Of a DNA stretch of 64,000 bases, positions 1 through 64,000 are shown in pieces; the first letter of the stretch is position 1; the number at the start of each line of letters is the position of its first letter. Source of the stretch: an uncultured Lachnospiraceae bacterium (GTDB taxonomy: Bacteria; Bacillota; Clostridia; Lachnospirales; Lachnospiraceae); NCBI GenBank assembly GCA_902774125.1, contig CACYHD010000006.1:1-64000 (forward strand), in the 5' to 3' direction. The position numbers and the translations under genes are program-made. The notes below the pieces were generated by a model. That model was not told where the DNA came from. It ran no database searches and was given only the letters and a program-made list of their open reading frames with translations.

Positions 1-22
1 AAAAAAAGAGGAGATGAAATAA

Positions 23-958
23 GTGCCGATAAAGATTCCTATGAATTTGCCAGCAGGCGAGACACTTGAAAACGAGAATATATTCATTATGAACGAGACA
101 AGGGCGATTACTCAGGATATTCGTCCGCTTAAGGTTGTTATTCTCAACCTCATGCCTACTAAAATTGTAACGGAGACACAGATACTAAGAAAGCTATCTA
201 ACACACCGCTACAGATTGAGATTGAATTGTTGCAGACGGCGACTTACAAGCCACACAACACTGATCCGGACTACTTGGATGAGTTTTATGTAACATTCGA
301 CCAGATTAAAGAGAATTATTATGACGGCTTGATTATTACAGGAGCGCCACTTGATTTTGTTCCTTACGAGGAGGTGGAGTACTGGGACGAGGTTTGCCAG
401 ATCATGAAATGGTCCAAGAAGCACGTTCACTGTACATTCTATCTATGCTGGGGTGCTTTTGCCGGCCTTTACTACAACTACGGAATAGATAAGCACGAGA
501 TTGGATATAAGATATCAGGTATTTTTGAACACAAGGTTCTTAACAAGAAGTCGCCATTGTTCAGAGGATTCGACGACGTATTTCTTGCACCACAGTCTAG
601 AGCTGTTGAGGTTCGCAAGGAGGACGTTCTAGCAGTTCCAGAGCTAGAGCTTATGGCCGAGTCAGACGAGGCTGGCGTTACTATCGTTAAGAGCGAAAAC
701 AGCAGAGAATTCTATGTGTTCTGTCACACTGAGTATGACAAAAACACATTAAAGCTGGAATACGAGAGGGACCTCGAAAAAGGAATTAACCCAAGTATTC
801 CTAAAAATTATTTTCCGGATGATGATCCAACAAAGGAGCCAATAGTGCGTTGGAGATCAACAGGACAGTTACTATGGACTAACTGGATTAACTACTATGT
901 ATACCAGACTACTCCATATGATATCAAAGATGTTGAAAACGAGGGTAGTGATGATTAA
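23..958 (+). CDS. metA: Homoserine O-acyltransferase (MetA family)
   Basis: Cytoplasmic enzyme that acylates homoserine at the start of methionine synthesis. Its 311 residues are the normal family length. Cys142 in FYLCWGAFAG is the expected nucleophile, and His235 and Glu237 in FCHTEYD complete the catalytic set at the same numbers as in the well-studied E. coli enzyme. The GTG start is chosen because AGAGGAG lies about 9 bases upstream. Residue 111, which separates acetyl-CoA (Glu) from succinyl-CoA (Gly) users, is Asp here; an acidic residue makes acetyl-CoA more likely, but this is inference. The next gene overlaps its 3' end by 8 bases. The region that might hold a methionine-responsive leader is outside the window. 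Confidence 0.95.
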   Translation: MPIKIPMNLPAGETLENENIFIMNETRAITQDIRPLKVVILNLMPTKIVTETQILRKLSNTPLQIEIELLQTATYKPHNTDPDYLDEFYVTFDQIKENYYDGLIITGAPLDFVPYEEVEYWDEVCQIMKWSKKHVHCTFYLCWGAFAGLYYNYGIDKHEIGYKISGIFEHKVLNKKSPLFRGFDDVFLAPQSRAVEVRKEDVLAVPELELMAESDEAGVTIVKSENSREFYVFCHTEYDKNTLKLEYERDLEKGINPSIPKNYFPDDDPTKEPIVRWRSTGQLLWTNWINYYVYQTTPYDIKDVENEGSDD

Positions 959-1805
959 AATTATTACAGACAGCACATGCGATCTGTCAAACGAGTTGAT
1001 ACAGAAGTACGACATTCAGGTTTTACCACTTTATGTAAACCTGGGTGATGAGAGTTTCCGCGACAAGGAAGATATAACAGTTGAGCAGGTTTACGAGTGG
1101 TCGGACAAGCACAAAACCACTCCAAAGACTGCAGCGGCATCAATCGGCGAGGTAATGGAAGTACTAGAGCCGTACAAGGAAGCCGGCGACGATGTGATTA
1201 TTTTTTCAATCTCAGAGTCGATGTCTTCCATCAACCAAAACATGCGATTGGCTGCACAAGAACTTGAATACGAAGATCATATTTTTGTCATAGATTCAAT
1301 GAATCTGTCCACAGGGATCGGTCTTCAGATTATAGAAGCTTGCGAAATGGCCCAGAAGGGCATGGCGGCGAGCGATATAGCAGATTATATCAACAATTTG
1401 CGACCAAAGGTTAGATCTAGTTTTGTAATCGACACACTTGTTTATCTGGCCAGAGGCGGGCGTTGTTCCTCAGTGGCAGCACTCATAGGTGGCGTGCTCA
1501 ACATTAAGCCTAAGATTGTTGTCGAGGATGGCAAGATGATAGTCGCCAAAAAATACAGAGGCCCTTACAAGAAGGTCATCAAGCAGTACGTCAAGGAGAT
1601 GGAAGCTGATCTTCTCAAGGCCCGAAAAGATAGAGTTTTTATTACACACACACCATGTGATGATGGCATTGTGGATGGGGTAAGAAGCTATCTGGAAGAA
1701 CTTGATTATTTTGACGAGATATTAGAAACAAACGCTGGCTGTACAGTAGGCAGCCATTGCGGACCTAATACATTAGGTGTTTTGTTTATAGCAGGGGATG
1801 AATAA
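951..1805 (+). CDS. DegV family fatty-acid-binding protein
   Basis: Member of the DegV/EDD fold family, whose proteins bind single fatty acids; some act as FakB partners of a fatty acid kinase. The N-terminal ITDSTCDL motif, the mid-protein VYLARGGR segment and the C-terminal GCTVGSHCGPNTLG are all typical. The ATG at 951 is chosen over earlier starts because it gives the canonical N-terminus MIKIITDST (284 aa, normal length) and has GAGGG about 5 bases upstream. It overlaps the end of metA, so the two are probably co-translated. Another DegV gene begins at the very end of the window. The specific ligand cannot be told from sequence. Confidence 0.9.
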   Translation: MIKIITDSTCDLSNELIQKYDIQVLPLYVNLGDESFRDKEDITVEQVYEWSDKHKTTPKTAAASIGEVMEVLEPYKEAGDDVIIFSISESMSSINQNMRLAAQELEYEDHIFVIDSMNLSTGIGLQIIEACEMAQKGMAASDIADYINNLRPKVRSSFVIDTLVYLARGGRCSSVAALIGGVLNIKPKIVVEDGKMIVAKKYRGPYKKVIKQYVKEMEADLLKARKDRVFITHTPCDDGIVDGVRSYLEELDYFDEILETNAGCTVGSHCGPNTLGVLFIAGDE

Positions 1806-1905
1806 GTGGAAATGTCCACTTATAGGTATTAAACAATAGAGGGGACATTCATAACTGTTAACGTGGATATTATATTATCCCAGCAAAGATAAGGACGGTG
1901 TAATT

Positions 1906-2345
1906 TTGTTCAAAAAAGGAGAGTACGTAGTACATGGCAGAAGCGGCGTATGTACAGTAGACAGCACAACTAAGGAAGTGCCAGGTGCCAAGGCGGGTCA
2001 GCTATATTATATTTTGGTTCCTGTTAAGACTCCACAAAGCAAAATATTCTTCCCACTAGACAGCGACAGAATAGTGCTTAGAGCCTTGAAAACAGAAGAA
2101 GAAGCAAAAGCTGCTCTTAAAGAAATGAAGGAAACATTGCATCTTGCGAGCACAAGAGACTAGCCAGAGTTATCAAAACTCTTACAGTCCGCAACCAAGA
2201 GCGAGAAAAAGAAGGCAAGCGAAGCACCTTCGTTGATGCAAGGCTTTTGAACGAAGCCAAGGAACTAATCAACCAGGAGTTCTCAATTGCTCTAGGAATC
2301 GAGATGTGTGATATAGAATCATACATCATGGAACAGATATTCTAA
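1906..2345 (+). pseudogene. carD: carD-like regulator broken by an internal deletion/frameshift
   Basis: CarD/CdnL-type RNA polymerase-binding regulator. The first frame (TTG 1906 to TAG 2163) gives the CarD_TRCF N-terminal domain (GEYVVHGRSGVC, YYILVPVKTP, FPLDSDRIVLRAL) and stops after 85 aa. The usual C-terminal helical domain is still present, but in the -1 frame, from about 2121 to TAA 2345 (RLARVIKTL, REKEGKRSTFVDARLL, EFSIALGIE). From my recollection of family proteins, about 20-25 residues that normally join the domains are missing. A deletion not divisible by three therefore removed the linker and shifted the frame. I see no classical slippery heptamer in the short overlap, so programmed frameshifting is unlikely. 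The isolated N-terminal domain could still be made. Confidence 0.75.
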
Positions 2346-2373
2346 AAGAAATCATAGTAATGATACTAGTAAA

Positions 2374-2409
2374 AAAGACATCGCAGGCATAGGTTGGCGA
2401 TGTCTTTTT
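2374..2409 (+). terminator. Rho-independent terminator after the carD remnant
   Basis: An 11-bp perfect stem, AAAGACATCGC pairing with GCGATGTCTTT, has a 12-base loop and runs into a T tract. It closes the metA-degV-carD stretch. Confidence 0.85.
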
Positions 2410-2529
2410 GTTTGCGACTGGCGATATTTTTTTGTGCGGGTCATTGATGGTTTTTGTGCGACTGGCGATACACTTTTAATCAAACTTTAATGTAAATGTG
2501 CTAGAGTAAGGCAGATATACTTGTTAAAC

Positions 2530-2558
2530 TTGTAACAAACAATTATTTATTTTATAAT
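2530..2558 (+). promoter_or_regulatory. Sigma-A promoter for the zinc-ribbon protein gene
   Basis: TTGTAA at 2530-2535 and a perfect TATAAT at 2553-2558 are 17 bases apart, 35 bases before the ATG at 2593. Confidence 0.7.
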
Positions 2559-2592
2559 TAATAATGCACAAGACCATATTGGAGGTTTTATT

Positions 2593-3432
2593 ATGTACTG
2601 TACAAAATGTGGAAAATTTATTAGAGATGAGGATATACATTGTCCATTCTGTGGAGCTCTTGTGAATCCTGAAGCCAAGGAGGCGCTCGAGGAAACAAAG
2701 ATCATCCCTAACGTGGACAATTCATTAGAAGAAACTAAGATTATCCCAGATGTTAGCGGTTCATTAGAGAAGACACAAAATATCCCTAATGTTGACGAGT
2801 CTTTGGAAGAGACTAAGATTATCCCTAACATTCAGGAAGACATGCCTTTGGGCAACTTCGACACAGAGGATGATACTAACGAGATTATTTTTGAGGATGA
2901 TGAGATCAAGGACTTCGACTTCCCAGAAGATATGGATGACGACAATCTCATATTCCACGAAGATGACAATATAACTGACAATGACGATGATATATTGCTA
3001 GATGAGTATTACGACGAAGAGCCTGGCAACGATATGCCGGTTGTCGGAAGCAACAAGAAGGCCAATATCATTGCTATTTGTGTTGCAGTTGCAGTTGTAA
3101 TCGCAATTGTTGTAACTGCAGTTGTGTTATCTAAGGCGTTCTCAGGCGACAACGCTGAGGAAACTACTGTTATCGAAACAACAGTCGAGAGCGAGACAGA
3201 ACTTGAAGAGACTGAGAAAAAAGAAACAAAGGCAGTAGTTGAGGAAAGAACTGAGGCTGAAGAGGAGACAACTAAGGAACCAGAGACTGAGGCTCCAACA
3301 AAGAAGCAGCCAGTGGCAACTAAGCCTAAGGTAACTAAGGCCCCTGCAACAACAGCAGTGCCAAAAACAACAAAGGCCGACTTACCACCAACACAGCAGC
3401 CAGAAACAGAAGAAGAGTTGCTAGACAACTAA
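2593..3432 (+). CDS. Zinc-ribbon, single-pass membrane protein with acidic repeats
   Basis: Function unknown; 279 aa. Residues 1-25 form a zinc ribbon with two CxxC knuckles (YCTKCGK and CPFCGA). Residues about 33-81 hold four copies of a 12-13 residue repeat of the form SLEETKIIPNV. A long Asp/Glu-rich stretch follows, then one hydrophobic segment at about 156-180, then an outer tail rich in Glu, Thr, Lys and Pro. The layout predicts the ribbon and repeats inside the cell and the Thr-rich tail outside. Its own promoter (TTGTAA/TATAAT) lies just upstream and GGAGG precedes the ATG. Many Clostridia carry zinc-ribbon membrane proteins with unrelated tails, so I give no specific role. Confidence 0.85.
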   Translation: MYCTKCGKFIRDEDIHCPFCGALVNPEAKEALEETKIIPNVDNSLEETKIIPDVSGSLEKTQNIPNVDESLEETKIIPNIQEDMPLGNFDTEDDTNEIIFEDDEIKDFDFPEDMDDDNLIFHEDDNITDNDDDILLDEYYDEEPGNDMPVVGSNKKANIIAICVAVAVVIAIVVTAVVLSKAFSGDNAEETTVIETTVESETELEETEKKETKAVVEERTEAEEETTKEPETEAPTKKQPVATKPKVTKAPATTAVPKTTKADLPPTQQPETEEELLDN

Positions 3433-3514
3433 AAACATAAAACACAATTTAGTGCGCAGAAAATGACAATAAACGCAGAACGCGAATGCGCAGAAAAAGG
3501 AGACATTACATATA

Positions 3515-5002
3515 ATGGTTTTAGATAATTACCAGCCAGCCAATGTGTGGAAATACTTCGAAGAAATCGCAGCAATCCCACATGGCTCAGGCAATACAGA
3601 AGCAATAGCAGATTACATTATGGATTTTGCGGCCAAGCACGAGCTTGAGGCCCAAAAAGATGAAGTAGGAAATGTAGTTGTATACAGACCAGCAAGTGAG
3701 GGATACGAAAACTCCAAGCCGGTTATACTACAGGGCCACATGGATATGGTTATTGCCAAGAATGATAGCTGTACTAAGGACTTGGCCAAGGAAGGACTTG
3801 AGCTAGAGATAATCAAGGGCGGCGAGCCAACAGCGGAGACTGCCAAGCAGTACGAACACGATGAGTGGCTTAGTGCCAAGGGTTCAAGCTTGGGCGCAGA
3901 CGACGGAATTGCAGTTGCATATATGCTAGCGATTCTTGAGTCAGATGAGATTAAGGCTCCAGCAATTACAGCTGTTTTTACAATGGACGAAGAAGTAGGA
4001 ATGATAGGTGCTCACGGGCTAGACGCAGACTTGCTCAAGGGCAACATTCTTATCAATATTGATAACGAGACAGAAGGTGAGTTCATCACTGGATGCGCCG
4101 GCGGAATGACAGTTCAGTGCGACGTTCCAGTGGGCAAGGAGCTTATCTCACCATACGTTATCGAACTAAGAATTGATGGTTTGACTGGCGGTCACTCAGG
4201 AGTTGAGATTGACCAGTACAGACTCAACGCAATCAAAGCAATGGGAAGAATACTTCTAGGAGTTTTCCAAAACTTCGGTATGCGTATTCTTACAATCGAC
4301 GGTGGAGAGGTTGACAATGCCATCCCTAAAAAAAGTGAAGCAGCGATTATCGTGCTAGAAGAAGTTAAGGACGATGCAATTGCTTTGATCAAAAAAATGT
4401 TTGATGAGATCAAGGAAGAGTACAAGGACACTGACCCTAACATGAAGCTTACACTTAACGAGGTGGGCGAGCAGGAAGTTAGAGCCTTTGGCGATGCATC
4501 AACACTTGCAGCAATCATTCCGATTGTTAACTTCCCTGACGGAGTTATTCGCGTAAACAATACATTCGGAAGCGTTGAGACAAGCAACAACATCGGTGTT
4601 ATCAGAACACTAGAAGATAGAGTTAGAATTGAATCAACTATAAGAAGCACTAAGCGCAGCGCCAAGCTCAACGTGCTAGAGCAGATGAAATCTATTACTG
4701 AGATTTTTGGCGGCGAGGTTAATATAACAAGCGATTACGAAGGTTGGGAGCCTAACAAAGACTCAGAAGTTAGCAAAGTATTCGCTAAGGCCTACGAGGA
4801 TGTTTACGGCAACAAGCCGGTTATAACACAGACTCATGCGGGACTGGAATGTGGAATTCTAGGAGGCAAAATCGAGGGAATGGATGCGATATCTTTTGGC
4901 CCTCAGGCGGATGATATTCATACATTTAACGAGAAGCTTAGTATCAAGTCTGTCGAGCGAGTATGGAACGTACTTATCAAGGGACTTGAGAGCATGAAAT
5001 AA
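3515..5002 (+). CDS. pepD: Aminoacyl-histidine dipeptidase (M20 family)
   Basis: Cytoplasmic zinc dipeptidase that degrades Xaa-His dipeptides such as carnosine. Its 495 residues match the M20C family. Metal-binding residues are visible in order: His and Asp in LQGHMDMV, Asp in LGADDGIAVA, the Glu-Glu pair in TMDEEVGMIGAHGLD, Asp in INIDNETEGEF, and the final His in FGPQADDIHTFNE. The insertion domain with GGHSGVEI is present. AAAGGAG lies about 12 bases upstream of the ATG, slightly far. The stop codon is immediately followed by the start of the DUF2752 gene. Confidence 0.95.
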   Translation: MVLDNYQPANVWKYFEEIAAIPHGSGNTEAIADYIMDFAAKHELEAQKDEVGNVVVYRPASEGYENSKPVILQGHMDMVIAKNDSCTKDLAKEGLELEIIKGGEPTAETAKQYEHDEWLSAKGSSLGADDGIAVAYMLAILESDEIKAPAITAVFTMDEEVGMIGAHGLDADLLKGNILINIDNETEGEFITGCAGGMTVQCDVPVGKELISPYVIELRIDGLTGGHSGVEIDQYRLNAIKAMGRILLGVFQNFGMRILTIDGGEVDNAIPKKSEAAIIVLEEVKDDAIALIKKMFDEIKEEYKDTDPNMKLTLNEVGEQEVRAFGDASTLAAIIPIVNFPDGVIRVNNTFGSVETSNNIGVIRTLEDRVRIESTIRSTKRSAKLNVLEQMKSITEIFGGEVNITSDYEGWEPNKDSEVSKVFAKAYEDVYGNKPVITQTHAGLECGILGGKIEGMDAISFGPQADDIHTFNEKLSIKSVERVWNVLIKGLESMK

Positions 5003-5443
5003 ATGAAACTTAACAAAGATTTGATCAAAAAAGATATCAAATATATTGGACCAGTCATAGTGGGACTAGTGATAATGTTTTGGGCGATGGACAGACTTTT
5101 TCATACTGTGTGTCCACTCAGATTTATCACAGGAGTGCCTTGTCCGGGGTGCGGAATCACAAGAGCGTTCCTGAAAGTGCTGCATTTGGATCTGGTCGGT
5201 GCTACTAGAATGCATCCTTTTTGGATTCCGGTGCTATTGTTGGCTGTATGTTACATAGCGGTGAGATACTTGGTGGCGGATGAGGCGCGCCGGGACAACA
5301 TTAACCGTGTTTTGTTCAGAATAGGTATTGTAGTAGCGGTGCTTGGAATAGTATATTATATATACAGGATGGTGACTGTTTTTCCAGGGCCGGCGCCTAT
5401 GGAAGACGACCACATGTGGTTGAGAATCATTCCGAGAAAGTGA
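5003..5443 (+). CDS. DUF2752 membrane protein
   Basis: A 146-residue membrane protein of the DUF2752 family. The family signature is clear: CPLRFITGVPCPGCGITRAF, with CxxCG followed by TR. Three hydrophobic segments can be drawn at about 14-32, 73-90 and 103-122. The start directly abuts the pepD stop and the stop overlaps the start of nadB, so translation is probably coupled along pepD-DUF2752-nadBC. Function of the family is not established. Confidence 0.85.
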   Translation: MKLNKDLIKKDIKYIGPVIVGLVIMFWAMDRLFHTVCPLRFITGVPCPGCGITRAFLKVLHLDLVGATRMHPFWIPVLLLAVCYIAVRYLVADEARRDNINRVLFRIGIVVAVLGIVYYIYRMVTVFPGPAPMEDDHMWLRIIPRK

Positions 5444-7599
5444 GACACAAAAAAGTGAAAACTGATGTTTTGATTATTGGTAGCGGATGCGCAGGTTTGT
5501 ACTGTGCCTTGAAGCTTCCGGAAGAAAAAAATGTTTTAATAATAACAAAGGATACTGTTGAGCACAGCGATTCGTTTTTGGCTCAAGGTGGAATATGTAT
5601 GCTCAAGGATCAGGAGGATTACGAGAGCTACTTCGAGGACACTATGCGTGCCGGCCACTATATGAACAAGCCGGAAGCGGTGGAGACTATGATCAAAGAA
5701 TCTCCAGAGCTTATCGAAGATTTGATCAGCATGGGCGTTGATTTTGCCAGAGATGAAAGAGGCGAGCTAATCTTCACGAAGGAGGGTGCTCACCACAACA
5801 ACCGTATTCTTTACCACGAGGATGAGACAGGCAAGGAAATCACATCTCACCTTTACGAGGAGTGCAAGAAGCGCGACAACATCACGATTCTCGAGCACTG
5901 GAGTATGGTGGATATTCTTACAGCGGACAACCATTGTTTTGGCATCATCGTAAAAAAGGATGACGACAGTCTTGATACGATTTATGCGGACTTTACCGTG
6001 CTAGCTTGCGGTGGAATCGGTGGAATATACAAGTATTCAACTAACTTCAAGCACATAACAGGCGACGGTGTGGCAGTGGCGATTCGTCACGGCGTTAAGG
6101 TGAAGAACGTCAACTACGTGCAGATTCATCCAACAACTTTTTATATCGCCAAAAACAAAGATAGAAGCTTCCTTATTAGCGAGTCAGTTCGTGGCGAGGG
6201 AGCGTTGCTATATAACAACAAGGGCGAGAGATTTTGTAACGAGCTCAAACCACGTGATGTAGTTACAGAAAACATTATCGCCGAGATGGAGAGGGAAAAC
6301 TCTGATAATGTTTGGCTATCGATGAAGCCGATACCGGCAGACGAGCTTGAATCTCACTTCCCTAATATCGTGAAGTATTGCAAGGAACACGGCTACAATG
6401 TTCCAGAGGAGATGATACCGATTATTCCGGCTCAGCATTATTTTATGGGCGGTGTAAAAGTAGACCTCAACAGCAAGACTTCAATGAAGCAGCTTTATGC
6501 GGTGGGCGAGACAGCCTGCAACGGTGTTCACGGACACAACAGACTAGCCAGCAACTCACTGCTAGAGAGTATGGTTTTTGCCAAGCGAGCAGCTCTTGAT
6601 ATTGTCGAGAGCGAGGACGAGGTTAGACATCAGGTGTTCGACCAGATTGACTGGAGCGAGTACGAGGACCTAGAGCGCTGGGCTAGAGAAAACAAAGAGA
6701 TTATCGAACAGGAAATCAAAGATGAAAACGAAAAGGAGACCAATATGTTTGATCCAATTACATTAAAACTAAACGTTGATCCACTTATCGAAAGCGCCAT
6801 CAAAGAGGATGTAACTAACGAGGACGTAACAACTAACTCAGTTATGCCTAACGCAGTTGCAGGTAAGGTTGACCTAATCTGCAAAGAAGATGGTATTATT
6901 TGTGGACTTCAGGTGTTCCAGAGAACATTCGAGCTACTAGATCCTAACGTTAATGTTCACCTACACGCAAGCGACGGCGATGAGGTTACTAAGGGACAAA
7001 AAATTGGTTCAGTTCGCGGTGATATAAGAGTTCTTCTTGTTGGAGAGCGCACAGCCCTCAACTATCTACAGAGAATGAGTGGTATCGCGACATACACACA
7101 CGAGGTGGCAGAGCTTCTCAAGGGAAGCAGTATGAAGCTTCTTGATACAAGAAAGACTACACCTAACAATAGAATTTTTGAGAAGTATGCAGTTAGAGTT
7201 GGTGGCGGACATAACCACAGATACAACCTAAGCGACGGCGTACTACTTAAGGACAATCATATCAGCGCGGCAGGAGGCGTTAAGGAAGCTATCAGACTAG
7301 CTAAGGAATATGCACCATTTGTTCGCAAGATTGAGGTTGAGGTAGAAAGCTTCGAGATGGCCAAGGACGCTGTAGAAGCTGGCGCAGATATCATCATGCT
7401 AGACAACATGGATATCGAAGAAATCAAAAAAGCTAGAGATATGATTGGCGACAGAGCCGAAATAGAAGTATCAGGCAACGTAACTAAGGAAAATGTTGCC
7501 CGCCTAATCGACGCAGGCGTTGATTACGTATCAAGTGGCGCTTTGACTCACTCAGCACCTAGCTTGGATATTTCACTAAAGAACCTTCACAGAGTATAG
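5440..7599 (+). CDS. nadBC: L-aspartate oxidase / quinolinate phosphoribosyltransferase fusion
   Basis: NAD biosynthesis. The first ~430 residues are NadB: FAD-binding VLIIGSGCAGLY, the catalytic-loop motif HHNNRILYHEDETG, and GHNRLASNSLLE. The last ~285 residues are NadC, beginning MFDPITLKL, with LLDTRKTTPN and GGGHNHRYNLSDGVLLKDNH. NadB converts aspartate to iminoaspartate; NadC converts quinolinate and PRPP to nicotinate mononucleotide. No nadA (quinolinate synthase) is in the window. I chose GTG 5440, whose GTGA overlaps the upstream stop; GTG 5416 is also open. A complete ribosome binding site (AAGGAG, 6733-6738) sits 6 bases before the ATG at 6745 where NadC begins, so a separate NadC may also be made. 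Confidence 0.93.
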   Translation: MRHKKVKTDVLIIGSGCAGLYCALKLPEEKNVLIITKDTVEHSDSFLAQGGICMLKDQEDYESYFEDTMRAGHYMNKPEAVETMIKESPELIEDLISMGVDFARDERGELIFTKEGAHHNNRILYHEDETGKEITSHLYEECKKRDNITILEHWSMVDILTADNHCFGIIVKKDDDSLDTIYADFTVLACGGIGGIYKYSTNFKHITGDGVAVAIRHGVKVKNVNYVQIHPTTFYIAKNKDRSFLISESVRGEGALLYNNKGERFCNELKPRDVVTENIIAEMERENSDNVWLSMKPIPADELESHFPNIVKYCKEHGYNVPEEMIPIIPAQHYFMGGVKVDLNSKTSMKQLYAVGETACNGVHGHNRLASNSLLESMVFAKRAALDIVESEDEVRHQVFDQIDWSEYEDLERWARENKEIIEQEIKDENEKETNMFDPITLKLNVDPLIESAIKEDVTNEDVTTNSVMPNAVAGKVDLICKEDGIICGLQVFQRTFELLDPNVNVHLHASDGDEVTKGQKIGSVRGDIRVLLVGERTALNYLQRMSGIATYTHEVAELLKGSSMKLLDTRKTTPNNRIFEKYAVRVGGGHNHRYNLSDGVLLKDNHISAAGGVKEAIRLAKEYAPFVRKIEVEVESFEMAKDAVEAGADIIMLDNMDIEEIKKARDMIGDRAEIEVSGNVTKENVARLIDAGVDYVSSGALTHSAPSLDISLKNLHRV

Positions 7600-7672
7600 T
7601 GTGGGGATTGCGACTGTTGGCTGTTAACTATTGGCTTACGGTTGGTGGCGAGTATACGAGAATTGAATTATG

Positions 7673-7706
7673 CAGGATTGATGATTGGCATCAATCCTGT
7701 TTTTTG
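7673..7706 (+). terminator. Rho-independent terminator after nadBC
   Basis: An 11-bp perfect stem, CAGGATTGATG with CATCAATCCTG, has a 5-base loop and is followed by a run of T. Confidence 0.9.
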
Positions 7707-7790
7707 TTGCGTTTTGTAGCATAGTTTAAAGCGGAAAAAAAGGGAGGGGTAAACCTAGTGTTTCTGTGGGGTTTAGACCCCTTTATTAGT

Positions 7791-7820
7791 TTGCAAATAA
7801 GGGCCCAAATATGATATAAT
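7791..7820 (+). promoter_or_regulatory. Promoter of the capsule operon
   Basis: TTGCAA (7791-7796) and an extended -10, TGATATAAT (TATAAT at 7815-7820), have an 18-base spacer. About 10 bases later the leader can fold GCGTAT/ATACGC, a short hairpin 40-50 bases before the first ATG. No other promoter of this quality was noticed before the cassette, so this may drive the front end of the capsule locus. Confidence 0.65.
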
Positions 7821-7883
7821 TATGACGAACTGCGTATGGCCTATACGCTAGGCCTGTCTAAGGTTTATGTACTAGGAGGAACT

Positions 7884-8636
7884 ATGGCTATAATAGACTT
7901 TCATACACATATATTACCAGGTATTGATGATGGAAGTAGAAATATAGAATCATCCCTAATTATGTTGCAAGAAGAATCGAGACAAGGGATAGATGTTGTC
8001 GTAGTCACTCCACATTTTTATGCCTCAGAAGTCAGCGTTGAAGTCTACTTAGAAAGACGACAGAAGGCATACGACAAGCTAGTTGAGGCAATAGATGAGC
8101 TGAAGCAAAAAGCACAGGCTCAAGATGACGAGCCGGTTAAAATTCCTAAGATTTTGCTCGGCGCAGAGGTGACGTACTTTGAGGATATATCCAGAGCTGA
8201 CAAGATATCAGAATTGGTGATGGAAGGCACAGATATATTGCTGCTGGAGATGCCATTCAAGTCATGGACTCGAGAAGAGTTTGACGAGGTGATGGAAATG
8301 ATCGAGTCTGGCGACTATCAGATCATGTTAGCGCACCTAGAGCGCTTCGCAGCGTTTAGAGGCAACAGGAAGTACATCAAAGAATTATTTCAGACAGACG
8401 CAATCATTCAGTACAACAGTGACAGTTTTCACAACAGAAAATACACCAAGTTGATGATTAAGTCTATGAAAAAAGGAATAGTCCCACTTCTAGGCAGTGA
8501 CTGCCACGGGGTGCATCACAGAGTGCCGGAACTTTTAACGGGACGCAACATGCTCAAAGATAAGATGGGCCAGGAGATGCTAGACCAGATTGACGAGAAG
8601 GGAACCGCAATCTTGTCTCATATTTGTCATATATAA
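7884..8636 (+). CDS. cpsB: PHP-type protein-tyrosine phosphatase of the capsule locus (CpsB/YwqE-like)
   Basis: Manganese-dependent phosphatase that removes phosphate from the tail tyrosines of the BY-kinase and so tunes polysaccharide export. PHP motifs appear in order: DFHTHILPGIDDG at the N-terminus, VVVTPHFY, LLGAEVTYF, IMLAHLERF, and LLGSDCHGVHH near the end. ATG 7884 is chosen because AGGAGGA ends 3 bases upstream and the PHP motif then starts at residue 5, giving 250 aa. First gene of the polysaccharide operon; its kinase partner is at 10706. Confidence 0.92.
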   Translation: MAIIDFHTHILPGIDDGSRNIESSLIMLQEESRQGIDVVVVTPHFYASEVSVEVYLERRQKAYDKLVEAIDELKQKAQAQDDEPVKIPKILLGAEVTYFEDISRADKISELVMEGTDILLLEMPFKSWTREEFDEVMEMIESGDYQIMLAHLERFAAFRGNRKYIKELFQTDAIIQYNSDSFHNRKYTKLMIKSMKKGIVPLLGSDCHGVHHRVPELLTGRNMLKDKMGQEMLDQIDEKGTAILSHICHI

Positions 8637-8678
8637 TAAAAAAGATTCTAACAAATAGATATTCTAGGAGGAACAAAC

Positions 8679-8801
8679 ATGTCCAAAAAGACAGCGTTGA
8701 TTATGTCGATTATATGTTTCGTACTACTACTTGTGTTAGTAGTTTTGGAGAAAAAATATCCGGAAGCAGGTTCAGAGTTGCTTCTTGGAATGATAGGATA
8801 A
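8679..8801 (+). CDS. Small single-pass membrane peptide (40 aa)
   Basis: A short gene between the phosphatase and the LCP gene. It has a strong ribosome binding site (AGGAGGA, 8666-8672, 6 bases before the ATG). The protein begins MSKKTALIM, has one hydrophobic segment at about residues 7-23, and ends GSELLLGMIG. The next gene starts 6 bases after its stop. No family is recognised. Its position suggests a small membrane accessory of polysaccharide assembly or regulation, which is inference only. Confidence 0.6.
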   Translation: MSKKTALIMSIICFVLLLVLVVLEKKYPEAGSELLLGMIG

Positions 8802-8807
8802 CAGACA

Positions 8808-9821
8808 ATGGTAAGACTCAATCGCAAAAACGAAATAAAAACAAAAAAGCAAAAAAATGAAATAATAGCTTTGGCAATATTTTTGGCGGTAGCAGTGATA
8901 GCAATCGTGGCCGTGATGGTTTTGGTCAAGGACCCGGATGGGAAGGCCGTGAAAAAAACTTCGGGCGGCGAGGTGTTCAAGATAGGTGGCGTTAAATGTA
9001 CGCCTAAGAATAATGTGGACACATACTTGCTAATGGGTATCGACGGCAAGGGCAAGATGGCCGACATTATCGAATCGGAGGATGCCTGCCAGGCCGACGT
9101 GATTGTGCTACTCGTAATCGACCGCGAGGCCAACACATTTGCCACAATCAATATCGACAGAGACACAATAACAGATGTTGATTCATTGGACAGCAAGGGC
9201 AACTACCTTGCGACTACACCGGTTCAGCTGGCGCTAGCTTATTCGCACGGAGACGGCGGCGAGCTAAGTTGTGAAAACATATCCAAGGCAGTTTCTAATT
9301 TGTTTTTTGGACAGCAAATCGATGGGTATGCGGCAATCGGTATGGACGCTATAGCGCGAATCAACCACGAGGTTGGCGGTGTAACAGTCACAATTGAGGA
9401 CGACTTCAAAGATTCAGACAAGTCACTTAAGATGGGACAGACTATCAAGCTAAGCGACAAGCAGGCGCAGCATTACTTGCACGATCGAATGAACGTAGGC
9501 GATGGAACTAACGTGGCACGAATGAGACGCCACAACATGTACCTACAGGAGTTCAAAAAAATCGTCAAGGCCAAGGCTGCAAGCAACAAAAAATATCCAA
9601 TCCAGCTATACCACAGCCTGGATGAATATACAGTGTCATCGCTCACAAGCAATGACATAAGCAAGATAAGCAAGGCGGTGTTCAAAAACAAAGAACTAGG
9701 ACAGTTCAAGTTCAAGGGAACATACGCAATTGACGACTATGGATTTAACGCTTTTACATACGACAAGAAGGACCTAGAGCAGTTGGCAATCAAGTTGTTC
9801 TACGACAAAGTTGAAAAATAA
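8808..9821 (+). CDS. LytR-CpsA-Psr (LCP) family protein
   Basis: LCP enzymes attach polysaccharides from lipid carriers to peptidoglycan. The protein has a basic N-terminus, one membrane segment at about residues 16-38 (IIALAIFLAVAVIAIVAVMV), then an extracellular LCP domain with DTYLLMGIDGKG, the Asp/Arg motif INIDRDT and a later VARMRRHNMYLQEF. 337 residues fit the family. It lies between the phosphatase and the Wzz-like gene, so capsule anchoring is the likely role. Confidence 0.88.
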   Translation: MVRLNRKNEIKTKKQKNEIIALAIFLAVAVIAIVAVMVLVKDPDGKAVKKTSGGEVFKIGGVKCTPKNNVDTYLLMGIDGKGKMADIIESEDACQADVIVLLVIDREANTFATINIDRDTITDVDSLDSKGNYLATTPVQLALAYSHGDGGELSCENISKAVSNLFFGQQIDGYAAIGMDAIARINHEVGGVTVTIEDDFKDSDKSLKMGQTIKLSDKQAQHYLHDRMNVGDGTNVARMRRHNMYLQEFKKIVKAKAASNKKYPIQLYHSLDEYTVSSLTSNDISKISKAVFKNKELGQFKFKGTYAIDDYGFNAFTYDKKDLEQLAIKLFYDKVEK

Positions 9822-9902
9822 GAGCCGGAGCGTCAGACGATTACAGCTTGGAACTGCTGATGGCTAACATTAAATCTGAACTATCACATTAGGAGAAGAA
9901 TT

Positions 9903-10703
9903 TTGAAAAAAGAAAAAAACCTAGAAAACAAAGAAAAAGATATAATCGTTCTTTCTGATGGTGCTAACACTGTGGAGGAAGACGAAATTGATTTTGGCAA
10001 GATTGGAGCGCTGCTTCTAGAGCATATTCACTACATCGTGTTGTGCTTCCTTGTAGGCGCGCTGTTGTTCAACGCATATGCGTACTTCATGAAGCACCCT
10101 ACATACGAGTCAACTGCCAAGTTGTACATGGTATCTACATCAGACGATACTGTTGTTAACTTCGCCGATCTTAACATCGGACAGGCGTTGACCAAGGATT
10201 ACGAGGAATTAATCTTCAGTTATCCTGTTATGGAAGAGGTTATCAACAAGCTCAATCTTGACATGACAAGCGATGCACTAGCAAGCAAGATTGCCATCGA
10301 AAACCCAGAGGACACACGAGTTCTAAGGATAACTACAACAAGTAACGATCCGGCAACAGCTAGAAAAATCACTAATACTCTAATAGATGTAATTAGAACA
10401 TATCTTCCTAAGACAATGAGCACATCTAAGCCTAACGTTGTACAGAGAGGTAAGTTACAGCCTGCCAAGGTAGGACCTAGCTACACTAAGTACCTACTAA
10501 TAGGTGGTGTTTTGTTCGCAGGAATTTATTGCATAATTTTGATTGTATTGTTCTTGCTAGATGACAGTCTTGTGACTGCCGAGGACATCGAAAACGAGTT
10601 CGGCTTCGCACCATTAACTGTCATTCCGGAAAACGATATTTTTATCGAGGACGAGTCTAAAACACCAATCAAAAAACTCAAAAAACAGGGAGGTAGTAAG
10701 TAA
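9903..10703 (+). CDS. Wzz/YveK-type chain-length determinant (capsule kinase activator)
   Basis: Membrane protein that controls chain length and, in Gram-positives, activates the separate BY-kinase. Two membrane segments flank the external domain, at about 44-62 (YIVLCFLVGALLFNAYAYF) and 194-216. The Pro-rich stretch before the second segment and the short cytoplasmic tail are typical. The start is TTG with AGGAGAAG upstream. The kinase gene begins 2 bases after the stop, the usual arrangement of activator and kinase. Confidence 0.9.
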   Translation: MKKEKNLENKEKDIIVLSDGANTVEEDEIDFGKIGALLLEHIHYIVLCFLVGALLFNAYAYFMKHPTYESTAKLYMVSTSDDTVVNFADLNIGQALTKDYEELIFSYPVMEEVINKLNLDMTSDALASKIAIENPEDTRVLRITTTSNDPATARKITNTLIDVIRTYLPKTMSTSKPNVVQRGKLQPAKVGPSYTKYLLIGGVLFAGIYCIILIVLFLLDDSLVTAEDIENEFGFAPLTVIPENDIFIEDESKTPIKKLKKQGGSK

Positions 10704-10705
10704 TT

Positions 10706-11392
10706 ATGAAAAAAGCTAATATCAATCTAATCGATCTCCCTTATTCGGTGGAAGAGGCACTTAACAGACTGAGAGTTAACATCAAGTTCTCAGGCAATGA
10801 TACCAAAAAGATTCTAATAACAAGCTCGGTACCTAACGAGGGCAAAAGCTTCGTATCAACTTACCTTTGGAAGCTACTTGCCGAGGCGGGCTTTAAGACT
10901 GTTTTTATCGACCTGGACCTTCGCAAGGCTACAGCAAGTAACCGTTACAAAATCGAGTCCGAGGGCGAGATGAAGGGCATGGACTATTACTTGTCCGGCC
11001 TGGCAGAGTACGAGGATGTAGTGTACGAGTCCAACATTCCTAACGGCTACATCGTACCTTGTACTAACGTACTAGAAAATCCAACAGTCCTACTAGAAGA
11101 CGCAAGATTCGAAAAACTTCTAGACCAGTTGGCTGAGGATTATAGATATGTCATAATCGACTCACCGCCACTAGACAACGTGGCAGATGGCGCACTTATC
11201 GCATCTATGTGTGACGGAGCGGTTATGGTAGTGAGAAGCGGCTATGCTTCCAAAAAAATCATTAAGCAAGCAGCAGGCCAGCTAGAGCGCGTAGGCTGCA
11301 AGCTACTAGGAACTGTACTTAACAGAGTGCCGGTAACAAAAAAACGTTACGGCAAGTATGCTAGGTATTATAAATATCAGAGGAAGAGTTAA
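10706..11392 (+). CDS. cpsD: BY-type tyrosine kinase (CpsD/YwqD-like)
   Basis: Autophosphorylating tyrosine kinase that works with the Wzz-like protein. Visible motifs: Walker A SSVPNEGKSFVS (about residue 44), Walker A' VFIDLDLRK, Walker B VIIDSPPL, and a C-terminal tyrosine cluster in KRYGKYARYYKYQRKS that is the autophosphorylation site in this family and the target of the PHP phosphatase. 228 aa is the usual size. Confidence 0.93.
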   Translation: MKKANINLIDLPYSVEEALNRLRVNIKFSGNDTKKILITSSVPNEGKSFVSTYLWKLLAEAGFKTVFIDLDLRKATASNRYKIESEGEMKGMDYYLSGLAEYEDVVYESNIPNGYIVPCTNVLENPTVLLEDARFEKLLDQLAEDYRYVIIDSPPLDNVADGALIASMCDGAVMVVRSGYASKKIIKQAAGQLERVGCKLLGTVLNRVPVTKKRYGKYARYYKYQRKS

Positions 11393-11420
11393 AGCTTAAC
11401 CTTGAGTGGGAGGGGACGAT

Positions 11421-12554
11421 TTGGCTAAGAAAAAAATAAAAAGAATAGCAATGATAGGTCAGAAGCGTATCCCTTCTAAAGAGGGAGGCGTTGAAAACGT
11501 TGTGGAAAAAATCTCAGTCAGATTGGTCGAGAAAGGCTTTGATGTAACATGCCTTAACCGCAGGGGCAATCACGTCAGCGGCAAGGAGTTCAACACAGAG
11601 AAGGTCGACAACTACCACGGCGTAAAAATCAAGTCTGTTTTTACAATCAACAAGCGAGGTGTCGCAGCTATGACATCTTCTCACGTTGCGGCCATTAGAG
11701 CGGCTCTCGGAAGATACGACATTGTTCACTTCCATGCCGAAGGTCCAAGTGCGGCAATATGGATCCCTAAGCTTTTTAGAAAAAAGTGTGTGGTAACAAT
11801 CCATGGCCTGGACTGGCAGCGTTCCAAGTGGAAAGGCTTCGCCAAGCGCTACATCAAGTGGGGCGAAAAAATGGCAGTGAAGTTCGCTGACGAGATTATC
11901 GTCCTAAGCAGCAACATGCAGCAGTACTTCAAGAATGAGTACGGCCGCGAGACAACATTCATCCCTAACGGCGCTAACGAGCACAGCAGACGTCCGGCTG
12001 ATATTATCAAAAACAAGTATGGCCTCAACAAGGATGATTACATTCTTTACCTAAGCCGTATTGTTCCAGAAAAAGGTCTTCACTACTTAGTGGAGGCGTA
12101 CCAAGGTTTGAAAACCGACAAAAAACTAGTTATAGCAGGCGGATACTCCGACACAGTCGAGTACTGCCAAAAAATAAAGCAACTATCTGCAGGAAATAAA
12201 AACATTATAATGACGGGCTTCGTCGATGGTATCGAGCGCAAGGAGTTGTTCGACAACGCATACGTATACGCCCTACCATCAGACCTAGAGGGCATGCCGC
12301 TCAGTCTGCTAGAAGCCATGAGCTTCGGCAACTGTTGCCTAGTATCTGACATCCCAGAATGCGCAGAGGTAGTCAACAATCACGGCGTAGTATTCCCTAA
12401 GGGCAACGTAGCAGAGCTGCGCAACAAACTGCAGTGGCTGTGCGACGACAGCAGCATAGTTGAAAAATACAAGAGTGAATCCACAGATTACATCCTGGAG
12501 AAGTATAACTGGGATGATGTGGTGGAGAAGACAGTGAAGGTGTATGAGAAGTAA
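11421..12554 (+). CDS. Glycosyltransferase family 4 (DUF1972-type)
   Basis: GT-B glycosyltransferase. The N-terminus IAMIGQKRIPSKEGGVENVV resembles the rhamnosyl- and glucosyltransferases of capsule loci that carry the DUF1972 acceptor domain. The donor-site E-x7-E is seen in SDLEGMPLSLLEAMSF. TTG 11421 is chosen because GGGAGGGG (11408-11415) is 5 bases upstream. It is the last gene with the genome's ordinary base composition; the next gene overlaps its stop by 11 bases and is clearly richer in A+T. Sugar and linkage cannot be told. Confidence 0.88.
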   Translation: MAKKKIKRIAMIGQKRIPSKEGGVENVVEKISVRLVEKGFDVTCLNRRGNHVSGKEFNTEKVDNYHGVKIKSVFTINKRGVAAMTSSHVAAIRAALGRYDIVHFHAEGPSAAIWIPKLFRKKCVVTIHGLDWQRSKWKGFAKRYIKWGEKMAVKFADEIIVLSSNMQQYFKNEYGRETTFIPNGANEHSRRPADIIKNKYGLNKDDYILYLSRIVPEKGLHYLVEAYQGLKTDKKLVIAGGYSDTVEYCQKIKQLSAGNKNIIMTGFVDGIERKELFDNAYVYALPSDLEGMPLSLLEAMSFGNCCLVSDIPECAEVVNNHGVVFPKGNVAELRNKLQWLCDDSSIVEKYKSESTDYILEKYNWDDVVEKTVKVYEK

Positions 12555-13368
12555 TATAGATAGATTAAGGCAATTACAGTTAAAAATTGCCTTGGAAGTT
12601 AAGAGAGTCTGTGAGCAAAATAATATAAAGTATTTTTTGGCATATGGAACTTTGTTAGGAGCAATACGTCATGGAGGATTTATACCATGGGATGATGATT
12701 TTGATATTGCTATGTTTAGGGAAGATTATGACAAATTTGTCAAAATATTCCCTACACAAACAAATCCAGATGTTTTTTTTATGGAAAATTGGGATACTGA
12801 GCCTGAGTTCGGATTATCCTTCACCAAGATAAAACTTAATGGCACTATATTTGAGGAAAATTCAATTAGCAAAACAAATACTCATAAAGGTATTTTTGTT
12901 GATATTTTGCCATATGATTATTTGCCTAATAATGTTAAGGAAATACGGAAAACTGCTCGTAAGTTATCAGTGTTAGGTAAAATTTATAAATTTAAGTTAG
13001 GTTATTTACCTACTAATCCGGATAATACTTTTCAAAAGTGCTTAAGCAAAATTATTAAAGTTTTATTTAAATTTTCAAGTTTAAAAAGACTGAAAAAGCG
13101 AATAATCAAAGAAGAAATTAAATACAATGATAGTAATACAAAGAATGTTACAGTTGTTAGTGGAGCATATCATTGTAGAGATTATTTTGATAAAAGTTAT
13201 TTAAATAGAACTAAAATAGTAAAATTCGAGGATCAAGAATTTAGTATTCCATATGAATATGAAAAAGTTCTTGAAAGTATATATGGGGATTATATGGAAT
13301 TACCACCTGAGGAAGAAAGAATATTTAGACATAACGCATTATATATAGATTATGGAAATTACGAATAA
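12544..13368 (+). CDS. LicD family phosphotransferase
   Basis: LicD proteins transfer phosphocholine or related phospho-groups onto surface polysaccharides. The nucleotidyltransferase-fold signature is complete: YFLAYGTLLGAIRHGGFIPW followed by DDDFDIAMFREDY, which carries the metal-binding Asp residues. 274 aa is normal. It marks the left edge of the AT-rich capsule cassette. The substrate is not predictable; no choline-activating genes were seen in the window. Confidence 0.9.
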   Translation: MRSNIDRLRQLQLKIALEVKRVCEQNNIKYFLAYGTLLGAIRHGGFIPWDDDFDIAMFREDYDKFVKIFPTQTNPDVFFMENWDTEPEFGLSFTKIKLNGTIFEENSISKTNTHKGIFVDILPYDYLPNNVKEIRKTARKLSVLGKIYKFKLGYLPTNPDNTFQKCLSKIIKVLFKFSSLKRLKKRIIKEEIKYNDSNTKNVTVVSGAYHCRDYFDKSYLNRTKIVKFEDQEFSIPYEYEKVLESIYGDYMELPPEEERIFRHNALYIDYGNYE

Positions 13369-13377
13369 GGAGCATAG

Positions 13378-14508
13378 ATGATAAGAATATTACATTCTGT
13401 TAGCAATATGGATAGAGCGGGCGTTGAAACAATGCTTATGAATTATTATAGGCATATAGATCGCAATAAGATTCAGTTCGATTTTTTGTGTAATAAAAGC
13501 AAGCCAGGCGCTTATGATGAGGAAATAAAAAAACTTGGTGGAAGGATTTATCATACACCAGGATTGAATCCGTTCAAGTATTTCAAATATTTGAAGTTTA
13601 TGAAAAATTTTTTTGCTGAACATCCAGAGTATAAAATTGTTCATGCACATAATGGTGCATTTATAGTATATCCATTATTTGCTGCTAAAAGAAACAAAAT
13701 ACCTGTTAGAATATCACATGTTCATAGTGCTTCGTTTACGTTTGATTATAAATGGCCATTGAAGGTTTTTTGTAAACCTTGGATTAAGAGGTGTGCTACT
13801 CACAAGTGGGCTTGTGGAAGAGACGCTGCCAAGTTCTATTATGGCAAGAAAGCAGTGGAAAATGGCGAGACTTTGACAATAAACAATGCTATTGATATTG
13901 ATAGATTTTTATTTAATAAAGACAAACGTGATGAAATTAGGAACAAATATAATTTAAACGGCAAATATGTTATTGGCCATGTTGGACGATTCGACAAGCA
14001 GAAGAATCACTCATTTTTGATTGATATATTTAGTGAAGTGTCTAAAAAAGACAAAAATGCAGTTTTGTTGTTGTTGGGTGAAGGCGCATTAATGGATGAA
14101 ATCGCTAATAAAGTGAAAAACTTAGGGCTTGAAGAGAAAGTTATCTTTATGGGCAATGTCGATAATGTCAACGAGTTCTATCAGGCTATGGATGTATTTG
14201 TTCTTCCTTCCATTTGGGAAGGTTTACCAGTGGTAGGAATAGAAGCTCAAGCAGCAGATTTGCCTTGTGTGTTTTCTGATGATGTTACAGTTGAGACAAC
14301 GATACTGCCAACTACTTGTTATTTGAGTAGAAAAGATACGATTGAAAAATGGGCAGAAACTGTTTTAAAGCTAAAGCATCATAAGAGAGTTGATAAGAGT
14401 GTGGAAATAAAATCCGCTGGTTACGATATTGAAACAGAAAGCAAAAAATTAGTTGATATATATACAAAGTTATTAGGATTAAATAAAGAGGTAAAAAATG
14501 AAGCCTAA
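13378..14508 (+). CDS. Glycosyltransferase family 4
   Basis: A 376-residue GT-B enzyme. N-terminal ILHSVSNMDRAGVETMLMNY is the usual acceptor-side start. IGHVGRFDKQKNHSFLIDIF begins the donor domain, and the E-x7-E motif is in PSIWEGLPVVGIEAQA. Similar to the EpsF-type enzymes of Firmicutes exopolysaccharide loci. AAGGAG precedes the ATG; the next gene overlaps its end by 11 bases. Confidence 0.9.
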   Translation: MIRILHSVSNMDRAGVETMLMNYYRHIDRNKIQFDFLCNKSKPGAYDEEIKKLGGRIYHTPGLNPFKYFKYLKFMKNFFAEHPEYKIVHAHNGAFIVYPLFAAKRNKIPVRISHVHSASFTFDYKWPLKVFCKPWIKRCATHKWACGRDAAKFYYGKKAVENGETLTINNAIDIDRFLFNKDKRDEIRNKYNLNGKYVIGHVGRFDKQKNHSFLIDIFSEVSKKDKNAVLLLLGEGALMDEIANKVKNLGLEEKVIFMGNVDNVNEFYQAMDVFVLPSIWEGLPVVGIEAQAADLPCVFSDDVTVETTILPTTCYLSRKDTIEKWAETVLKLKHHKRVDKSVEIKSAGYDIETESKKLVDIYTKLLGLNKEVKNEA

Positions 14509-15523
14509 AATCAGCATAATTGTGCCGGTTTATAATGTGGAAAAGTATTTGGACAGATGCATGAATAGTATTATAAATCAGACTATGAATGAAATTGAAA
14601 TTATTCTAGTAGATGATAAATCACCAGACAATTGTCCGCGGTTATGTGATGAATATGCCAAACAAGATAGTAGAATAAAAGTAATCCACAAAAACAAAAA
14701 TGAAGGGTTAGGTTATGCTAGAAATACAGGTTTAGATATTGCAACAGGGGAATATATAGCGTTTGTTGATTCTGATGATTTTGTGACAGTTGATCTCTGT
14801 GAAAAATTATACTTAACAGCAAAACATAACGATGCAGATGTTGTTTATGGTGGAGTATATTATTATTATGACGAAAAAAAAATAAAAACAAGAAAAAATT
14901 TTAAAAAAATACAAAGATGGTCTAATGAAGAAGTTAAAGAATTGTTATTAGATTTTATTGCAACAAAACCTACAGAAAAAAATGACACTTTGATAGAAGT
15001 TTCTGTTTGGAAGGCGCTATTTAGAAAATCATTATTAGATGATAATAAAATAAGATTTGTTTCTGAAAGGGATTTTATTTCAGAAGATATTATTTTTGAT
15101 ATTGACTATTTGCATTTATGTAGGAGGGTGACGATTATTCCTGATCCAGTTTACTATTATTGTAACAACGAGAGTTCTTTATCTAAAAGCTATCGTAAAG
15201 ATCGATTTATAAAGGTAAATGTGTTATATGAAGAAATAAAAAGGCGATTAAGTAATATATACAAGGAAAACGATGTAAATCTTAGGTGTGATAGATTCTT
15301 GATTGCTAGAGCAAGAACAAACGCTAGAGCTATAGCAAAAAATCAAAAGTTAATTGGCAAAAGTGAAGTTATAAATGGACTACGTGATATTTGTGAAAAT
15401 GATAATTTGAAAAAAGTGTTAAGCAGATATCCGATTCATTTATTACCAAAGAAGTATTATATTGTTGCATTACTAATGAAACATAAAAAATACAATATAC
15501 TTAGAATGTTATTGAGTAGATAG
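14498..15523 (+). CDS. Glycosyltransferase family 2
   Basis: GT-A enzyme of 341 aa. It shows IIVPVYNVEKYLDRCMNSI, the substrate-binding DDKSPDNC, and the metal-binding YIAFVDSDDFV at about residue 90. The C-terminal half is variable, as in other capsule GT2 enzymes. It overlaps the preceding glycosyltransferase gene. Confidence 0.92.
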   Translation: MKPKISIIVPVYNVEKYLDRCMNSIINQTMNEIEIILVDDKSPDNCPRLCDEYAKQDSRIKVIHKNKNEGLGYARNTGLDIATGEYIAFVDSDDFVTVDLCEKLYLTAKHNDADVVYGGVYYYYDEKKIKTRKNFKKIQRWSNEEVKELLLDFIATKPTEKNDTLIEVSVWKALFRKSLLDDNKIRFVSERDFISEDIIFDIDYLHLCRRVTIIPDPVYYYCNNESSLSKSYRKDRFIKVNVLYEEIKRRLSNIYKENDVNLRCDRFLIARARTNARAIAKNQKLIGKSEVINGLRDICENDNLKKVLSRYPIHLLPKKYYIVALLMKHKKYNILRMLLSR

Positions 15524-15534
15524 AAGGTGAGATT

Positions 15535-16083
15535 GTGTTTACAAAACCTAATCAAGTTAAAAGAGCAAAAATGATGATGTATCTTATTCAGTCACCTATT
15601 AAGAGAACAAAGTGGCTGAAAAAGCATAATGTATTTCACGACATTGGTGATAACTGTTATTATCATACTAGAGATATTCCAACAGAGCCATATATGTTGT
15701 CAATGGGGAATAATGTCAGAGTTGCAGCCAATGTAAGGTTTATCACACATGATATTATTTGTATGGTATTTAATAATGTGCCAGAGTATATTGGCAAGTA
15801 TGGGAAGAGTAAATATTATGTTGGAAAAATTGAGATTTTTGATAATGTTATGATAGGAGCAGAATCAACTATTTTATACGATGTAAAAATTGGTCCAAAT
15901 GCGATTGTGGCAGCCGGAAGTGTTGTGACAAAAGATGTTAAGGAAGGTACTATAGTTGCAGGTAATCCTGCTAAAGAAATTGGAAAAGTGGAAAATATTA
16001 TAAAAAGAAGAAATGCTTTAAATGCATTGCGTCCAGGAAAAAATGATGGCTTGGAAAAAATATTGAATTATTTTTGGGATTAA
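15535..16083 (+). CDS. Left-handed beta-helix acetyltransferase
   Basis: Hexapeptide-repeat O-acetyltransferase of 182 aa, probably modifying the capsule repeat unit. Repeats are visible at VRVAANVRFITHD and from VMIGAESTILYDVKIGPNAI to AGSVVTKDVKEGTIVAGNPA, the last being the usual family ending. The start is GTG with AAGGTGAG upstream. Confidence 0.87.
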   Translation: MFTKPNQVKRAKMMMYLIQSPIKRTKWLKKHNVFHDIGDNCYYHTRDIPTEPYMLSMGNNVRVAANVRFITHDIICMVFNNVPEYIGKYGKSKYYVGKIEIFDNVMIGAESTILYDVKIGPNAIVAAGSVVTKDVKEGTIVAGNPAKEIGKVENIIKRRNALNALRPGKNDGLEKILNYFWD

Positions 16084-16095
16084 AGAGGATTATTT

Positions 16096-17301
16096 ATGTA
16101 TATATTTTACATATTAACAATGGCAATATCGTTTTCTTTTTTGTTTGTTGGTGAACAGGTCCCTTTTTGGTATAAATTTGTACTTGCTTCTATATGGGTG
16201 GTATTGTACTTTGGAACAGAAATATTACGAGCAAAAAAAGTAAAAGGAATTGAAGCTACATATATTAAGAATTATGTTTATCCACTGGGCGTGATTGTGT
16301 TATGGACCATGTTTTTGTGGATTATTGTACCGCCTGTTGGGTTGGAGTTATCAAACATCTCTAGAATGTTTAGTAATATTTTTAATTTGCTTCTGGCTGT
16401 GTTATGTGCAGTTGCTGTAACAAAATTATTTGGAAAAAAAGTAATATGTTATACGCTTTGGGCAATAGTGTTATCAGTTTTCGTAAATACAATATTTTCG
16501 GTGAAAATGTATGGCATAGGAACATTTATATCCTATTTACCTCAAGCTGTTTTGAGCACAGATTTTGTGTTTGGAACACCTTTATATATGCTAGGAAGGG
16601 CTTTGGAAGTACAAGATGCAACAATTGCAACTGGTTTTTTTATAATATATTATTTACTATTTGATAGGGAAAACCCTAAGAATAAGAAGATAACATATAT
16701 TGCATTAGCGCTAGTATGCTCATATATAGGGTTTAAAAGAACGGAGTTTATTGCAATAATAATTACTATTTTATTTATTTTAATTATTAGGCGCTTTAAA
16801 ATCAAAATAAAGACAGCAATTATTATTATGGGTGCATTGTTTTTTGTAATAGGAGTAGGGTACGTTATTGTAGTTAAAACTAATGAATTTCAAATAATAA
16901 TTAACTATATTGGAGCAAATGTAAATGGAAGAGAGGGTATTTATAGAGCTCTGTCTCGTTATTATTCACTGTCGCCTTTTTATTTAGGTAAAGGTTTTAC
17001 TTATGTGGATAAAGTATTATACGAATCTATAGGATTTGCAACTCATAATGCGTTTATAAAGATGTTCGCCGAATTAGGAGCTATCCCGTTTCTTGTTTGG
17101 ATGTATTGGTGGGTGATAGGTGTACCAAAAAGATTATCAAAGAGGGTTAGTCGCAACAGCGCATTGTTAGTAGTGGCATGTACAATGTATTTGTTTCTAA
17201 CATATTGTATTGAAAACACATTAAGCTTGTTTTGTGTTCAGTTCTGTTTTATTTTAGTGCCTTTTGCGGTTATAAATGACGAAAAACGATTAGCAAATTA
17301 G
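16096..17301 (+). CDS. wzy: O-antigen/capsule polymerase (Wzy-like)
   Basis: A 401-residue integral membrane protein with about 10-11 predicted membrane segments. A large external loop in the C-terminal half contains NGREGIYRALSRYYSLSPFY and GFATHNAFIKMFAELG, the part where Wzy_C/O-antigen ligase-like proteins carry functional Arg and His residues. Its place next to the flippase supports polymerase. The sequence is too divergent to say which linkage it forms. Confidence 0.82.
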   Translation: MYIFYILTMAISFSFLFVGEQVPFWYKFVLASIWVVLYFGTEILRAKKVKGIEATYIKNYVYPLGVIVLWTMFLWIIVPPVGLELSNISRMFSNIFNLLLAVLCAVAVTKLFGKKVICYTLWAIVLSVFVNTIFSVKMYGIGTFISYLPQAVLSTDFVFGTPLYMLGRALEVQDATIATGFFIIYYLLFDRENPKNKKITYIALALVCSYIGFKRTEFIAIIITILFILIIRRFKIKIKTAIIIMGALFFVIGVGYVIVVKTNEFQIIINYIGANVNGREGIYRALSRYYSLSPFYLGKGFTYVDKVLYESIGFATHNAFIKMFAELGAIPFLVWMYWWVIGVPKRLSKRVSRNSALLVVACTMYLFLTYCIENTLSLFCVQFCFILVPFAVINDEKRLAN

Positions 17302-17311
17302 GAGAAGATAA

Positions 17312-18868
17312 ATGGCAGTTGAGTCTAGAACAACAAGATCGTTAAAAAATATTATTGCCGGAGTCATATTTAAAATTACAGGAATCTTGTTCCCGTTTAT
17401 AATAAAAATAGTAATGATCAAGCAATTGGGCGTTGAGTATTTAGGTCTAAATAGTCTATTTACATCAATACTAATGGTCTTGTCTCTTTCAGAGTTAGGT
17501 ATAGGTAGTGCGTTGGTTTATAACATGTATAAACCTATTGCGGAAGGGGACGATGAGCGAGTATGCGCATTACTGAAAATATATAGAAATATTTATTATG
17601 CCATAGGTGGAGTTATAACAGTAGTTGGACTAATACTGTTACCATTTTTAAGGTTTTTTATAAGTGGGAAATATCCGTCAGACATTAATATTTATGTATT
17701 GTATATAATCTTTTTGTTTAATACAGTTATAAGTTATTATTGTTTTGCATATAAAAAATCTTTATGGGAAGCTAACCAAAGAAATGGAACAGACAATTTT
17801 TTGGCATCAATAATTAGTGTTTGCATGTATGTTATGCAAATACTAGCGATGATAACAACTAAAAATTACTATGTTTATATTTCTATTATGCCAATTTGTA
17901 CTATTGCTCAAAACTTATTGAGAAATTACTTGGTTAATAAAATGTATCCTCAATATAAGTGTAGAGGTACTCTAGAAAAGGGGTTTGGCAAAAAACTATT
18001 TATAAAAGTAAGAGCTTTATTGGGGCATAAAATTGGTTATACAGTATTAGCGGCAGCTGATAGTATAGTTATTTCTTCTTTTTTGGGTTTGAAACAATTA
18101 GCTATTTATAGTAATTACTACCAAATAATTAATTCTCTAATTGGACTATTGTCAGTGGTATTTGTCGCTATAACTGCTAGTGTTGGAAATAGCATAATTA
18201 CTTCAAATAAAAAGAAAATTTATGAGAACTTTTCTACACTTAACTTGTTGGGTAACTGGTTGGTGGGTTGGGTTTCAATATGCTTAATTTGCTTATATCA
18301 GCCTTTTATGAGAATATGGATGGGAAAAAGTATGATGTTTCCTAATTACATAGTACTGTTGTTTGTCGTTTATTTTCACACTACACTCTTTGGGAAAATA
18401 ACTCTAACATATAAAGATGCAGCTGGAATGTGGGAACAAGATTTTTGGAAACCATATATAGGCTCGTTGGTAAATATAATAGTCAACATATCTTTATGTA
18501 TATATATAGGCGTGGAAGGAGTGTTAATTTCTACCATACTGGTAATGGTTTTTATATATTTTCCTTGGGAAAGCGCAGTTGTATTTAAGCAGTTGTTTAG
18601 AAGAAGTATGAAAGAATATTATTCTCGAATGCTGTTATATACATCAGTGGTGATTGGTAATGGGGCGATAACCTATTTTCTATGTAGCCTATTGGATGAC
18701 ACAGGATTATTAACTTTGATTATTAAAGCATTAATATGTTTGGTAATACCTAATGTTGTTTTTTTACTAGTTTATTATCGATTGCCAGAGTTTAAAGATA
18801 GTAAAGAAAGATTTAAAGACATTATAAGGATGAGAATGTCAAATTCAAGAGGATGGCATAATGATTAA
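17312..18868 (+). CDS. wzx: Polysaccharide flippase (Wzx-like, MATE/MOP superfamily)
   Basis: A 518-residue membrane protein with about 12-14 membrane segments. The N-terminus (RTTRSLKNIIAGVIFKITG, then LGVEYLGLNSLFTSIL with LSELGIGSALVYNMY) is characteristic of Gram-positive Wzx exporters, which move lipid-linked repeat units across the membrane. The end overlaps the next gene by 8 bases. Confidence 0.9.
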   Translation: MAVESRTTRSLKNIIAGVIFKITGILFPFIIKIVMIKQLGVEYLGLNSLFTSILMVLSLSELGIGSALVYNMYKPIAEGDDERVCALLKIYRNIYYAIGGVITVVGLILLPFLRFFISGKYPSDINIYVLYIIFLFNTVISYYCFAYKKSLWEANQRNGTDNFLASIISVCMYVMQILAMITTKNYYVYISIMPICTIAQNLLRNYLVNKMYPQYKCRGTLEKGFGKKLFIKVRALLGHKIGYTVLAAADSIVISSFLGLKQLAIYSNYYQIINSLIGLLSVVFVAITASVGNSIITSNKKKIYENFSTLNLLGNWLVGWVSICLICLYQPFMRIWMGKSMMFPNYIVLLFVVYFHTTLFGKITLTYKDAAGMWEQDFWKPYIGSLVNIIVNISLCIYIGVEGVLISTILVMVFIYFPWESAVVFKQLFRRSMKEYYSRMLLYTSVVIGNGAITYFLCSLLDDTGLLTLIIKALICLVIPNVVFLLVYYRLPEFKDSKERFKDIIRMRMSNSRGWHND

Positions 18869-19418
18869 TAATAAAATGGATTTGAAGAGATATTTAGATG
18901 CGGATAAAAAAGCTCTAGGTAAAAAGAGAAAAAGGCCTAGATTTTTAGCAGATGAAGTGTGGAAATTTCAAAGGGCATTAAGATACCGCGAATATTACAA
19001 GAACACTAGAAAAAAACATAGTTTTGTAAAAAGTGTAAAATATGCATTTTGGTCAATTGTTCATCATCATTATAGCGTAAAATATGGATTTCAAGTTCCT
19101 TGTAATGTGTGTGGTGAAGGATTGCGTATAAATCATTTAGGTTGTTTGATTATAAGTGGAAATGCTCAAATAGGTAAAAACTTTAATGTTCACCAGGGGG
19201 TAAATATAGGTGTTAATGTCGATTTGGATAAGGCTCCGGTCATTGGAGATAATGTATTTGTTGGCCCTGGTGTGCAAATATTTGGTGATATAACAATTGC
19301 TGATGACATTGCAATTGCTGCAGGAAGTACTGTAAATAAGTCTTTTAATCAGCCTAATATAACAATTGGAGGGGTTCCTGCTAAAATTATTAATAGTGAA
19401 AAAGGCAATCCGTTTTAA
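18861..19418 (+). CDS. Serine-acetyltransferase-like hexapeptide transferase
   Basis: A 185-aa left-handed beta-helix protein close in form to CysE-like enzymes of capsule loci: HHHYSVKYGFQVPCNV, then GLRINHLGCLIISG, NVHQGVNIGV and VFVGPGVQIFGDITIADDIA. Because it sits in the capsule cassette, sugar O-acetylation is more likely than cysteine synthesis. Separated from the next gene by about 50 bases. Confidence 0.85.
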   Translation: MINNKMDLKRYLDADKKALGKKRKRPRFLADEVWKFQRALRYREYYKNTRKKHSFVKSVKYAFWSIVHHHYSVKYGFQVPCNVCGEGLRINHLGCLIISGNAQIGKNFNVHQGVNIGVNVDLDKAPVIGDNVFVGPGVQIFGDITIADDIAIAAGSTVNKSFNQPNITIGGVPAKIINSEKGNPF

Positions 19419-19470
19419 TTATGATAAAAACGAAGAGCACAATTATTACATTTAATACTACGAGGGAAAA

Positions 19471-20543
19471 ATGAAAAACATATGCATTATCACACAATGT
19501 TCTTTGCCGGTGCCTGCAGTAAAGGGCGGAGCAGTTGAAACACTTGTGGAGTACTTGATAGATGAAAACGAAAAAAAAGGTGATTATCATTTTACAGTTA
19601 TTACTGTAGATGATGATCTTGCAAAGAGTAGATCAAAGAATTATAAATATACTGAGTTTGTTTGCGTTACTAAAGGAAATAGCTTTTTTAATAAAATCCT
19701 ATTATTCCTTTATAGAGTATTGAAGCATTTAAATATATATATACCTTTTTCATTAGAGTTTGGAAAAGTTTTGAGACTATTGAAAAAAAGTAAACGACAA
19801 GATCTATATATTTATGAAGCTGGTCCTACAACTCAAATTCCGTTACTTAGTAAAATTGTTGGTAAAGAAAAACTCTATATTCATCTTCATTGGGATGGAA
19901 TGGGAAATAAGAGAATTGATAATTCTTTTAATAAGCTGATTGCTATTAGTGATTATATAGGAAAGTGTTGGAGTGAAGCAACGCAATGTGATGAAAGCAA
20001 AATAGTTGTTTTGCCCAATTGCGCAAAAATGAGTTTGTTTTCAAAAGTAGTATCAGAAGTAGAGAAAAACAAACTGAAGAATGAACTAAATATTGATAGT
20101 GGTAAAGTGATATTGTTCGTCGGAAGGATTGTTCAAGAAAAAGGTGTTAAAGAATTACTAAAGGCAGTGGACCAACTTAATGATGAAGATGTATGTCTTC
20201 TTATTGTTGGTTCGGCAAACTTTGGAAATAAAACTAATACACCTTACGAGAAGGAAATAATAGATTTATTAAAAAAAACTAATAAAAGAATTATTATGAC
20301 GGGATATGTGCATCATAAGGAATTGTATAAGTATTATTCAATGAAACAGCTGTTTTAATTGAGAGAGATGATAAAATGATTGATACTCTTAAGAAAGAGA
20401 TAAAAAAACTTTTATCTGATAAAAAGAAACGAATTAACATGTCTCAAAAGCAGAAACAATATGTTAAAAAGTATAATATTGAAAACTATTATAATGCTTT
20501 TGTAAATATAATAGATGATGAGTTGATGAAACGAGGGCAATGA
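19471..20543 (+). pseudogene. Glycosyltransferase family 4 gene with internal deletion
   Basis: The first frame (19471-20358, 295 aa) is a normal GT4 start: CIITQCSLPVPAVKGGAVET, then VILFVGRIVQEKGVKELLKA and IIMTGYVHHKELYKYYS. It ends abruptly at MKQLF. The missing part is the donor-site E-x7-E region that follows this point in family members. The true C-terminus continues at once in the -1 frame from about 20346 to TGA 20543 (AVLIERDDKMIDTLKKEI, QKQKQYVKKYNIENYYNAF). About 50-60 residues with the donor site appear deleted at the junction, so no active enzyme is expected. The next gene overlaps its stop, as expected for an ancestral operon. Confidence 0.78.
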
Positions 20544-20545
20544 AA

Positions 20546-21547
20546 ATGGATAAAAAAATTGGTATAGTAACTCTTTATAATGCGTGTAATTATGGATCGT
20601 TTTTGCAAGCTTTTGGATTGCAGACTGCTTTGGAAAAAGAGGGTTATGATACTTCCTTTATTAAAGTTCCAACAGAATATAATACTATTGTAGGAAAAGG
20701 TGACTTTTCTGATCAATATGTAGAGTATGAAGAATTAAAGTATTCTAAATTATTGGATGACCAGAAAAAGTTCAAATGTATAATAGAAGCGAATGAGCAT
20801 ATGGATTACTGTGTTATAGGCAGTGACACAATATGGAATATGTTTGATAGAGCATATGAGAGCCTTCCTTTTTTTGTTGGCAGAGGTCTCAATTGTGATA
20901 AGGTAATATCCTATGCTGCAAGTGTGGGACAATCACATTGGATAAAAATATTGTTGAAGAATACAAGAAAGCTATGGCCAATCAGAAAGATAGACTGTAT
21001 TTCGGTAAGAGATGATAAGACGGAAAGAATAGTTCATTTATTTGGAAGAAAGTGCACAAGAGTGTTGGATCCTACCTTTTTATGCACTTTTGAAGACCAA
21101 AAGCCTGATATTTTTATTCCTGATAAGTATGTTTTGGTTTATACATATGGTCTTCAAGAATCAGAAATATTAAACATTAAAGAGTTTGCAAATAAAAAAG
21201 ATTTGCAAATAGTTGCTACTGGTTCTTTATGCGATTGGGCAGATTATAATCCTGTTGTTAATTCTTTTGAGTGGCTATGGTTGATTAAGAACGCTAGTTT
21301 TGTGATTACCAATACCTTTCATGGTACAGTTTTCTCTGTGAAATATAATAAAGAGTTAGCGGTTATCACAACTACCTCTGATAAAATTAATTCACTTGCA
21401 AAAGAATTGAAAATCAATAATCGTATATGTACAAGTGAAAATATGACAGCTGTTTTTGACAATAAAATAGATTATGACTATATTAATAAAATAATATCTG
21501 ACAAGGTTAAAAAATCAAAAAAATATTTAAAAGAGAGCCTTAAGTAA
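20546..21547 (+). CDS. Polysaccharide pyruvyl transferase family protein
   Basis: Transfers pyruvate ketals (or, in some relatives, other groups) to sugars. N-terminal IGIVTLYNACNYGSFLQAFG, the central YCVIGSDTIWNM and the C-terminal ITNTFHGTVFS are the three usual blocks of the family (CsaB/WcaK-like). ATG 20546 has GAGGG 8 bases upstream; ATG 20540 two codons earlier overlaps the previous stop but has too short a spacing. Last gene of the capsule locus. Confidence 0.88.
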   Translation: MDKKIGIVTLYNACNYGSFLQAFGLQTALEKEGYDTSFIKVPTEYNTIVGKGDFSDQYVEYEELKYSKLLDDQKKFKCIIEANEHMDYCVIGSDTIWNMFDRAYESLPFFVGRGLNCDKVISYAASVGQSHWIKILLKNTRKLWPIRKIDCISVRDDKTERIVHLFGRKCTRVLDPTFLCTFEDQKPDIFIPDKYVLVYTYGLQESEILNIKEFANKKDLQIVATGSLCDWADYNPVVNSFEWLWLIKNASFVITNTFHGTVFSVKYNKELAVITTTSDKINSLAKELKINNRICTSENMTAVFDNKIDYDYINKIISDKVKKSKKYLKESLK

Positions 21548-21607
21548 TTTTTTGAGAAACGGACAATAATTGCGTATCTATAAACGATACTTTTTAAATG
21601 GAAGATT

Positions 21608-21640
21608 GGATATACTGCGAAGGTGGTATATCCTTTTTTT
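21608..21640 (+). terminator. Terminator at the end of the capsule locus
   Basis: GGATATAC pairs with GTATATCC around a 10-base loop, followed by seven T. The 250 bases between it and the next gene (21641-21888) contain no gene that I can support. Confidence 0.85.
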
Positions 21641-21888
21641 GTGCCTGGCTAAGCAACCAAAACTTGGGGCATTGAGTCGTGAGGTTTGGAGTTTTTTGTT
21701 GATTTAATGAAGGGGATGGTTTATATTAAAAACAGAAGTGCAGGATGGAATTTATAGGTGGGTGAATGGCTGATAGGAGGGACTAGTTGGATGGTTTGTG
21801 AGTGGAGCACCTGAGGCTGTGGCTGAGGGTGCTAATTTTAGATAAAGAAAACAATGATTAAAGTACTATACGCATGTGAGGTGATTAT

Positions 21889-23274
21889 ATGTCAAAATCA
21901 TTTACGGATCAGTTTAATATAGATAAGGATGTATTCGATAAGACGGGCGCTCTTGATATAATTCTGGATTTAGATACAAAATTTTTCGTGGATCCAGCGC
22001 TATTAAGAGTGTGTACAACAGATGAGTTTGTTGATTCTGCAAAATGTGTCGAAAAGTATTTTTCTAGCATAATAAGATTATTAAAACACTCAAAAAAACA
22101 AAATGATATGTTTTGGAATAAGGCGGAGGAACTCTTAAGTTTTAAAGAAATAAACGGGACTTGTATTGGCTATTCGAATAGTGGAACACACGGTAATGCA
22201 ATTGGCAAAACTCTTAGAGTAGAAATATTAAGAATTATAAAAGAATTGCTAAGTGTGGGAGAAGTAGACCCTATTATTTTCGAACTATTAGGTGTTTTCC
22301 AAAAGAATATGGGTTGCGATAGGATTAGTGATTTGGTGACTTTTATAATAGAAAAAGATATTGTGCGTTATACTAATGGGGTTTTGGCTAAAATTGGAAT
22401 AAATAGTATGAGCATAGATTCAGAATGTGAGGATAATCTATGCGATAATCCGTATAATAATAGTAAAATATTATTATTGCCAAAGGAAATATTATCTCCA
22501 CTTCCTTTGGCAGAGTCCTTTGAAGACATTGATATGTGCTGTCGTGAAAACAAAAGAGTACGAGATGAAATAAATGAGTATTTTGATTTAGGGACGCGTA
22601 AATTTTTAACTAAAAACGAATTATACAATTTGGTGAAAAATAATGTGAATTTTAGGAGTACTCTTATGGAATCGTATAAAAATACTAGTATTGAGAAGTA
22701 TGATTTTGATGAGGATATAGTTGGTGAAATTAAATGGTATGAACAATCAAAAGAATACACTAAAGAATATCCTTTGGTGTTGCCTAAATTAGAAACAGAT
22801 GAAGATGTTTATAATGTGGTTGAAATAATATGCGAGAGGTTTAAGAAACTGATAGAAAAAAATGGGCTGTGGAAGTTGTTGTATGATAATGATGAAGAAA
22901 ATCATGAGAGGTATGCTCAATTGTTGTTTTACGGAATCGCTGATTCATATTGTGATTCAAATAATATAGATATGTCTAGAGAGGTAAATAATGGAAGGGG
23001 TCCAGTTGATTTTAAATTTTCAAAAGGTGCAGATAAAAAGGTTGTTGTAGAAATAAAATTGACTTCCAATAGTCAGTTGTTACATGGTTTTGAAAGACAA
23101 GTGCCAATTTATATGGAACAAGAAGAAACTAATAAAGCAATATATTTAGTAATAGACAATGGACATACAAATCGTTTGAACAGTTTTCTTGAGAATTACA
23201 AAAAGATAACTAATGATAAAATACAGGTGATCACAGTGGATGGACGTAAGAAGGAGTCAGCAAGTAGGGGATAG
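21889..23274 (+). CDS. Hypothetical protein with C-terminal PD-(D/E)XK-like nuclease domain
   Basis: A 461-residue protein, not assigned to a named family. The N-terminal ~300 residues are mostly charged helices. The last ~120 residues look like a restriction-endonuclease fold: NNGRGPVDFKFSKG supplies the Asp, and VVVEIKLTSN about 15 residues later supplies the E-x-K pair, with a Gln in the following helix (GFERQVPIYMEQEE). AT-rich, with its own GAGGTG ribosome binding site, and placed at the start of an accessory region with antitoxin and Abi genes. A defence or DNA-processing nuclease is a reasonable guess, not more. Confidence 0.6.
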   Translation: MSKSFTDQFNIDKDVFDKTGALDIILDLDTKFFVDPALLRVCTTDEFVDSAKCVEKYFSSIIRLLKHSKKQNDMFWNKAEELLSFKEINGTCIGYSNSGTHGNAIGKTLRVEILRIIKELLSVGEVDPIIFELLGVFQKNMGCDRISDLVTFIIEKDIVRYTNGVLAKIGINSMSIDSECEDNLCDNPYNNSKILLLPKEILSPLPLAESFEDIDMCCRENKRVRDEINEYFDLGTRKFLTKNELYNLVKNNVNFRSTLMESYKNTSIEKYDFDEDIVGEIKWYEQSKEYTKEYPLVLPKLETDEDVYNVVEIICERFKKLIEKNGLWKLLYDNDEENHERYAQLLFYGIADSYCDSNNIDMSREVNNGRGPVDFKFSKGADKKVVVEIKLTSNSQLLHGFERQVPIYMEQEETNKAIYLVIDNGHTNRLNSFLENYKKITNDKIQVITVDGRKKESASRG

Positions 23275-23494
23275 AGTTATAAGCTTAGTGATATAAAAGG
23301 ATTAAATGTGCTAGGAACAATAGATAAAAAAGAAAATAAAATGTAGATAGAATTGTAGTTGTAACATTTCTCATAATGAGCAAAATTTTGTTGAACATTA
23401 AGTGATGGTTGTATTATATGGTTGAATGATGAATCAGATGGAGATTATACTATTTACTATGAGGTAAGAGAAACTTTACTGGTTGGAGGTTAAA

Positions 23495-23959
23495 ATGAGC
23501 GTTTACAAAGATGGCAATATAAGAATATACTCTGCGATAGATATAGCAGACTTTATTGTAAGAAAATGTGATGATCTGGGGTTTGGTATTAGTAATTTGA
23601 AACTTCAAAAAATATTATATTTTGTTCAAGCAGAATTCTTAGTTAGTTTAAAGAAGGCATGCTTTGAAGAAGAAATAGAAGCATGGGATTTTGGCCCGGT
23701 TGTGCCTGAGGTTTATAGAAAATATAGGGTATACGGAGGAGCAAATATTCCTGTGTGTTTTAAGCATAATACAAATGAGTTAATAGAAAAAGAGGATGGA
23801 GAATTAATAGAAGAAATAATTCAAGAATGTAATAAGTATTCCGCTGTAGATTTGGTGGGTATTACTCATTCTCAAAAACCTTGGAAAGATGCGTATAAAA
23901 AAGGGGAAAATAGGATAATTACTAAGGAAAGTATTAAATCTTATTTTGAAGGTGAGTAG
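23495..23959 (+). CDS. Panacea-domain antitoxin (SocA/GepA-like, DUF4065)
   Basis: A 154-residue Panacea-domain protein: DIADFIVRKCDDLGFGISNL, LKLQKILYFVQAEFL and EAWDFGPVVPEVYRKYRVYG are the hallmark blocks. Panacea domains are known as a promiscuous antitoxin fold that neutralises many unrelated toxins. ATG 23495 is chosen because GGAGGT lies 5 bases upstream. The stop is 2 bases before the next gene, the tight spacing expected of antitoxin and toxin. Confidence 0.85.
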   Translation: MSVYKDGNIRIYSAIDIADFIVRKCDDLGFGISNLKLQKILYFVQAEFLVSLKKACFEEEIEAWDFGPVVPEVYRKYRVYGGANIPVCFKHNTNELIEKEDGELIEEIIQECNKYSAVDLVGITHSQKPWKDAYKKGENRIITKESIKSYFEGE

Positions 23960-23961
23960 TT

Positions 23962-24867
23962 ATGAAAATAATGATAAACAAGGGAAAACTAGATCATAAA
24001 TATTTAAGAGAATCGTTATCTGAAAAGATGACGGATGAGATAAAAAATATATGTGAATTATTATTAGAAGGTACAAATAGCTTTGATGAAAAGTATGTTT
24101 ATAAGAAGATATATGATTATGTTAGTGAACATGCGAGAATTATTTATTCAGAAATTAGTAATATGATATATAATCAAATTGAAGAAGAAGAGGATTGTGA
24201 AAAAATTGCTTCGATGATTTCAAACTTGGAAATATTAATTAATTATAGCGAAAATGTTATGAATGATGAAAAAACTAGCTTGGACAAAATATATACAAGA
24301 GATGCACATAAAGCAATTATTAAAATATGGGATCATTGCAATTTAGCTCAGCAACAATATAACAATCTAAAACAAACAGACGAAGAACTTAAAAAGAAAT
24401 TTGAAAAATTAATCAAACCTAAAATTAAAAATGTCAAACGAGGTATTGATAAAAAGGTAGAAGAAACAAATCGGAAAAGTGAGCATATGATATCTGAATT
24501 TGTGTCTATTTTGGGTATATTTGCTGCTGTTGTTATTGTTTTCTTTGGAGGTGCTTCAATTTTTTCTGGTGTTTTTAAGAATATTAAAGATACAAAATGG
24601 TATGATGTGGGTAATGGTATATGTATTACGGGGTTTGTATTGTTTAATACAATATTTATGTTTCTATATATTCTTGCGAAATTGATTGATAGAAATATTG
24701 CTTCGACACCTAGAAACTATAATGGCAAAGAAGACCCAGACATTAGTCATGAAAAGTTTTTTAGAAGAGTAACTAAAAGATATCCATATGTAATATGTGG
24801 TAATATTTTATTTGGCTTTATGTGGTTTGTTTGTTTTGTGGCGCGCATTGTAGAGAACTTACTTTAA
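23962..24867 (+). CDS. Candidate Panacea-linked toxin: coiled-coil membrane protein
   Basis: A 301-residue protein of no recognised family. Residues 1-~170 are helical and charged, probably coiled coil (many Glu/Lys, KKFEKLIKPKIKNVKRG). Three hydrophobic segments follow at about 178-200, 214-236 and 272-293. Being the second gene of a two-gene unit behind a Panacea antitoxin makes it the likely toxin. Several known Panacea partners are membrane-active, which fits. The AAGGTGAG ribosome binding site is inside the end of the antitoxin gene. Confidence 0.55.
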   Translation: MKIMINKGKLDHKYLRESLSEKMTDEIKNICELLLEGTNSFDEKYVYKKIYDYVSEHARIIYSEISNMIYNQIEEEEDCEKIASMISNLEILINYSENVMNDEKTSLDKIYTRDAHKAIIKIWDHCNLAQQQYNNLKQTDEELKKKFEKLIKPKIKNVKRGIDKKVEETNRKSEHMISEFVSILGIFAAVVIVFFGGASIFSGVFKNIKDTKWYDVGNGICITGFVLFNTIFMFLYILAKLIDRNIASTPRNYNGKEDPDISHEKFFRRVTKRYPYVICGNILFGFMWFVCFVARIVENLL

Positions 24868-24974
24868 TAAGTTTAGAAATGAGATATCAAATCGTGTAGA
24901 TTTGGGATAATCAAACTTGTTTAGGGTTTGGCAAAGTTGTTTAGGGTCAAACTTTAGGGACAAATTGAATGTAG

Positions 24975-25012
24975 TGTACCCCATGTCAAGGACAATTTTG
25001 ATTTTTAGGGGT
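24975..25012 (+). repeat. Left terminal inverted repeat of the IS3 element
   Basis: Starts TGTACCCCATG and contains GGACA and TTTTTAGGGGT; it matches the inverted right end with one 2-base gap. Confidence 0.75.
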
Positions 25013-25044
25013 GTCAACTGACACCCCGTATGTTATACTGCTAC

Positions 25045-25140
25045 TACTTTACCGATATGCAGGATAGAGCAACGCTGGGGAGCGACTCGAGCGGCATATC
25101 GGATTCAGAAGGAGCAGTGTCTAAGGCATTGCTCTTTTTT
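25045..25140 (+). ncRNA. Candidate structured RNA at the IS 3' end
   Basis: An extended -10 (TGTTATACT, TATACT at 25034-25039) on the plus strand would start an RNA near 25045. It folds a 9-bp stem (CCGATATGC 25052-25060 with GCATATCGG 25094-25102) enclosing CGCT-GGGG-AGCG. It ends in a good terminator (GAGCAGTG 25112-25119 with CATTGCTC 25127-25134, then six T). It runs opposite to the transposase genes, ending 58 bases past their stop, so it could act as a convergent terminator or a small RNA. A second pairing (TTCAGAAGGAGCA with TGCTCCTTCTGAA 25143-25155) competes with the terminator. Not matched to a known class. Confidence 0.35.
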
Positions 25141-25198
25141 AATGCTCCTTCTGAAACCCAAAGCGTTAAACCCCGGGGTCTGGGGCAGAGCCCCAGTA

Positions 25199-26152
25199 TT
25201 ACTTTTTATTTTTCGATTTGTATACTGGAAGCGGATATATACCTGTCTGTAAATATTCATAATACTCTTTGGGAGACAATTTCATCAGTTCCCACTGATA
25301 GCGGTCATTGTTGTAATAATCCATCCAGTCATCGATTTTTACAAGGACATCTTCGTATGTCTTGCACCATTCAATTTCGGCACGAAGTTCATCTTTCATA
25401 TGTCCATAGAAACTCTCTTGCGGTGCATTATCCCAGCAATTGCCTCGACGCGACATAGATTGAACGAACTCATTTTCCTTTAGCTTTTGAATGAATGCAT
25501 AACTGGTATAGTGACATCCTTGATCAGAGTGGACGATTGTTTCGTTATCCAATGTGCTTCCATGTTCCTGAATAAGCAGATCAACTGTTTCAAGAACAAA
25601 ATCAACTTTAAAACTTAAGCTTACGCGGTATGCAAGTATTTCATGAGTAAATGCATCAAGTATTGTAGAAAGATAACATTTACCGTTTTCAAAGAATAGA
25701 TATGTAATGTCTGTCAGTAGAATCTTTCGTGGTTCACGCCGGAATTCTCTATTAACTATATTCGGAGCTACATTGTTTGTTGCTATAGCTTTTGCCATTC
25801 TCCGGTACGGATTAGCCTTTCGAATTGGACATCGTAACTCGAACTTTTTCATTAGACGTCGAATTTTCTTGATATTCATAATGACGCCTACATGCAGGAG
25901 TCGCATATGTATGCTTCTGGCACCTTTTGCATAACCTCTGAAACGATAAGCATCAAGTATCAATATAAAATCAGCTTGATCCTGATCTTCACGTTTCTGT
26001 CTTGCCGGAGCTGCATCTCTCCAGGCGTAGAATCCGGATCGAGAAACACCTGCAATCTTACACATATAAGATATGCTTAGAAGGTTGTCATCATGTTGTA
26101 TGGCATTATATATAAGAGCGAACTTTACTTCGGCTGGTGCTTGGATTCCCAT
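25199..26152 (-). CDS. IS3-family transposase OrfB (integrase catalytic core)
   Basis: Catalytic half of the transposase, 317 aa as its own frame. The helix-turn-helix-like start leads into an HTH_21 region (RRLMKKFELRCPIRKANPYR), then the rve domain with the DDE triad: Asp in LLTDITYLF, Asp in VHSDQGCHYTS, Glu in NCWDNAPQESFYGHMKDEL. The frame lies -1 relative to orfA and overlaps it by 28 bases, so a -1 frameshift fusion or re-initiation at the ATG in the overlap would both fit the family. Confidence 0.93.
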   Translation of the reverse strand: MGIQAPAEVKFALIYNAIQHDDNLLSISYMCKIAGVSRSGFYAWRDAAPARQKREDQDQADFILILDAYRFRGYAKGARSIHMRLLHVGVIMNIKKIRRLMKKFELRCPIRKANPYRRMAKAIATNNVAPNIVNREFRREPRKILLTDITYLFFENGKCYLSTILDAFTHEILAYRVSLSFKVDFVLETVDLLIQEHGSTLDNETIVHSDQGCHYTSYAFIQKLKENEFVQSMSRRGNCWDNAPQESFYGHMKDELRAEIEWCKTYEDVLVKIDDWMDYYNNDRYQWELMKLSPKEYYEYLQTGIYPLPVYKSKNKK

Positions 26153-26571
26153 TGTTTCCGCGCCTCCATATCTGCCATTTGCAGTTTTTTTAAAAACTCG
26201 ACTTCCTGGCGAGTGTAAGCAAGTTCGTGTTCTAACTGTTTTACTCGATTTTCTACAGTTATATCTCCATCATTCGGAGGATGACGATAGTTGTGTTGCC
26301 GGTTATCAGAAAATCCTTCTTCGCGTTTAGCGTATTTATTGAGTGTATAACAGAAACCATCAATTCGTTTTTGTCCGAGAACATCCGGATCTATTCCACA
26401 TTCAATAAAAATGCTACGTGCAGACGTTCCAGCTTTATGCTTTTGATAAAAGTATTTCTTAAATTCCTCTGTAAAACGAATGGTACTTGGAGAAATGCTT
26501 TTAACATAAGGGCTTATTTGTAGGCGTTCTATCTGTTCCTTAGTGAACGGGTTGGTATGTGTCTTACCCAT
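26125..26571 (-). CDS. IS3-family transposase OrfA
   Basis: A 148-residue protein with an N-terminal DNA-binding region (FTEEFKKYFYQKHKAGTSAR, resembling the HTH_Tnp_1 start) and a C-terminal leucine-zipper-like helix (VKQLEHELAYTRQEVEFLKK). The start MGKTHTNPF is taken because an AAAGGA lies upstream; a longer frame to 26622 lacks a site. It overlaps orfB. Confidence 0.88.
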   Translation of the reverse strand: MGKTHTNPFTKEQIERLQISPYVKSISPSTIRFTEEFKKYFYQKHKAGTSARSIFIECGIDPDVLGQKRIDGFCYTLNKYAKREEGFSDNRQHNYRHPPNDGDITVENRVKQLEHELAYTRQEVEFLKKLQMADMEARKQWESKHQPK

Positions 26572-26687
26572 GTGTGTCTGATCCTTTCTATTGTCTTGAT
26601 GACCAGGTACATCATAACACAAAACATTCCAGTATAGTGTCCACCAAATGGGGTTTCAGCTCTAAAATGCTGTCCAAAGGATAGGGT

Positions 26688-26723
26688 ACCCCTAAAATAC
26701 AGGTGTCCAATATACTGGGTACA
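26688..26723 (-). repeat. Right terminal inverted repeat of the IS3 element
   Basis: Read inward on the minus strand it begins TGTACCCAGT, then GGACA and TTTTAGGGGT, matching the left end. Confidence 0.75.
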
Positions 26724-26812
26724 GTTTATTTTATCATCAATAAAAAATAAAAATTTTATTTAAGAAAACTGAAAAAATAGTATAAGAAAATATAAAAATA
26801 TTCAAAAATGTA

Positions 26813-26841
26813 TTGATTTATTATATAAATATATATATAAT
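26813..26841 (+). promoter_or_regulatory. Promoter of the Abi leader RNA and abi gene
   Basis: TTGATT (26813-26818), a 17-base spacer and a perfect TATAAT (26836-26841). The predicted transcript start (about 26848) is immediately before the hairpin. Confidence 0.75.
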
Positions 26842-26847
26842 CAAGAT

Positions 26848-26910
26848 AACAGAACCCAGCACGCCTCTCAACGATGCGGACCACGCTGGGTCATTTGATT
26901 TTTGGGGGAC
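26848..26910 (+). ncRNA. Compact hairpin RNA upstream of the Abi_2 gene (AbiF-type RNA candidate)
   Basis: Starting at the predicted transcription start, ACCCAGC (26854-26860) pairs perfectly with GCTGGGT (26885-26891). CGC and GCG (26862-26864, 26875-26877) can form an inner stem. It is the only GC-rich patch in an otherwise very AT-rich leader, and the gene's GGGGGA ribosome binding site lies 13 bases after it. Abi_2 (AbiD/AbiF) genes are, to my recollection, reported to carry a conserved structured RNA next to the gene that acts as antitoxin. Position and shape fit; the boundaries are mine. Confidence 0.55.
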
Positions 26911-26916
26911 TTTTTT

Positions 26917-27798
26917 ATGACTAAAAATAAGGTGCATCAGCAACCAATGTCAATAGATGAACAAGTCGATAATCTAAAGGGCTTGGGACTTATAGTAAAA
27001 GATGAAGAATATGCTAGGATGATTTTGAATGATATTTCATATTTTAGATTGATTAAAGCATATAGCTTGAATCTAAAAGATGAAAATGGGAAATATCGTT
27101 CAGGTATTACATTTGAGCAGCTTGTTGAATTGTATTTGTTTAATTCTAATTTTAGACAAATACTTTTTTCTTTAATAGAGATGATTGAAATAAATGCACG
27201 TTGTCGTATAAGCAATTATATTGCAACTAAATATGGTGTATTTGCATATTTTGATAGTGAAAATTTTGTAGAAGAAAAGTATCATAAAAAGTTTTTAGAT
27301 GATGTAAAAAAAGAATTAATACATAATCAAAAATCTCCTTTTGTACGTAATTTCATACAGAATTATGAAAGAGGCGATTTGCCAGTATACGCTTTGGTAG
27401 AAATATGTAGTTTTGGTATGTTATCTCAGCTATATAAAAATATGCACAATAGTGATAAAAAGGCGATTGCAGAACAGTATGGTGTTGGATACACATATTT
27501 GCAAAGTTGGTTAGAAAGTATTTCCTATTTAAGAAATATTTGTGCCCATTATGGAAGATTATATAATGCGAAACTATCGAAAAGTCCAGTGTTATATAAA
27601 CAGTATACTCAGCTCGGAATTAATAACTATAAAGTGTTTGGAGTAATGTTATGCATAAAACACATCTTAAAAGAAGATAAGCATTGGTACGAGTTTGTTG
27701 AAAGATTGGAAATGCTTTTAGATAAATATAAAAGTGTAGATGTAAAAACTATGGGTTTTCCAGACAATTGGAAAGAATTGTTGCTAGAAAAAATATAG
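26917..27798 (+). CDS. Abi_2 (AbiD/AbiF) family HEPN protein
   Basis: Abortive-infection-type protein of 293 aa. The Abi_2 start PMSIDEQVDNLKGLGL, the FRLIKAYSLNLKD block and the HEPN motif R-x4-H in YLRNICAHYGRLYNAKL (about residue 208) are clear. HEPN proteins of this class are RNases, used in phage defence as toxins held in check until infection. ATG 26917 is chosen because GGGGGA (26904-26909) is 7 bases upstream; a TTG at 26902 would put that site inside the gene. Strong promoter and hairpin RNA lie directly upstream; the IS3 right end is 90 bases before the promoter. The gene stops right where a truncated ydjM-like gene begins. Confidence 0.9.
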   Translation: MTKNKVHQQPMSIDEQVDNLKGLGLIVKDEEYARMILNDISYFRLIKAYSLNLKDENGKYRSGITFEQLVELYLFNSNFRQILFSLIEMIEINARCRISNYIATKYGVFAYFDSENFVEEKYHKKFLDDVKKELIHNQKSPFVRNFIQNYERGDLPVYALVEICSFGMLSQLYKNMHNSDKKAIAEQYGVGYTYLQSWLESISYLRNICAHYGRLYNAKLSKSPVLYKQYTQLGINNYKVFGVMLCIKHILKEDKHWYEFVERLEMLLDKYKSVDVKTMGFPDNWKELLLEKI

Positions 27799-27829
27799 AT
27801 GAGAGTGTGAAAGTTTTTCTGTAAATTGA

Positions 27830-28294
27830 ATATTCTTCAAAGTTGAGCCATACGCGTTTACATTAGTATTGTTTTTGTGTCACTTCACTAAACATAGAAC
27901 TGTGTCGCATTCACTGGCGTTTTGGGCCTGGACCACGGTGGCTTTCGCCTATATAGATGAAAATCTGTGCGTTTACTATTCTCTTGGTTGTATTACGCAT
28001 TTTGTTTTGGACATAGTGAATAAGACGGGAATCAGATTATTTTATCCGTTTGGCAAGAAAGGTTTCTGCTTGAAATGGTGTCGGTCAAATAGAATGGCCA
28101 ATAAGGTTGTGTATTTTATTGGCATTATAGCTTTTGGGTTGATTCTTGCATATTTCGGTTATATGTGCCGAGAATTTGAGAAGCTGATCATGCCTGCGGT
28201 TTTGGGAATATATATGTTAGTTGCGATGCACCTAGTGAGAAGGAAGTCAGAGAGGGAAGTACGGCATATAATGCATATCAGGGGAGAGTTATAG
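27830..28294 (+). pseudogene. 5'-truncated YdjM/DUF457-like membrane metal-dependent hydrolase
   Basis: The frame is open from 27830 with recognisable family sequence (LVLFLCHFTKHRTVSHSL, the H-R-x-x-S-H signature, then LGCITHFVLDIVNKTGIRLFYPFG with a second metal-binding His/Asp, and two C-terminal membrane segments). The N-terminal ~50 residues with the first His and Asp ligands are missing. The only start in frame before the signature is a TTG at 27869 with no ribosome binding site. The breakpoint is within about 35 bases of the abi stop, so insertion of the Abi module probably removed the 5' part. The remaining part is otherwise intact. Confidence 0.65.
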
Positions 28295-28306
28295 GAGGTA
28301 ACCACT

Positions 28307-28753
28307 ATGAACAATGAAGAATACAAAAGATTATACGAAGCCTACAAGGGCAAGTCGCCTGACGAACTAAAAGCAATAGCTGAAGACAAGGACGATAGTT
28401 TTACCCCGGAAGCGTGTCAGGCAGCTAGGGATGTGTTGCATGATGCAGGTGTCTTGCTAGAGGAGAGTACAGTGGAAGAGAAAGAGGCGGATAAGAAAAA
28501 TGCGGCAGAGAGAATAACCTCTCCTGTTGGCCAGGCGATTAAAATTTTTGCCGCACTGTTTTTGTTCCTAGCGATTGTGGGCATTGTAGCTCATGTGATA
28601 TTGGCTAAGGATGCTTATGGTGATAATATTACACGACTTGTTGTGAATACACTTGAATATATAGTGGTGGCTGTTTTTGGCTTCACTATCACATACGGTT
28701 TTGGCGAGATAATTGATAGGCTCGCTTCTATTGATACGAAGTTGGAGAAGTGA
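28307..28753 (+). CDS. Hypothetical two-segment membrane protein
   Basis: 148 aa. A charged N-terminal ~70 residues (YKRLYEAYKGKSPDELKAIA, then a Glu/Lys-rich stretch) is followed by two membrane segments at about 79-101 and 112-135. GGAGG precedes the ATG. The next gene begins one base after its stop. The pair resembles small unnamed gene pairs of Lachnospiraceae; no function is assigned. Confidence 0.75.
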   Translation: MNNEEYKRLYEAYKGKSPDELKAIAEDKDDSFTPEACQAARDVLHDAGVLLEESTVEEKEADKKNAAERITSPVGQAIKIFAALFLFLAIVGIVAHVILAKDAYGDNITRLVVNTLEYIVVAVFGFTITYGFGEIIDRLASIDTKLEK

Positions 28754-28754
28754 A

Positions 28755-28976
28755 ATGTTTTTTAAGAAAGATAAGAAGGAACGCACAATAAAATATGATC
28801 CGAGCAAAAAGGAGCCGATTATCAAAGCGAGTATTTGCAACGGAGAGCAGGTTGCAGGTTTTCGCGATCTTGAGACGGGGGAATTTCACGAGGAGATGTT
28901 TATTAGAAACGACGAAGACTTGAGGTTTTTTAAGGCTCAGTTTGGGATTGATGGGGAGGTTAGGAAGGTGTATTAA
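28755..28976 (+). CDS. Small conserved-looking hypothetical protein (73 aa)
   Basis: Soluble, charged protein with MFFKKDKKERTIKYDPSKKE at the N-terminus and EQVAGFRDLETGEFHEEMFI in the middle. ATG 28755 has GGAGAAG about 6 bases upstream, inside the end of the previous gene. Probably co-transcribed with it. No domain recognised. Confidence 0.7.
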   Translation: MFFKKDKKERTIKYDPSKKEPIIKASICNGEQVAGFRDLETGEFHEEMFIRNDEDLRFFKAQFGIDGEVRKVY

Positions 28977-29002
28977 TAGGCTCCCGTATGGACTGCGACC
29001 CC

Positions 29003-29030
29003 AAGAGGCTCCTGCGGGGCCTCTTTGTTT
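29003..29030 (+). terminator. Terminator after the two-gene unit
   Basis: AAGAGGCTCC pairs with GGGGCCTCTT around a 3-base loop and is followed by TGTTTT. The flanking CCCGTAT (28983-28989) and ATACGGG (29032-29038) can pair around it. Confidence 0.7.
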
Positions 29031-29035
29031 TATAC

Positions 29036-29058
29036 GGGCTGCGCCGAAAGGTGGGGCC
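29036..29058 (+). repeat. GAAA-tetraloop hairpin, copy 1
   Basis: GGCTGCGCC-GAAA-GGTGGGGCC, with one mismatch. A near-identical hairpin lies at 31098-31121, so the two flank the AlbA-domain gene. Confidence 0.6.
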
Positions 29059-29535
29059 TTGCTTTTTTTGTATATTCAACAACTTGGACTGCTTTATATA
29101 AGGAAAAACATATTAAATCATTAACATCATATGCTTTTTGCGGGAAGTATGGTTCTGATCAGTCTCAATATATGAATGCAACTAATTATAATTATATAGT
29201 TAAGAATCAGGACTCAATTAATAAACTCATTTCGAAATTAGAGAAAGCAGTTAAAAGCAACCAACATTTTTATATTGTCCATCAGAGGAAAAAATATGGA
29301 GCTTAAATGAAAAACTAATTTCTAATTAATGTATAAAAATAGCGTTTTGAAGCATTTTTACAGACTTTATTTCACAGACTCTCCTTTTGTGACTAGTGAA
29401 TAAAAATTACTTCTAATTTTTTGGAGATAAAACACAAGCAACACATCACAAATGAATATGTTGACAATATACGTTGATGTAGTTATATTTATTAGTATCA
29501 TAAAAAAATATTTTTTTATTTTTTAGGAGTTTGTT
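29059..29535 (+). other. AT-rich region with a possible gene remnant
   Basis: A frame open to 29306 reads NYNYIVKNQDSINKLISKLE and further lysine-rich sequence, but it has no ribosome binding site and no plausible start, and its beginning lies in the hairpins above. It looks like the tail of a deleted gene rather than an active one. From 29307 to 29535 I see only AT-rich sequence and the TAGGAG site of the next gene. Confidence 0.4.
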
Positions 29536-30984
29536 ATGAGCAATATAAAAAAACTAATATATGAACTACGTAAATGTGAGCCCGAACAAGAGTGGATAGA
29601 GTTCAAACATAATAATTATGATCCAGAAATGATTGGTCAAGACATATGTGCTTTGGCAAATGGGGCGGCTTTAAAGGAAAAAGATTATGCGTATATGATT
29701 TGGGGAATTGATAATGAGACACAAAATGTTATAGGCACAGATTATGATTTAAAGTCATTGAAAAAAGGAAATCAAGAATTGGAAAATTGGCTAAGGTGCC
29801 TTTTGTCAGGAAATGCAGATTTTAGCTACGAGAGAGCAAATATAGAAGGCAAGGATGTGGGAGTGCTAACTATTAGAAAAGCTATTAATAGACCGGTTGC
29901 TTTCAAAAAAGAAGAATATATAAGAGTGGGGAGTTATACTAAAAAGCTAAAAGATTATCCAGCGTTACAAGATAAATTGTGGGAAAAGATAAAAAACTCA
30001 AATTTTGAAACGATGTATGCAATGAATAACTTAAAATTACAGGAAGCACTACATTATTTGGACTACACGCAATATTTTGATTTTTTAAAAATTCCCGTGC
30101 CACTGGATGGAAAAAGTGTTGCTCATTATTTGTTAGAAGATGGATTATTAGCAAGACAAGATGATGGGCTGTATTCTATAACCAATTTGGGCGCAATTTT
30201 GTTTGCTAAACAATTAAATGATTTTGAAAAATTGTTTCGCAAATCGGTCAGAATAATACAATATGATGGTGTTAATCGCATAAATATGTTGAAGGAAGAA
30301 GTTTTTGACAGGGGGTACGCTTTAGATTTTGAAAATATGATAAAATATATAGAAGCACTAATACCTACTGAAGAAATAATCGGAAGGGCAATTAGAGAGA
30401 AGAAGTCCGCTTATCCGATTTTGGCAATAAGGGAAATCATTGCTAATGCTTTAATTCATCAAGATTTTTATTTAAAGGGAACAGGGACTGTTGTCGAAGT
30501 ATTTTCAAATAGAATAGAGATAACAAATCCAGGAATCCCTTTAGTTGAAATACTTAGAATTGTAGACAATCCTCCCAAATCTAGAAATGAAAAGTTGGCA
30601 TCATTGATGAGACGATTAGGAATGTGTGAAGAATTAGGAACAGGATGGGATAAAATAATCATATCATGTGAATATTTTTTGCTACCAGCTCCGCGTATTG
30701 ATTTATATAATGAAAATACAAAGGTTACTTTGTTTGCTGATGTTAAATATACTAGTTTAACTCAAGAAGAAAGAATATTGGCATGCTACTGGCATTCATG
30801 TATTAAATATGTTCAGGGGGAATTTTTGACGAACAGTTCTTTAAGGAATAGATTTGGCCTGGAGGATTCAGCTGCAGGAAGTATTTCTAGGCTAATAAAA
30901 GAAGCTGTGGCAAAAGGAAAGATAAAACCTGTTGATCCAGATACTGCACCAAGGTATATGAAATATATTCCTTATTGGGCATAG
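29536..30984 (+). CDS. AlbA_2/Schlafen-type ATP-binding protein
   Basis: 482 aa. N-terminal AlbA_2 (Schlafen AlbA) nucleic-acid-binding domain: EWIEFKHNNYDPEMIGQDIC, then ALANGAALKEKDYAYMIWGI and FKKEEYIRVGSYTK. Residues about 280-400 form a GHKL-like ATPase: LAIREIIANALIHQDFY, then RIEITNPGIP. The C-terminal ~90 residues look like a winged helix. Such proteins are annotated as putative transcriptional regulators, and some act in phage defence. AT-rich, with TAGGAG upstream. Confidence 0.85.
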   Translation: MSNIKKLIYELRKCEPEQEWIEFKHNNYDPEMIGQDICALANGAALKEKDYAYMIWGIDNETQNVIGTDYDLKSLKKGNQELENWLRCLLSGNADFSYERANIEGKDVGVLTIRKAINRPVAFKKEEYIRVGSYTKKLKDYPALQDKLWEKIKNSNFETMYAMNNLKLQEALHYLDYTQYFDFLKIPVPLDGKSVAHYLLEDGLLARQDDGLYSITNLGAILFAKQLNDFEKLFRKSVRIIQYDGVNRINMLKEEVFDRGYALDFENMIKYIEALIPTEEIIGRAIREKKSAYPILAIREIIANALIHQDFYLKGTGTVVEVFSNRIEITNPGIPLVEILRIVDNPPKSRNEKLASLMRRLGMCEELGTGWDKIIISCEYFLLPAPRIDLYNENTKVTLFADVKYTSLTQEERILACYWHSCIKYVQGEFLTNSSLRNRFGLEDSAAGSISRLIKEAVAKGKIKPVDPDTAPRYMKYIPYWA

Positions 30985-31097
30985 TTTAATTTGCTGGTAA
31001 CTTGCTAGCGCATAGTTATACACCAATATATTGTGGGAAAATGAGAAAAAAAGCACATCTTGTAGTTTTATTTAACTTGATTGTAACTTGCTGAAAG

Positions 31098-31121
31098 GGG
31101 CTACGCCGAAAGGTGTAGCCC
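31098..31121 (+). repeat. GAAA-tetraloop hairpin, copy 2
   Basis: GGGCTACGCC-GAAA-GGTGTAGCCC, a 10-bp stem with one G-T pair. It lies between the AlbA-domain gene and the GNAT gene and shares CGCCGAAAGGTG with the copy at 29036. No long T run follows, so termination is uncertain. Confidence 0.65.
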
Positions 31122-31147
31122 TAATTTTAATAATAAAAGGAAAAACA

Positions 31148-31669
31148 ATGAGCAAAAACAACATAATTATTAAAAAAGCCAAGATAGAGGATGCAGAGCA
31201 AATGCATTTGATTATGAAAAATGTTTACAACGAACTCGACGACCAATCGCTGTACGTATGCGATGACTTGGATTTTGTCAGGCAGCATATAGAGAATGAA
31301 GGTTTGGCAGTGGTTACAAAAAACGAAAATGACCAAATCGTAGGATGCTTTATCGTTAGATATCCGGGGAAAAGCGATGACAATCTGGGTAGAGATTTGG
31401 AATTAGCAGAAGACGACTGGTCGCGAGTTGTCCATATGGAATCATGCGTTGTTTTGCCGCAGTATCGAGGCAACAATTTGCAGTATAAAATGTTAAAGTA
31501 TGCAGAAAATTTAATAGATACATCAAAAAAGAACATCTTTTTGGCCACTGTTTCACCTGAAAATCCTTCGAGTTACAAGTCGTTCGAAAAAAATGGTTAT
31601 TCCCTCGAGATGACCAAAAAAAAATATGGTGGATTGATGCGTAGGATTTATAAAAAAGAAGTGGATTGA
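31148..31669 (+). CDS. GNAT family N-acetyltransferase
   Basis: 173 aa. The GNAT fold is seen from IIKKAKIEDAEQMHLIMKNV through VVHMESCVVLPQYRGNNLQY, where the Q/R-x-x-G-x-G/N acetyl-CoA loop lies, to the family-like FLATVSPENPSSYKSFEKNG. ATG 31148 is chosen for MSKNNIIIKKA and an AAAGGA upstream. The substrate is unknown. The 170 bases after it contain a TATAAT (31759-31764) for the next gene. Confidence 0.88.
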   Translation: MSKNNIIIKKAKIEDAEQMHLIMKNVYNELDDQSLYVCDDLDFVRQHIENEGLAVVTKNENDQIVGCFIVRYPGKSDDNLGRDLELAEDDWSRVVHMESCVVLPQYRGNNLQYKMLKYAENLIDTSKKNIFLATVSPENPSSYKSFEKNGYSLEMTKKKYGGLMRRIYKKEVD

Positions 31670-31841
31670 TTCAGTTTGGAAAAAAACAATCCCGCCCACC
31701 CTTCAGAACATAAAAAAACTTTTTTTGCCTCTCTAATGTTTCTCTAATATTTCCTATCTATAATAATCAACGTAATAAGGAAAACATGGTTTGACCATAC
31801 AACAAACTATGGTTTATGATTAGATAAAAAGGAGATTAACT

Positions 31842-33719
31842 ATGAAACTATTATTGAAAAAAACAGCATTACTCATACTATCAGTGTCAATGCTTGCAAG
31901 TAGTGTGACTGTTCATGCTGAGAACGACGGCAACGTTGCCGCTAACGATCCTTCCGTTAAATATTCATTAAACAACGGAACGCTAACTATTAGCGGAACA
32001 GGCGCAGCGGAGCAATGCGACGATAACATTTATCAAGCAAGAACTACTATTACTAAGGTTGTGGTAAAAAAAGGTATCACTAAGCTTGGTTCTAACGCTT
32101 TGCCTGACTTGAAAAAAGTCAAGAGCATTACAATCGCTTCAACAGTCAAGGAAATTGGCCAGAGCGCGATTTATTGCCAAAACTTGGACAAGCTAACAAT
32201 GCCTGGAGATTTCAAGTGTCCTGTTCCACCAATGGGTCCGAATGATGATTGGGAGGATTACAATCCCGACCCATCTATCATGCTTGCTTTCCACGCTAAG
32301 AGTATTTATCTAAATACTCCAATCAAAAAGATGAACCAGACCAAGTACATGTCATTTTGGGCTAAGAAGGTTTATACTGCCAAGTCCGACAAAAAGTACA
32401 AGAGCTACAATGGCGTGATTTACACTAAGAACGGCAAAAAGCTAGTTTACGTTCCTTGCGATCTAACTAAGCTCAATGTGCGCAAAGGCTGCAAGAGCAT
32501 TAGCTTGCGAGGCATGACTTATTCCAGAAATATTGATGGTGAAGCTTGCGCTCTTTGCGAGCTATCTAAGGTGACATTGCCTTCATCACTTCGCAACGTT
32601 ATTGATGATACATATAAGCCGGCATTTGATTGTGCTCCACGTGCTAAGTGGACTATCAAGTCCAAAAAGATTAAGGGTTCAGGCATCGCCAATCTATCCC
32701 TTTTGTTAAGCAAAAAGAACATGAACAAGCTTTTCAAGAAGAGCAAAAACATAAAGAAGACTAAGGGTATGTGGATTACTAAAGATCACATCTTAGTTAG
32801 ATATCAGGGCAAGGCCAAGGCGGTTGCTGTCCCTAAGGGCGTTAAAAAGATTTGGGAAGATGCGTTTATAGAAAACCACAAGATCAAGTCAATTAAATTC
32901 CCTAAGTCACTCAAGACTATTAAGGATTATGCATTCTTCAGATGCTTGAAGCTTAAGACTGTTAAGTGGAATAATAATCTTAAGAGCATCGGAACAGCCG
33001 CATTTCAGCTAACTGCGCTCACAACTTTCAAACTACCAAAATCAGTAACTAAGTTCGGTGAATATAGTTTTGAAAGTTGCAACTTTACTAAGATTGTTTT
33101 CCCTAAGAATATGAAGAAGATTCCAGTTGGTATGTTTGGCGGAACTAAGGTTAAAAACCTAGTTATCCCTGGATACATCAAAACTATCGGAAGATATGCT
33201 TTTGCAGATAGCAAGATTGAGACACTTACTTTTGGTGAAGGTGTTGAAAAAATCGAGACACATGCTTTTGATGAGTGTGACAAAATCAAGAAGGTTACGC
33301 TAACTAAGAGTATCCAAAACATCGAAAACTGTGCATTTGTAGACACAGTTATCCAACTACTCGTTCTTAACGGCTTCGAGGGCGGTGCAGAATATGGCGC
33401 ATTATTCTGCCCTGAGGAAATCGACGCTGGAAAGGTACCCGCACAATATGTAACTTATCCATTCTTGTCAATGACTAACGACAATGCTCCATATCCAATG
33501 CAAATCACAGTTGCTAAGGTTACTGGCGCAAGCGGCATGGAGGTTGAGATTGCTGATAATCCGGAATTCCAAGATGCGTTCAAAAAAGAACTACCTAACG
33601 TATCAGGTGACGTGACTATCAACCGTCCTTCAGCCAACCACACAAACTATAGAATCAGAGTATTTACTGAGCAGGACGGCTCTAAGGTATACGGACCATG
33701 GACTAAGTTCGCTTGGTAA
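31842..33719 (+). CDS. BspA-type leucine-rich repeat secreted protein
   Basis: 625 aa. A signal peptide (LLLKKTALLILSVSMLASSV, cleavage near VHAEN) is followed by a short beta domain and about a dozen LRR_5/BspA repeats (GITKLGSNALPDLKKVKSIT, then LKTIKDYAFFRCLKLKTVKW, YIKTIGRYAFADSKIETLTF). The C-terminal ~110 residues are a fibronectin-III-like domain ending in YGPWTKFAW. No anchor motif is seen. Surface adhesion or substrate binding is the usual role of such proteins. AAGGAG lies upstream, and a TATAAT about 80 bases upstream. Confidence 0.88.
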   Translation: MKLLLKKTALLILSVSMLASSVTVHAENDGNVAANDPSVKYSLNNGTLTISGTGAAEQCDDNIYQARTTITKVVVKKGITKLGSNALPDLKKVKSITIASTVKEIGQSAIYCQNLDKLTMPGDFKCPVPPMGPNDDWEDYNPDPSIMLAFHAKSIYLNTPIKKMNQTKYMSFWAKKVYTAKSDKKYKSYNGVIYTKNGKKLVYVPCDLTKLNVRKGCKSISLRGMTYSRNIDGEACALCELSKVTLPSSLRNVIDDTYKPAFDCAPRAKWTIKSKKIKGSGIANLSLLLSKKNMNKLFKKSKNIKKTKGMWITKDHILVRYQGKAKAVAVPKGVKKIWEDAFIENHKIKSIKFPKSLKTIKDYAFFRCLKLKTVKWNNNLKSIGTAAFQLTALTTFKLPKSVTKFGEYSFESCNFTKIVFPKNMKKIPVGMFGGTKVKNLVIPGYIKTIGRYAFADSKIETLTFGEGVEKIETHAFDECDKIKKVTLTKSIQNIENCAFVDTVIQLLVLNGFEGGAEYGALFCPEEIDAGKVPAQYVTYPFLSMTNDNAPYPMQITVAKVTGASGMEVEIADNPEFQDAFKKELPNVSGDVTINRPSANHTNYRIRVFTEQDGSKVYGPWTKFAW

Positions 33720-33748
33720 AAACAAAAAAATCTTCAAAAATATAAGAG

Positions 33749-33770
33749 GGCTCCTTCGGGAGCCTTTTTT
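33749..33770 (+). terminator. Terminator after the LRR protein gene
   Basis: GGCTCC-TTCG-GGAGCC followed by six T. Confidence 0.9.
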
Positions 33771-33779
33771 GCGCCTTAT

Positions 33780-33835
33780 ATTGCATTTTTGAGCCTTGCC
33801 TCATTGCATTTTTTGCGCCCCTACATTGCATTTTT
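33780..33835 (+). repeat. Three direct repeats of ATTGCATTTTT
   Basis: Copies start at 33780, 33803 and 33825, spaced 23 and 22 bases. The third contains the -35 hexamer of the vanZ-like promoter. Confidence 0.7.
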
Positions 33836-33854
33836 GCCCCGAATATCCTAAAAT
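33826..33854 (+). promoter_or_regulatory. Promoter of the vanZ-like gene (leaderless)
   Basis: TTGCAT (33826-33831), 17 bases, TAAAAT (33849-33854). The ATG begins 7 bases after the -10, so transcription would start at or near the start codon. Confidence 0.6.
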
Positions 33855-33860
33855 TAAATC

Positions 33861-34532
33861 ATGCTAGAAACAATAAGAAAAATAATATCAAATGTACTGC
33901 AGGCTATATATCAGCCTTTCTTTTTTGCGCTGATATTGTCGGTTTTGGTCATGTTTTTTGTCATGTATCTGGACAAGTACACGGAGGGAAGCTTCAAGGA
34001 CAAGCTATGGGCCGCGGCCAAAGAGTGGAAGGGGCGATTCGCCAGCACAGTGAGATTCAGACGCGGATTCTACCTCGTTTTTTGTGCTGTCATGGTTCTC
34101 TTCAAGACGCTGCTCAACAGAAACATGTGGGCCAATCCGATTTCTGACGTAATCGGAATCTGGGGCTTCAAAAACGCTAATGGCGACTTCACGACCGAAA
34201 TCGTAGAAAACGTAGTCTTGTTCGTGCCACTTGTTTTCTTTTTGTTTTGGTACATGGAAACGAGAACTGCAGACATTCAGAAGGACCGCGCTTCCGACGA
34301 CCAGCAACCAAAAACAACAGACACTCAGCAGCCAAAAACATTTTCGACTAAATTTCACTTGGTGATGATCAGAGCAATTGTTTTTGCCTTCGTATCATCG
34401 CTTTCAATCGAAATGCTTCAGCTCGTGCTAAGACTTGGAACGTGGCAGCTGTCGGATTTGTTTTTTAACACGTTGGGCGGAATAATCGGCGGATTGATAT
34501 ATTGGATCAGCGCCAAAGCCCGCAGACTGTAA
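33861..34532 (+). CDS. VanZ-like family membrane protein
   Basis: 223 aa with about five membrane segments. The family features are ENVVLFVPLVFFLFW in the middle and SLSIEMLQLVLRLGTWQLSD then LFFNTLGGIIGG near the end. A hydrophilic loop (about 140-160) carries a QQPKT repeat. VanZ relatives give low-level glycopeptide tolerance in enterococci, but the role of most homologues is unknown. No ribosome binding site precedes the ATG; the promoter spacing suggests a leaderless message. Confidence 0.85.
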   Translation: MLETIRKIISNVLQAIYQPFFFALILSVLVMFFVMYLDKYTEGSFKDKLWAAAKEWKGRFASTVRFRRGFYLVFCAVMVLFKTLLNRNMWANPISDVIGIWGFKNANGDFTTEIVENVVLFVPLVFFLFWYMETRTADIQKDRASDDQQPKTTDTQQPKTFSTKFHLVMIRAIVFAFVSSLSIEMLQLVLRLGTWQLSDLFFNTLGGIIGGLIYWISAKARRL

Positions 34533-34603
34533 GACGGCTTCGCGCAACAAACACATTAATAATAGTAGAAACTATTAAAATAAATTTTTTGGGAGGAAAC
34601 AAA

Positions 34604-34918
34604 ATGTTATTAGTAACAACAGACACAGTAGAAGGCAAGAAGTTAGAGACTTTAGGTCTTGTATCAGGAAGTATGGTTAAGTCCAAAAACATGTTCAAGG
34701 ACATCGGTGCCGGACTTAAGAACGTTGTAGGTGGCGAGTTGGTTTCTTACACAAAGATGCTCAACGAGTCTAGAGATGAAGCAACAGCAAGAATGGTTAA
34801 GCAGGCTGAGGCTATGGGTGCTGACGCTATTGTGGCAGTTAGATTTGCCAGCTCAGCAGTTGCACAGGGAGCTGCCGAAATGCTTGTAACAGGAACAGCT
34901 GTCAAATTCGTAGACTAG
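34604..34918 (+). CDS. YbjQ/UPF0145 family protein
   Basis: 104-residue protein of the YbjQ heavy-metal-binding-like family: TTDTVEGKKLETLGLVSGSM, the central LKNVVGGELVSYTKML, and the end ADAIVAVRFASS. ATG 34604 is chosen with GGGAGG 7 bases upstream. Function of the family is unclear. It is separated from the next gene by 17 bases. Confidence 0.92.
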   Translation: MLLVTTDTVEGKKLETLGLVSGSMVKSKNMFKDIGAGLKNVVGGELVSYTKMLNESRDEATARMVKQAEAMGADAIVAVRFASSAVAQGAAEMLVTGTAVKFVD

Positions 34919-34935
34919 TAGGTATTATTCGCAAC

Positions 34936-36273
34936 ATGGACAACATCAATGCAACAATATGTAACATAATATCTAATTCGCTGTGGGGGGCTGACGAAAA
35001 GATCGACGCTGCGCCGCTTTCTATGGCTGACTGGACTGAGCTCAAGGCCGAGCTCAACAGTCAGACCGTGGCAGGCATCCCTCTAGAGTACATGATGAAC
35101 AACATGGCGCTTGAGGAGGATGTGAAGGCGGACGTCAGCTTGACGGCTTTTGCTCAGGTGGGGGTTTGGACTCGACTTATGGAGGCCCAGCAAAACCTGA
35201 TCAACCTCCTGGCAGATAACGGCATCGACATGGCAGTAATCAAGGGAATTGTCGCAGGCATCAATTATCCTAAACCTGAGTACAGAGCCATGGGCGATGT
35301 TGATTTTTTTGTGCGCAAAAAAGACTTCGTTAGGACATTCCAGCTGCTTATGGACAACGGTTACGAGGCTCCGGACGGGGACTTCATCGCAGCCAAAGAA
35401 ATCAGCGACGACAAGTATCACCACGTGGAACTGACCAAGGACGGAGTAATCTTCGAGCTTCACAAGGCTATGGCCAGTGCAGGAACCGGCCAGGCCTACG
35501 ATGAACACTTCCACAATATAATAGAAGAAAGTCTAGACCGTATCGACCAGATCACGGTGGACCGATACACTATTCCGGTCTTTCCGGCCATGGTGAACGG
35601 CTTGATTTTTATTAGGCATATCATTCAGCATCTGGCAGAAAGCAAAGGTATCGGACTAAGGCACCTTCTCGACTGGATGATGTTCGTCGACCAATATGTA
35701 GATGACAATTATTGGTATGGTGGCACGTTAGACGGGACATCTGCAGCGGGAAGTGGAACGCTAGACGGGACACCCGTTCCAGAAACTGGCACGTTAGACG
35801 GGACACCTGCAGCCAAAAACAGTTTTCAATCTTGCGTCGACAGTATCGGCCTCAAGGATGCAGCAATCGTAATGACACGTATATGCCAGTTACACCTTGG
35901 CTTGTCCACTGAATCGATAACATGGTGCGCTGATGCAGACGAGCAACTATGCGAAGATATTTTTGCAATCATAATGAACGGTGGCAACTTTGGCCGCAAA
36001 AACGCCCAGGAAAACGAAGGCGCCAACGTATTATATAAGAACAAAAGCGTTTTTGGCTTTTTTGCATCGCTACAGGATCTGGGCATCCGCAACTGGACAT
36101 TCGGCAGAAAACACGCCGTGCTCAGACCTTTCGCCTGGCTGTACCAAATCTGCAGATACATAAGGAAAGGGCTTTTCAGAAAACACCCAATCCGCTCTCT
36201 CAGAGAGGACATCGCCAAGAGCAAAGGCAAGCGAACCGTAATAGAACGACTCAACGTAAAAAAAGATGACTAA
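34936..36273 (+). CDS. Nucleotidyltransferase family protein (NTP_transf_5 type)
   Basis: 445 aa. The nucleotidyltransferase core is VIKGIVAGINYPKPEYRAMG then DVDFFVRKKDF, where the D-x-D metal ligands lie; HHVELTKDGVIFELHKAM follows, with a third acidic ligand in FELH. This matches the PF14907-like proteins often found with HPrK-like, PqqD-like and S24/S26 peptidase genes in peptide-maturation cassettes; such genes lie 8 kb downstream. Three 11-residue repeats (GTLDGTP...) are inserted at about residues 262-294. There is no ribosome binding site; a TATTAT 8 bases before the ATG with CTGTCA 18 bases upstream may give a leaderless message. Confidence 0.78.
   Translation: MDNINATICNIISNSLWGADEKIDAAPLSMADWTELKAELNSQTVAGIPLEYMMNNMALEEDVKADVSLTAFAQVGVWTRLMEAQQNLINLLADNGIDMAVIKGIVAGINYPKPEYRAMGDVDFFVRKKDFVRTFQLLMDNGYEAPDGDFIAAKEISDDKYHHVELTKDGVIFELHKAMASAGTGQAYDEHFHNIIEESLDRIDQITVDRYTIPVFPAMVNGLIFIRHIIQHLAESKGIGLRHLLDWMMFVDQYVDDNYWYGGTLDGTSAAGSGTLDGTPVPETGTLDGTPAAKNSFQSCVDSIGLKDAAIVMTRICQLHLGLSTESITWCADADEQLCEDIFAIIMNGGNFGRKNAQENEGANVLYKNKSVFGFFASLQDLGIRNWTFGRKHAVLRPFAWLYQICRYIRKGLFRKHPIRSLREDIAKSKGKRTVIERLNVKKDD
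35721..35819 (+). repeat. Three in-frame 33-bp tandem repeats
   Basis: Units begin at 35721, 35754 and 35787, each with GACGGGACA in the same place. The middle unit contains GGAACG and CGTTCC facing each other. It encodes 3 x 11 residues inside the nucleotidyltransferase gene. Confidence 0.85.
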
Positions 36274-36274
36274 A

Positions 36275-36300
36275 GGCTAGGCATTGACCTAGCCTTTTTT
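36275..36300 (+). terminator. Terminator after the nucleotidyltransferase gene
   Basis: GGCTAGG-CATTGA-CCTAGCC followed by six T. Confidence 0.9.
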
Positions 36301-36404
36301 GCGCCCAGATGGCGAAAAACAACTTAATACACAAGGTGTAAAAATATATTTTTAGTGTCAGTTTTGTAAAAATATAACCACTCCAACACTTAAAAAAAAT
36401 GAGG

Positions 36405-36410
36405 TATAAT
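36405..36410 (+). promoter_or_regulatory. -10 element upstream of the first discoidin-domain protein
   Basis: A perfect TATAAT lies 76 bases before the ATG at 36486. No good -35 hexamer is at 17 bases, so an activator or another start could be used. Confidence 0.4.
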
Positions 36411-36485
36411 ATTAAAAAGTTATGACTCGGTATAGTTATTGAAAAAAAGATTATAACTTTAGTATTACGTGGGAGGAAATGAAAA

Positions 36486-39134
36486 ATGAAACAGATGAAA
36501 AAAACACTTGCTTTTGTTTTAAGTATTGTGATGGTTTTGACATCAATTACTTTTTCAGGAAGCAAAGTAAAAGCGGCAACACTGTCTCAAGATGAGATTG
36601 ACAGTATTGCAGGTAACGGTACAATGACTAACTTAGTACTAAATTCTGCAGTTGAAGCTTATCCTGGTATTGCAGAGGGTAACATAGCTAACATTACTAA
36701 TGGTAGTTTTAGTGGACACGCTGCACTATCTTCAGGATGGGGTTATTCAGGAGAGGCATATGCTGTTTTTGATTTAGGTAATTACTATAAGGCGGAGTCC
36801 TTAGATGAAATCGTTATAGCATATAAGGACTATGCTGATAATGATACAGTTGTAGGTAGAACTTACAATATTCAGTACTCTATGGATGATACTAATTGGG
36901 AGACAAAGTATACTTCTGATACTATCGCAGCGACAGATCTTGAAGATAGTAAAGCTACAGTAAATAATGTGAGTGGTTATACAGGAAACGTAAGATACAT
37001 CAAGATAGATTATCCATCTGTACCAAATTATGGTATTCAGCTTACAGAGATTGCTGTTCTAGCAGCGGACCCAGAATTGGCTCCTATAGATACATGCGCT
37101 GATCCTGCAGCAGTTACTGCAACATCTAATGCTTTTGGACAGATTTCATTTAACATTACAGCAGGTGAGGATCAGGAAGGTTACGTATATTCAGCAACAC
37201 TTGATAGCCCTAATGGAAAACTTCTTAATGCAAGCTGTCAGGCTGGTGTAAATTATACATACGATGGTATAGAAGGTGGCGCGCATACGGTATTCGTTCA
37301 ATCTCATAGTGGAAATGCGATATCACCTGGTATTAGTTCAAATACTGTTACAGTAAATACATATGAAACAAAGGCTGTCGATTCAAATTACAACTATGCA
37401 TTTGGTAAAACTTTCACTTTGGATAGTGGTGCTTCCACAGAAGGAACTGGCAGTGTTACAGATGGTGCAATTGGTACTTCAAATATTGATTATTCGACAG
37501 CATCTAAAGGCAAGGCTGGTTCATGGTTTACTATAGACTTAGGAGATGCTTGGAAAACTACAAGCTTTGAAGCGGTATGTGTGTGGTTTAGATCGGGTGT
37601 TGGTGGAACATATCCAGAACAGGGTGGAATGAAAGTTCAATATTCAACAGATGGAGTAGACTATACAGATGTTGCTACCATAACTCAAAGCGAGTTTACA
37701 GCACAGAAAGGAACTCAGTCTAATCCGTTCAGAATTATGGGTGATGTTTCAGGCGTTACAGATGGTGCAGTACAGTATGTGAGAGTTTATTTCCCTAATG
37801 CTGTAGCATACGGCGCGCAGATTACAGAAATCGGCGTATACGACATAGATGGTGACGCAGAAGAAGCAACCGTAGAAACAGTGGCAGATCCGCTTGGCTT
37901 TACAGCTACTGCAAGTGATTATAATGAAATTGCCGGTACAATTACAGCAGACGTTGACCAGGAGGATTATACATATAATGTTTATTTAGATGGTGACTTG
38001 GCGGCAGAAGGATTGCCAGCTGGTCCATATATTTTAGATGGCGTTGAAGCAGGAACATATGATGTAACAGTTAAGTCATACAAAGATGGATTTACTTCTA
38101 CAGGCTTAACAGTATCAGATGTAACAGTTGCTGATGGCTTTACATATTCTGCTACAACAGGCACAGGCGTTTACGGTGACGTAAGTGATTACGGAATGAA
38201 CCTAGTAACTAAAAACGGTGCTACAATTTCTGGAGTAACTGCTACTGCATCAAATGGCAATGCTACTAATGCTATTGATGGCAATGCAGGTACACGTTGG
38301 GAAGCTTCAGCAAATGATCCTCAGTGGATTAAGGTTGACCTAGGTTCTGTTAAGACAGTAAAAGCAATCGAAGCTTGGTGGGAGACAGCAAGCTCAAAAG
38401 ATTACAATGTTAAAGTTTCAACTGATGACAACACATACAAGTCAGTTGCATTAGTTAGAGGTGCGGCATCAGGAGCTAACAGAAGAGATACAGTTGTTTT
38501 GACTAATGCAGTAAACGCTAGATATGTAATGATTTATGCTACATCAAGAACTACAAACTGGGGACATTCAATTTATGAATTGGCTATTTATGACGGTCAG
38601 GAAGTTCCAGAAAACTATATTGATGTAACAGACTACAAGGCTACAGAAGAAGCTACAGCTCCAACAGCTCCAGCAGGCAAAATTTTCGCAGGTTGGTTCG
38701 AGGATTCTGAGTTCACAACACCATACACAGCAACTACAGGTTATGCTTATGCTAAGTTTATTGACGAAGATGTTTTGACTGTGAAGGCACAGACAAAGAA
38801 TGTAGATGGAAATGATGTAGCTATCAGATTTGTTAGTACAATCGATGAAGGCGTTGATTATCAGGAAGTCGGATTTAAGTTTACAGGAACATACGGAGAT
38901 AGTATAATATCAGAGAAGACTAAATCTTGTCAGTATGTGTATTCAAAGATTACAGCTGCTGGTCAGGAAGTTCTACCAACATCATATAGTGATGACTCTG
39001 CATATTTCTTTACTTACGCAGTTAAGAACCTAGCTAATGATTCTACTTGGAAGGTAACACCATATTTTGTTACACCAGATGGAACAACAGTGTTAGGTAC
39101 AGAGAATTCATTCGAAACAACTTACAACGAGTAG
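36486..39134 (+). CDS. Large secreted protein with three discoidin (F5/8 type C) domains
   Basis: 882 aa. A signal peptide (LAFVLSIVMVLTSITFSGSK, cleavage after VKA) is followed by discoidin-like domains at about 40-195, 300-460 and 565-705, separated by fibronectin-III-like spacers (about 205-295 and 470-550). The C-terminal ~175 residues, starting near GKIFAGWFEDSEFTTPY, combine a Listeria-Bacteroides (Flg_new)-like repeat with an unnamed domain that is also at the end of the protein at 39633. Likely binds carbohydrate or the cell surface; no catalytic domain or anchor motif seen. The ribosome binding site of the next gene, a 38-aa peptide, overlaps its stop codon. Confidence 0.85.
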   Translation: MKQMKKTLAFVLSIVMVLTSITFSGSKVKAATLSQDEIDSIAGNGTMTNLVLNSAVEAYPGIAEGNIANITNGSFSGHAALSSGWGYSGEAYAVFDLGNYYKAESLDEIVIAYKDYADNDTVVGRTYNIQYSMDDTNWETKYTSDTIAATDLEDSKATVNNVSGYTGNVRYIKIDYPSVPNYGIQLTEIAVLAADPELAPIDTCADPAAVTATSNAFGQISFNITAGEDQEGYVYSATLDSPNGKLLNASCQAGVNYTYDGIEGGAHTVFVQSHSGNAISPGISSNTVTVNTYETKAVDSNYNYAFGKTFTLDSGASTEGTGSVTDGAIGTSNIDYSTASKGKAGSWFTIDLGDAWKTTSFEAVCVWFRSGVGGTYPEQGGMKVQYSTDGVDYTDVATITQSEFTAQKGTQSNPFRIMGDVSGVTDGAVQYVRVYFPNAVAYGAQITEIGVYDIDGDAEEATVETVADPLGFTATASDYNEIAGTITADVDQEDYTYNVYLDGDLAAEGLPAGPYILDGVEAGTYDVTVKSYKDGFTSTGLTVSDVTVADGFTYSATTGTGVYGDVSDYGMNLVTKNGATISGVTATASNGNATNAIDGNAGTRWEASANDPQWIKVDLGSVKTVKAIEAWWETASSKDYNVKVSTDDNTYKSVALVRGAASGANRRDTVVLTNAVNARYVMIYATSRTTNWGHSIYELAIYDGQEVPENYIDVTDYKATEEATAPTAPAGKIFAGWFEDSEFTTPYTATTGYAYAKFIDEDVLTVKAQTKNVDGNDVAIRFVSTIDEGVDYQEVGFKFTGTYGDSIISEKTKSCQYVYSKITAAGQEVLPTSYSDDSAYFFTYAVKNLANDSTWKVTPYFVTPDGTTVLGTENSFETTYNE

Positions 39135-39144
39135 GAGGATTAAG

Positions 39145-39261
39145 ATGGCTCAGTATGAAGACCCTGAAATGGAATTATTCGACGACAAACAAATAGTAGT
39201 AGGTGTTCCACCTATTAAAAGTGGCGATGATGATCCGGGGTTTGGGCCTTTGATCGGTTAA
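39145..39261 (+). CDS. Putative precursor peptide 1 (38 aa)
   Basis: Peptide MAQYEDPEMELF... ending in PPIKSGDDDPGFGPLIG. AGGAGG (39133-39138) lies 6 bases before the ATG and overlaps the upstream stop. It shares the N-terminal YxDPExE motif and the IKSG block with the two peptides at 39300 and 42382. Its last 10 residues, DDPGFGPLIG, nearly match the last 10, DDQGFGKLIG, of the membrane protein at 42599. YxxP motifs in leaders are what PqqD-like RRE domains bind in several peptide systems, and a PqqD-like gene lies 4.7 kb downstream. I infer a leader (to IKSG) and an acidic, glycine-containing tail as the product. Confidence 0.7.
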   Translation: MAQYEDPEMELFDDKQIVVGVPPIKSGDDDPGFGPLIG

Positions 39262-39299
39262 TGTAAGTTTTGATTATACTAAGAAAGAGGGTATTAAAG

Positions 39300-39443
39300 A
39301 TGAAAAAGTTTTATAAAGATCCAGAAGCTGAAATTTTGATTTTAGAAGCATCTGTTAGCACATATATTAAAAGTGGCGAATTGGATGGAGATAATTTTGA
39401 TAACGGCGATGGGGAAGATATCGGTTCACTATTAGGTGACTAG
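39300..39443 (+). CDS. Putative precursor peptide 2 (47 aa)
   Basis: Begins MKKFYKDPEAEILILEASVS and continues TYIKSGELDGDNF, ending NGDGEDIGSLLGD. AGAGGG lies 8 bases before the ATG. Its first 25 residues are very close to the peptide at 42382 (YxDPEAE[IL]L[IL]LEASV, then IKSG). The tail NFDNGDGEDIGSLLGD resembles an internal stretch of the membrane protein at 42599 (SFDSGDGDDIGDLVGD). The Asp/Gly/Asn pattern also recalls calcium-binding loops. A terminator follows 24 bases after the stop, so it closes the unit that begins at 36486. Confidence 0.75.
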   Translation: MKKFYKDPEAEILILEASVSTYIKSGELDGDNFDNGDGEDIGSLLGD

Positions 39444-39467
39444 GTTACAGTTTTAATAAATACTAAA

Positions 39468-39497
39468 AGCACTACATGATAAATGTGGTGCTTTTTT
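39468..39497 (+). terminator. Terminator after peptide 2
   Basis: A 10-bp stem, AGCACTACAT with ATGTGGTGCT (one T-G pair), 5-base loop, then a run of T. Confidence 0.9.
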
Positions 39498-39559
39498 GTT
39501 GAAATAAAAAATAGACACCTCCAAAAAATAGAAATGCTTAAACGGTGTTTAATATATGA

Positions 39560-39565
39560 TAAAAT
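39560..39565 (+). promoter_or_regulatory. Extended -10 upstream of the second discoidin-domain protein
   Basis: TGATAAAAT (TAAAAT at 39560-39565) is 68 bases before the ATG. The -35 position is weak. The same TGATAAAATG occurs before the subtilase gene, and both have ACACCTCC 41-45 bases upstream. Confidence 0.4.
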
Positions 39566-39632
39566 GAGAGTAACTGTAATAGTGCATTTTTTGATGTGCA
39601 AAAATGCAACGATATTAAGGAGGTAATTCATT

Positions 39633-42305
39633 ATGAAACTTACTAAATTTAGCAAGAAAATAATTGCTATAGTTAGTGCTTTTGCAATGATTATTGCGGG
39701 AATAGTATATGTACCGAACACTGCAAAGGCGGATGATTATTCAGCATTGACGTTTACTGATATTACAAATAACGCCAATAATGAGTTTAATCAGAATTTG
39801 AAAGGTTCACAAAAAGCCATTAATGCAGGAAGTACATTTAGTACATTAAATGTATGCCAGTATCAGAATGCAGGCTTTAGTGAATTGTATATCGCAGGAC
39901 CATGGAGTGCCGCTGGCTTAGCAGCAACAGTTAACGGAGTTGCTGATAGTGTAACAGTAGAAGGCGCTGGTCTTAGAATTTATAATGCGGCTGATTATCT
40001 AACAAAGAGATACAATGTTATTAAAGTTACAACAACTGACGGAACAGATGGAGAAATTATTATTTTCTGTCCAGAAATTCCGGATGAAGAACCTAGTTCA
40101 GAAGGTCCTGATACACCAACAGTTACAGCAGAACCTACAACTACAACTGAGGCAACTACAGCTGAACCAACAACAGCAAGTGCTTGGGTAGAAATTGGTG
40201 GAGGTGCTGCTAATCAGTGGTACTACAATAATGAAACAAAACAAAATATTTCTAATGTAGTAAATATTCAGCATCCAGGTTGGGCTGATGAAGATGGTGT
40301 ATACATTACAGTTCCTGCAGGTATTTCACAGGTTGATGTTAATGGCGTTACACAAGGTGTTGCTGCCATTGATGGCGCAGGTTTTGTAGTATACTTGTCA
40401 GCGTTAACTAAGAAGATAAATGAAGTAACAGTTACTCAAGGATTAGGCACTTCAAAAATTCAGATTAAAAATGAAAACGGATCAGATGATCCAACAGAAG
40501 AGCCTTCAGAAGAGCCTTCAGTAGAACCTTCAACAGAGGCTCCATCAGAGTCATCAGAGACTCCATCAGAAGAGCCACAGCAGGAATGGATTTCAGCTTT
40601 AGGAAAGTGGGTTCACCGTCAAGCAGATGGTTCATTTATATATGAAGATGGTGCTGACTATAATGCAGTACAGGGTATTACAGCACTTTGGTCTGGCAAC
40701 GGAGCAGAAGTAGAAGTAAGTAACGATACAGCTGATTTATACACATTGCCTATTAATGTTATAAGAAGTGCTCAAGGTGATTGGTCTACTCAGGTACATA
40801 TCAATAAAGAAGGCCTTGATACTACAAAAGTTTATGATGTCACATTGAAGGCTGGTGATACAACAGTATATGAAGGTACTGCAGCAAATGTTGCAGCTTT
40901 TAGAACAACAGTTAACTTGGCAGGCAAACTTGCTGTAGGTCAGACAACTTTAACACTTGAAGTTGAAGAACAACAGATGCCACCAGAACCAGAGGTTCAA
41001 AATATAACAATCAATCCACTTACTGCAGATATTCAAGCTAATCATAACATTTGGGCTAATTGGACTAATCCAACAGGAACAACAAAAGCTTACGTTTATT
41101 TGGAGCAGGTGGACAATGCCCACGCAGCGGCTCTATTGAATAATGCATGGATTTTCAATGACAATGCAGCTCAACCTATGGTTGGTGTTGATAAAGTTGC
41201 TCAAACTAGAGATGGCAGTGTTGTAATAGAAGAAGGACAAACATATACTCTCATTGTTGAGTCTTACGATGCTTGGAATAGACAGACAGGTTATGGTGAG
41301 GTTGAAATCACAATTCCAGGACTTACACCAGAGGAAAGAGAAGTTCAAGAATATTTAGCTAAGATTAATACTACTGAAAACTTAGCTCTAGGTAAAACAC
41401 CAATTGTAGCAGAAGGAAATAATGAAAATACTGCAAACAATATCGTAGATGGTAACAATGGTTCTAGATGGCAAGCTAATAAAGCGATTGACAACACTTA
41501 CTTTGGTGTTGATTTGGGAGCATTGTACTCAATTGATAAGGTTCTTGTAAGTTGGGAAGCATCTAATGCTACTTCTTACGAAATATATGCAGCTGGAAAT
41601 GATGGTGTATATGGTGATACACCTGTGGCTACAGTTTCGGGCTTAGATAACAACAAGGCAGTTGTTAAATTGTCTAAGAATATAGGTGCAGAAGCTAGAT
41701 ATATCAAGGTAGTTGTTACTGGATGGAGTGGAAATGCTTCGGGATATGGTATTTCACCTTACGAACTTGCTGTATTTGGTACACAAGAAGGCTTCTATGA
41801 TGTTTCAGAGTACAAGTCAACAACACCTTATACTTATCCAACAGAAGAAGGCAAAATCTTCGCTGGATGGTTTACAGATGATACATGTACTACACCATAC
41901 ACAGGAACAACTGGTAATGCATACGCTAAGTTCATCGATGCTAAGGTACTAACAGTTAAGTTCCAGAACAAGAATGATGGAACTGCAGTACGTTTCCTAA
42001 GTACAATTGATGACAGCGACTATAATAAGGTTGGTTTCATCTTCACAGGTACATATGGAAATGCAACTATAACTGAAAAGACTAAAGAATGTAATTATGT
42101 ATATTCTAGTATTGTGGCGGCTGGTGTTACTGAAACTGCTTCAGAAGCATTTGAAAATAATGATTCAGCATACTTCTTTACATATGTTGTAAAGGGTATG
42201 GATCCAGAAGTGACTTCTAGAACATTTAATGTTAAAGCTTTCTATGAGACTCTAGATGGAACAACAGTAATAGGACCTGCAAACAATTATCCTCCACAGG
42301 TATAA
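39633..42305 (+). CDS. Large secreted protein with discoidin domain and shared C-terminal region
   Basis: 890 aa. A signal peptide (IIAIVSAFAMIIAGIVYVPN, cleavage near AKA) is followed by two related ~95-residue beta domains (about 35-145 and 185-285), Thr/Glu/Pro/Ser-rich linkers (EEPSEEPSVEPSTEAPSESS), two further beta domains (about 320-450 and 455-570), one discoidin domain (about 580-715) and the same C-terminal region as the protein at 36486 (GKIFAGWFTDDTCTTPYTGT, then VRFLSTIDDSDYNKVGFIFT). No anchor motif. AAGGAGG precedes the ATG. It is followed by another precursor-like peptide, repeating the arrangement of the previous unit. Confidence 0.82.
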   Translation: MKLTKFSKKIIAIVSAFAMIIAGIVYVPNTAKADDYSALTFTDITNNANNEFNQNLKGSQKAINAGSTFSTLNVCQYQNAGFSELYIAGPWSAAGLAATVNGVADSVTVEGAGLRIYNAADYLTKRYNVIKVTTTDGTDGEIIIFCPEIPDEEPSSEGPDTPTVTAEPTTTTEATTAEPTTASAWVEIGGGAANQWYYNNETKQNISNVVNIQHPGWADEDGVYITVPAGISQVDVNGVTQGVAAIDGAGFVVYLSALTKKINEVTVTQGLGTSKIQIKNENGSDDPTEEPSEEPSVEPSTEAPSESSETPSEEPQQEWISALGKWVHRQADGSFIYEDGADYNAVQGITALWSGNGAEVEVSNDTADLYTLPINVIRSAQGDWSTQVHINKEGLDTTKVYDVTLKAGDTTVYEGTAANVAAFRTTVNLAGKLAVGQTTLTLEVEEQQMPPEPEVQNITINPLTADIQANHNIWANWTNPTGTTKAYVYLEQVDNAHAAALLNNAWIFNDNAAQPMVGVDKVAQTRDGSVVIEEGQTYTLIVESYDAWNRQTGYGEVEITIPGLTPEEREVQEYLAKINTTENLALGKTPIVAEGNNENTANNIVDGNNGSRWQANKAIDNTYFGVDLGALYSIDKVLVSWEASNATSYEIYAAGNDGVYGDTPVATVSGLDNNKAVVKLSKNIGAEARYIKVVVTGWSGNASGYGISPYELAVFGTQEGFYDVSEYKSTTPYTYPTEEGKIFAGWFTDDTCTTPYTGTTGNAYAKFIDAKVLTVKFQNKNDGTAVRFLSTIDDSDYNKVGFIFTGTYGNATITEKTKECNYVYSSIVAAGVTETASEAFENNDSAYFFTYVVKGMDPEVTSRTFNVKAFYETLDGTTVIGPANNYPPQV

Positions 42306-42381
42306 TTGCTAGGAATTATTATTCAGACATATAGAGTATTAGTTATAAATGTTAAATAGGTTATATATAGGAGGAGTTAAT

Positions 42382-42522
42382 ATGAAAAAGTATTATATAG
42401 ATCCAGAAGCTGAACTACTATTGCTTGAAGCTTCTGTTCAGACAATTATTAAAAGCGGAGGAGTAGATGAAAACATGAATGATCATGATAATGATTCTAT
42501 TGATGATCTACTAAATCCATAA
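42382..42522 (+). CDS. Putative precursor peptide 3 (46 aa)
   Basis: Begins MKKYYIDPEAELLLLEASVQ and continues TIIKSGGVDENMN, ending DHDNDSIDDLLNP. GGAGGAG lies 5 bases before the ATG. The leader is nearly the same as that of peptide 2, while the acidic tail differs, the usual pattern of precursor peptides with conserved leaders and variable cores. It is followed 9 bases later by a strong terminator whose stem shares AGCACCAC/GTGGTGCT with the one after peptide 2. Confidence 0.75.
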   Translation: MKKYYIDPEAELLLLEASVQTIIKSGGVDENMNDHDNDSIDDLLNP

Positions 42523-42531
42523 AAAAAGATA

Positions 42532-42568
42532 AACAAGCACCACTTAATTGTGGTGCTTGTTTTTTTTA
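42532..42568 (+). terminator. Terminator after peptide 3
   Basis: A 12-bp perfect stem, AACAAGCACCAC with GTGGTGCTTGTT, 6-base loop, long T run. Confidence 0.92.
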
Positions 42569-42598
42569 TATGCTATTATAATAGCGAGGTGATTTATT

Positions 42599-43198
42599 AT
42601 GGATAAGAAAAAAACGATTACAATTTGTAGTATTGTTACAGCAATAGTTATTATTGCGGTGGCTATTTTTTGCATTGCTAGATGCGGCAAGAAAAACGGC
42701 ACAACTAAAGAAACAACAGCAACTAAATATATTGAAATAACTGATAAGGCTGGCAAGGTTGTAGAGACAAAGAAGGTTATTATTAAAGGTAAGAATGGAG
42801 AAGAGACTGTTATAGTTGAGGATGTCAATGACAGTTTTGATTCTGGTGACGGCGATGATATCGGCGACTTAGTAGGCGACAGTGACCAGAAGTCTGATTC
42901 TAAAACTGGCAAAAAAACAAATAAGAAGTCATCAAATTCTTCTAACAAAAAGTCAGGCAAGAGCTCTGCATCAAATTCTTCTGATAAGAAATCTGATGAT
43001 GGTTCTGTGACCACTAAGAGTAATGATTCCAAAAAGGAGAGTGGCGATTCATCTGATGACAAGAAAAAAGATGACAAGGAGGAGACTACTAAGAAGAAGG
43101 ATGATGACAAAAAGCCAGAAACTACTAAAAAACATCAATCAAATTATGATGTAAAAGATAAAGATGATGATCAGGGATTTGGTAAGTTAATTGGATAA
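42599..43198 (+). CDS. Single-pass membrane protein carrying peptide-like C-terminal motifs
   Basis: 199 aa. One membrane segment (ITICSIVTAIVIIAVAIFCI, about residues 7-26) with a short cytoplasmic N-terminus, then an exposed region. Residues about 79-94 (SFDSGDGDDIGDLVGD) resemble the tail of peptide 2. A long Lys/Ser/Asp low-complexity stretch (about 98-180) follows, and the last 14 residues (DKDDDQGFGKLIG at the end) match the tail of peptide 1. A TATAAT (42577-42582) lies just upstream, and GAGGTG precedes the ATG. The HPrK-like gene starts with TTG inside its last codons. Possibly the membrane docking partner or another substrate of the maturation machinery. Confidence 0.75.
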   Translation: MDKKKTITICSIVTAIVIIAVAIFCIARCGKKNGTTKETTATKYIEITDKAGKVVETKKVIIKGKNGEETVIVEDVNDSFDSGDGDDIGDLVGDSDQKSDSKTGKKTNKKSSNSSNKKSGKSSASNSSDKKSDDGSVTTKSNDSKKESGDSSDDKKKDDKEETTKKKDDDKKPETTKKHQSNYDVKDKDDDQGFGKLIG

Positions 43199-43940
43199 AG
43201 ATATTTTATTCTGCTTGATTGCAGGAATTTGTTACAAAATAGATTATAAATATGATTACACCAAGTGGATGTTTAGAGATTATCTGGTTGACGAAACACA
43301 GCTAAAGGGTGATGTGATATATGTATCTTACACTCCTAAAGACATTGAGAAAATCGAAGGCGTTCTTGAGGAAGAAAGAAGTCCAGGATATGTCGAGTAT
43401 ACTTGTATTATGGATAAGATTGCATCAGACCTTCCTAATCACGGCATGTTTTTGATGCATGGGGCGGTTATTGAGTATAACGGTAAGGCTTATATTTTTA
43501 CAGCTCCTAGCGGAACTGGTAAGTCTACACATATTTCACTTTGGAAGAAGTATCTGGGAGATAAGATTCAGATTATCAATGGTGATAAGCCGGAAGTTTC
43601 TTTTGACGATACTAAGGTGTATGTGCATGGAGCTCCCTGGTGTGGCAAGGAGGGCTGGCAGACTAACACAAGCGCTGAACTTGCGGGTGTCTGCGTAGTT
43701 AACCAGAGCAAAAACAATGCTATCAAAACAATTCATCCGGGTAACAATATTGAGTTTTTCCTTACTCAAATCTATATTGGAACCGGAGAATATGATCTGT
43801 TAAAGGTCGTGGATTTATTTACGAAGATGGCTGAAAGAGTTTCATTTTATTCCCTAGATTGTGATATATCAGAGGCTGCAGCTAAGTGTAGTTTTGAGAC
43901 GATGACTGGCGAAAATTGGGGAGAAGCTAAACAGTTCTAA
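43191..43940 (+). CDS. HPr kinase-like protein (HprK-related)
   Basis: 249 aa. The P-loop is IFTAPSGTGKSTHISLW (about residues 103-118), followed by INGDKPEV, where HPr kinase-like proteins have their catalytic/metal Asp. The segment FLMHGAVIEYNGKAYIF before the P-loop is typical. It lacks the N-terminal domain of true HPr kinase and is of the type found beside PqqD-like proteins in peptide cassettes (related in concept to the HprK-related kinases of the HPr-rel-A systems and to the kinases of some lasso clusters). The TTG start overlaps the previous gene by 8 bases, giving translational coupling; the start is not certain. Confidence 0.82.
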   Translation: MDKDILFCLIAGICYKIDYKYDYTKWMFRDYLVDETQLKGDVIYVSYTPKDIEKIEGVLEEERSPGYVEYTCIMDKIASDLPNHGMFLMHGAVIEYNGKAYIFTAPSGTGKSTHISLWKKYLGDKIQIINGDKPEVSFDDTKVYVHGAPWCGKEGWQTNTSAELAGVCVVNQSKNNAIKTIHPGNNIEFFLTQIYIGTGEYDLLKVVDLFTKMAERVSFYSLDCDISEAAAKCSFETMTGENWGEAKQF

Positions 43941-43971
43941 ATAATACTGCTAATATAAGAAAGGCATAAAT

Positions 43972-44238
43972 ATGAGAATAAAAGATGGGTTTGTAATGAG
44001 AGACGTTATGGGGCAGTCTGTTGTTGTGGCGACTGGCGAAGCTAACAAAACGTTCTCGGGAATGATTAAACTGAATGAGACAGGTAAGATTGTGTGGGAA
44101 TCTATAGCGGAAGGTATGAGTCGCGACGAGATAGTGGACAGCATAATTAGTGAGTTTGATGTGGACAAAACAAGAGCGGAAGCTGGAGTTAATACTTTTG
44201 TTAACGATATGATAGAGAAGGGGTTCATTGAAGAATGA
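43972..44238 (+). CDS. PqqD-like protein (RiPP recognition element fold)
   Basis: 88 aa. The PqqD fold is recognisable from MRIKDGFVMRDVMGQSVVVA through IKLNETGKIVWESIAEGMSR to DEIVDSIISEFDVD and a final winged-helix part. PqqD-type domains bind precursor peptide leaders and present them to modifying enzymes; here the YxDPExE peptides are the obvious candidates. GAAAGG is upstream. The stop overlaps the peptidase start (ATGA). Confidence 0.85.
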   Translation: MRIKDGFVMRDVMGQSVVVATGEANKTFSGMIKLNETGKIVWESIAEGMSRDEIVDSIISEFDVDKTRAEAGVNTFVNDMIEKGFIEE

Positions 44239-44723
44239 ATCAGTTAGCAACTAACACCAAAATTGAAGAGGTTCTTGAAGAGCAGGGGTTCTTTATGTGC
44301 TCTACTGTGGGTTATAGCATGTTCCCGATGTTAAGGGATAGGCGAGACATAGTAGTTGTAGAGCCAGTTGAAGAACGACTTAAAAAAAATGATATTGCTT
44401 TGTATAAGCGAGGGGATGGGTATATCCTACACAGAGTGATTAAGGTGTTGCCGGATGAATATATTATCCGCGGTGATAATTGTTATTACAAGGAACACGT
44501 TACCGATGATATGATAATCGGAAAACTTACAGGATTTTATAGAAATCCCAAGAAGACTCCGCCGGAATCTGATAGAAAGCCAGTTGATATGAATGGTGTG
44601 GGATACGCTGTTTATACAAGGGCTTGGCGTTACACATATGGTGTGAGAATGATTTTTGTTCGCTTCAAAAGATTGTGCGGTAGGGCTTTGAGAAAACTGC
44701 GCAGAAGCAACATTGCAAGATGA
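44235..44723 (+). CDS. S24/S26 family (signal peptidase-like) peptidase
   Basis: 162 aa. The catalytic Ser is in TVGYSMFPMLRDRRDIVVVE, and the second box is LYKRGDGYILHRVIKVLP, followed by IIRGDNC. This is the short form of S24/S26 peptidase associated with PqqD and HPrK-like genes. It has no N-terminal membrane anchor; the C-terminus is basic (FKRLCGRALRKLRRS). In this cassette it is the best candidate to cut the precursor leaders, perhaps near the shared IKSG. The overlap with the PqqD-like gene indicates one transcript. Family assignment is firm, substrate is inferred. Confidence 0.82.
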   Translation: MNQLATNTKIEEVLEEQGFFMCSTVGYSMFPMLRDRRDIVVVEPVEERLKKNDIALYKRGDGYILHRVIKVLPDEYIIRGDNCYYKEHVTDDMIIGKLTGFYRNPKKTPPESDRKPVDMNGVGYAVYTRAWRYTYGVRMIFVRFKRLCGRALRKLRRSNIAR

Positions 44724-44882
44724 AAAAAATGCGGGAAGAACCGCATATATACACACTGTCAGAAATACGAAAAACTGTTGAAAAACAGATAACAGTGTGA
44801 TAAACTATTCTTAAGTTGACGAAGAGGGTTTCTTGTGCCCTTTAGGAAAAACATTTTTGTATTAGAACGTGGGAGGAAAACT

Positions 44883-45494
44883 ATGAGAAAATTAAAATTA
44901 ATCGTAAGTAGTCTTATAGTAATGACACTTTTAGTTGGTTCAATGACTGTTGGAGCAGCAGCTCCTAGTGCACAGACTAAGAAATTAGATCCTAAGACAG
45001 CAGCAGTTAGTACTGGTGGTGCAGCATACGGCGACAAGAGCGGATTTGTTAAGGTAGTAGTAGACGGCAAGACACTAGTTGAAGGTACAGATTATATCGT
45101 AACATACGACAAGGTCCCTAAGGATGCCGGTGTTTATACAATCGTTGCAACAATTAAGGGTATTGGTCACTTTACAGGTGAGTTCAAGACAACTGTTAAG
45201 GTTACAGTTAACAAGAAGAAACAGACTTTCAAGAAGAAAACTGTTAAGACTCGTAAGGTAAAAGCTAGCAAGCTAAAGAAGAAGAGAGTTAAGATTAAAC
45301 TTAAAGTTAAGACTAACGGTAAAGGTAAGCTAGTTTATAAGAGAAAATCTAAGAAGATCAAAGTAAGCAAGAAGGGTGTTATCACTTTGAAGAAGGGCTT
45401 GAAGAAGGGCACTTACAAAGTTAAGGTAATGGCTAAGGCTACTAAGAACTACACTAAGACTAAGTGGAAGACTATTAAGATTAAGGTTAAATAA
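44883..45494 (+). CDS. Secreted Lys-rich beta-domain protein
   Basis: 203 aa. A signal peptide (LIVSSLIVMTLLVGSMTVGA, cleavage in the AAAP region) is followed by one Ig-like/MBG-type domain (FVKVVVDGKTLVEGTDYIVT then GVYTIVATIKGIGHFTGEF) and an extremely basic second half (KKKQTFKKKTVKTRKVKASK, later KLKKKRVKIKLKVKTNGKGK). The high positive charge suggests binding to teichoic acid, capsule or DNA at the cell surface. ATG 44883 has GGGAGGA about 5 bases upstream. A weak ATGCGG/CCGCAT hairpin at 44729-44746 lies between it and the peptidase gene. Confidence 0.85.
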   Translation: MRKLKLIVSSLIVMTLLVGSMTVGAAAPSAQTKKLDPKTAAVSTGGAAYGDKSGFVKVVVDGKTLVEGTDYIVTYDKVPKDAGVYTIVATIKGIGHFTGEFKTTVKVTVNKKKQTFKKKTVKTRKVKASKLKKKRVKIKLKVKTNGKGKLVYKRKSKKIKVSKKGVITLKKGLKKGTYKVKVMAKATKNYTKTKWKTIKIKVK

Positions 45495-45511
45495 TTTTAA
45501 TCGAGATAATA

Positions 45512-45551
45512 AAAACAGGCTTGATGCATAAGCGTCAGGCCTGTTTTTTTT
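45512..45551 (+). terminator. Terminator after the Lys-rich secreted protein
   Basis: A 16-bp stem, AAAACAGGCTTGATGC with GCGTCAGGCCTGTTTT (two G-T pairs), loop ATAA, then a long T run. Confidence 0.92.
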
Positions 45552-45770
45552 TGTGCGCAATTTTCTATAAAATTTTCTACAAAATTTACAAGTTCTTTTA
45601 TGAAACTGGATTTTTGAGTTTTATGAAAGGAGGGGGTGTGGAAGCGCGGCAGTGGTTTTATGAAAGGAGGAACTACAAAAAAGTGAAATCTACACTGAAA
45701 ATTGCATATGAAAGTTTGGAGTAATAACTACACGGATAATTCTGTAGAATTAAATTACGAGGAGGAACCA

Positions 45771-46019
45771 ATGAGTCAGGAGAAGGATAAGTATAGTCAA
45801 ATATATAAAGAACTTGCCGAGCTTATTGGTGACAACGCAACGGTTAAGATCTGGAAAAATTACCAGGGGCTCAATATATCATTCCCTAAAAAACTGTATT
45901 CTAACGAATATGTTCGGAAATTTATTAGTGAGAATATAGGCAAAAAATCAATAAGGGAGATAGCAAAGGAGGTGGGCTTGTCAGAGCGCCGCGTAAGACA
46001 GATCGCAAAAGAACTATAA
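45771..46019 (+). CDS. Small Mor-like helix-turn-helix protein
   Basis: 82 aa. The C-terminal part SIREIAKEVGLSERRVRQIA is a clear helix-turn-helix, and the whole resembles the Mor transcription activator-like small proteins of Firmicutes (YSQIYKELAELIGDNATVKI at the front). ATG 45771 has GAGGAGG 6 bases upstream; longer frames lack this. The 210 bases before it hold a 15-bp direct repeat (TTTTATGAAAGGAGG at 45619 and 45656) but no supported gene. Confidence 0.8.
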   Translation: MSQEKDKYSQIYKELAELIGDNATVKIWKNYQGLNISFPKKLYSNEYVRKFISENIGKKSIREIAKEVGLSERRVRQIAKEL

Positions 46020-46073
46020 TTTAATATTGAGGGGCAATCTGCCCTCAGCGGACTGCCCCGGATAGGAGTTGTT

Positions 46074-46910
46074 ATGAGAAAGAAAAAAATATCAATCGTC
46101 ATAATTGCTACTTTGTTAGTAAGTTTGCTGTTCGCGATGAGCGGCTGTGGCAAAAAAGATGATGACGAAAAACTGGACTTAGGTTCTAAAGCAAAATCTT
46201 CTAATTACAGCAAATGGAACGGAAAATATGTTTGTTCTAAAGAAGATACTGTCGACGGAGATACAACGTACGATGATGTAACTGTCGAGGTTGAAGATGG
46301 TTATATCAGCATAACGTTTAAACATTATTATGAAGATGGCGACACTTCTGACGATAACGTAGAATGTGATTATACAGAAAAAGAGGATGGAAAAGCTATT
46401 TTTGCCAAAGGTGACTTAGATATCTATGAGTTGAGAAAACTTGGAGGAAAATATTACCTTAACGAACTTGATTCGGATGGTGATGTATCAGAAAAGTATG
46501 AGTTGACCAAAGGTGGAGAATTACCAACTCACGTTTTTGCAAAGCAGACTCAGGCTGAGGAAAAAGCTAAGCCAGCAAAAAAACCAAAGAAAGCCAAAAA
46601 GAAAAAGGCCAAAAAGAAAAAAGCTAAAAAGAGTAGTTCATCAGGTGTTTCTGCCAATGTGAAAGAAGTAATGGACGAATACGAAGATTTCATTGATGAG
46701 TATGTGGAATTTATGGATGAATATTCTAATGCTTCTGCTACTGATCAGGCAGGTATGATTGAAGATTACACAGAAATGATGAGTGACTATAGCGAATGGG
46801 CTGGTAAAGTTTCTACATTGAATTCTAATATGTCTGGAGCTGACTTGGCATACTATAACAAGGTTATGAATCGATGCAATAAAAAGTTGGCCGATGTAAG
46901 TCAGTATTAG
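46074..46910 (+). CDS. Putative lipoprotein with Lys-rich linker
   Basis: 278 aa. A lipoprotein signal (ISIVIIATLLVSLLFAMSGC; Cys24 would be lipidated) is followed by an acidic ~130-residue beta-rich domain, a strongly Lys/Ala-rich linker (about 162-185) and a C-terminal helical domain of ~80 residues (VKEVMDEYEDFIDEYVEFMD, then SDYSEWAGKVSTLNSNMSGA), a form seen in DUF6591-like Firmicutes lipoproteins. The end of the gene is the first unit of a 37-bp tandem repeat. Function unknown. Confidence 0.8.
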   Translation: MRKKKISIVIIATLLVSLLFAMSGCGKKDDDEKLDLGSKAKSSNYSKWNGKYVCSKEDTVDGDTTYDDVTVEVEDGYISITFKHYYEDGDTSDDNVECDYTEKEDGKAIFAKGDLDIYELRKLGGKYYLNELDSDGDVSEKYELTKGGELPTHVFAKQTQAEEKAKPAKKPKKAKKKKAKKKKAKKSSSSGVSANVKEVMDEYEDFIDEYVEFMDEYSNASATDQAGMIEDYTEMMSDYSEWAGKVSTLNSNMSGADLAYYNKVMNRCNKKLADVSQY

Positions 46911-46992
46911 TAATAATAAAAAGTTGGCCAATGTAAGTCAGTATTAGTAATAATTAAAAGTTGGCCAATGTAAGTCAGTATTAGTAATAATT
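46882..46992 (+). repeat. Three 37-bp tandem repeats formed from a gene end
   Basis: Units begin at 46882, 46919 and 46956, each containing AAGTTGGCC and GTAAGTCAGTATTAGTAATA. The first encodes the last residues and stop codon of the lipoprotein; a fourth unit breaks off after AAAAGT at 46993, just before the next ribosome binding site. Confidence 0.92.
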
Positions 46993-47010
46993 AAAAGTAA
47001 GGAGTTTATT

Positions 47011-47454
47011 ATGGAAAAAGCATATAGTATTTTAAAATGGATTGCAGTAGGTTTATTGTTCGCAAGTCTAGTTGTGTTTTTGGTAATACCGTATTACCAC
47101 TTGGGCGATGAAAGCCGCAGCGGTTTGGGCTTGCTACAAGAAGCAACAAAAGCAGGTGCGGGATATGTTTTTGAAACAGTTTTTAGACATGTTATTCCGG
47201 TACTGTTCTGTGTGATAGGTGGTGTGGTAATGATACGAGCTTCCAAGGGCACATGTATTGGAACAGCAATTTTGGCATTTTTGGCGTCATTGCTTAACAT
47301 CAACGCTCTCAGCCAACTAAGAGAGGGAACAAGCGATTCAATTTATAACGTATCAATAGGTGTAGGAGTTTATATAAATTTCATCATATCACTAATAGGC
47401 TTTGTTATTCCTATAGTATTGATTATTATCGAACAAAAGAAAACAACAGAATAA
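47011..47454 (+). CDS. Hypothetical four-segment membrane protein
   Basis: 147 aa with membrane segments at about 10-29, 58-74, 79-97 and 120-140. Contains SRSGLGLLQEATKAGAGYVF as an outer loop. AAGGAG precedes the ATG, and a terminator follows. No family recognised. Confidence 0.75.
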   Translation: MEKAYSILKWIAVGLLFASLVVFLVIPYYHLGDESRSGLGLLQEATKAGAGYVFETVFRHVIPVLFCVIGGVVMIRASKGTCIGTAILAFLASLLNINALSQLREGTSDSIYNVSIGVGVYINFIISLIGFVIPIVLIIIEQKKTTE

Positions 47455-47462
47455 AAGACAGA

Positions 47463-47490
47463 GGGTGCAGCAAAGGCTGTGCCCTTTTTT
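47463..47490 (+). terminator. Terminator after the membrane protein gene
   Basis: GGGTGCAG with CTGTGCCC (two G-T pairs), 6-base loop, six T. Confidence 0.8.
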
Positions 47491-47539
47491 GCGTACTAAT
47501 GGCTTATGTTTTCTGGATATTATATTGTATAATATCATT

Positions 47540-48199
47540 ATGGACAAAAAAATTATTTTAAAAGACAAAGATATACGAGAGCCATTGTTCGATTTCCTTG
47601 ATGGGATTTATTACCCTAACAGAATTCTTGAGGAGAAGGATATCGGTAATTCCAGGGCGGATGTCGTTATGGTGACTAATGAAGCTATTTTTGGAATCGA
47701 GATCAAGAGCGACGCCGATACGTACACACGACTAGAGAGGCAGATTGAGGACTATGATGCTTACTTTGACTACAACTACATTGTGGTGGGGACTAGTCAC
47801 GCCCGCTCTGTTACGGAGAAGGTGCCAGAGCACTGGGGCATAATAACGGTTGAGCAAGACGGGGATAATGCGGATTTTTATATGATGCGCAGGCCTGCGC
47901 GCAATAGCAAGTGGACTTGGAAACTCAGACTTAGAATGTTGTGGCGTCCTGAGATGGTTCAGATACAGGAAAAAACCAACATGCCCAAGTACGCTAGGCT
48001 CAGCAAGATCTCCCTTATAGATAAGATGATTGAAAAGATTGAGCCGGATGAGTTGCAAAAATATTTTTGCCAGGCATTAATGGAAAGAGATTATACAACT
48101 ATAGCAGAGACTATTAACAATTACCGAGAGGCTAATGCGCAGAAGAAGCGCAAGAAACGCAAGTACAAGCGTCGCAAGAAAAAACACTACACATCCTAA
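47540..48199 (+). CDS. sce7726-like protein with PD-(D/E)XK-type fold
   Basis: 219 aa. The conserved part RADVVMVTNEAIFGIEIKSD carries the Asp and E-x-K expected of a PD-(D/E)XK nuclease fold, then LERQIEDYDAYFDYNYIVVG, as in the sce7726 family. The C-terminus is a Lys/Arg block (AQKKRKKRKYKRRKKKH) that probably binds nucleic acid. ATG 47540 lies only 7 bases after a perfect TATAAT (47528-47533) and no ribosome binding site is visible, so a leaderless message is likely; a longer frame from 47465 would cross the terminator. Confidence 0.75.
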   Translation: MDKKIILKDKDIREPLFDFLDGIYYPNRILEEKDIGNSRADVVMVTNEAIFGIEIKSDADTYTRLERQIEDYDAYFDYNYIVVGTSHARSVTEKVPEHWGIITVEQDGDNADFYMMRRPARNSKWTWKLRLRMLWRPEMVQIQEKTNMPKYARLSKISLIDKMIEKIEPDELQKYFCQALMERDYTTIAETINNYREANAQKKRKKRKYKRRKKKHYTS

Positions 48200-48309
48200 A
48201 GGGGTGTCAAAAAAACAAGCATTGTCAGCTTAAAAAAGTGTAAAATTTAATAAAAAAGTGTAAATTCTTCGAATAAGGTGGAAAAAATTAAACACCTCCC
48301 TAAAAAACA

Positions 48310-48338
48310 TAGACATTAGCATGATAATTTGATAAAAT
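48310..48338 (+). promoter_or_regulatory. Promoter of the subtilase gene
   Basis: TAGACA (48310-48315), 17 bases, extended -10 TGATAAAAT (TAAAAT at 48333-48338). Confidence 0.6.
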
Positions 48339-48370
48339 GCTAAAGATTTTGTGCAAAGGGAGGTTTTTTG

Positions 48371-51300
48371 ATGATAAGCAAAAGTAAAAAGATTTGTGCT
48401 ATTGTTTTGTCACTTGCATTAGCTGTAGGTGTGATTAGCTTTGCGGCACCAAAACAGTCAGCAACAACAATGGCCAACGAAAAGACAGTTTATGATGAAA
48501 TCAAACTATCACAGCTGTCTAACAAGACACTTAAGGATGTGGCTGATACAGCACTTATTGACGGTGCCAAGGCAGCCGAGAAGGTTAACTCTTATAGCAA
48601 TAAGGAAGATTACAAGTCTGCACTTAACGCAGCTATGACTTCTTACTATAAGACTAACAACAAAAAACAGATGAAAAAATTTGCGGCTAACTTAGATAAG
48701 AGAGCTGCAGGCGTTGAGGCAGGTTACAAGAAGGCTGCCAAGGAACGCGCGAAGGGTGCCAAAAATGGTTTTGTACCTGGTGAGGTTACTGCTATTTTTG
48801 ACGCTGATCTAACTAAGAAAGAAATCGAGGACGTATGTAAGTCACAGGATGCTACTCTTAAGAAGTGCTATAAGATTCATACTGGCGATTACATGACAGT
48901 CATTAACATTTCTAAGGGCCAGACAGTAGATGAGGCTTCTGCGGCTTTTTCTAAGCTAAGCTTCGTACAGGCGGCTGACAGCAACGACCTTGCTAAGCCT
49001 ACAGCAAGCCCAGAACTTGCTAACCTAACTAACGACCCTTACATTGGCGAAGAATATCACTTCGACAACATGCACGTTAAGGGCGCTTGGGATTACTTAA
49101 GAGAGCACGCGCACAAAAAAGTTAAGGTTGCTGTAATCGACGTAGGTTGCTACTGGGATAACCCTGATATCAAAAACGTTGTTACAGACGAGTCATACGA
49201 CTTCGAAGAGGACAAGCCTGTTAAGGATGTTACATATAATTCTAAGCAGAGCCACGGAACAGCAGTTGTTGGTGTTTTGGCGGCTGAGTCTAACAACGGT
49301 AAGCTTCTAGCCGGTGTAGCAAGCGGATACGATAACAGTATTTGTGACGTTATGCTACTTCAGGCTGGTAGATATTATTCTGATACTAACAGTTATTCAT
49401 TGCCTAATGATAATACTTTTGAGGCGCTTAACTACGCTCTAGCTCATGGTGCACAAGTTGTGAATATGAGTTATGGTGCAGAAAGTTCTAACACAACTGT
49501 TGATACATATTTCAAAAAATTATATAAGGCTGGTATTGTACTAGTTGCAGCAGCAGGAAATAATAACTCATCAGCAACTTTTTATCCATCAGACTCACCA
49601 TATGTTATTTCGGCAGCAGCTTCTGACAGAAACAATGCTAAGGCTTCATTCTCTAACTGGGGAAGCAAAAAAGATATACTTGCCCCTGGAGATTATATGC
49701 CATGCCTAAGCTACTATAAAGATTCTATAGGTTATGCTAGTGGTACATCATTCGCATCACCTGCTACAGCGGCGGTTGCGGCAATGATGCTATCAGTTAA
49801 TCCTAATCTTAATACATACGATGTAGGACGTATCATGCAGAATACTGATACTACATGTACTGATCAGGATACTAAAGAAAAATTTGATCACGGTGTTATC
49901 AACGCCGAAAAATGTGTCAAGAGAGCAGATGGATATAATCCAAAGGACACATTTGAAAATGAGACAGAAAGAAGACTTGTAGATATTGCCTACAAGGCTA
50001 ACGTCGTTTCCGATTGTGGAATCGAAGGGTACCCGCTTAACAACATTAATGATATGAACGAAAACACTTGGGGTGGAGTTACTCCAGGAAGCAGACAGAC
50101 AATTACTTTGAACTTTGATAAGCAGTATGAGATGAGTTATATCAAGGTTAAGTTCGCTAATCAGGCAGATGGTGCGATATTCTATGCTAGCTCAGAAAAC
50201 GGTACAACATTTAGTGATTTGAGCTATAGTATGGGGCCACCGGTTTCCGGAGATCATGAATGCTATGCATACTATCCTGACAAGGGAGCACTTCGTACAG
50301 TTAAGTCTATTCAGCTCAAGCTTTTCTCACTTAGAGAGAACGCTTATATCAAAGAAGTTGAGGTATGGGCATACGAAGACGTTCCAAGAGCTGCAGACAG
50401 TTGCACAATGGACGAAATGATTTTTGCCCCTGATAATCTTAAGGCTGAGATTCTTGGATATCACAAAGTTAAGTTGACATGGGACGTTACAGATCAGATG
50501 AGAGCCAAAGGCTACGAGTTCGACGTATATGATGAAGGTGCTCTCGTTGCTACAACAAAGGAAAACAGCATTATACTTAATGATACAGTAGGACGCGCCG
50601 GTGGATTGATGTATGGAGTTAGATCCAAGTACAATGGTAAGGTTTCATCGGATGTAGCTACATATTCAACAAGCATTAGCTGGCATAACTATACAACCAG
50701 CCAGCAGGAATCAACGACTCAGAATAACGCTATTTTGACTAACTTGTCATACAATAAGCCTGCGTTTGCATCATCAGAGGAAAATGCCGGAACTAAGGCA
50801 GAATTCGCTTTTGACGGCAACGAAAACACAAGATGGTCATCACAGTGGACAGATGACGAGTGGATTTATGTGGATCTTGGTAAGGTTTGCACAATTAACA
50901 AGGTGACAATCAAGTGGGAAGCAGCTAGAGCAGCAGTTTATGACACATATCTATCTACAGATGGTGAGAACTGGACTAAGTATGCTGCTAACGGCCAAAA
51001 CGCTGAGGAAACATCAAATACTTTGGGCAACAGACCAGCTAGATACGTTAAGATGGTAGGTGTTAAACGTAACACAGGTTACGGATACTCAATTTATGAA
51101 ATGAAGGTTTGGGGTTATGACAACGTTGCAGAGACAACAGTTGCTCCAACTGATCCTACAACAACAATTGCTCCAACAACTACTAAGGAGACAACAATCG
51201 CTCCTACAACAACTGTAGTTCCAACAACAAAGATTGACGGTAGAAGAATTATCACAGGCAAATACGATGTTTCTAAGGAAAACGTTGCTGCCGGCAAAAC

Positions 51301-52111
51301 AGCATTCGCTTCATCAGAAGAAAATGGCGGTGTTAAAGCTGACAAAGTTTGCGACGGTGACATGAACACAAGATGGTCATCACAGTGGACAGACGATGAA
51401 TGGATCGTTGTGGATTTGGGTGAGGTTATGCCAATTGCTCAGGTTAAACTTCACTGGGAAGCAGCATACGGTAGAGACTACGTTGTACAGTTCTCAGAAG
51501 ACGGAGAAACATACTACGATAAGAGAACTACAACAAACAATAGTCTAAGAGACACAATAGAAGGTTTCCCTGCTGAGTACACAAGATACATCAGGGTTAA
51601 GTGCAGCAAGAGAGCTACAGGCTATGGATACTCACTATTCGAGATTGAAGCTTTCCCTGCAATTCTAAGTGGTGAAACAACTGTTGCTCCAACAACAGTT
51701 GCACCAACTACAAGCATGCCTCAGTTCACTAACCTTGCACTAGGCAAAAACGCAACTGCTTCAACATACGAGAACGACTCAATGACGGCAGTAAAAGCAT
51801 TCGACGGTGACATGAACACAAGATGGGCTTCGGCTTGGGAAGATAATCAGTTCATTAGAGTTAACCTAGAATCAGTAAGATACATCAACCATATTGTAAT
51901 CAACTGGGAGGCTGCCTACGGCAAGTCTTACGAAATCCAGTTGTCCAATGAAGGCAAGGTATGGAATACTAAAAAGGTTATTACTAACTCAGACGGCGGC
52001 ATTGACACTGTTCAGATTGGTGACAGAGCTCAGTTCGTAAGAGTAGTATGTACAGAAAGAGGAACTAACTACGGATTCTCAATGTTTGAGATGGCCGTAA
52101 TGGGTTACTAA
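48371..52111 (+). CDS. Secreted subtilisin-like serine protease with discoidin domains
   Basis: 1,246 aa. A signal peptide (ICAIVLSLALAVGVISFAAP) is followed by a propeptide to about 205. The S8 domain follows at about 215-515 with the catalytic triad: Asp in VAVIDVGCYWD, His in QSHGTAVVGVLAAES, Ser in ASGTSFASPATAAVAAM. After it come a divergent discoidin domain (about 530-670), a fibronectin-III-like domain (about 690-770) and three clear discoidin domains (about 785-915, 965-1090, 1115-1246) joined by Thr/Pro-rich linkers. ATG 48371 has GGGAGG 7 bases upstream; a TTG one codon earlier is less well placed. No anchor motif. It could process the nearby secreted proteins or external substrates. 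Confidence 0.92.
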   Translation: MISKSKKICAIVLSLALAVGVISFAAPKQSATTMANEKTVYDEIKLSQLSNKTLKDVADTALIDGAKAAEKVNSYSNKEDYKSALNAAMTSYYKTNNKKQMKKFAANLDKRAAGVEAGYKKAAKERAKGAKNGFVPGEVTAIFDADLTKKEIEDVCKSQDATLKKCYKIHTGDYMTVINISKGQTVDEASAAFSKLSFVQAADSNDLAKPTASPELANLTNDPYIGEEYHFDNMHVKGAWDYLREHAHKKVKVAVIDVGCYWDNPDIKNVVTDESYDFEEDKPVKDVTYNSKQSHGTAVVGVLAAESNNGKLLAGVASGYDNSICDVMLLQAGRYYSDTNSYSLPNDNTFEALNYALAHGAQVVNMSYGAESSNTTVDTYFKKLYKAGIVLVAAAGNNNSSATFYPSDSPYVISAAASDRNNAKASFSNWGSKKDILAPGDYMPCLSYYKDSIGYASGTSFASPATAAVAAMMLSVNPNLNTYDVGRIMQNTDTTCTDQDTKEKFDHGVINAEKCVKRADGYNPKDTFENETERRLVDIAYKANVVSDCGIEGYPLNNINDMNENTWGGVTPGSRQTITLNFDKQYEMSYIKVKFANQADGAIFYASSENGTTFSDLSYSMGPPVSGDHECYAYYPDKGALRTVKSIQLKLFSLRENAYIKEVEVWAYEDVPRAADSCTMDEMIFAPDNLKAEILGYHKVKLTWDVTDQMRAKGYEFDVYDEGALVATTKENSIILNDTVGRAGGLMYGVRSKYNGKVSSDVATYSTSISWHNYTTSQQESTTQNNAILTNLSYNKPAFASSEENAGTKAEFAFDGNENTRWSSQWTDDEWIYVDLGKVCTINKVTIKWEAARAAVYDTYLSTDGENWTKYAANGQNAEETSNTLGNRPARYVKMVGVKRNTGYGYSIYEMKVWGYDNVAETTVAPTDPTTTIAPTTTKETTIAPTTTVVPTTKIDGRRIITGKYDVSKENVAAGKTAFASSEENGGVKADKVCDGDMNTRWSSQWTDDEWIVVDLGEVMPIAQVKLHWEAAYGRDYVVQFSEDGETYYDKRTTTNNSLRDTIEGFPAEYTRYIRVKCSKRATGYGYSLFEIEAFPAILSGETTVAPTTVAPTTSMPQFTNLALGKNATASTYENDSMTAVKAFDGDMNTRWASAWEDNQFIRVNLESVRYINHIVINWEAAYGKSYEIQLSNEGKVWNTKKVITNSDGGIDTVQIGDRAQFVRVVCTERGTNYGFSMFEMAVMGY

Positions 52112-52123
52112 GAGGTAGAATAA

Positions 52124-52312
52124 ATGAATAAATTAAAGATTAAAGCTATTGCTATCTTTATATCTTTGATTTGTTTAATTAGTGTTATGGCGCCAATTCA
52201 ATTGGCGCCATATACTATATTTAACAATCAAATTTTGTGTTATAATGGAAGTGCAAAATATATGCCATGGCTCACAATGGAGTGGTTAGTAAGACAATTA
52301 AGGTTAAAGTGA
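52124..52312 (+). CDS. Short secreted-protein-like ORF, possibly a remnant
   Basis: 62 aa. AGAGGT lies 6 bases before the ATG and the first 28 residues look like a signal peptide (IKAIAIFISLICLISVMAPI). The rest has no clear domain, and a 12-bp perfect palindrome occupies the middle. This may be the start of a secreted protein gene truncated by deletion. A TGTTATAAT at about 52240 may be the -10 for the next gene. Confidence 0.3.
   Translation: MNKLKIKAIAIFISLICLISVMAPIQLAPYTIFNNQILCYNGSAKYMPWLTMEWLVRQLRLK
52187..52211 (+). repeat. Perfect inverted repeat
   Basis: ATGGCGCCAATT and AATTGGCGCCAT flank a single C. No T run follows, so a terminator role is doubtful. Confidence 0.8.
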
Positions 52313-52359
52313 AAAAATAATATCACTTTGTTTGGATTATGATAAAGGAGGCTGGAATT

Positions 52360-53037
52360 ATGAAATTATATCAAAAAATAACATCGTATATAGTGGCTAT
52401 AACTTTGGTTTTTGGCTGCCTGGCATTGATTGCACCTAAGAAAGTTGAGGCCAAGGCCTTTGATTCTAAAAAGGTTGACGTCAAAGTAATCAAGGACAAG
52501 TTCTTCCCTTCCGATGAAGACGGTTCCTACTCCAAATATGTTGTCGTAATTCACAACGAGAACAAGCAGATGGCAGAGGTTACATTTACAGTTGTGTGCA
52601 TGTCATCAGATGAAGTAGGTGAGACATATGAGCGCACAGTTGAAGTGGCTGACTTTGGATACTGCAGAGTGGGCGATTCGGAGGATGATTGGTCTGATTA
52701 TAAGATCAAGGACATCAAGGTCAAAAAATATCCGGGCAAGCGCATCAAAAAGAAAAAAGTTAAAGTCAAGGTTGGAAAGAAAAACAAAAAGGGTGTAGCA
52801 TCTGTTACTATTAAGAATAACAGCAAGTATAAGGGCTACTTCGAAATAACTAATGTTTTTTACAATAAAAAAGGTAAGGTTGTCTACATCAGTTCAACCG
52901 ACACGCTCAAAATCAAACCTGGCAAAAAGAAAAAATCAAAGCTAGGCTATGTGCCTTACAACTTGGATAACAAAAAGATTAAATACAAAAAGATGAAAAC
53001 TTACAAAAACTATTATTATCTACCGGATAAACAGTAG
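52360..53037 (+). CDS. Secreted Lys-rich protein of unknown function
   Basis: 225 aa. A signal peptide (ITSYIVAITLVFGCLALIAP, cleavage after VEA or AKA) precedes an exposed domain with the pattern YSKYVVVIHNENKQMAEVTF and, later, GVASVTIKNNSKYKGYFEIT: two related beta domains, each followed by basic stretches (KKYPGKRIKKKKVKVKVGKK). ATG 52360 has AAAGGAGG about 10 bases upstream. The style matches the Lys-rich secreted protein at 44883. Function unknown. Confidence 0.78.
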   Translation: MKLYQKITSYIVAITLVFGCLALIAPKKVEAKAFDSKKVDVKVIKDKFFPSDEDGSYSKYVVVIHNENKQMAEVTFTVVCMSSDEVGETYERTVEVADFGYCRVGDSEDDWSDYKIKDIKVKKYPGKRIKKKKVKVKVGKKNKKGVASVTIKNNSKYKGYFEITNVFYNKKGKVVYISSTDTLKIKPGKKKKSKLGYVPYNLDNKKIKYKKMKTYKNYYYLPDKQ

Positions 53038-53069
53038 TTGTTTAAGGAAAAAGTTCATCAAAATAAATA

Positions 53070-53107
53070 CACCGCCAAAGGATAATCTTTGGCGGTGATT
53101 TTTTAAA
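53070..53107. terminator. Bidirectional terminator between the secreted-protein gene and ptsI
   Basis: CACCGCCAAAG pairs with CTTTGGCGGTG around a 6-base loop; T tract on the plus strand, with A-rich sequence before the stem on the other side. Confidence 0.85.
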
Positions 53108-53131
53108 AAAATGAAAGGATTATATTAGAAA

Positions 53132-54835
53132 TTATTTTATCACTTTATCAAGATATTCCAATACCTCTGCTTCGGTAGCCATCGTCATAACCTTGTCGGT
53201 TATTTTGTCGGCTTCTTCTTTAGTCCACTTAGCAATGTTTTTGCGGACCTTAAGTACTGAAGGTGCAGAAACGCTGAATTCTGTGAGACCAAAAGAGATA
53301 AGTAGTGGTATCATCTTAGGATCTGCAGCAGCTTCGCCGCACATGCCTACCGGAATGTTGTTGGCACGACCGTTTGAGATAATGCTCTTAATCATTCTAA
53401 GAACACTTGGCTGGAATGGCGAGTATAGATAAGCCACATCGCTGTTGCCGCGGTCGGCTGCCATTGTATAACCTGTAAGGTCGTTTGTGCCGATACTGAA
53501 GAAATCTGCTTCCTTAGCTAATAAATCAGCTATAACTCCGGATGCAGCAGTCTCGGTCATAACACCTACTTGAATGTTTTCATCGAACTCTATTCCTGAA
53601 GCTCTAAGGTCTGACTTGGCTTCTTCTACAAGAGCCTTGCCCTCTCTTAGCTCCTCCACAGCAGTAATTAGAGGGAACATAATTCTAATATCTCCGAAGG
53701 CGCTTGCTCTTAGAATAGCCTTGATCTGTGACTTGAACATGTCTCTGTTTTTGAGACAGTATCTAATAGCTCTGAATCCCATAAATGGATTTTCTTCTTT
53801 TTCCAATCCCAGATATGGAATCTCTTTGTCGCCACCGATATCAAGAGTTCTAATAATTAGGCCTTTGCCCTTGAGTATAAGAGCGGCTTGTCTATATGCC
53901 TCGAACTGCTCATCTTCAGTAGGAAGAGAAGTTCTGTCCATAAACAAAAATTCTGTTCTAAACAATCCAACGCCTTCGCCGTCAGCTTCCATAGCCTTAG
54001 TAGCATCCTTAGGTGTTCCAATATTACAGAACAACTCGTACTCGTCGCCGCTAGCTGACTTAGTTGGCTTGCCACGGTAGTTTTCTAATTCTTTTTTGTC
54101 CCTTAGGAAAGCATCTCGCTTGTGAGTGTATTCTACAACCTCGTTGCCTGTAGGTCCCACGATAACTGTGCCGTCGCCGCCGTCTACAATAACGTTTTCT
54201 CCTGAGGAGATAGAAGTAGTAGCGTTCTCCACGCTTAGTACTGCAGGTATTTCCAAAGCTCTTGCAAGTATGGCTGAGTGTGATGTCTGGCTACCTGTCT
54301 CGGTTATGATACCGACGATATTATCCTTGTTGATGCCTGCAGTCATAGAAGGTGTAACTTCGTTAGCTACAATAACTGTTCCGGCAGGTGCATCACTAAT
54401 CTTGATATTGTTAACGCCTAGAAGAATGCTTAGTAGTGCTGTTTTGATATCCTTGATATCGGCTGCACGTTGCTTCATCATCTCATCAGGAATTTGTGCG
54501 AACATTTCCATATATTTAGAGTAAGTTGTGTCCACCGCTTCTTCTGCACATTTTCCGTCGTTGATGAGTGTAGAAACCTCGCCGTCCATCATAGGATCCT
54601 TGGCCATCTGAATATGGCCTTCTAGAATTTCGGCCTCCTTGGCTCCTGCGGATTCTTTGAGAGCACTGGCCTGTTCCACAGTCTCTTTGCAGAAATCTTC
54701 TAGAGCGTCCTGATAACGCTTGATTTCGGCAGCAGTGTCAGCAATAGTTCTAGGTGTATAGTCTAGAGAATGCTCCTCTATAATCATTACTTTGCCGATT
54801 CCGATTCCCTCGGAAGCGGCTATTCCTTTTAGCAT
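53132..54835 (-). CDS. ptsI: PTS enzyme I (phosphoenolpyruvate-protein phosphotransferase)
   Basis: First protein of the PTS, passing phosphate from PEP to HPr; 567 aa from the chosen ATG 54835, where GGAAGGGG is 6-7 bases upstream. The phospho-His lies in TGSQTSHSAILARALEIPAV. PEP- and Mg-binding motifs are GLFRTEFLFMDR, LIIRTLDIGGDKEIPYLGL, and the C-terminal FFSIGTNDLTGY with VGMCGEAAADP. Last gene of the fructose operon on the minus strand; 115 bases after ptsH with two hairpins in between. A general PTS protein located in a sugar-specific operon implies co-induction with fructose. Confidence 0.96.
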   Translation of the reverse strand: MLKGIAASEGIGIGKVMIIEEHSLDYTPRTIADTAAEIKRYQDALEDFCKETVEQASALKESAGAKEAEILEGHIQMAKDPMMDGEVSTLINDGKCAEEAVDTTYSKYMEMFAQIPDEMMKQRAADIKDIKTALLSILLGVNNIKISDAPAGTVIVANEVTPSMTAGINKDNIVGIITETGSQTSHSAILARALEIPAVLSVENATTSISSGENVIVDGGDGTVIVGPTGNEVVEYTHKRDAFLRDKKELENYRGKPTKSASGDEYELFCNIGTPKDATKAMEADGEGVGLFRTEFLFMDRTSLPTEDEQFEAYRQAALILKGKGLIIRTLDIGGDKEIPYLGLEKEENPFMGFRAIRYCLKNRDMFKSQIKAILRASAFGDIRIMFPLITAVEELREGKALVEEAKSDLRASGIEFDENIQVGVMTETAASGVIADLLAKEADFFSIGTNDLTGYTMAADRGNSDVAYLYSPFQPSVLRMIKSIISNGRANNIPVGMCGEAAADPKMIPLLISFGLTEFSVSAPSVLKVRKNIAKWTKEEADKITDKVMTMATEAEVLEYLDKVIK

Positions 54836-54857
54836 ATTATACCCCTTCCTATAAGCA

Positions 54858-54936
54858 GTTGCTGCCAAAAATATGACAGCAACCCTTATCGTAAATAATA
54901 TTTTAGGAGATTAATGTATGTTACTGAGGTAACATA
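54858..54936 (-). other. Two hairpins between ptsH and ptsI
   Basis: TATGTTAC/GTAACATA (54917-54936, 4-base loop) and GTTGCTG/CAGCAAC (54858-54883). Neither has a T run in the direction of transcription, so they may be mRNA stability or partial attenuation elements. Confidence 0.5.
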
Positions 54937-54950
54937 TGAGTAAATCTTAG

Positions 54951-55214
54951 TTATTCGCCAAAACCATTTTCGATCATCTCGCAAGCCTTGGCCATTGCAT
55001 CGTTTTCGTCTGGTCCGTCACAGACTACTTCGATTTCGTTGCCGCATTTGATACATGCAGCCATTATATTCATTAAACTTTTGGCATTAATGTCAGTTCC
55101 ATTATGTTTGATAGTAACATCTGCGCTGAATGCAGTCATCTCCTTAGCGAAGTCTGATGCTGGGCGCATATGGAATCCCTGAGCATTAACGATTGTTAAT
55201 TTTTTTGCTACCAT
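54951..55214 (-). CDS. ptsH: Phosphocarrier protein HPr
   Basis: 87 aa. His15 in NAQGFHMRPAS receives phosphate from enzyme I; Ser46 in AKSLMNIM is the regulatory site for true HPr kinase in Firmicutes. GGAGAGG is upstream. It lies 12 bases after fruA. Confidence 0.96.
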   Translation of the reverse strand: MVAKKLTIVNAQGFHMRPASDFAKEMTAFSADVTIKHNGTDINAKSLMNIMAACIKCGNEIEVVCDGPDENDAMAKACEMIENGFGE

Positions 55215-55226
55215 AATACCTCTCCT

Positions 55227-57164
55227 TTATGCGTTGTTTTTGCCTTTAAGAATTGTAAGAATTAGGCAAGCTACAATTGAACCGATAACTAGTGATAGTA
55301 GATAGAATGGAGCGTGTCCAATTGTTGCTACTACGAAGATACCACCGTGAGGTGCCATTAGAGTACACTTGAATAGCCATGATAGGAATCCAGCTACTCC
55401 GGAACCAATCATACATGCTGGTATAACCTTAAGTGGATAAGAAGCAGCGTATGGAATAGCACCTTCTGTAATAAATGATAATCCCATGATGTAGTTAACA
55501 GGACCTGACTTGCGTTCAGATTCTGACCATCTGTTTTTGAAGAATGTTGTTGATAGTGCAATTGCGATAGGAGGTACCATACCACCAATCATAACTGCAG
55601 CCATTATCATATAACCTGTTTCGTTGGCCATTGATAGACCTACTACAGATCCAAATACGTAAGCTGCCTTGTTGAATGGGCCACCCATATCGATAGCCAT
55701 CATTGCAGCTAGAATGAAGCCTAATAGTAATCCTAAGTTGTGCTCGTTGAGCCATAGTAGTCCGTCTGATAATCCAGTGTTAAGAATACCCATAACAGGG
55801 TTTACTGCACACATCATAACGCCTACGATACCAAGACCTGCCAATGGATAGATTAGAACAGGTTTGATGCCTTCAAGTGCGTTAGGTAGTTTGTCACATA
55901 ACTTCATAACCATCTTCATTAACCAACCAGCTAAGAAACCAGCTAGCAATGCGCCTAAGAAACCAGATGGTACTAAGCCAAACTTGCCGTCAGGGTCGGT
56001 AATGTGCTGGAATGTGGATCCATACTTAGCTAGGAAACCACCGATAATACCAACTAAGAAGCCTGGTCTGTCAGCTATAGACATTGCGATGAAGCCGGCT
56101 AGTATTGGTAGCATAATTCCAAATGCTTCGCCACCTAGAGCTTTGAGCCATGCTGATACAGGAGTACCAGAACCGAAGTTACCGTCCATCTTTACGCCTG
56201 CGATTGTATCAATTAAGAATGCGATAGCGATAAAGATACCACCGGCAACTACGAATGGAAGCATGTGTGATACACCATTCATAAGATGTTTATAAAGTTT
56301 ACGTCCGAAGCTATCTCCGTCTCCTGAAGCAGCTTCAGCTACATCAGCTTTGTCAGCCTTGAATGTAGGAGCTTTGCCGTCCAAAACCTTCTGGATTAAT
56401 TCCTTAGGTTTGTGAATGCCATCTGATACAGCTGTTGAGATAACAGGTTTTCCATCAAATCTCGCTGTTTCAACACTCTTGTCGGCTGCGATAATAATGC
56501 CGTCGCAGTTAGCGATTTCTTCAGCTGTAAGAACGTTTTTGGCTCCGCCGGAACCGTTAGTTTCTACCTTGATAGTAACACCCATTTCTTCTGCAGCCTT
56601 AGCTAAGTTTTCTGCAGCCATGTATGTATGAGCGATACCTGTTGGACAAGCTGTAACTGCCAAAATTTGATATCCGTCCTTCTTAGCAGGTGCTGCCTCA
56701 GCTGCTTTTTTCTCATCTTCCTTAGCATCAATAATTGCCATGAATTCGTCAGGTGTTTTGGCTGCCTTGAGGTCAGCTACGAATTTTTCATCAACAAGCA
56801 TTTGCATTAGTCTTGCTAGAACTTCTAGATGAACATCGCCATCAGTTGTTGCAGCAATCATAAAGAATAGCTTGCAAGGGTTTCCGTCTGGAGCGTCATA
56901 GTCAACTCCGTTAGGAACTGTAATAGCACTAAGTGCTGGAGCTTTGACAGCTGCGCTCTTAGCGTGAGGGATTGCTATCTCGTTGCCGATAGCAGTAGAA
57001 CCCATTTCTTCACGTGCTAGAATTCCGCTCTTAAAAGCATCGCGATCTTCCAAATTACCACATGCATCGTGTAGTTCGATTAACTGTTCAATAACAGCGT
57101 CTTTTCCATCAGGTGCCACGTTGAGAGCGATACCGTCGGATTTTAGTAAATCAGTAATACGCAT
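55227..57164 (-). CDS. fruA: PTS fructose-specific enzyme II, A-B-C domains
   Basis: Membrane transporter that imports fructose as fructose 1-phosphate; 645 aa. Domain order: IIA (residues 1-145, phospho-His67 in GNEIAIPHAKSA), IIB (about 163-265, phospho-Cys173 in AVTACPTGIAHTYMAA), and IIC (about 290-645, eight to ten membrane segments with the conserved MAPHGGIFV near the end). ATG 57164 is chosen over an earlier one because AAGGAGG is 6 bases upstream. Confidence 0.96.
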   Translation of the reverse strand: MRITDLLKSDGIALNVAPDGKDAVIEQLIELHDACGNLEDRDAFKSGILAREEMGSTAIGNEIAIPHAKSAAVKAPALSAITVPNGVDYDAPDGNPCKLFFMIAATTDGDVHLEVLARLMQMLVDEKFVADLKAAKTPDEFMAIIDAKEDEKKAAEAAPAKKDGYQILAVTACPTGIAHTYMAAENLAKAAEEMGVTIKVETNGSGGAKNVLTAEEIANCDGIIIAADKSVETARFDGKPVISTAVSDGIHKPKELIQKVLDGKAPTFKADKADVAEAASGDGDSFGRKLYKHLMNGVSHMLPFVVAGGIFIAIAFLIDTIAGVKMDGNFGSGTPVSAWLKALGGEAFGIMLPILAGFIAMSIADRPGFLVGIIGGFLAKYGSTFQHITDPDGKFGLVPSGFLGALLAGFLAGWLMKMVMKLCDKLPNALEGIKPVLIYPLAGLGIVGVMMCAVNPVMGILNTGLSDGLLWLNEHNLGLLLGFILAAMMAIDMGGPFNKAAYVFGSVVGLSMANETGYMIMAAVMIGGMVPPIAIALSTTFFKNRWSESERKSGPVNYIMGLSFITEGAIPYAASYPLKVIPACMIGSGVAGFLSWLFKCTLMAPHGGIFVVATIGHAPFYLLSLVIGSIVACLILTILKGKNNA

Positions 57165-57191
57165 TTTTTGCCTCCTTGTGAAATGCATTTG

Positions 57192-57221
57192 TTACTTACT
57201 TCCTCCGTGGTTAGTAAGTAA
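57192..57221 (-). other. Hairpin between fruK and fruA
   Basis: TTACTTACT (57192-57200) and AGTAAGTAA (57213-57221) form a 9-bp stem; the loop holds GGAGGA on the mRNA strand. Confidence 0.5.
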
Positions 57222-57234
57222 GGGTTGGGAATAA

Positions 57235-58140
57235 TTACTTAAATATTCCTAGTAACTCATTTATTTTTTCCTTTGTGGCTAGGCCTGGTAGAAAAGCTGT
57301 CGCGTTTCCACAGACGCTGCCTAAAGTTAGTGCATAAGGGTAGCTCTTAGTTTTTTCATACCCTGCCACGAATCCTGCTACCATGGAATCGCCAGAGCCT
57401 ACAGTGTTGATGACTGGCTGGTTGATTACACCGGCCTCGTGGATGTTTCCGTTTTCATCCACCAGCATAGCGCCGTCGCCGCCTAGAGATATAAGTACAT
57501 TTCTTGCACCCATTTTTTGCAGCTCCTTGGCATACTTGATTGTGTCATCTTTAGTCTTGACATCAACGTCAAAAATTTCTGAAAGTTCTTGTCTATTAGG
57601 CTTAATTAGGAATGGGCCATACTTGAGTGAATTGACTAGTAGTTGTTTTGTTGCATCAACCACAATCCTAATGTCCTTTTGCTGAACCTTTTTAAGCATT
57701 CTCTCGTAAGTGTCGTCCGGTAAAGTGTTAGGAATGCTTCCGGCAAGTATAAGTGTGTCCCCGTCTCTGATATTGTCCAGCTTTTGCATAAGAGCATCTA
57801 ACTCATCTGCTTCAATGTTAGGTCCCTGACCGTTAATCTCTGTTTCTTCTCCGGCCTTGATCTTAACATTAATTCTAGAAACTCCATTTTTAAGTCTAAT
57901 AAAATCAGTAGTAATGTGGCTGTTGGAGATACCTTTGTCGATGGCATCTCCAGTAAACCCTGCCACGAAGCCTAGAGCAGTACTGTTGAGGTCAAGCTCT
58001 GCTAGCACGCATGAAACGTTGATTCCCTTGCCACCATAGTAATATTCCTCGCTAGTTGTGCGGTTAGTAATGCCCATGACTATTTGATCCATTCTGACAA
58101 TGTAGTCAATAGAAGGGTTTAGGGTTACTGTGTAAATCAT
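57235..58140 (-). CDS. fruK: 1-phosphofructokinase
   Basis: PfkB/ribokinase-family enzyme, 301 aa, converting fructose 1-phosphate to fructose 1,6-bisphosphate. Motifs: TLNPSIDYIVRMDQI at the start, EEYYYGGKGINVSCVLAELD, and the catalytic VINTVGSGDSMVAGFVAGYE. GGGAGGTG is upstream. Its substrate is the direct product of FruA, encoded next in the operon. Confidence 0.95.
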   Translation of the reverse strand: MIYTVTLNPSIDYIVRMDQIVMGITNRTTSEEYYYGGKGINVSCVLAELDLNSTALGFVAGFTGDAIDKGISNSHITTDFIRLKNGVSRINVKIKAGEETEINGQGPNIEADELDALMQKLDNIRDGDTLILAGSIPNTLPDDTYERMLKKVQQKDIRIVVDATKQLLVNSLKYGPFLIKPNRQELSEIFDVDVKTKDDTIKYAKELQKMGARNVLISLGGDGAMLVDENGNIHEAGVINQPVINTVGSGDSMVAGFVAGYEKTKSYPYALTLGSVCGNATAFLPGLATKEKINELLGIFK

Positions 58141-58200
58141 TTATTCACCTCCCTATTTAATTGTTGTAATAGTTTCCGTTTCCTTTAACAATTGTTTATA

Positions 58201-58950
58201 TTAATCTGAAACAACTTTTACGATTGTTTCATTATTAAAAGCCTTGTCGATTAACTTATCTGTAATAATACAGCACTGGTCTAGTGGGTCAAAAGTTACT
58301 GAAAAAACTTTTTTGAACTTGGAGTGGTCTGCCAAAACAAAAGACATATAACTTTGTGAAATGGCTGCCTTCTTAATGTTGGCTTCGTCAACATCAGGAG
58401 TAGAATAACCTGCCTTGATATCGATTCCGTTAGCTCCGATGAATGCCTTAGAAAAGTTAAGTCTTGTTATGTTAGTAACCGCCTCTGATCCAACGATAGC
58501 TTCTGTAGTTGGTCTGATCTTGCCGCCTACCATATATGTATCAAAGCCTTTGTCGATAAGTTTTCTAGCATGTACGATTCCGTTTGTGACAAAAGTTGCT
58601 TTGCTGTTTTCAATAAAATCTATCATTCTAGCAGTAGTAGTACCGGCGTCGATATAAACGAAGTCGTCGTCGCTTATAAGTGTAGCTGCATACTGTGCTA
58701 TAGCTGTTTTTTCTTCCTGCATCAAAGTTTCCTTGACGCGGATTGTGTCTTCCACAAAAAATTGATTAGTCTGGATAGCAGTAGCACCGCCAAAAAATTT
58801 TTTAATCTTGCCTAGTTCGTCTAGCGCTGTCAAATCTCTTCTTATAGTAGATTCTGATGTTTCTAGAAGCTTGGCCAATTCTGCTACTGTAACAGTACCT
58901 TTTTTGTTGACTACTTCTTGTATTTTAATATATCGTTCCTGACTTAACAT
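58201..58950 (-). CDS. fruR: DeoR-family repressor of the fructose operon
   Basis: 249 aa. The N-terminal winged HTH is QERYIKIQEVVNKKGTVTVA followed by LAKLLETSESTIRRDLTALD. The C-terminal sugar-phosphate-sensing domain has VYIDAGTTTARMIDF and the end CCIITD. First gene of the operon, as FruR often is, and probably responds to fructose 1-phosphate. Three copies of a likely operator lie immediately upstream. Confidence 0.92.
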   Translation of the reverse strand: MLSQERYIKIQEVVNKKGTVTVAELAKLLETSESTIRRDLTALDELGKIKKFFGGATAIQTNQFFVEDTIRVKETLMQEEKTAIAQYAATLISDDDFVYIDAGTTTARMIDFIENSKATFVTNGIVHARKLIDKGFDTYMVGGKIRPTTEAIVGSEAVTNITRLNFSKAFIGANGIDIKAGYSTPDVDEANIKKAAISQSYMSFVLADHSKFKKVFSVTFDPLDQCCIITDKLIDKAFNNETIVKVVSD

Positions 58951-58996
58951 TTATGATCCCCCGTTCCGCAATTGATTAAAAGTGAGCAAAAAACAT

Positions 58997-59061
58997 CACA
59001 AATAATCACCATCTAATATTATTATGACACAAAAATAATCAAAATCAAGCACAAATAATCA
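58997..59061 (-). promoter_or_regulatory. FruR operator region and fructose operon promoter
   Basis: On the minus strand TGATTATTTGTG occurs at 59061-59050 and 59008-58997, and TGATTATTTTTGTG at 59041-59028. A TAATAT -10 (about 59012-59020) lies between sites, so bound repressor would cover the promoter. Confidence 0.6.
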
Positions 59062-59228
59062 AAAATAGCCAAAAATAAGGTCTAAATGTTATTTTTTGGT
59101 TTCAAAATTTGAAAAAACAGCCGTCAGACAATAATAAGTCTACTTAAATGAAGAACATATACGTTTTTTATAACAAAATAGACACTTAATTGAAGTCTTT
59201 ATATATAGAAGAAAATCTTTTGTAATGT

Positions 59229-59234
59229 TATAAT
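59229..59234 (+). promoter_or_regulatory. Extended -10 of the nfeD-SPFH unit
   Basis: TGTTATAAT, 33 bases before the ATG at 59267. No good -35 hexamer, as is common with extended -10 sites. Confidence 0.5.
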
Positions 59235-59266
59235 TGTACATAACGATAATTTGGAGGGGAGATATT

Positions 59267-59713
59267 ATGAATAGCGCAGAAGTTATTTTTTGGATTGTGT
59301 GTTTTGTGATCTTTTTGGTTGTAGAACTGGCAATCAACGGATTAGTTAGCGTTTGGTTTGCTATTGGTTCTTTGGCAGCGGGTATTGTTGCGTTCTGCGG
59401 CGGCCCTATCTGGCTGCAGGTTGTTGTGTTTTTGGCAGTGACACTCGTTGTGGTCGCAGCTATCAGACCTTTTGCGAGAAAGCACCTCAACGACAAGGTT
59501 TTGCCTACCAATTCTAATGCTTTGGTCGGCAAGTCCGGTGTGGTCAAAAAAGAAATAAACAATCTTGAGGCTACAGGCATGATTGAAGTTGACGGCGTGG
59601 AATGGACAGCTAGAAGTGTGGATGACACTGTGATCGAAGCAGGCGCTACTGTGACGGTTGAGTCCATCGAAGGCGTCAAGGCTATGGTAAAGAATAATAA
59701 CAGTAACATATAG
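59267..59713 (+). CDS. nfeD: NfeD family membrane protein
   Basis: 148 aa. Two to three membrane segments (VIFWIVCFVIFLVVELAING, then FAIGSLAAGIVAFC and VVVFLAVTLVVVAAI) precede a C-terminal OB-fold domain (NALVGKSGVVKKEINNLEAT, then GMIEVDGVEWTARS). NfeD proteins pair with SPFH proteins in membrane microdomains, and the SPFH gene follows directly. ATG 59267 has GGAGGGG 7 bases upstream. Confidence 0.92.
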   Translation: MNSAEVIFWIVCFVIFLVVELAINGLVSVWFAIGSLAAGIVAFCGGPIWLQVVVFLAVTLVVVAAIRPFARKHLNDKVLPTNSNALVGKSGVVKKEINNLEATGMIEVDGVEWTARSVDDTVIEAGATVTVESIEGVKAMVKNNNSNI

Positions 59714-59727
59714 AAAGGGAGGATGTT

Positions 59728-60666
59728 ATGGAAACAGCAAATATCGGATTAATTGTATTGGGAATTATTTTTATAATAATAGCAGCAGCTATTATTTCTT
59801 GTGTTAAGATTGTGCCACAGGCTCACGCTTACATTATCGAGCGTCTCGGTGTGTACAAGCAGACATGGGGCGTTGGTCTTCACTTTAAGATTCCATTTAT
59901 TGATATTGTGTCAAAAAGAGTTAACCTTAAGGAGCAGGTTGCGGATTTTGAACCACAGCCGGTTATTACTAAGGATAATGTAACTATGCAGATTGACACA
60001 ATTATTTTTTATCAGATAACAGACCCTAAGCTTTTTGCATACGGTGTAGAAAGACCTATCGTAGCTATTAAGAATCTTACTGCTACAACACTTCGTAACG
60101 TAGTAGGTGAGCTTGAACTTGATGAGACTCTAACTTCTAGAGAGACAATCAATGCCAAGATGCGTACAGAACTCGATGTAGCTACAGATCCTTGGGGAAT
60201 CAAGGTTAATAGAGTTGAGCTCAAAAACATCATTCCACCTCGCGACATTCAAGAGGCGATGGAAAAACAGATGAGAGCTGAACGTGAAAAGAGAGAACAG
60301 ATTCTTAAGGCTGAAGGTGAAAAGAAAGCGGCTATTCTTGTTGCGGAAGGTAACAAGGAGTCAGCTATTCTTAACGCTGAGGCTGATAAGGAAGCAGCGA
60401 TTCTTAAGGCTGATGCTGAGAAGCAAAAAAGAATTCTTGAGGCTGACGGTGAGGCTGAGGCTATCCTAAAAGTTCAGCAGGCTCACGCTGAGGGAATCAG
60501 ACTTATTAAGGAAGCTGGAGCAGACGAGTCAGTTCTTACAATTAAGAGTCTTGAGGCTTTTGAAAAAGCAGCAGACGGACAGGCTACTAAGATTATTGTT
60601 CCATCTAACATTGCCGAGACAGCAGGTGTTGTTAAGGCGCTAGTTGAAACTGTAAAAGATAAATAA
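59728..60666 (+). CDS. SPFH/Band 7 protein (stomatin/QmcA-like)
   Basis: 312 aa. One N-terminal membrane segment (LIVLGIIFIIIAAAIISCV) leads into the SPFH domain (VPQAHAYIIERLGVYKQTWG, then NLKEQVADFEPQPVITKDNV) and a long coiled coil rich in Ala/Glu repeats (about 175-260). It organises membrane microdomains and often partners proteases or NfeD. GGGAGG is upstream; it follows nfeD by 14 bases. Confidence 0.94.
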   Translation: METANIGLIVLGIIFIIIAAAIISCVKIVPQAHAYIIERLGVYKQTWGVGLHFKIPFIDIVSKRVNLKEQVADFEPQPVITKDNVTMQIDTIIFYQITDPKLFAYGVERPIVAIKNLTATTLRNVVGELELDETLTSRETINAKMRTELDVATDPWGIKVNRVELKNIIPPRDIQEAMEKQMRAEREKREQILKAEGEKKAAILVAEGNKESAILNAEADKEAAILKADAEKQKRILEADGEAEAILKVQQAHAEGIRLIKEAGADESVLTIKSLEAFEKAADGQATKIIVPSNIAETAGVVKALVETVKDK

Positions 60667-60680
60667 AGATAAGGTATAGT

Positions 60681-61880
60681 ATGAGTTGTTTTTATCCGGC
60701 AGATATACTTCTGCCCAAAAAGAATAGTAAAGAAGATTATGAGAAGTGGGCTGTTATCGCGTGCGATCAGCATACATCCAACCAGCAGTATTGGGATGAT
60801 GTAGAGCGCATTGTTGGCGATGCCCCTTCATCACTTAGAATTATGCTTCCGGAGATTTATCTGGGCAAGGATAACTCCGCCAGCATTATGAAAGTTAACG
60901 CTACAATGGATAAGTATATGGAGGAGGGCGTGCTAGAGTCGCATCCTAACTCTATGATTTATGTCGAGCGCCAAGTCGGCGACAAGATTAGACGTGGACT
61001 TGTAGGAATGGTTGATTTGGAAGAGTACGATTTCAACCCGGGCAGCGATGCCCTTATTCGTGCTACAGAAGCTACTATTATAGATAGACTTCCACCGCGA
61101 ATTCAGATTAGACAAAACGCTCCGTTAGAGATGCCACACGTGCTAATGCTTTTTGACGATGCGAACAAAACAGTTGTAGCGCCGCTAGAAGCCAGCAAGG
61201 ACAAGCTTGAAGTTGCTTACGACTTTGACCTAATGAAAAACGGCGGTCACATCAAAGGATGGTTCCTTACAGAGGAACTCCAGCAAAGCGTGGAGAAAGC
61301 GCTTGATGTTTTGACTGAGGAAAAAAATGGTCTGCTGTTCGTTGTAGGTGATGGCAATCATTCCCTTGCAGCAGCCAAGGAGTACTACAAACGTAGCGGC
61401 AATCCGCTGGCTAGATATGCGTTAGTGGAAATAGAAAACGTTCACGACGAGAGCTTGGAGTTCGAGTCTATTTACAGAGTATTGTTCAATGTGGACAGGG
61501 AAGACTTTGTTGCCAAGTTCAAAAACTATACAGATAAATACGGAAGCAAAAACTTGCAGACATTCAGACTTTATTCCAAGGGTGGTTCTAGGCTTATGAA
61601 CTTCAAGGCCACAGCAGAGTTGCCTATTGGAACATTGCAGTCATTTATCGATAGATATACTGAGATACACTCAGAAGTAGAAGTGGATTACATCCATGGC
61701 GAGGACGAAGTTAAGCGACTATGTGACAGAGACGACATTCTTGGTTTTGTCTACCAGGGATTGCGCAAGGACGAGTTGTTCACTGCGGTGGACAAGGATG
61801 GTGCTTTGCCTCGCAAAACTTTTTCTATGGGACATGCGGATGACAAGCGCTTCTACATCGAATGTAGAAAAATCAAATAA
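60681..61880 (+). CDS. DUF1015 family protein
   Basis: 399 aa. Family blocks seen: FYPADILLPKKNSKEDYEKW, ACDQHTSNQQYWDDVERIVG, and FVVGDGNHSLAAAKEYYK. Archaeal members include free-serine kinase (SerK), but the activity of bacterial members is not settled, so I leave it as DUF1015. It follows the SPFH gene by 14 bases and may share its transcript. Confidence 0.9.
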   Translation: MSCFYPADILLPKKNSKEDYEKWAVIACDQHTSNQQYWDDVERIVGDAPSSLRIMLPEIYLGKDNSASIMKVNATMDKYMEEGVLESHPNSMIYVERQVGDKIRRGLVGMVDLEEYDFNPGSDALIRATEATIIDRLPPRIQIRQNAPLEMPHVLMLFDDANKTVVAPLEASKDKLEVAYDFDLMKNGGHIKGWFLTEELQQSVEKALDVLTEEKNGLLFVVGDGNHSLAAAKEYYKRSGNPLARYALVEIENVHDESLEFESIYRVLFNVDREDFVAKFKNYTDKYGSKNLQTFRLYSKGGSRLMNFKATAELPIGTLQSFIDRYTEIHSEVEVDYIHGEDEVKRLCDRDDILGFVYQGLRKDELFTAVDKDGALPRKTFSMGHADDKRFYIECRKIK

Positions 61881-61932
61881 ACTACATTCTGCTAATCAAA
61901 CCACAATACGTGGCCACTACTAGAGGAGACTT

Positions 61933-63957
61933 ATGGCTTTTTTACCTATATCAAAGAATGATATGAAGGAGAGGGGAATCGAACAGCTGGATTTCGTTTA
62001 TGTAATCGGCGATGCTTATGTAGATCACCCTTCTTTTGGTCATGCAATAATAAGTAGAGTTCTAGAGGTCAACGGCTATAGTGTCGGCATTATTTCGCAG
62101 CCTGACTGGAAAGACGAGAACAGCATTAATGCTCTAGGCGAGCCTAGACTGGGCTTTCTTGTAGCAGCAGGCAATATGGATTCTATGGTTAACCACTACT
62201 ATGTTTCCAAAAAACATCGAGACTTCGACGCGTACACTCCAGGGGGCGAGATTGGAAAGCGTCCGGACAATGCTACTGTTGCCTACTGTAATCTCATAAG
62301 AAGAACATACAAGACCAAGCCGATTATTATTGGCGGTATAGAGGCCAGCCTCAGACGTATGGCGCACTACGATTATTGGAAAAACAATTTCAAACGTTCC
62401 ATTTTGCTAGACGCTCAGGCGGACCTTCTCATATACGGAATGGGCGAGAAGGCAATAGTAGAAATAGCGGATGCTCTCAACTCAGGCATTGATGTTAAGG
62501 ACATTACATTTATTAGAGGAACTGTATACAAGACCAAAAACAAGGATTTGCCGTACAATCCAATCATTCTTCCTTCGTACGACGACATGAAGGAAGATAA
62601 GCTACAATATGCCAAGAGTTTTAAGATTCAGTACGACAACACAGATCCTTTTACTGCAGAAACATTGATGGAACCATATCCTAACGGCGTCTACGTTGTG
62701 CAAAACGTTCCTATGATGCCGCTTACAACACAGGAGATGGACGATGTATATGACCTTCCATACGAGAGAACATATCATCCATCATACGAGGCCAAGGGCG
62801 GAGTGCCGGCTATATCCGAGATTAAACTCTCTCTGACAAGCTGTCGAGGTTGCTACGGCGCTTGTAGTTTTTGTGCACTAACATTCCATCAGGGACGCAT
62901 TATTCAGACTAGAAGTCACGAGTCCATTATTAATGAGGCCCGAAAAATAATCGAGCTTCCGGACTTCAAAGGATATATCCACGATGTAGGTGGCCCAACG
63001 GCCAACTTTTATCACCCGGCCTGCAAAAAGCAGCTTCAATCAGGCGCGTGCAAAGGCAAGCAATGTCTTTATCCTAAACCATGCCCTAACTTAGATACAG
63101 ATCACAGTGAGTATCTGTCTCTTCTAAGAAAACTTCGCAAGCTGCCTAAGGTCAAAAAAGTTTTCGTCAGGTCAGGTATTAGATTCGATTACTTACTCAC
63201 TGACAAAAATGATGATTTTTTCAAGGAATTAGTAGAACACCACATTAGTGGTCAGCTTAAGGTGGCACCTGAGCATATAAGCGATACGGTTTTGTCTTAC
63301 ATGGGTAAGCCGCAAAACTGCGTTTACGAAAAGTTCATCAAAAAATATCAAGATTACAACAAGAAGCTAGGCAAAAATCAGTTCGTCGTGCCATATTTGA
63401 TGAGTTCACATCCGGGCTCAGATCTCAATGCGGCTATCGAACTGGCTGAGTACTTGAGGGATATAGGTTACAGACCACAGCAGGTTCAGGATTTTTATCC
63501 AACACCATCTACGCTGTCTACAGTTATGTATTACACAGGTGTAGACCCACGAACAATGGAGCCGGTGTACACGCCTAAGAATCCTCATGAAAAAGCAATG
63601 CAGAGAGCTTTGATTCAATACAAGAACCCTGCCAACTACGAGCTAGTTAAGGAGGCTCTGATTAAGGCGGGCAGAAAGGACTTAATAGGCTTCGAGGAAC
63701 ATTGCCTCATCAGACCTAGACAGTTCAAAAAAGAAAAAGAGACAGCTAACAGATACCGTGGTGTCAAAACCAAAACAGGTAAGACAATAAACGGCCGCGG
63801 TAAGTCCGGCAAGCCAGGCAAAAACACAGCAAAGCCAGGCAAAAATGCTGGCAAGTCTAATAGAAATAAAAATAAGTCAGCAGGCAGATCTAACAATTCA
63901 AATTCCAGATCCGGCCGCAATAACAATAGAAGAAAACAGACAAGAGGTAACAGATAA
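61933..63957 (+). CDS. YgiQ-family radical SAM protein
   Basis: 674 aa. N-terminal YgiQ domain ([20 protein letters not shown], then [16 protein letters not shown]), then a radical SAM core with the 4Fe-4S cysteines in [20 protein letters not shown], and the C-terminal DUF3362 part ([20 protein letters not shown]). The last ~65 residues are a Lys/Arg/Gly/Asn-rich tail ([20 protein letters not shown]). A TAGAGGAG site precedes the ATG. The reaction is unknown. Confidence 0.93.
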
Positions 63958-64000
63958 TGAAAGTAGCAATAATGACAGATTCAAACAGTTCAATAACAGT
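63957..64000 (+). CDS. DegV family protein, 5' end only
   Basis: The ATG overlaps the previous stop (TAATG). The visible residues are [14 protein letters not shown], the start typical of DegV proteins (TDSNSS). The window ends after 14 codons. Confidence 0.6.
   Translation, partial: MKVAIMTDSNSSIT

Follow-up and report, generated by a model that had tools for sequence, protein, structure and literature searches.

A clostridial peptide-maturation locus resembling the LPP pathway, with precursor genes paired with surface-protein genes

Results

The window analysed here is a stretch of 64,000 nucleotides from an uncultured Lachnospiraceae bacterium (GCA_902774125.1, contig CACYHD010000006.1), and the cassette it carries lies entirely on the forward strand. 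At its 5′ side is a gene for a nucleotidyltransferase (34936..36273; NTP_transf_5, Pfam PF14907, 4.6e-28), an LppN-type tailoring enzyme like PsmN. This is followed by the gene for a secreted F5/8C surface protein, protein 1 (36486..39134; F5_F8_type_C, 2.3e-29), which ends in a C-terminal FN3-like domain (within 38622-39131; domain profile, 2.8e-70). The first precursor gene, pepA (39145..39261), starts 10 bp 3′ of the surface-protein gene and encodes 38 residues with a conserved serine, Ser26, and the tail GDDDPGFGPLIG; pepB (39300..39443) encodes 47 residues with conserved Ser25 and the tail FDNGDGEDIGSLLGD. A second secreted F5/8C surface protein, protein 2 (39633..42305; Pfam scan), carries the same C-terminal FN3-like domain as protein 1 (within 41793-42302; domain profile), and 76 bp 3′ of its gene starts pepB2 (42382..42522; 46 residues, conserved Ser25). 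Each unit of surface protein and peptide ends in a terminator-like hairpin, at 39465..39495 (-16.9 kcal/mol, z -6.5) after pepB and at 42531..42562 (13-pair stem, -22.9 kcal/mol, z -8.2) after pepB2; the former was found by its folding energy and is absent from the list of the consensus scan. Beyond the second hairpin lie the genes for a membrane-anchored protein of 199 residues, here called the tail protein (42599..43198), an HPrK-like kinase (LppK-type; 43191..43940, TTG start), a PqqD-like RRE (LppB-type; 43972..44238; Pfam PqqD, 2.3e-15) and an S24/S26 peptidase, apparently of the archaeal/SipW type (LppS-type; 44235..44723). A preliminary description had placed the HPrK-like, PqqD-like and S24/S26 genes at this locus in overlapping frames. 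Their presence is borne out by profiles, an AF2 model and a fold search. Overlaps exist between the tail protein and kinase genes (8 bp) and between the PqqD and S24 genes (4 bp), whereas the kinase and PqqD genes are separated by 31 bp. The same description had listed the trio and the peptides correctly but overlooked the nucleotidyltransferase, the surface proteins as partners and the membrane protein with the peptide tails.

All three peptide genes, whose coordinates we confirmed, are preceded by a purine-rich ribosome site, in line with the strong sites first reported for them. The DNA pattern for the YxDPExE leader motif matched three times in the window, as against none in 100 shuffles, and three times in the whole assembly (1,915,145 bases, 92.7% complete), each time at the cassette; the reversed pattern gave no match. 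For ten pairwise comparisons among five sister species the pooled dN/dS was 0.07 for pepA and 0.18 for pepB, from which we conclude that both are coding. The IKSG block is common to the three window peptides, as originally noted, but is absent from their relatives, where the serine alone is kept, and since the motif is not conserved it was abandoned as a general cutting block. Within the genus the serine lies at Tyr+18..+22 in 9/9 pepA, 12/12 pepB and 6/6 further peptides, a spacing reached by 0, 0 and 3 of 2000 shuffles, respectively. It is found at this distance in 35 of the 39 peptides from other genera, and the shuffle test, run there on the 34 peptides with a close upstream gene (31 of them with the serine), gave 0/2000. 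Altogether, 62 of 66 distinct peptides combine a YxxP-like motif with the serine at Tyr+18..+22 (27/27 in the genus, 35/39 in other genera). The four lacking the serine include the peptide of genome G080, one of the operon examples described below, and the proline of YxxP is replaced in the peptides of G176, G259, L108 and L128, the last two being YxxH and like variants. A strict peptide filter applied to 80 kinase loci left as real candidates only L097-L104 and perhaps L148; the matches at 15 further kinase loci were judged to be chance frames, and the variants at L108 and L128 escaped the filter. Loci L114 and L275, whose contigs are equally long (70016), were counted once. Paired peptide genes are frequent in the genus.

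For the kinase, an AF2 model (pLDDT 92.6) predicts a fold of the HprK/PEPCK type, and all 50 matches listed in each PDB fold search were PEPCK or HprK. Its P-loop residues and the histidine of the LMHG motif (His90) are invariant in an alignment of relatives. The profile scores were weak, at 20.1 bits for TIGR04352 (cut-off 200) and 27.8 for TIGR04249 (cut-off 125). The PqqD profile, searched against the PDB, retrieved TbiB1 (3e-6), PbaB1 (1e-5) and LppB (1.3e-4; crystal chain 9x8z). According to the main text of the LppB paper, residues N33, F74, I56, Y60, M78 and D70 hold the leader Tyr and Pro, with Asp70 bonding the Tyr (PMC13381572). In an alignment read by hand, N33, F74, I56 and M78 correspond to the invariant N35, F76, I58 and M80 of the window RRE, Y60 to F62, and D70 to G72, with no Asp at this position. 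The peptidase matched Peptidase_S24 (8e-4) and the archaeal signal peptidase I profile TIGR02228 (2.3e-6), both below the cut-offs. Its invariant Ser28 and His66 stand 38 residues apart, compared with 39 for S29 and H68 of LppS by their published positions; Asp81 is likewise invariant, and an Asp at 92, the counterpart by published position of LppS D93, occurs in 8/9. Relatives of the nucleotidyltransferase lie near the cassette in 4/9 sister-species loci, several loci being too short to show the gene, and also in G008. The Pfam scan gave no exporter in the window cassette. On another contig of this genome (C42) we observed a second kinase-PqqD-S24 set with an adjoining ABC_membrane and ABC_tran protein, and G126 and G176 encode a fusion of an MsbA-like exporter with a domain matching the S24 profile. 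The count of S24 genes, at 41 of the 80 kinase loci, is too low because such fused peptidase-exporters were scored as ABC.

The tail protein comprises an N-terminal hydrophobic segment, a pepB-type tail (42830-42880), a linker rich in Lys, Ser and Asp, and a pepA-type tail that forms its C-terminus (43151-43195). Its match to pepA or to pepB was reached by 0/1000 shuffles; pepB2 showed no match to it beyond chance in the same kind of test. The architecture is the same in the sister species. Our comparison covered the window's own genome and species of the same genus, and there the sharing of tails fails the shuffle test for 4/12 pepB, and the tail protein matches the peptides of its own species best or equal-best in only 5/9 (A) and 3/10 (B) species.

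The peptide genes tend to lie 3′ of genes that encode secreted proteins with an unannotated C-terminal FN3-like domain. In other genomes, 34 of the 39 peptide genes start at most 60 bp 3′ of a same-strand gene of at least 100 aa; the 39 are the 42 profile rows minus two of the window's own genome and minus that of G234, where the match falls inside a 599-aa frame (positions 11-46). A crude signal-peptide test was passed by 24/28 upstream proteins with a complete start, against 32/121 background genes. Both proteins of our genome with the first type of domain are paired with peptide genes. Across the genus, 17 of 20 strong second-type domains have a peptide match 13-33 bp downstream, measured from match to match. 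A peptide match lies within 250 bp for 20 of the 63 second-type matches at E <= 1e-5 and within 600 bp for 13 of 46 first-type domains (fragment rows G016:C17:1757 and G022:C15:4857 were left out of the 46). Peptides are fewer than domain proteins, and the weak second-type domain on contig C4 of our genome (E 2e-13) has no peptide match beside it. Viewed from the peptides, 34/45 profile matches in the genus adjoin a domain of either type; the other 11 comprise six tail-only matches in other proteins, two at contig ends and three others. A peptide gene 3′ of a surface-protein gene is seen in several families, also far from maturation genes. The idea that peptide genes are confined to the neighbourhood of the trio was rejected, the kinase being the next gene for only 1/39 in other genomes (G080). 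Three operons (G126, G176, G259) run from domain protein through peptide and kinase/PqqD to a peptidase joined to an exporter, which in one of them is in split frames. The gene order in G080 is similar, and the trio adjoins the peptide in these four genomes and in the window. In the open-licence literature we found no report of a connection between peptides of this kind and surface proteins.

The preliminary description had proposed co-occurrence of the peptides with the trio as a test, and for the kinase such co-occurrence is what we observe. Among 295 genomes the kinase is present in 20/20 with peptides versus 26/275 others (p 1e-18), and in 22/23 with the C-terminal domain versus 24/272 others (p 2e-19), figures that count genomes rather than independent events, one family (f11) supplying 18 of the 20 peptide genomes. 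Two genomes (G260, G266) were left out of the domain count, their matches spanning positions 3-61 and 8-49 only, which correspond to the repeat that precedes the domain.

Discussion

Linear polyphosphorylated peptides (LPP) are the product of the lpp cluster of Paenibacillus alginolyticus (Popov et al., Nat Commun, May 2026; PMC13381572), in which, according to the main text, an RRE recognises the leader, a kinase modifies the peptide and a peptidase cuts it. The LPP-like parts, the YxxP leader and the serine spacing together make leader binding, serine phosphorylation and leader cutting likely in this organism. These are the steps that had been assigned to the locus from the outset, and as steps published for LPP, with similar parts present here, they may be retained by analogy. 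We have dropped the wholly new kind of modification that accompanied them, as polyphosphorylation of serine is already published for the equivalent LPP kinase (PMC13381572, main text). By this analogy pepA, pepB and pepB2 would be bound through their YxxP leaders by the PqqD-like RRE, and the kinase would phosphorylate the conserved serine some 20 residues beyond the Tyr. The peptide may receive a further group from the NTP transferase, and the peptidase would cut off the leader a few residues before the serine. The core would then leave the cell through an MsbA-like exporter, for which the one that accompanies the second kinase-PqqD-peptidase set on contig C42 is the probable candidate. This course of events, from leader binding to export, is modelled on the main text of the LPP paper and we consider it likely. 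We also lean towards the view that the locus is a clostridial variant of the LPP pathway serving a family of surface proteins.

We suggest a docking role for the mature peptide, with the surface proteins as its partners. Outside the cell, the C-terminal tail of the core would bind the C-terminal FN3-like domain of those surface proteins whose genes lie immediately 5′ of the peptide genes, and the membrane-anchored protein, which presents both tails on an extended linker, may hold the surface proteins at the cell or compete with the peptide. The genetics suggest that peptide and surface protein probably work together; that they bind through the tail, a reading of the same genetics, is a tentative suggestion. 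More speculative, and rather unlikely when taken whole, is a RiPP-based display system of the Clostridia, in which each phosphopeptide would act as ligand for an FN3-like sorting domain at the C-terminus of surface proteins and a tail-presenting membrane protein would fix these proteins to the cell. A post-translationally modified peptide would in that case hold surface proteins in place of a sortase motif or an S-layer domain. Surface proteins are known to be attached via sortase motifs or S-layer domains, and to our knowledge attachment via a docking peptide has no precedent. If the docking model is true, it would provide a way into the question of how large surface proteins are displayed by bacteria of this kind.

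The mature peptide could, as is often the case with RiPPs, be a signal or an antimicrobial; the tail protein would then serve as an immunity protein, receptor or decoy mimicking the core, and the surface proteins would be no more than co-regulated colonisation factors. The core copies borne by the tail protein on the membrane would fit such a role, as would the frequent pairing of peptides in the genus. However, purifying selection acts on the peptides in five sister species, the scanned proteins of the window cassette included no recognisable receptor kinase or C39 exporter, and the position of peptide genes 3′ of surface-protein genes in several families, including sites remote from the maturation genes, speaks against an antimicrobial, which would not need such pairing. 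We regard this explanation as unlikely. We would also give a low probability to the peptide being a carrier, in which the NTP transferase would extend the phosphoserine, a cell-wall or capsule polymer would be attached to it, and the peptide would link polymer and surface protein. This is an extension of the docking model more than a rival. In PMC9266682 the kinase and nucleotidyltransferase of pseudomycoidin gave phosphorylated and hexosylated serine, LPP clusters are often at home in capsule loci (PMC13381572, main text), and two cassettes (G012, G006) adjoin LytR_cpsA_psr (1e-16, 2e-17), Wzz (3e-12, 2e-13) and an AAA_31 ATPase gene. Against this, no polymer genes were seen among the window cassette proteins scanned, and deletion of lppN is described in the main text of PMC13381572 as causing no detectable change of product. 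That the peptides serve the surface proteins as small regulators or chaperones and are never matured, the trio acting on something other than them, would suit a kinase that is the next gene for only one of the 39 peptide genes in other genomes (G080), but is very improbable with the kinase in all 20 peptide genomes, a leader motif and serine spacing resembling LPP, and the trio adjoining the peptide in G080, G126, G176, G259 and the window.

The maturation set underlying the docking proposal is not of a new kind and resembles LPP, and the partner surface proteins are the part for which we found no report. With respect to HprK-related kinase A and SynChlorMet ScmC (TIGR04352, TIGR04249), the window kinase lies far below the curated cut-offs, and membership of the former was rejected at 20.1 bits against 200. 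The paeninodin and pseudomycoidin lasso clusters, as described in PMC9266682, share with the window an RRE (B1), an HPrK-like kinase, which there (poly)phosphorylates serine, and a nucleotidyltransferase. We rejected membership of this lasso type, as the Pfam scan of 20 window proteins (29.5-52.1 kb) showed neither a macrolactam synthetase (C) nor a B2 protease; the leader residue is also Tyr in the window, where Trp is usual in Bacillota lasso leaders.

LPP, as presented in the main text of PMC13381572, and the window agree in a discrete PqqD-type RRE, an HprK-like kinase and an NTP transferase without a cyclase, apparently also in an archaeal/SipW-type signal peptidase, which in LPP is the leader peptidase, and in short precursors with a YxxP-like leader and a serine near the expected place, Ser3 of LppA being at Tyr+18. 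They differ in the leader consensus, which is YxxPExE in the window and YxxPxVLxHQxIxFETxxS in LPP, the HQ and FET parts not being seen in window-type peptides, in the Gly that stands for Asp70 of LppB, and in the MsbA-like exporter, which is part of the LPP cluster and not of the window cassette. The main text of PMC13381572 is without the terms surface protein, lipoprotein, secreted, cell wall, Clostridia or Lachnospir. The window, unlike LPP, has peptide genes paired with surface-protein genes and a membrane-anchored protein that repeats the tails of the peptides. This pairing with domain-sharing surface proteins in several families of Clostridia provides a first lead on the purpose of LPP-like peptides.

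Organisation and conservation of the peptide cassette

The assembly holding the window, which lies on its contig C6, comprises 1.9 Mb in 86 contigs and is 92.7% complete; among the other members of the genus are MAGs under the labels Eubacterium sp., Lachnospiraceae and Lachnospira sp. UBA3790. The cassette spans 34.9 to 44.7 kb, with every gene on the + strand. It opens with an NTP_transf_5 gene, followed by the gene for a secreted F5/8C protein of 882 aa, pepA 10 bp downstream of it, and pepB, after which comes a terminator-like hairpin. A second secreted F5/8C protein (890 aa), pepB2 and a second hairpin follow, then a membrane-anchored protein of 199 aa, termed the tail protein, and lastly the HPrK-like, PqqD-like and S24/S26 peptidase genes. 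All three occurrences of the YxDPExE pattern in the assembly fall within the cassette. We also observed, 3' of the peptidase gene, a 211-aa Lys-rich and apparently secreted protein (44859-45494) with a counterpart at the same place in several sister species, and a 1247-aa subtilase (48368-52111) with three F5/8C stretches, which lacks the C-terminal domain of the cassette surface proteins.

Eight genomes, with the window's own among them, retain the gene order surface protein(s), pepA, pepB, tail protein, HPrK, PqqD and S24 over the length that their contigs cover; in the window's genome one surface protein and pepB2 form an extra insertion relative to the sisters. Genome G012 carries two pepB and lacks pepA, G008 has a full, divergent set with an NTP transferase downstream (Pfam 5e-36), and in G006 a single peptide is accompanied by PqqD and S24, with no kinase between them. 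The kinase profile matched in 23 of the 24 genomes of the genus, a match to any copy being counted. Pooled dN/dS over 10 pairs from five sister species was 0.07 for pepA, 0.18 for pepB, 0.19 for the tail protein and 0.08 for the kinase. In G016 the surface protein 5' of the peptides is two frames, its domain split by a stop (L018 80-2250), and LytR_cpsA_psr, Wzz and AAA_31 genes adjoin the cassette in G012 (L023 6376-8959) and G006 (L026 3079-5437).

Surface proteins encoded beside the peptides

Both window surface proteins share a 170-residue C-terminal region, which Pfam matches only at its start (Flg_new, below cut-off); the remainder was modelled as an FN3-like sandwich. This first-type domain has two copies in the genome, both in the cassette and each followed by a peptide, and a weak second-type domain elsewhere in the genome had no peptide match beside it. 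The second type (alignment A12) is used in other genomes of the genus, with peptides ending GWTGLF/Y. Strong matches to it (E <= 1e-40) had a peptide match 13-33 bp downstream in 17 of 20 cases. With weaker matches included this was 20 of 63, and first-type domains in the genus had a peptide match within 600 bp in 13 of 46, so many domain proteins lack a dedicated peptide.

Outside the genus a same-strand gene lies at most 60 bp upstream of 34 of 39 peptide genes. Of these upstream proteins 28 have a complete start, and 24 of the 28 passed a crude signal-peptide test, which 32 of 121 background genes also passed. In 26 of the 34, the last 150 residues match those of one or more of the other upstream proteins (BLASTP E < 1e-3). 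By profile comparison, the C-terminal domains of the genus and of family f11 show distant similarity at most (HHalign E 0.002-0.003, probability 10-13%); two groups inside f11 are alike (HHalign E 1e-6, probability 91%), and searches with the first-type profile gave f11 proteins E-values of 1e-6 to 1e-22.

Among 295 genomes from the order, the peptide was found in 20, the kinase (E <= 1e-10) in 46 and the domain in 23. The kinase was present in all 20 genomes with the peptide against 26 of 275 others (p 1e-18), and in 22 of 23 with the domain against 24 of 272 (p 2e-19), p-values that overstate independence because most of these genomes are one family. The domain was present in 13 of the 20 peptide genomes and 10 of the 275 others. 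Operons in other genera give independent support for the association of peptide, domain and kinase. G126 and G176 encode domain protein, peptide, PqqD/HPrK and an S24 peptidase fused to an exporter; G259 has this order with the peptidase-exporter split into two frames, and two loci of one MAG (L108 and L128) hold like operons. G080 runs surface protein, peptide, HPrK, PqqD, S24 and exporter; its surface protein, not flagged for the domain at 1e-3, matches it weakly (17.4 bits), up to 3 residues short of the C-terminus.

Shared tails and a proposed docking role

The C-terminus of the tail protein repeats the pepA tail, and a pepB tail precedes its Lys/Ser-rich linker. In each of nine genomes no more than 7 of 1000 shuffles reached the score of pepA against the tail protein, and no more than 1 of 1000 reached that of pepB for eight of the 12 peptides; the window pepB2, the G018 pepB and both G012 pepB failed this test. 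G019 and G008 are divergent species, and in both the A tail has changed jointly in peptide and tail protein; among close species, matched pairs could not be distinguished from mismatched ones. In 8 of 24 genomes a frame of ~190-220 aa at another site also closes with the B tail; both of two inspected have a signal-peptide-like start, and the one scanned has a Big_2 domain. Secreted proteins ending in the pepB-type tail (GDGDDIxDLI) lie at L091 5904-6479, with a Big_2 domain, and L092 4998-5546, both far from the cassette and adjoining a pyruvate-phosphate-dikinase-like gene. A protein of 136 aa at L092 7986-8396 has a hydrophobic segment in its N-terminal part, and its end, GEDEGWSPIVTPDDLKN, resembles the pepA-type tail.

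A leaderless tail on exported proteins fits poorly with a role as substrate of the RRE-dependent enzymes and more readily with one as the ligand of a shared extracellular partner. For this reason we propose that the peptide tail may be such a ligand, the mature peptide docking onto the FN3-like domain of the surface protein encoded upstream. A search of open-licence papers found no report of this biological context, the pairing of peptide and surface protein.

Maturation genes and comparison with known systems

The predicted model of the HPrK-like kinase (pLDDT 92.6) returned PEPCK and HprK chains in all fold-search matches listed. Contig C42 of the same genome (L017 6290-9580) carries another set of HPrK, PqqD and S24 genes together with an MsbA-like ABC exporter; its kinase is 32% identical to the window kinase across 176 residues, and no peptide gene was seen adjoining it. 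Two other loci encode a single protein that joins an MsbA-like ABC exporter to a domain with a match to the S24/S26 profile (L274 2406-4673, 755 aa; L275 2982-5165, 727 aa); the layout resembles that of C39 peptidase-exporters, but the protease is a different one. A ~320-aa protein with one N-terminal hydrophobic segment lies 3' of the peptidase-exporter in three genomes (L274 1468-2439, L275 2027-2992, L276 11903-12880); the one copy scanned, from L275, had no Pfam match. Streptococcus sp. 121 has a kinase-PqqD-S24-ABC-NTP transferase cluster (L148 2028-7092), with a peptide bearing a YTSP leader-like motif encoded on the opposite strand.

A serine stands at Tyr+18 to +22 in 62 of 66 distinct peptides, a count not wholly independent since the peptide-finding profiles include those columns: 9/9 pepA, 12/12 pepB, 6/6 chosen other genus peptides and 35/39 from other genera, the G080 peptide lacking it. 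This residue, Ser26 in pepA and Ser25 in pepB and pepB2, is probably the acceptor. LppA, the precursor of the linear polyphosphorylated peptides (LPP; PMC13381572), has its serine at Tyr+18. The PqqD-like protein profile matches lasso RREs and LppB, the RRE of LPP. The window cassette differs from LPP in its leader consensus and in having no local exporter, and its predicted maturation pathway, for which the preliminary description had expected a new kind of modification, is a variant of an already known type.
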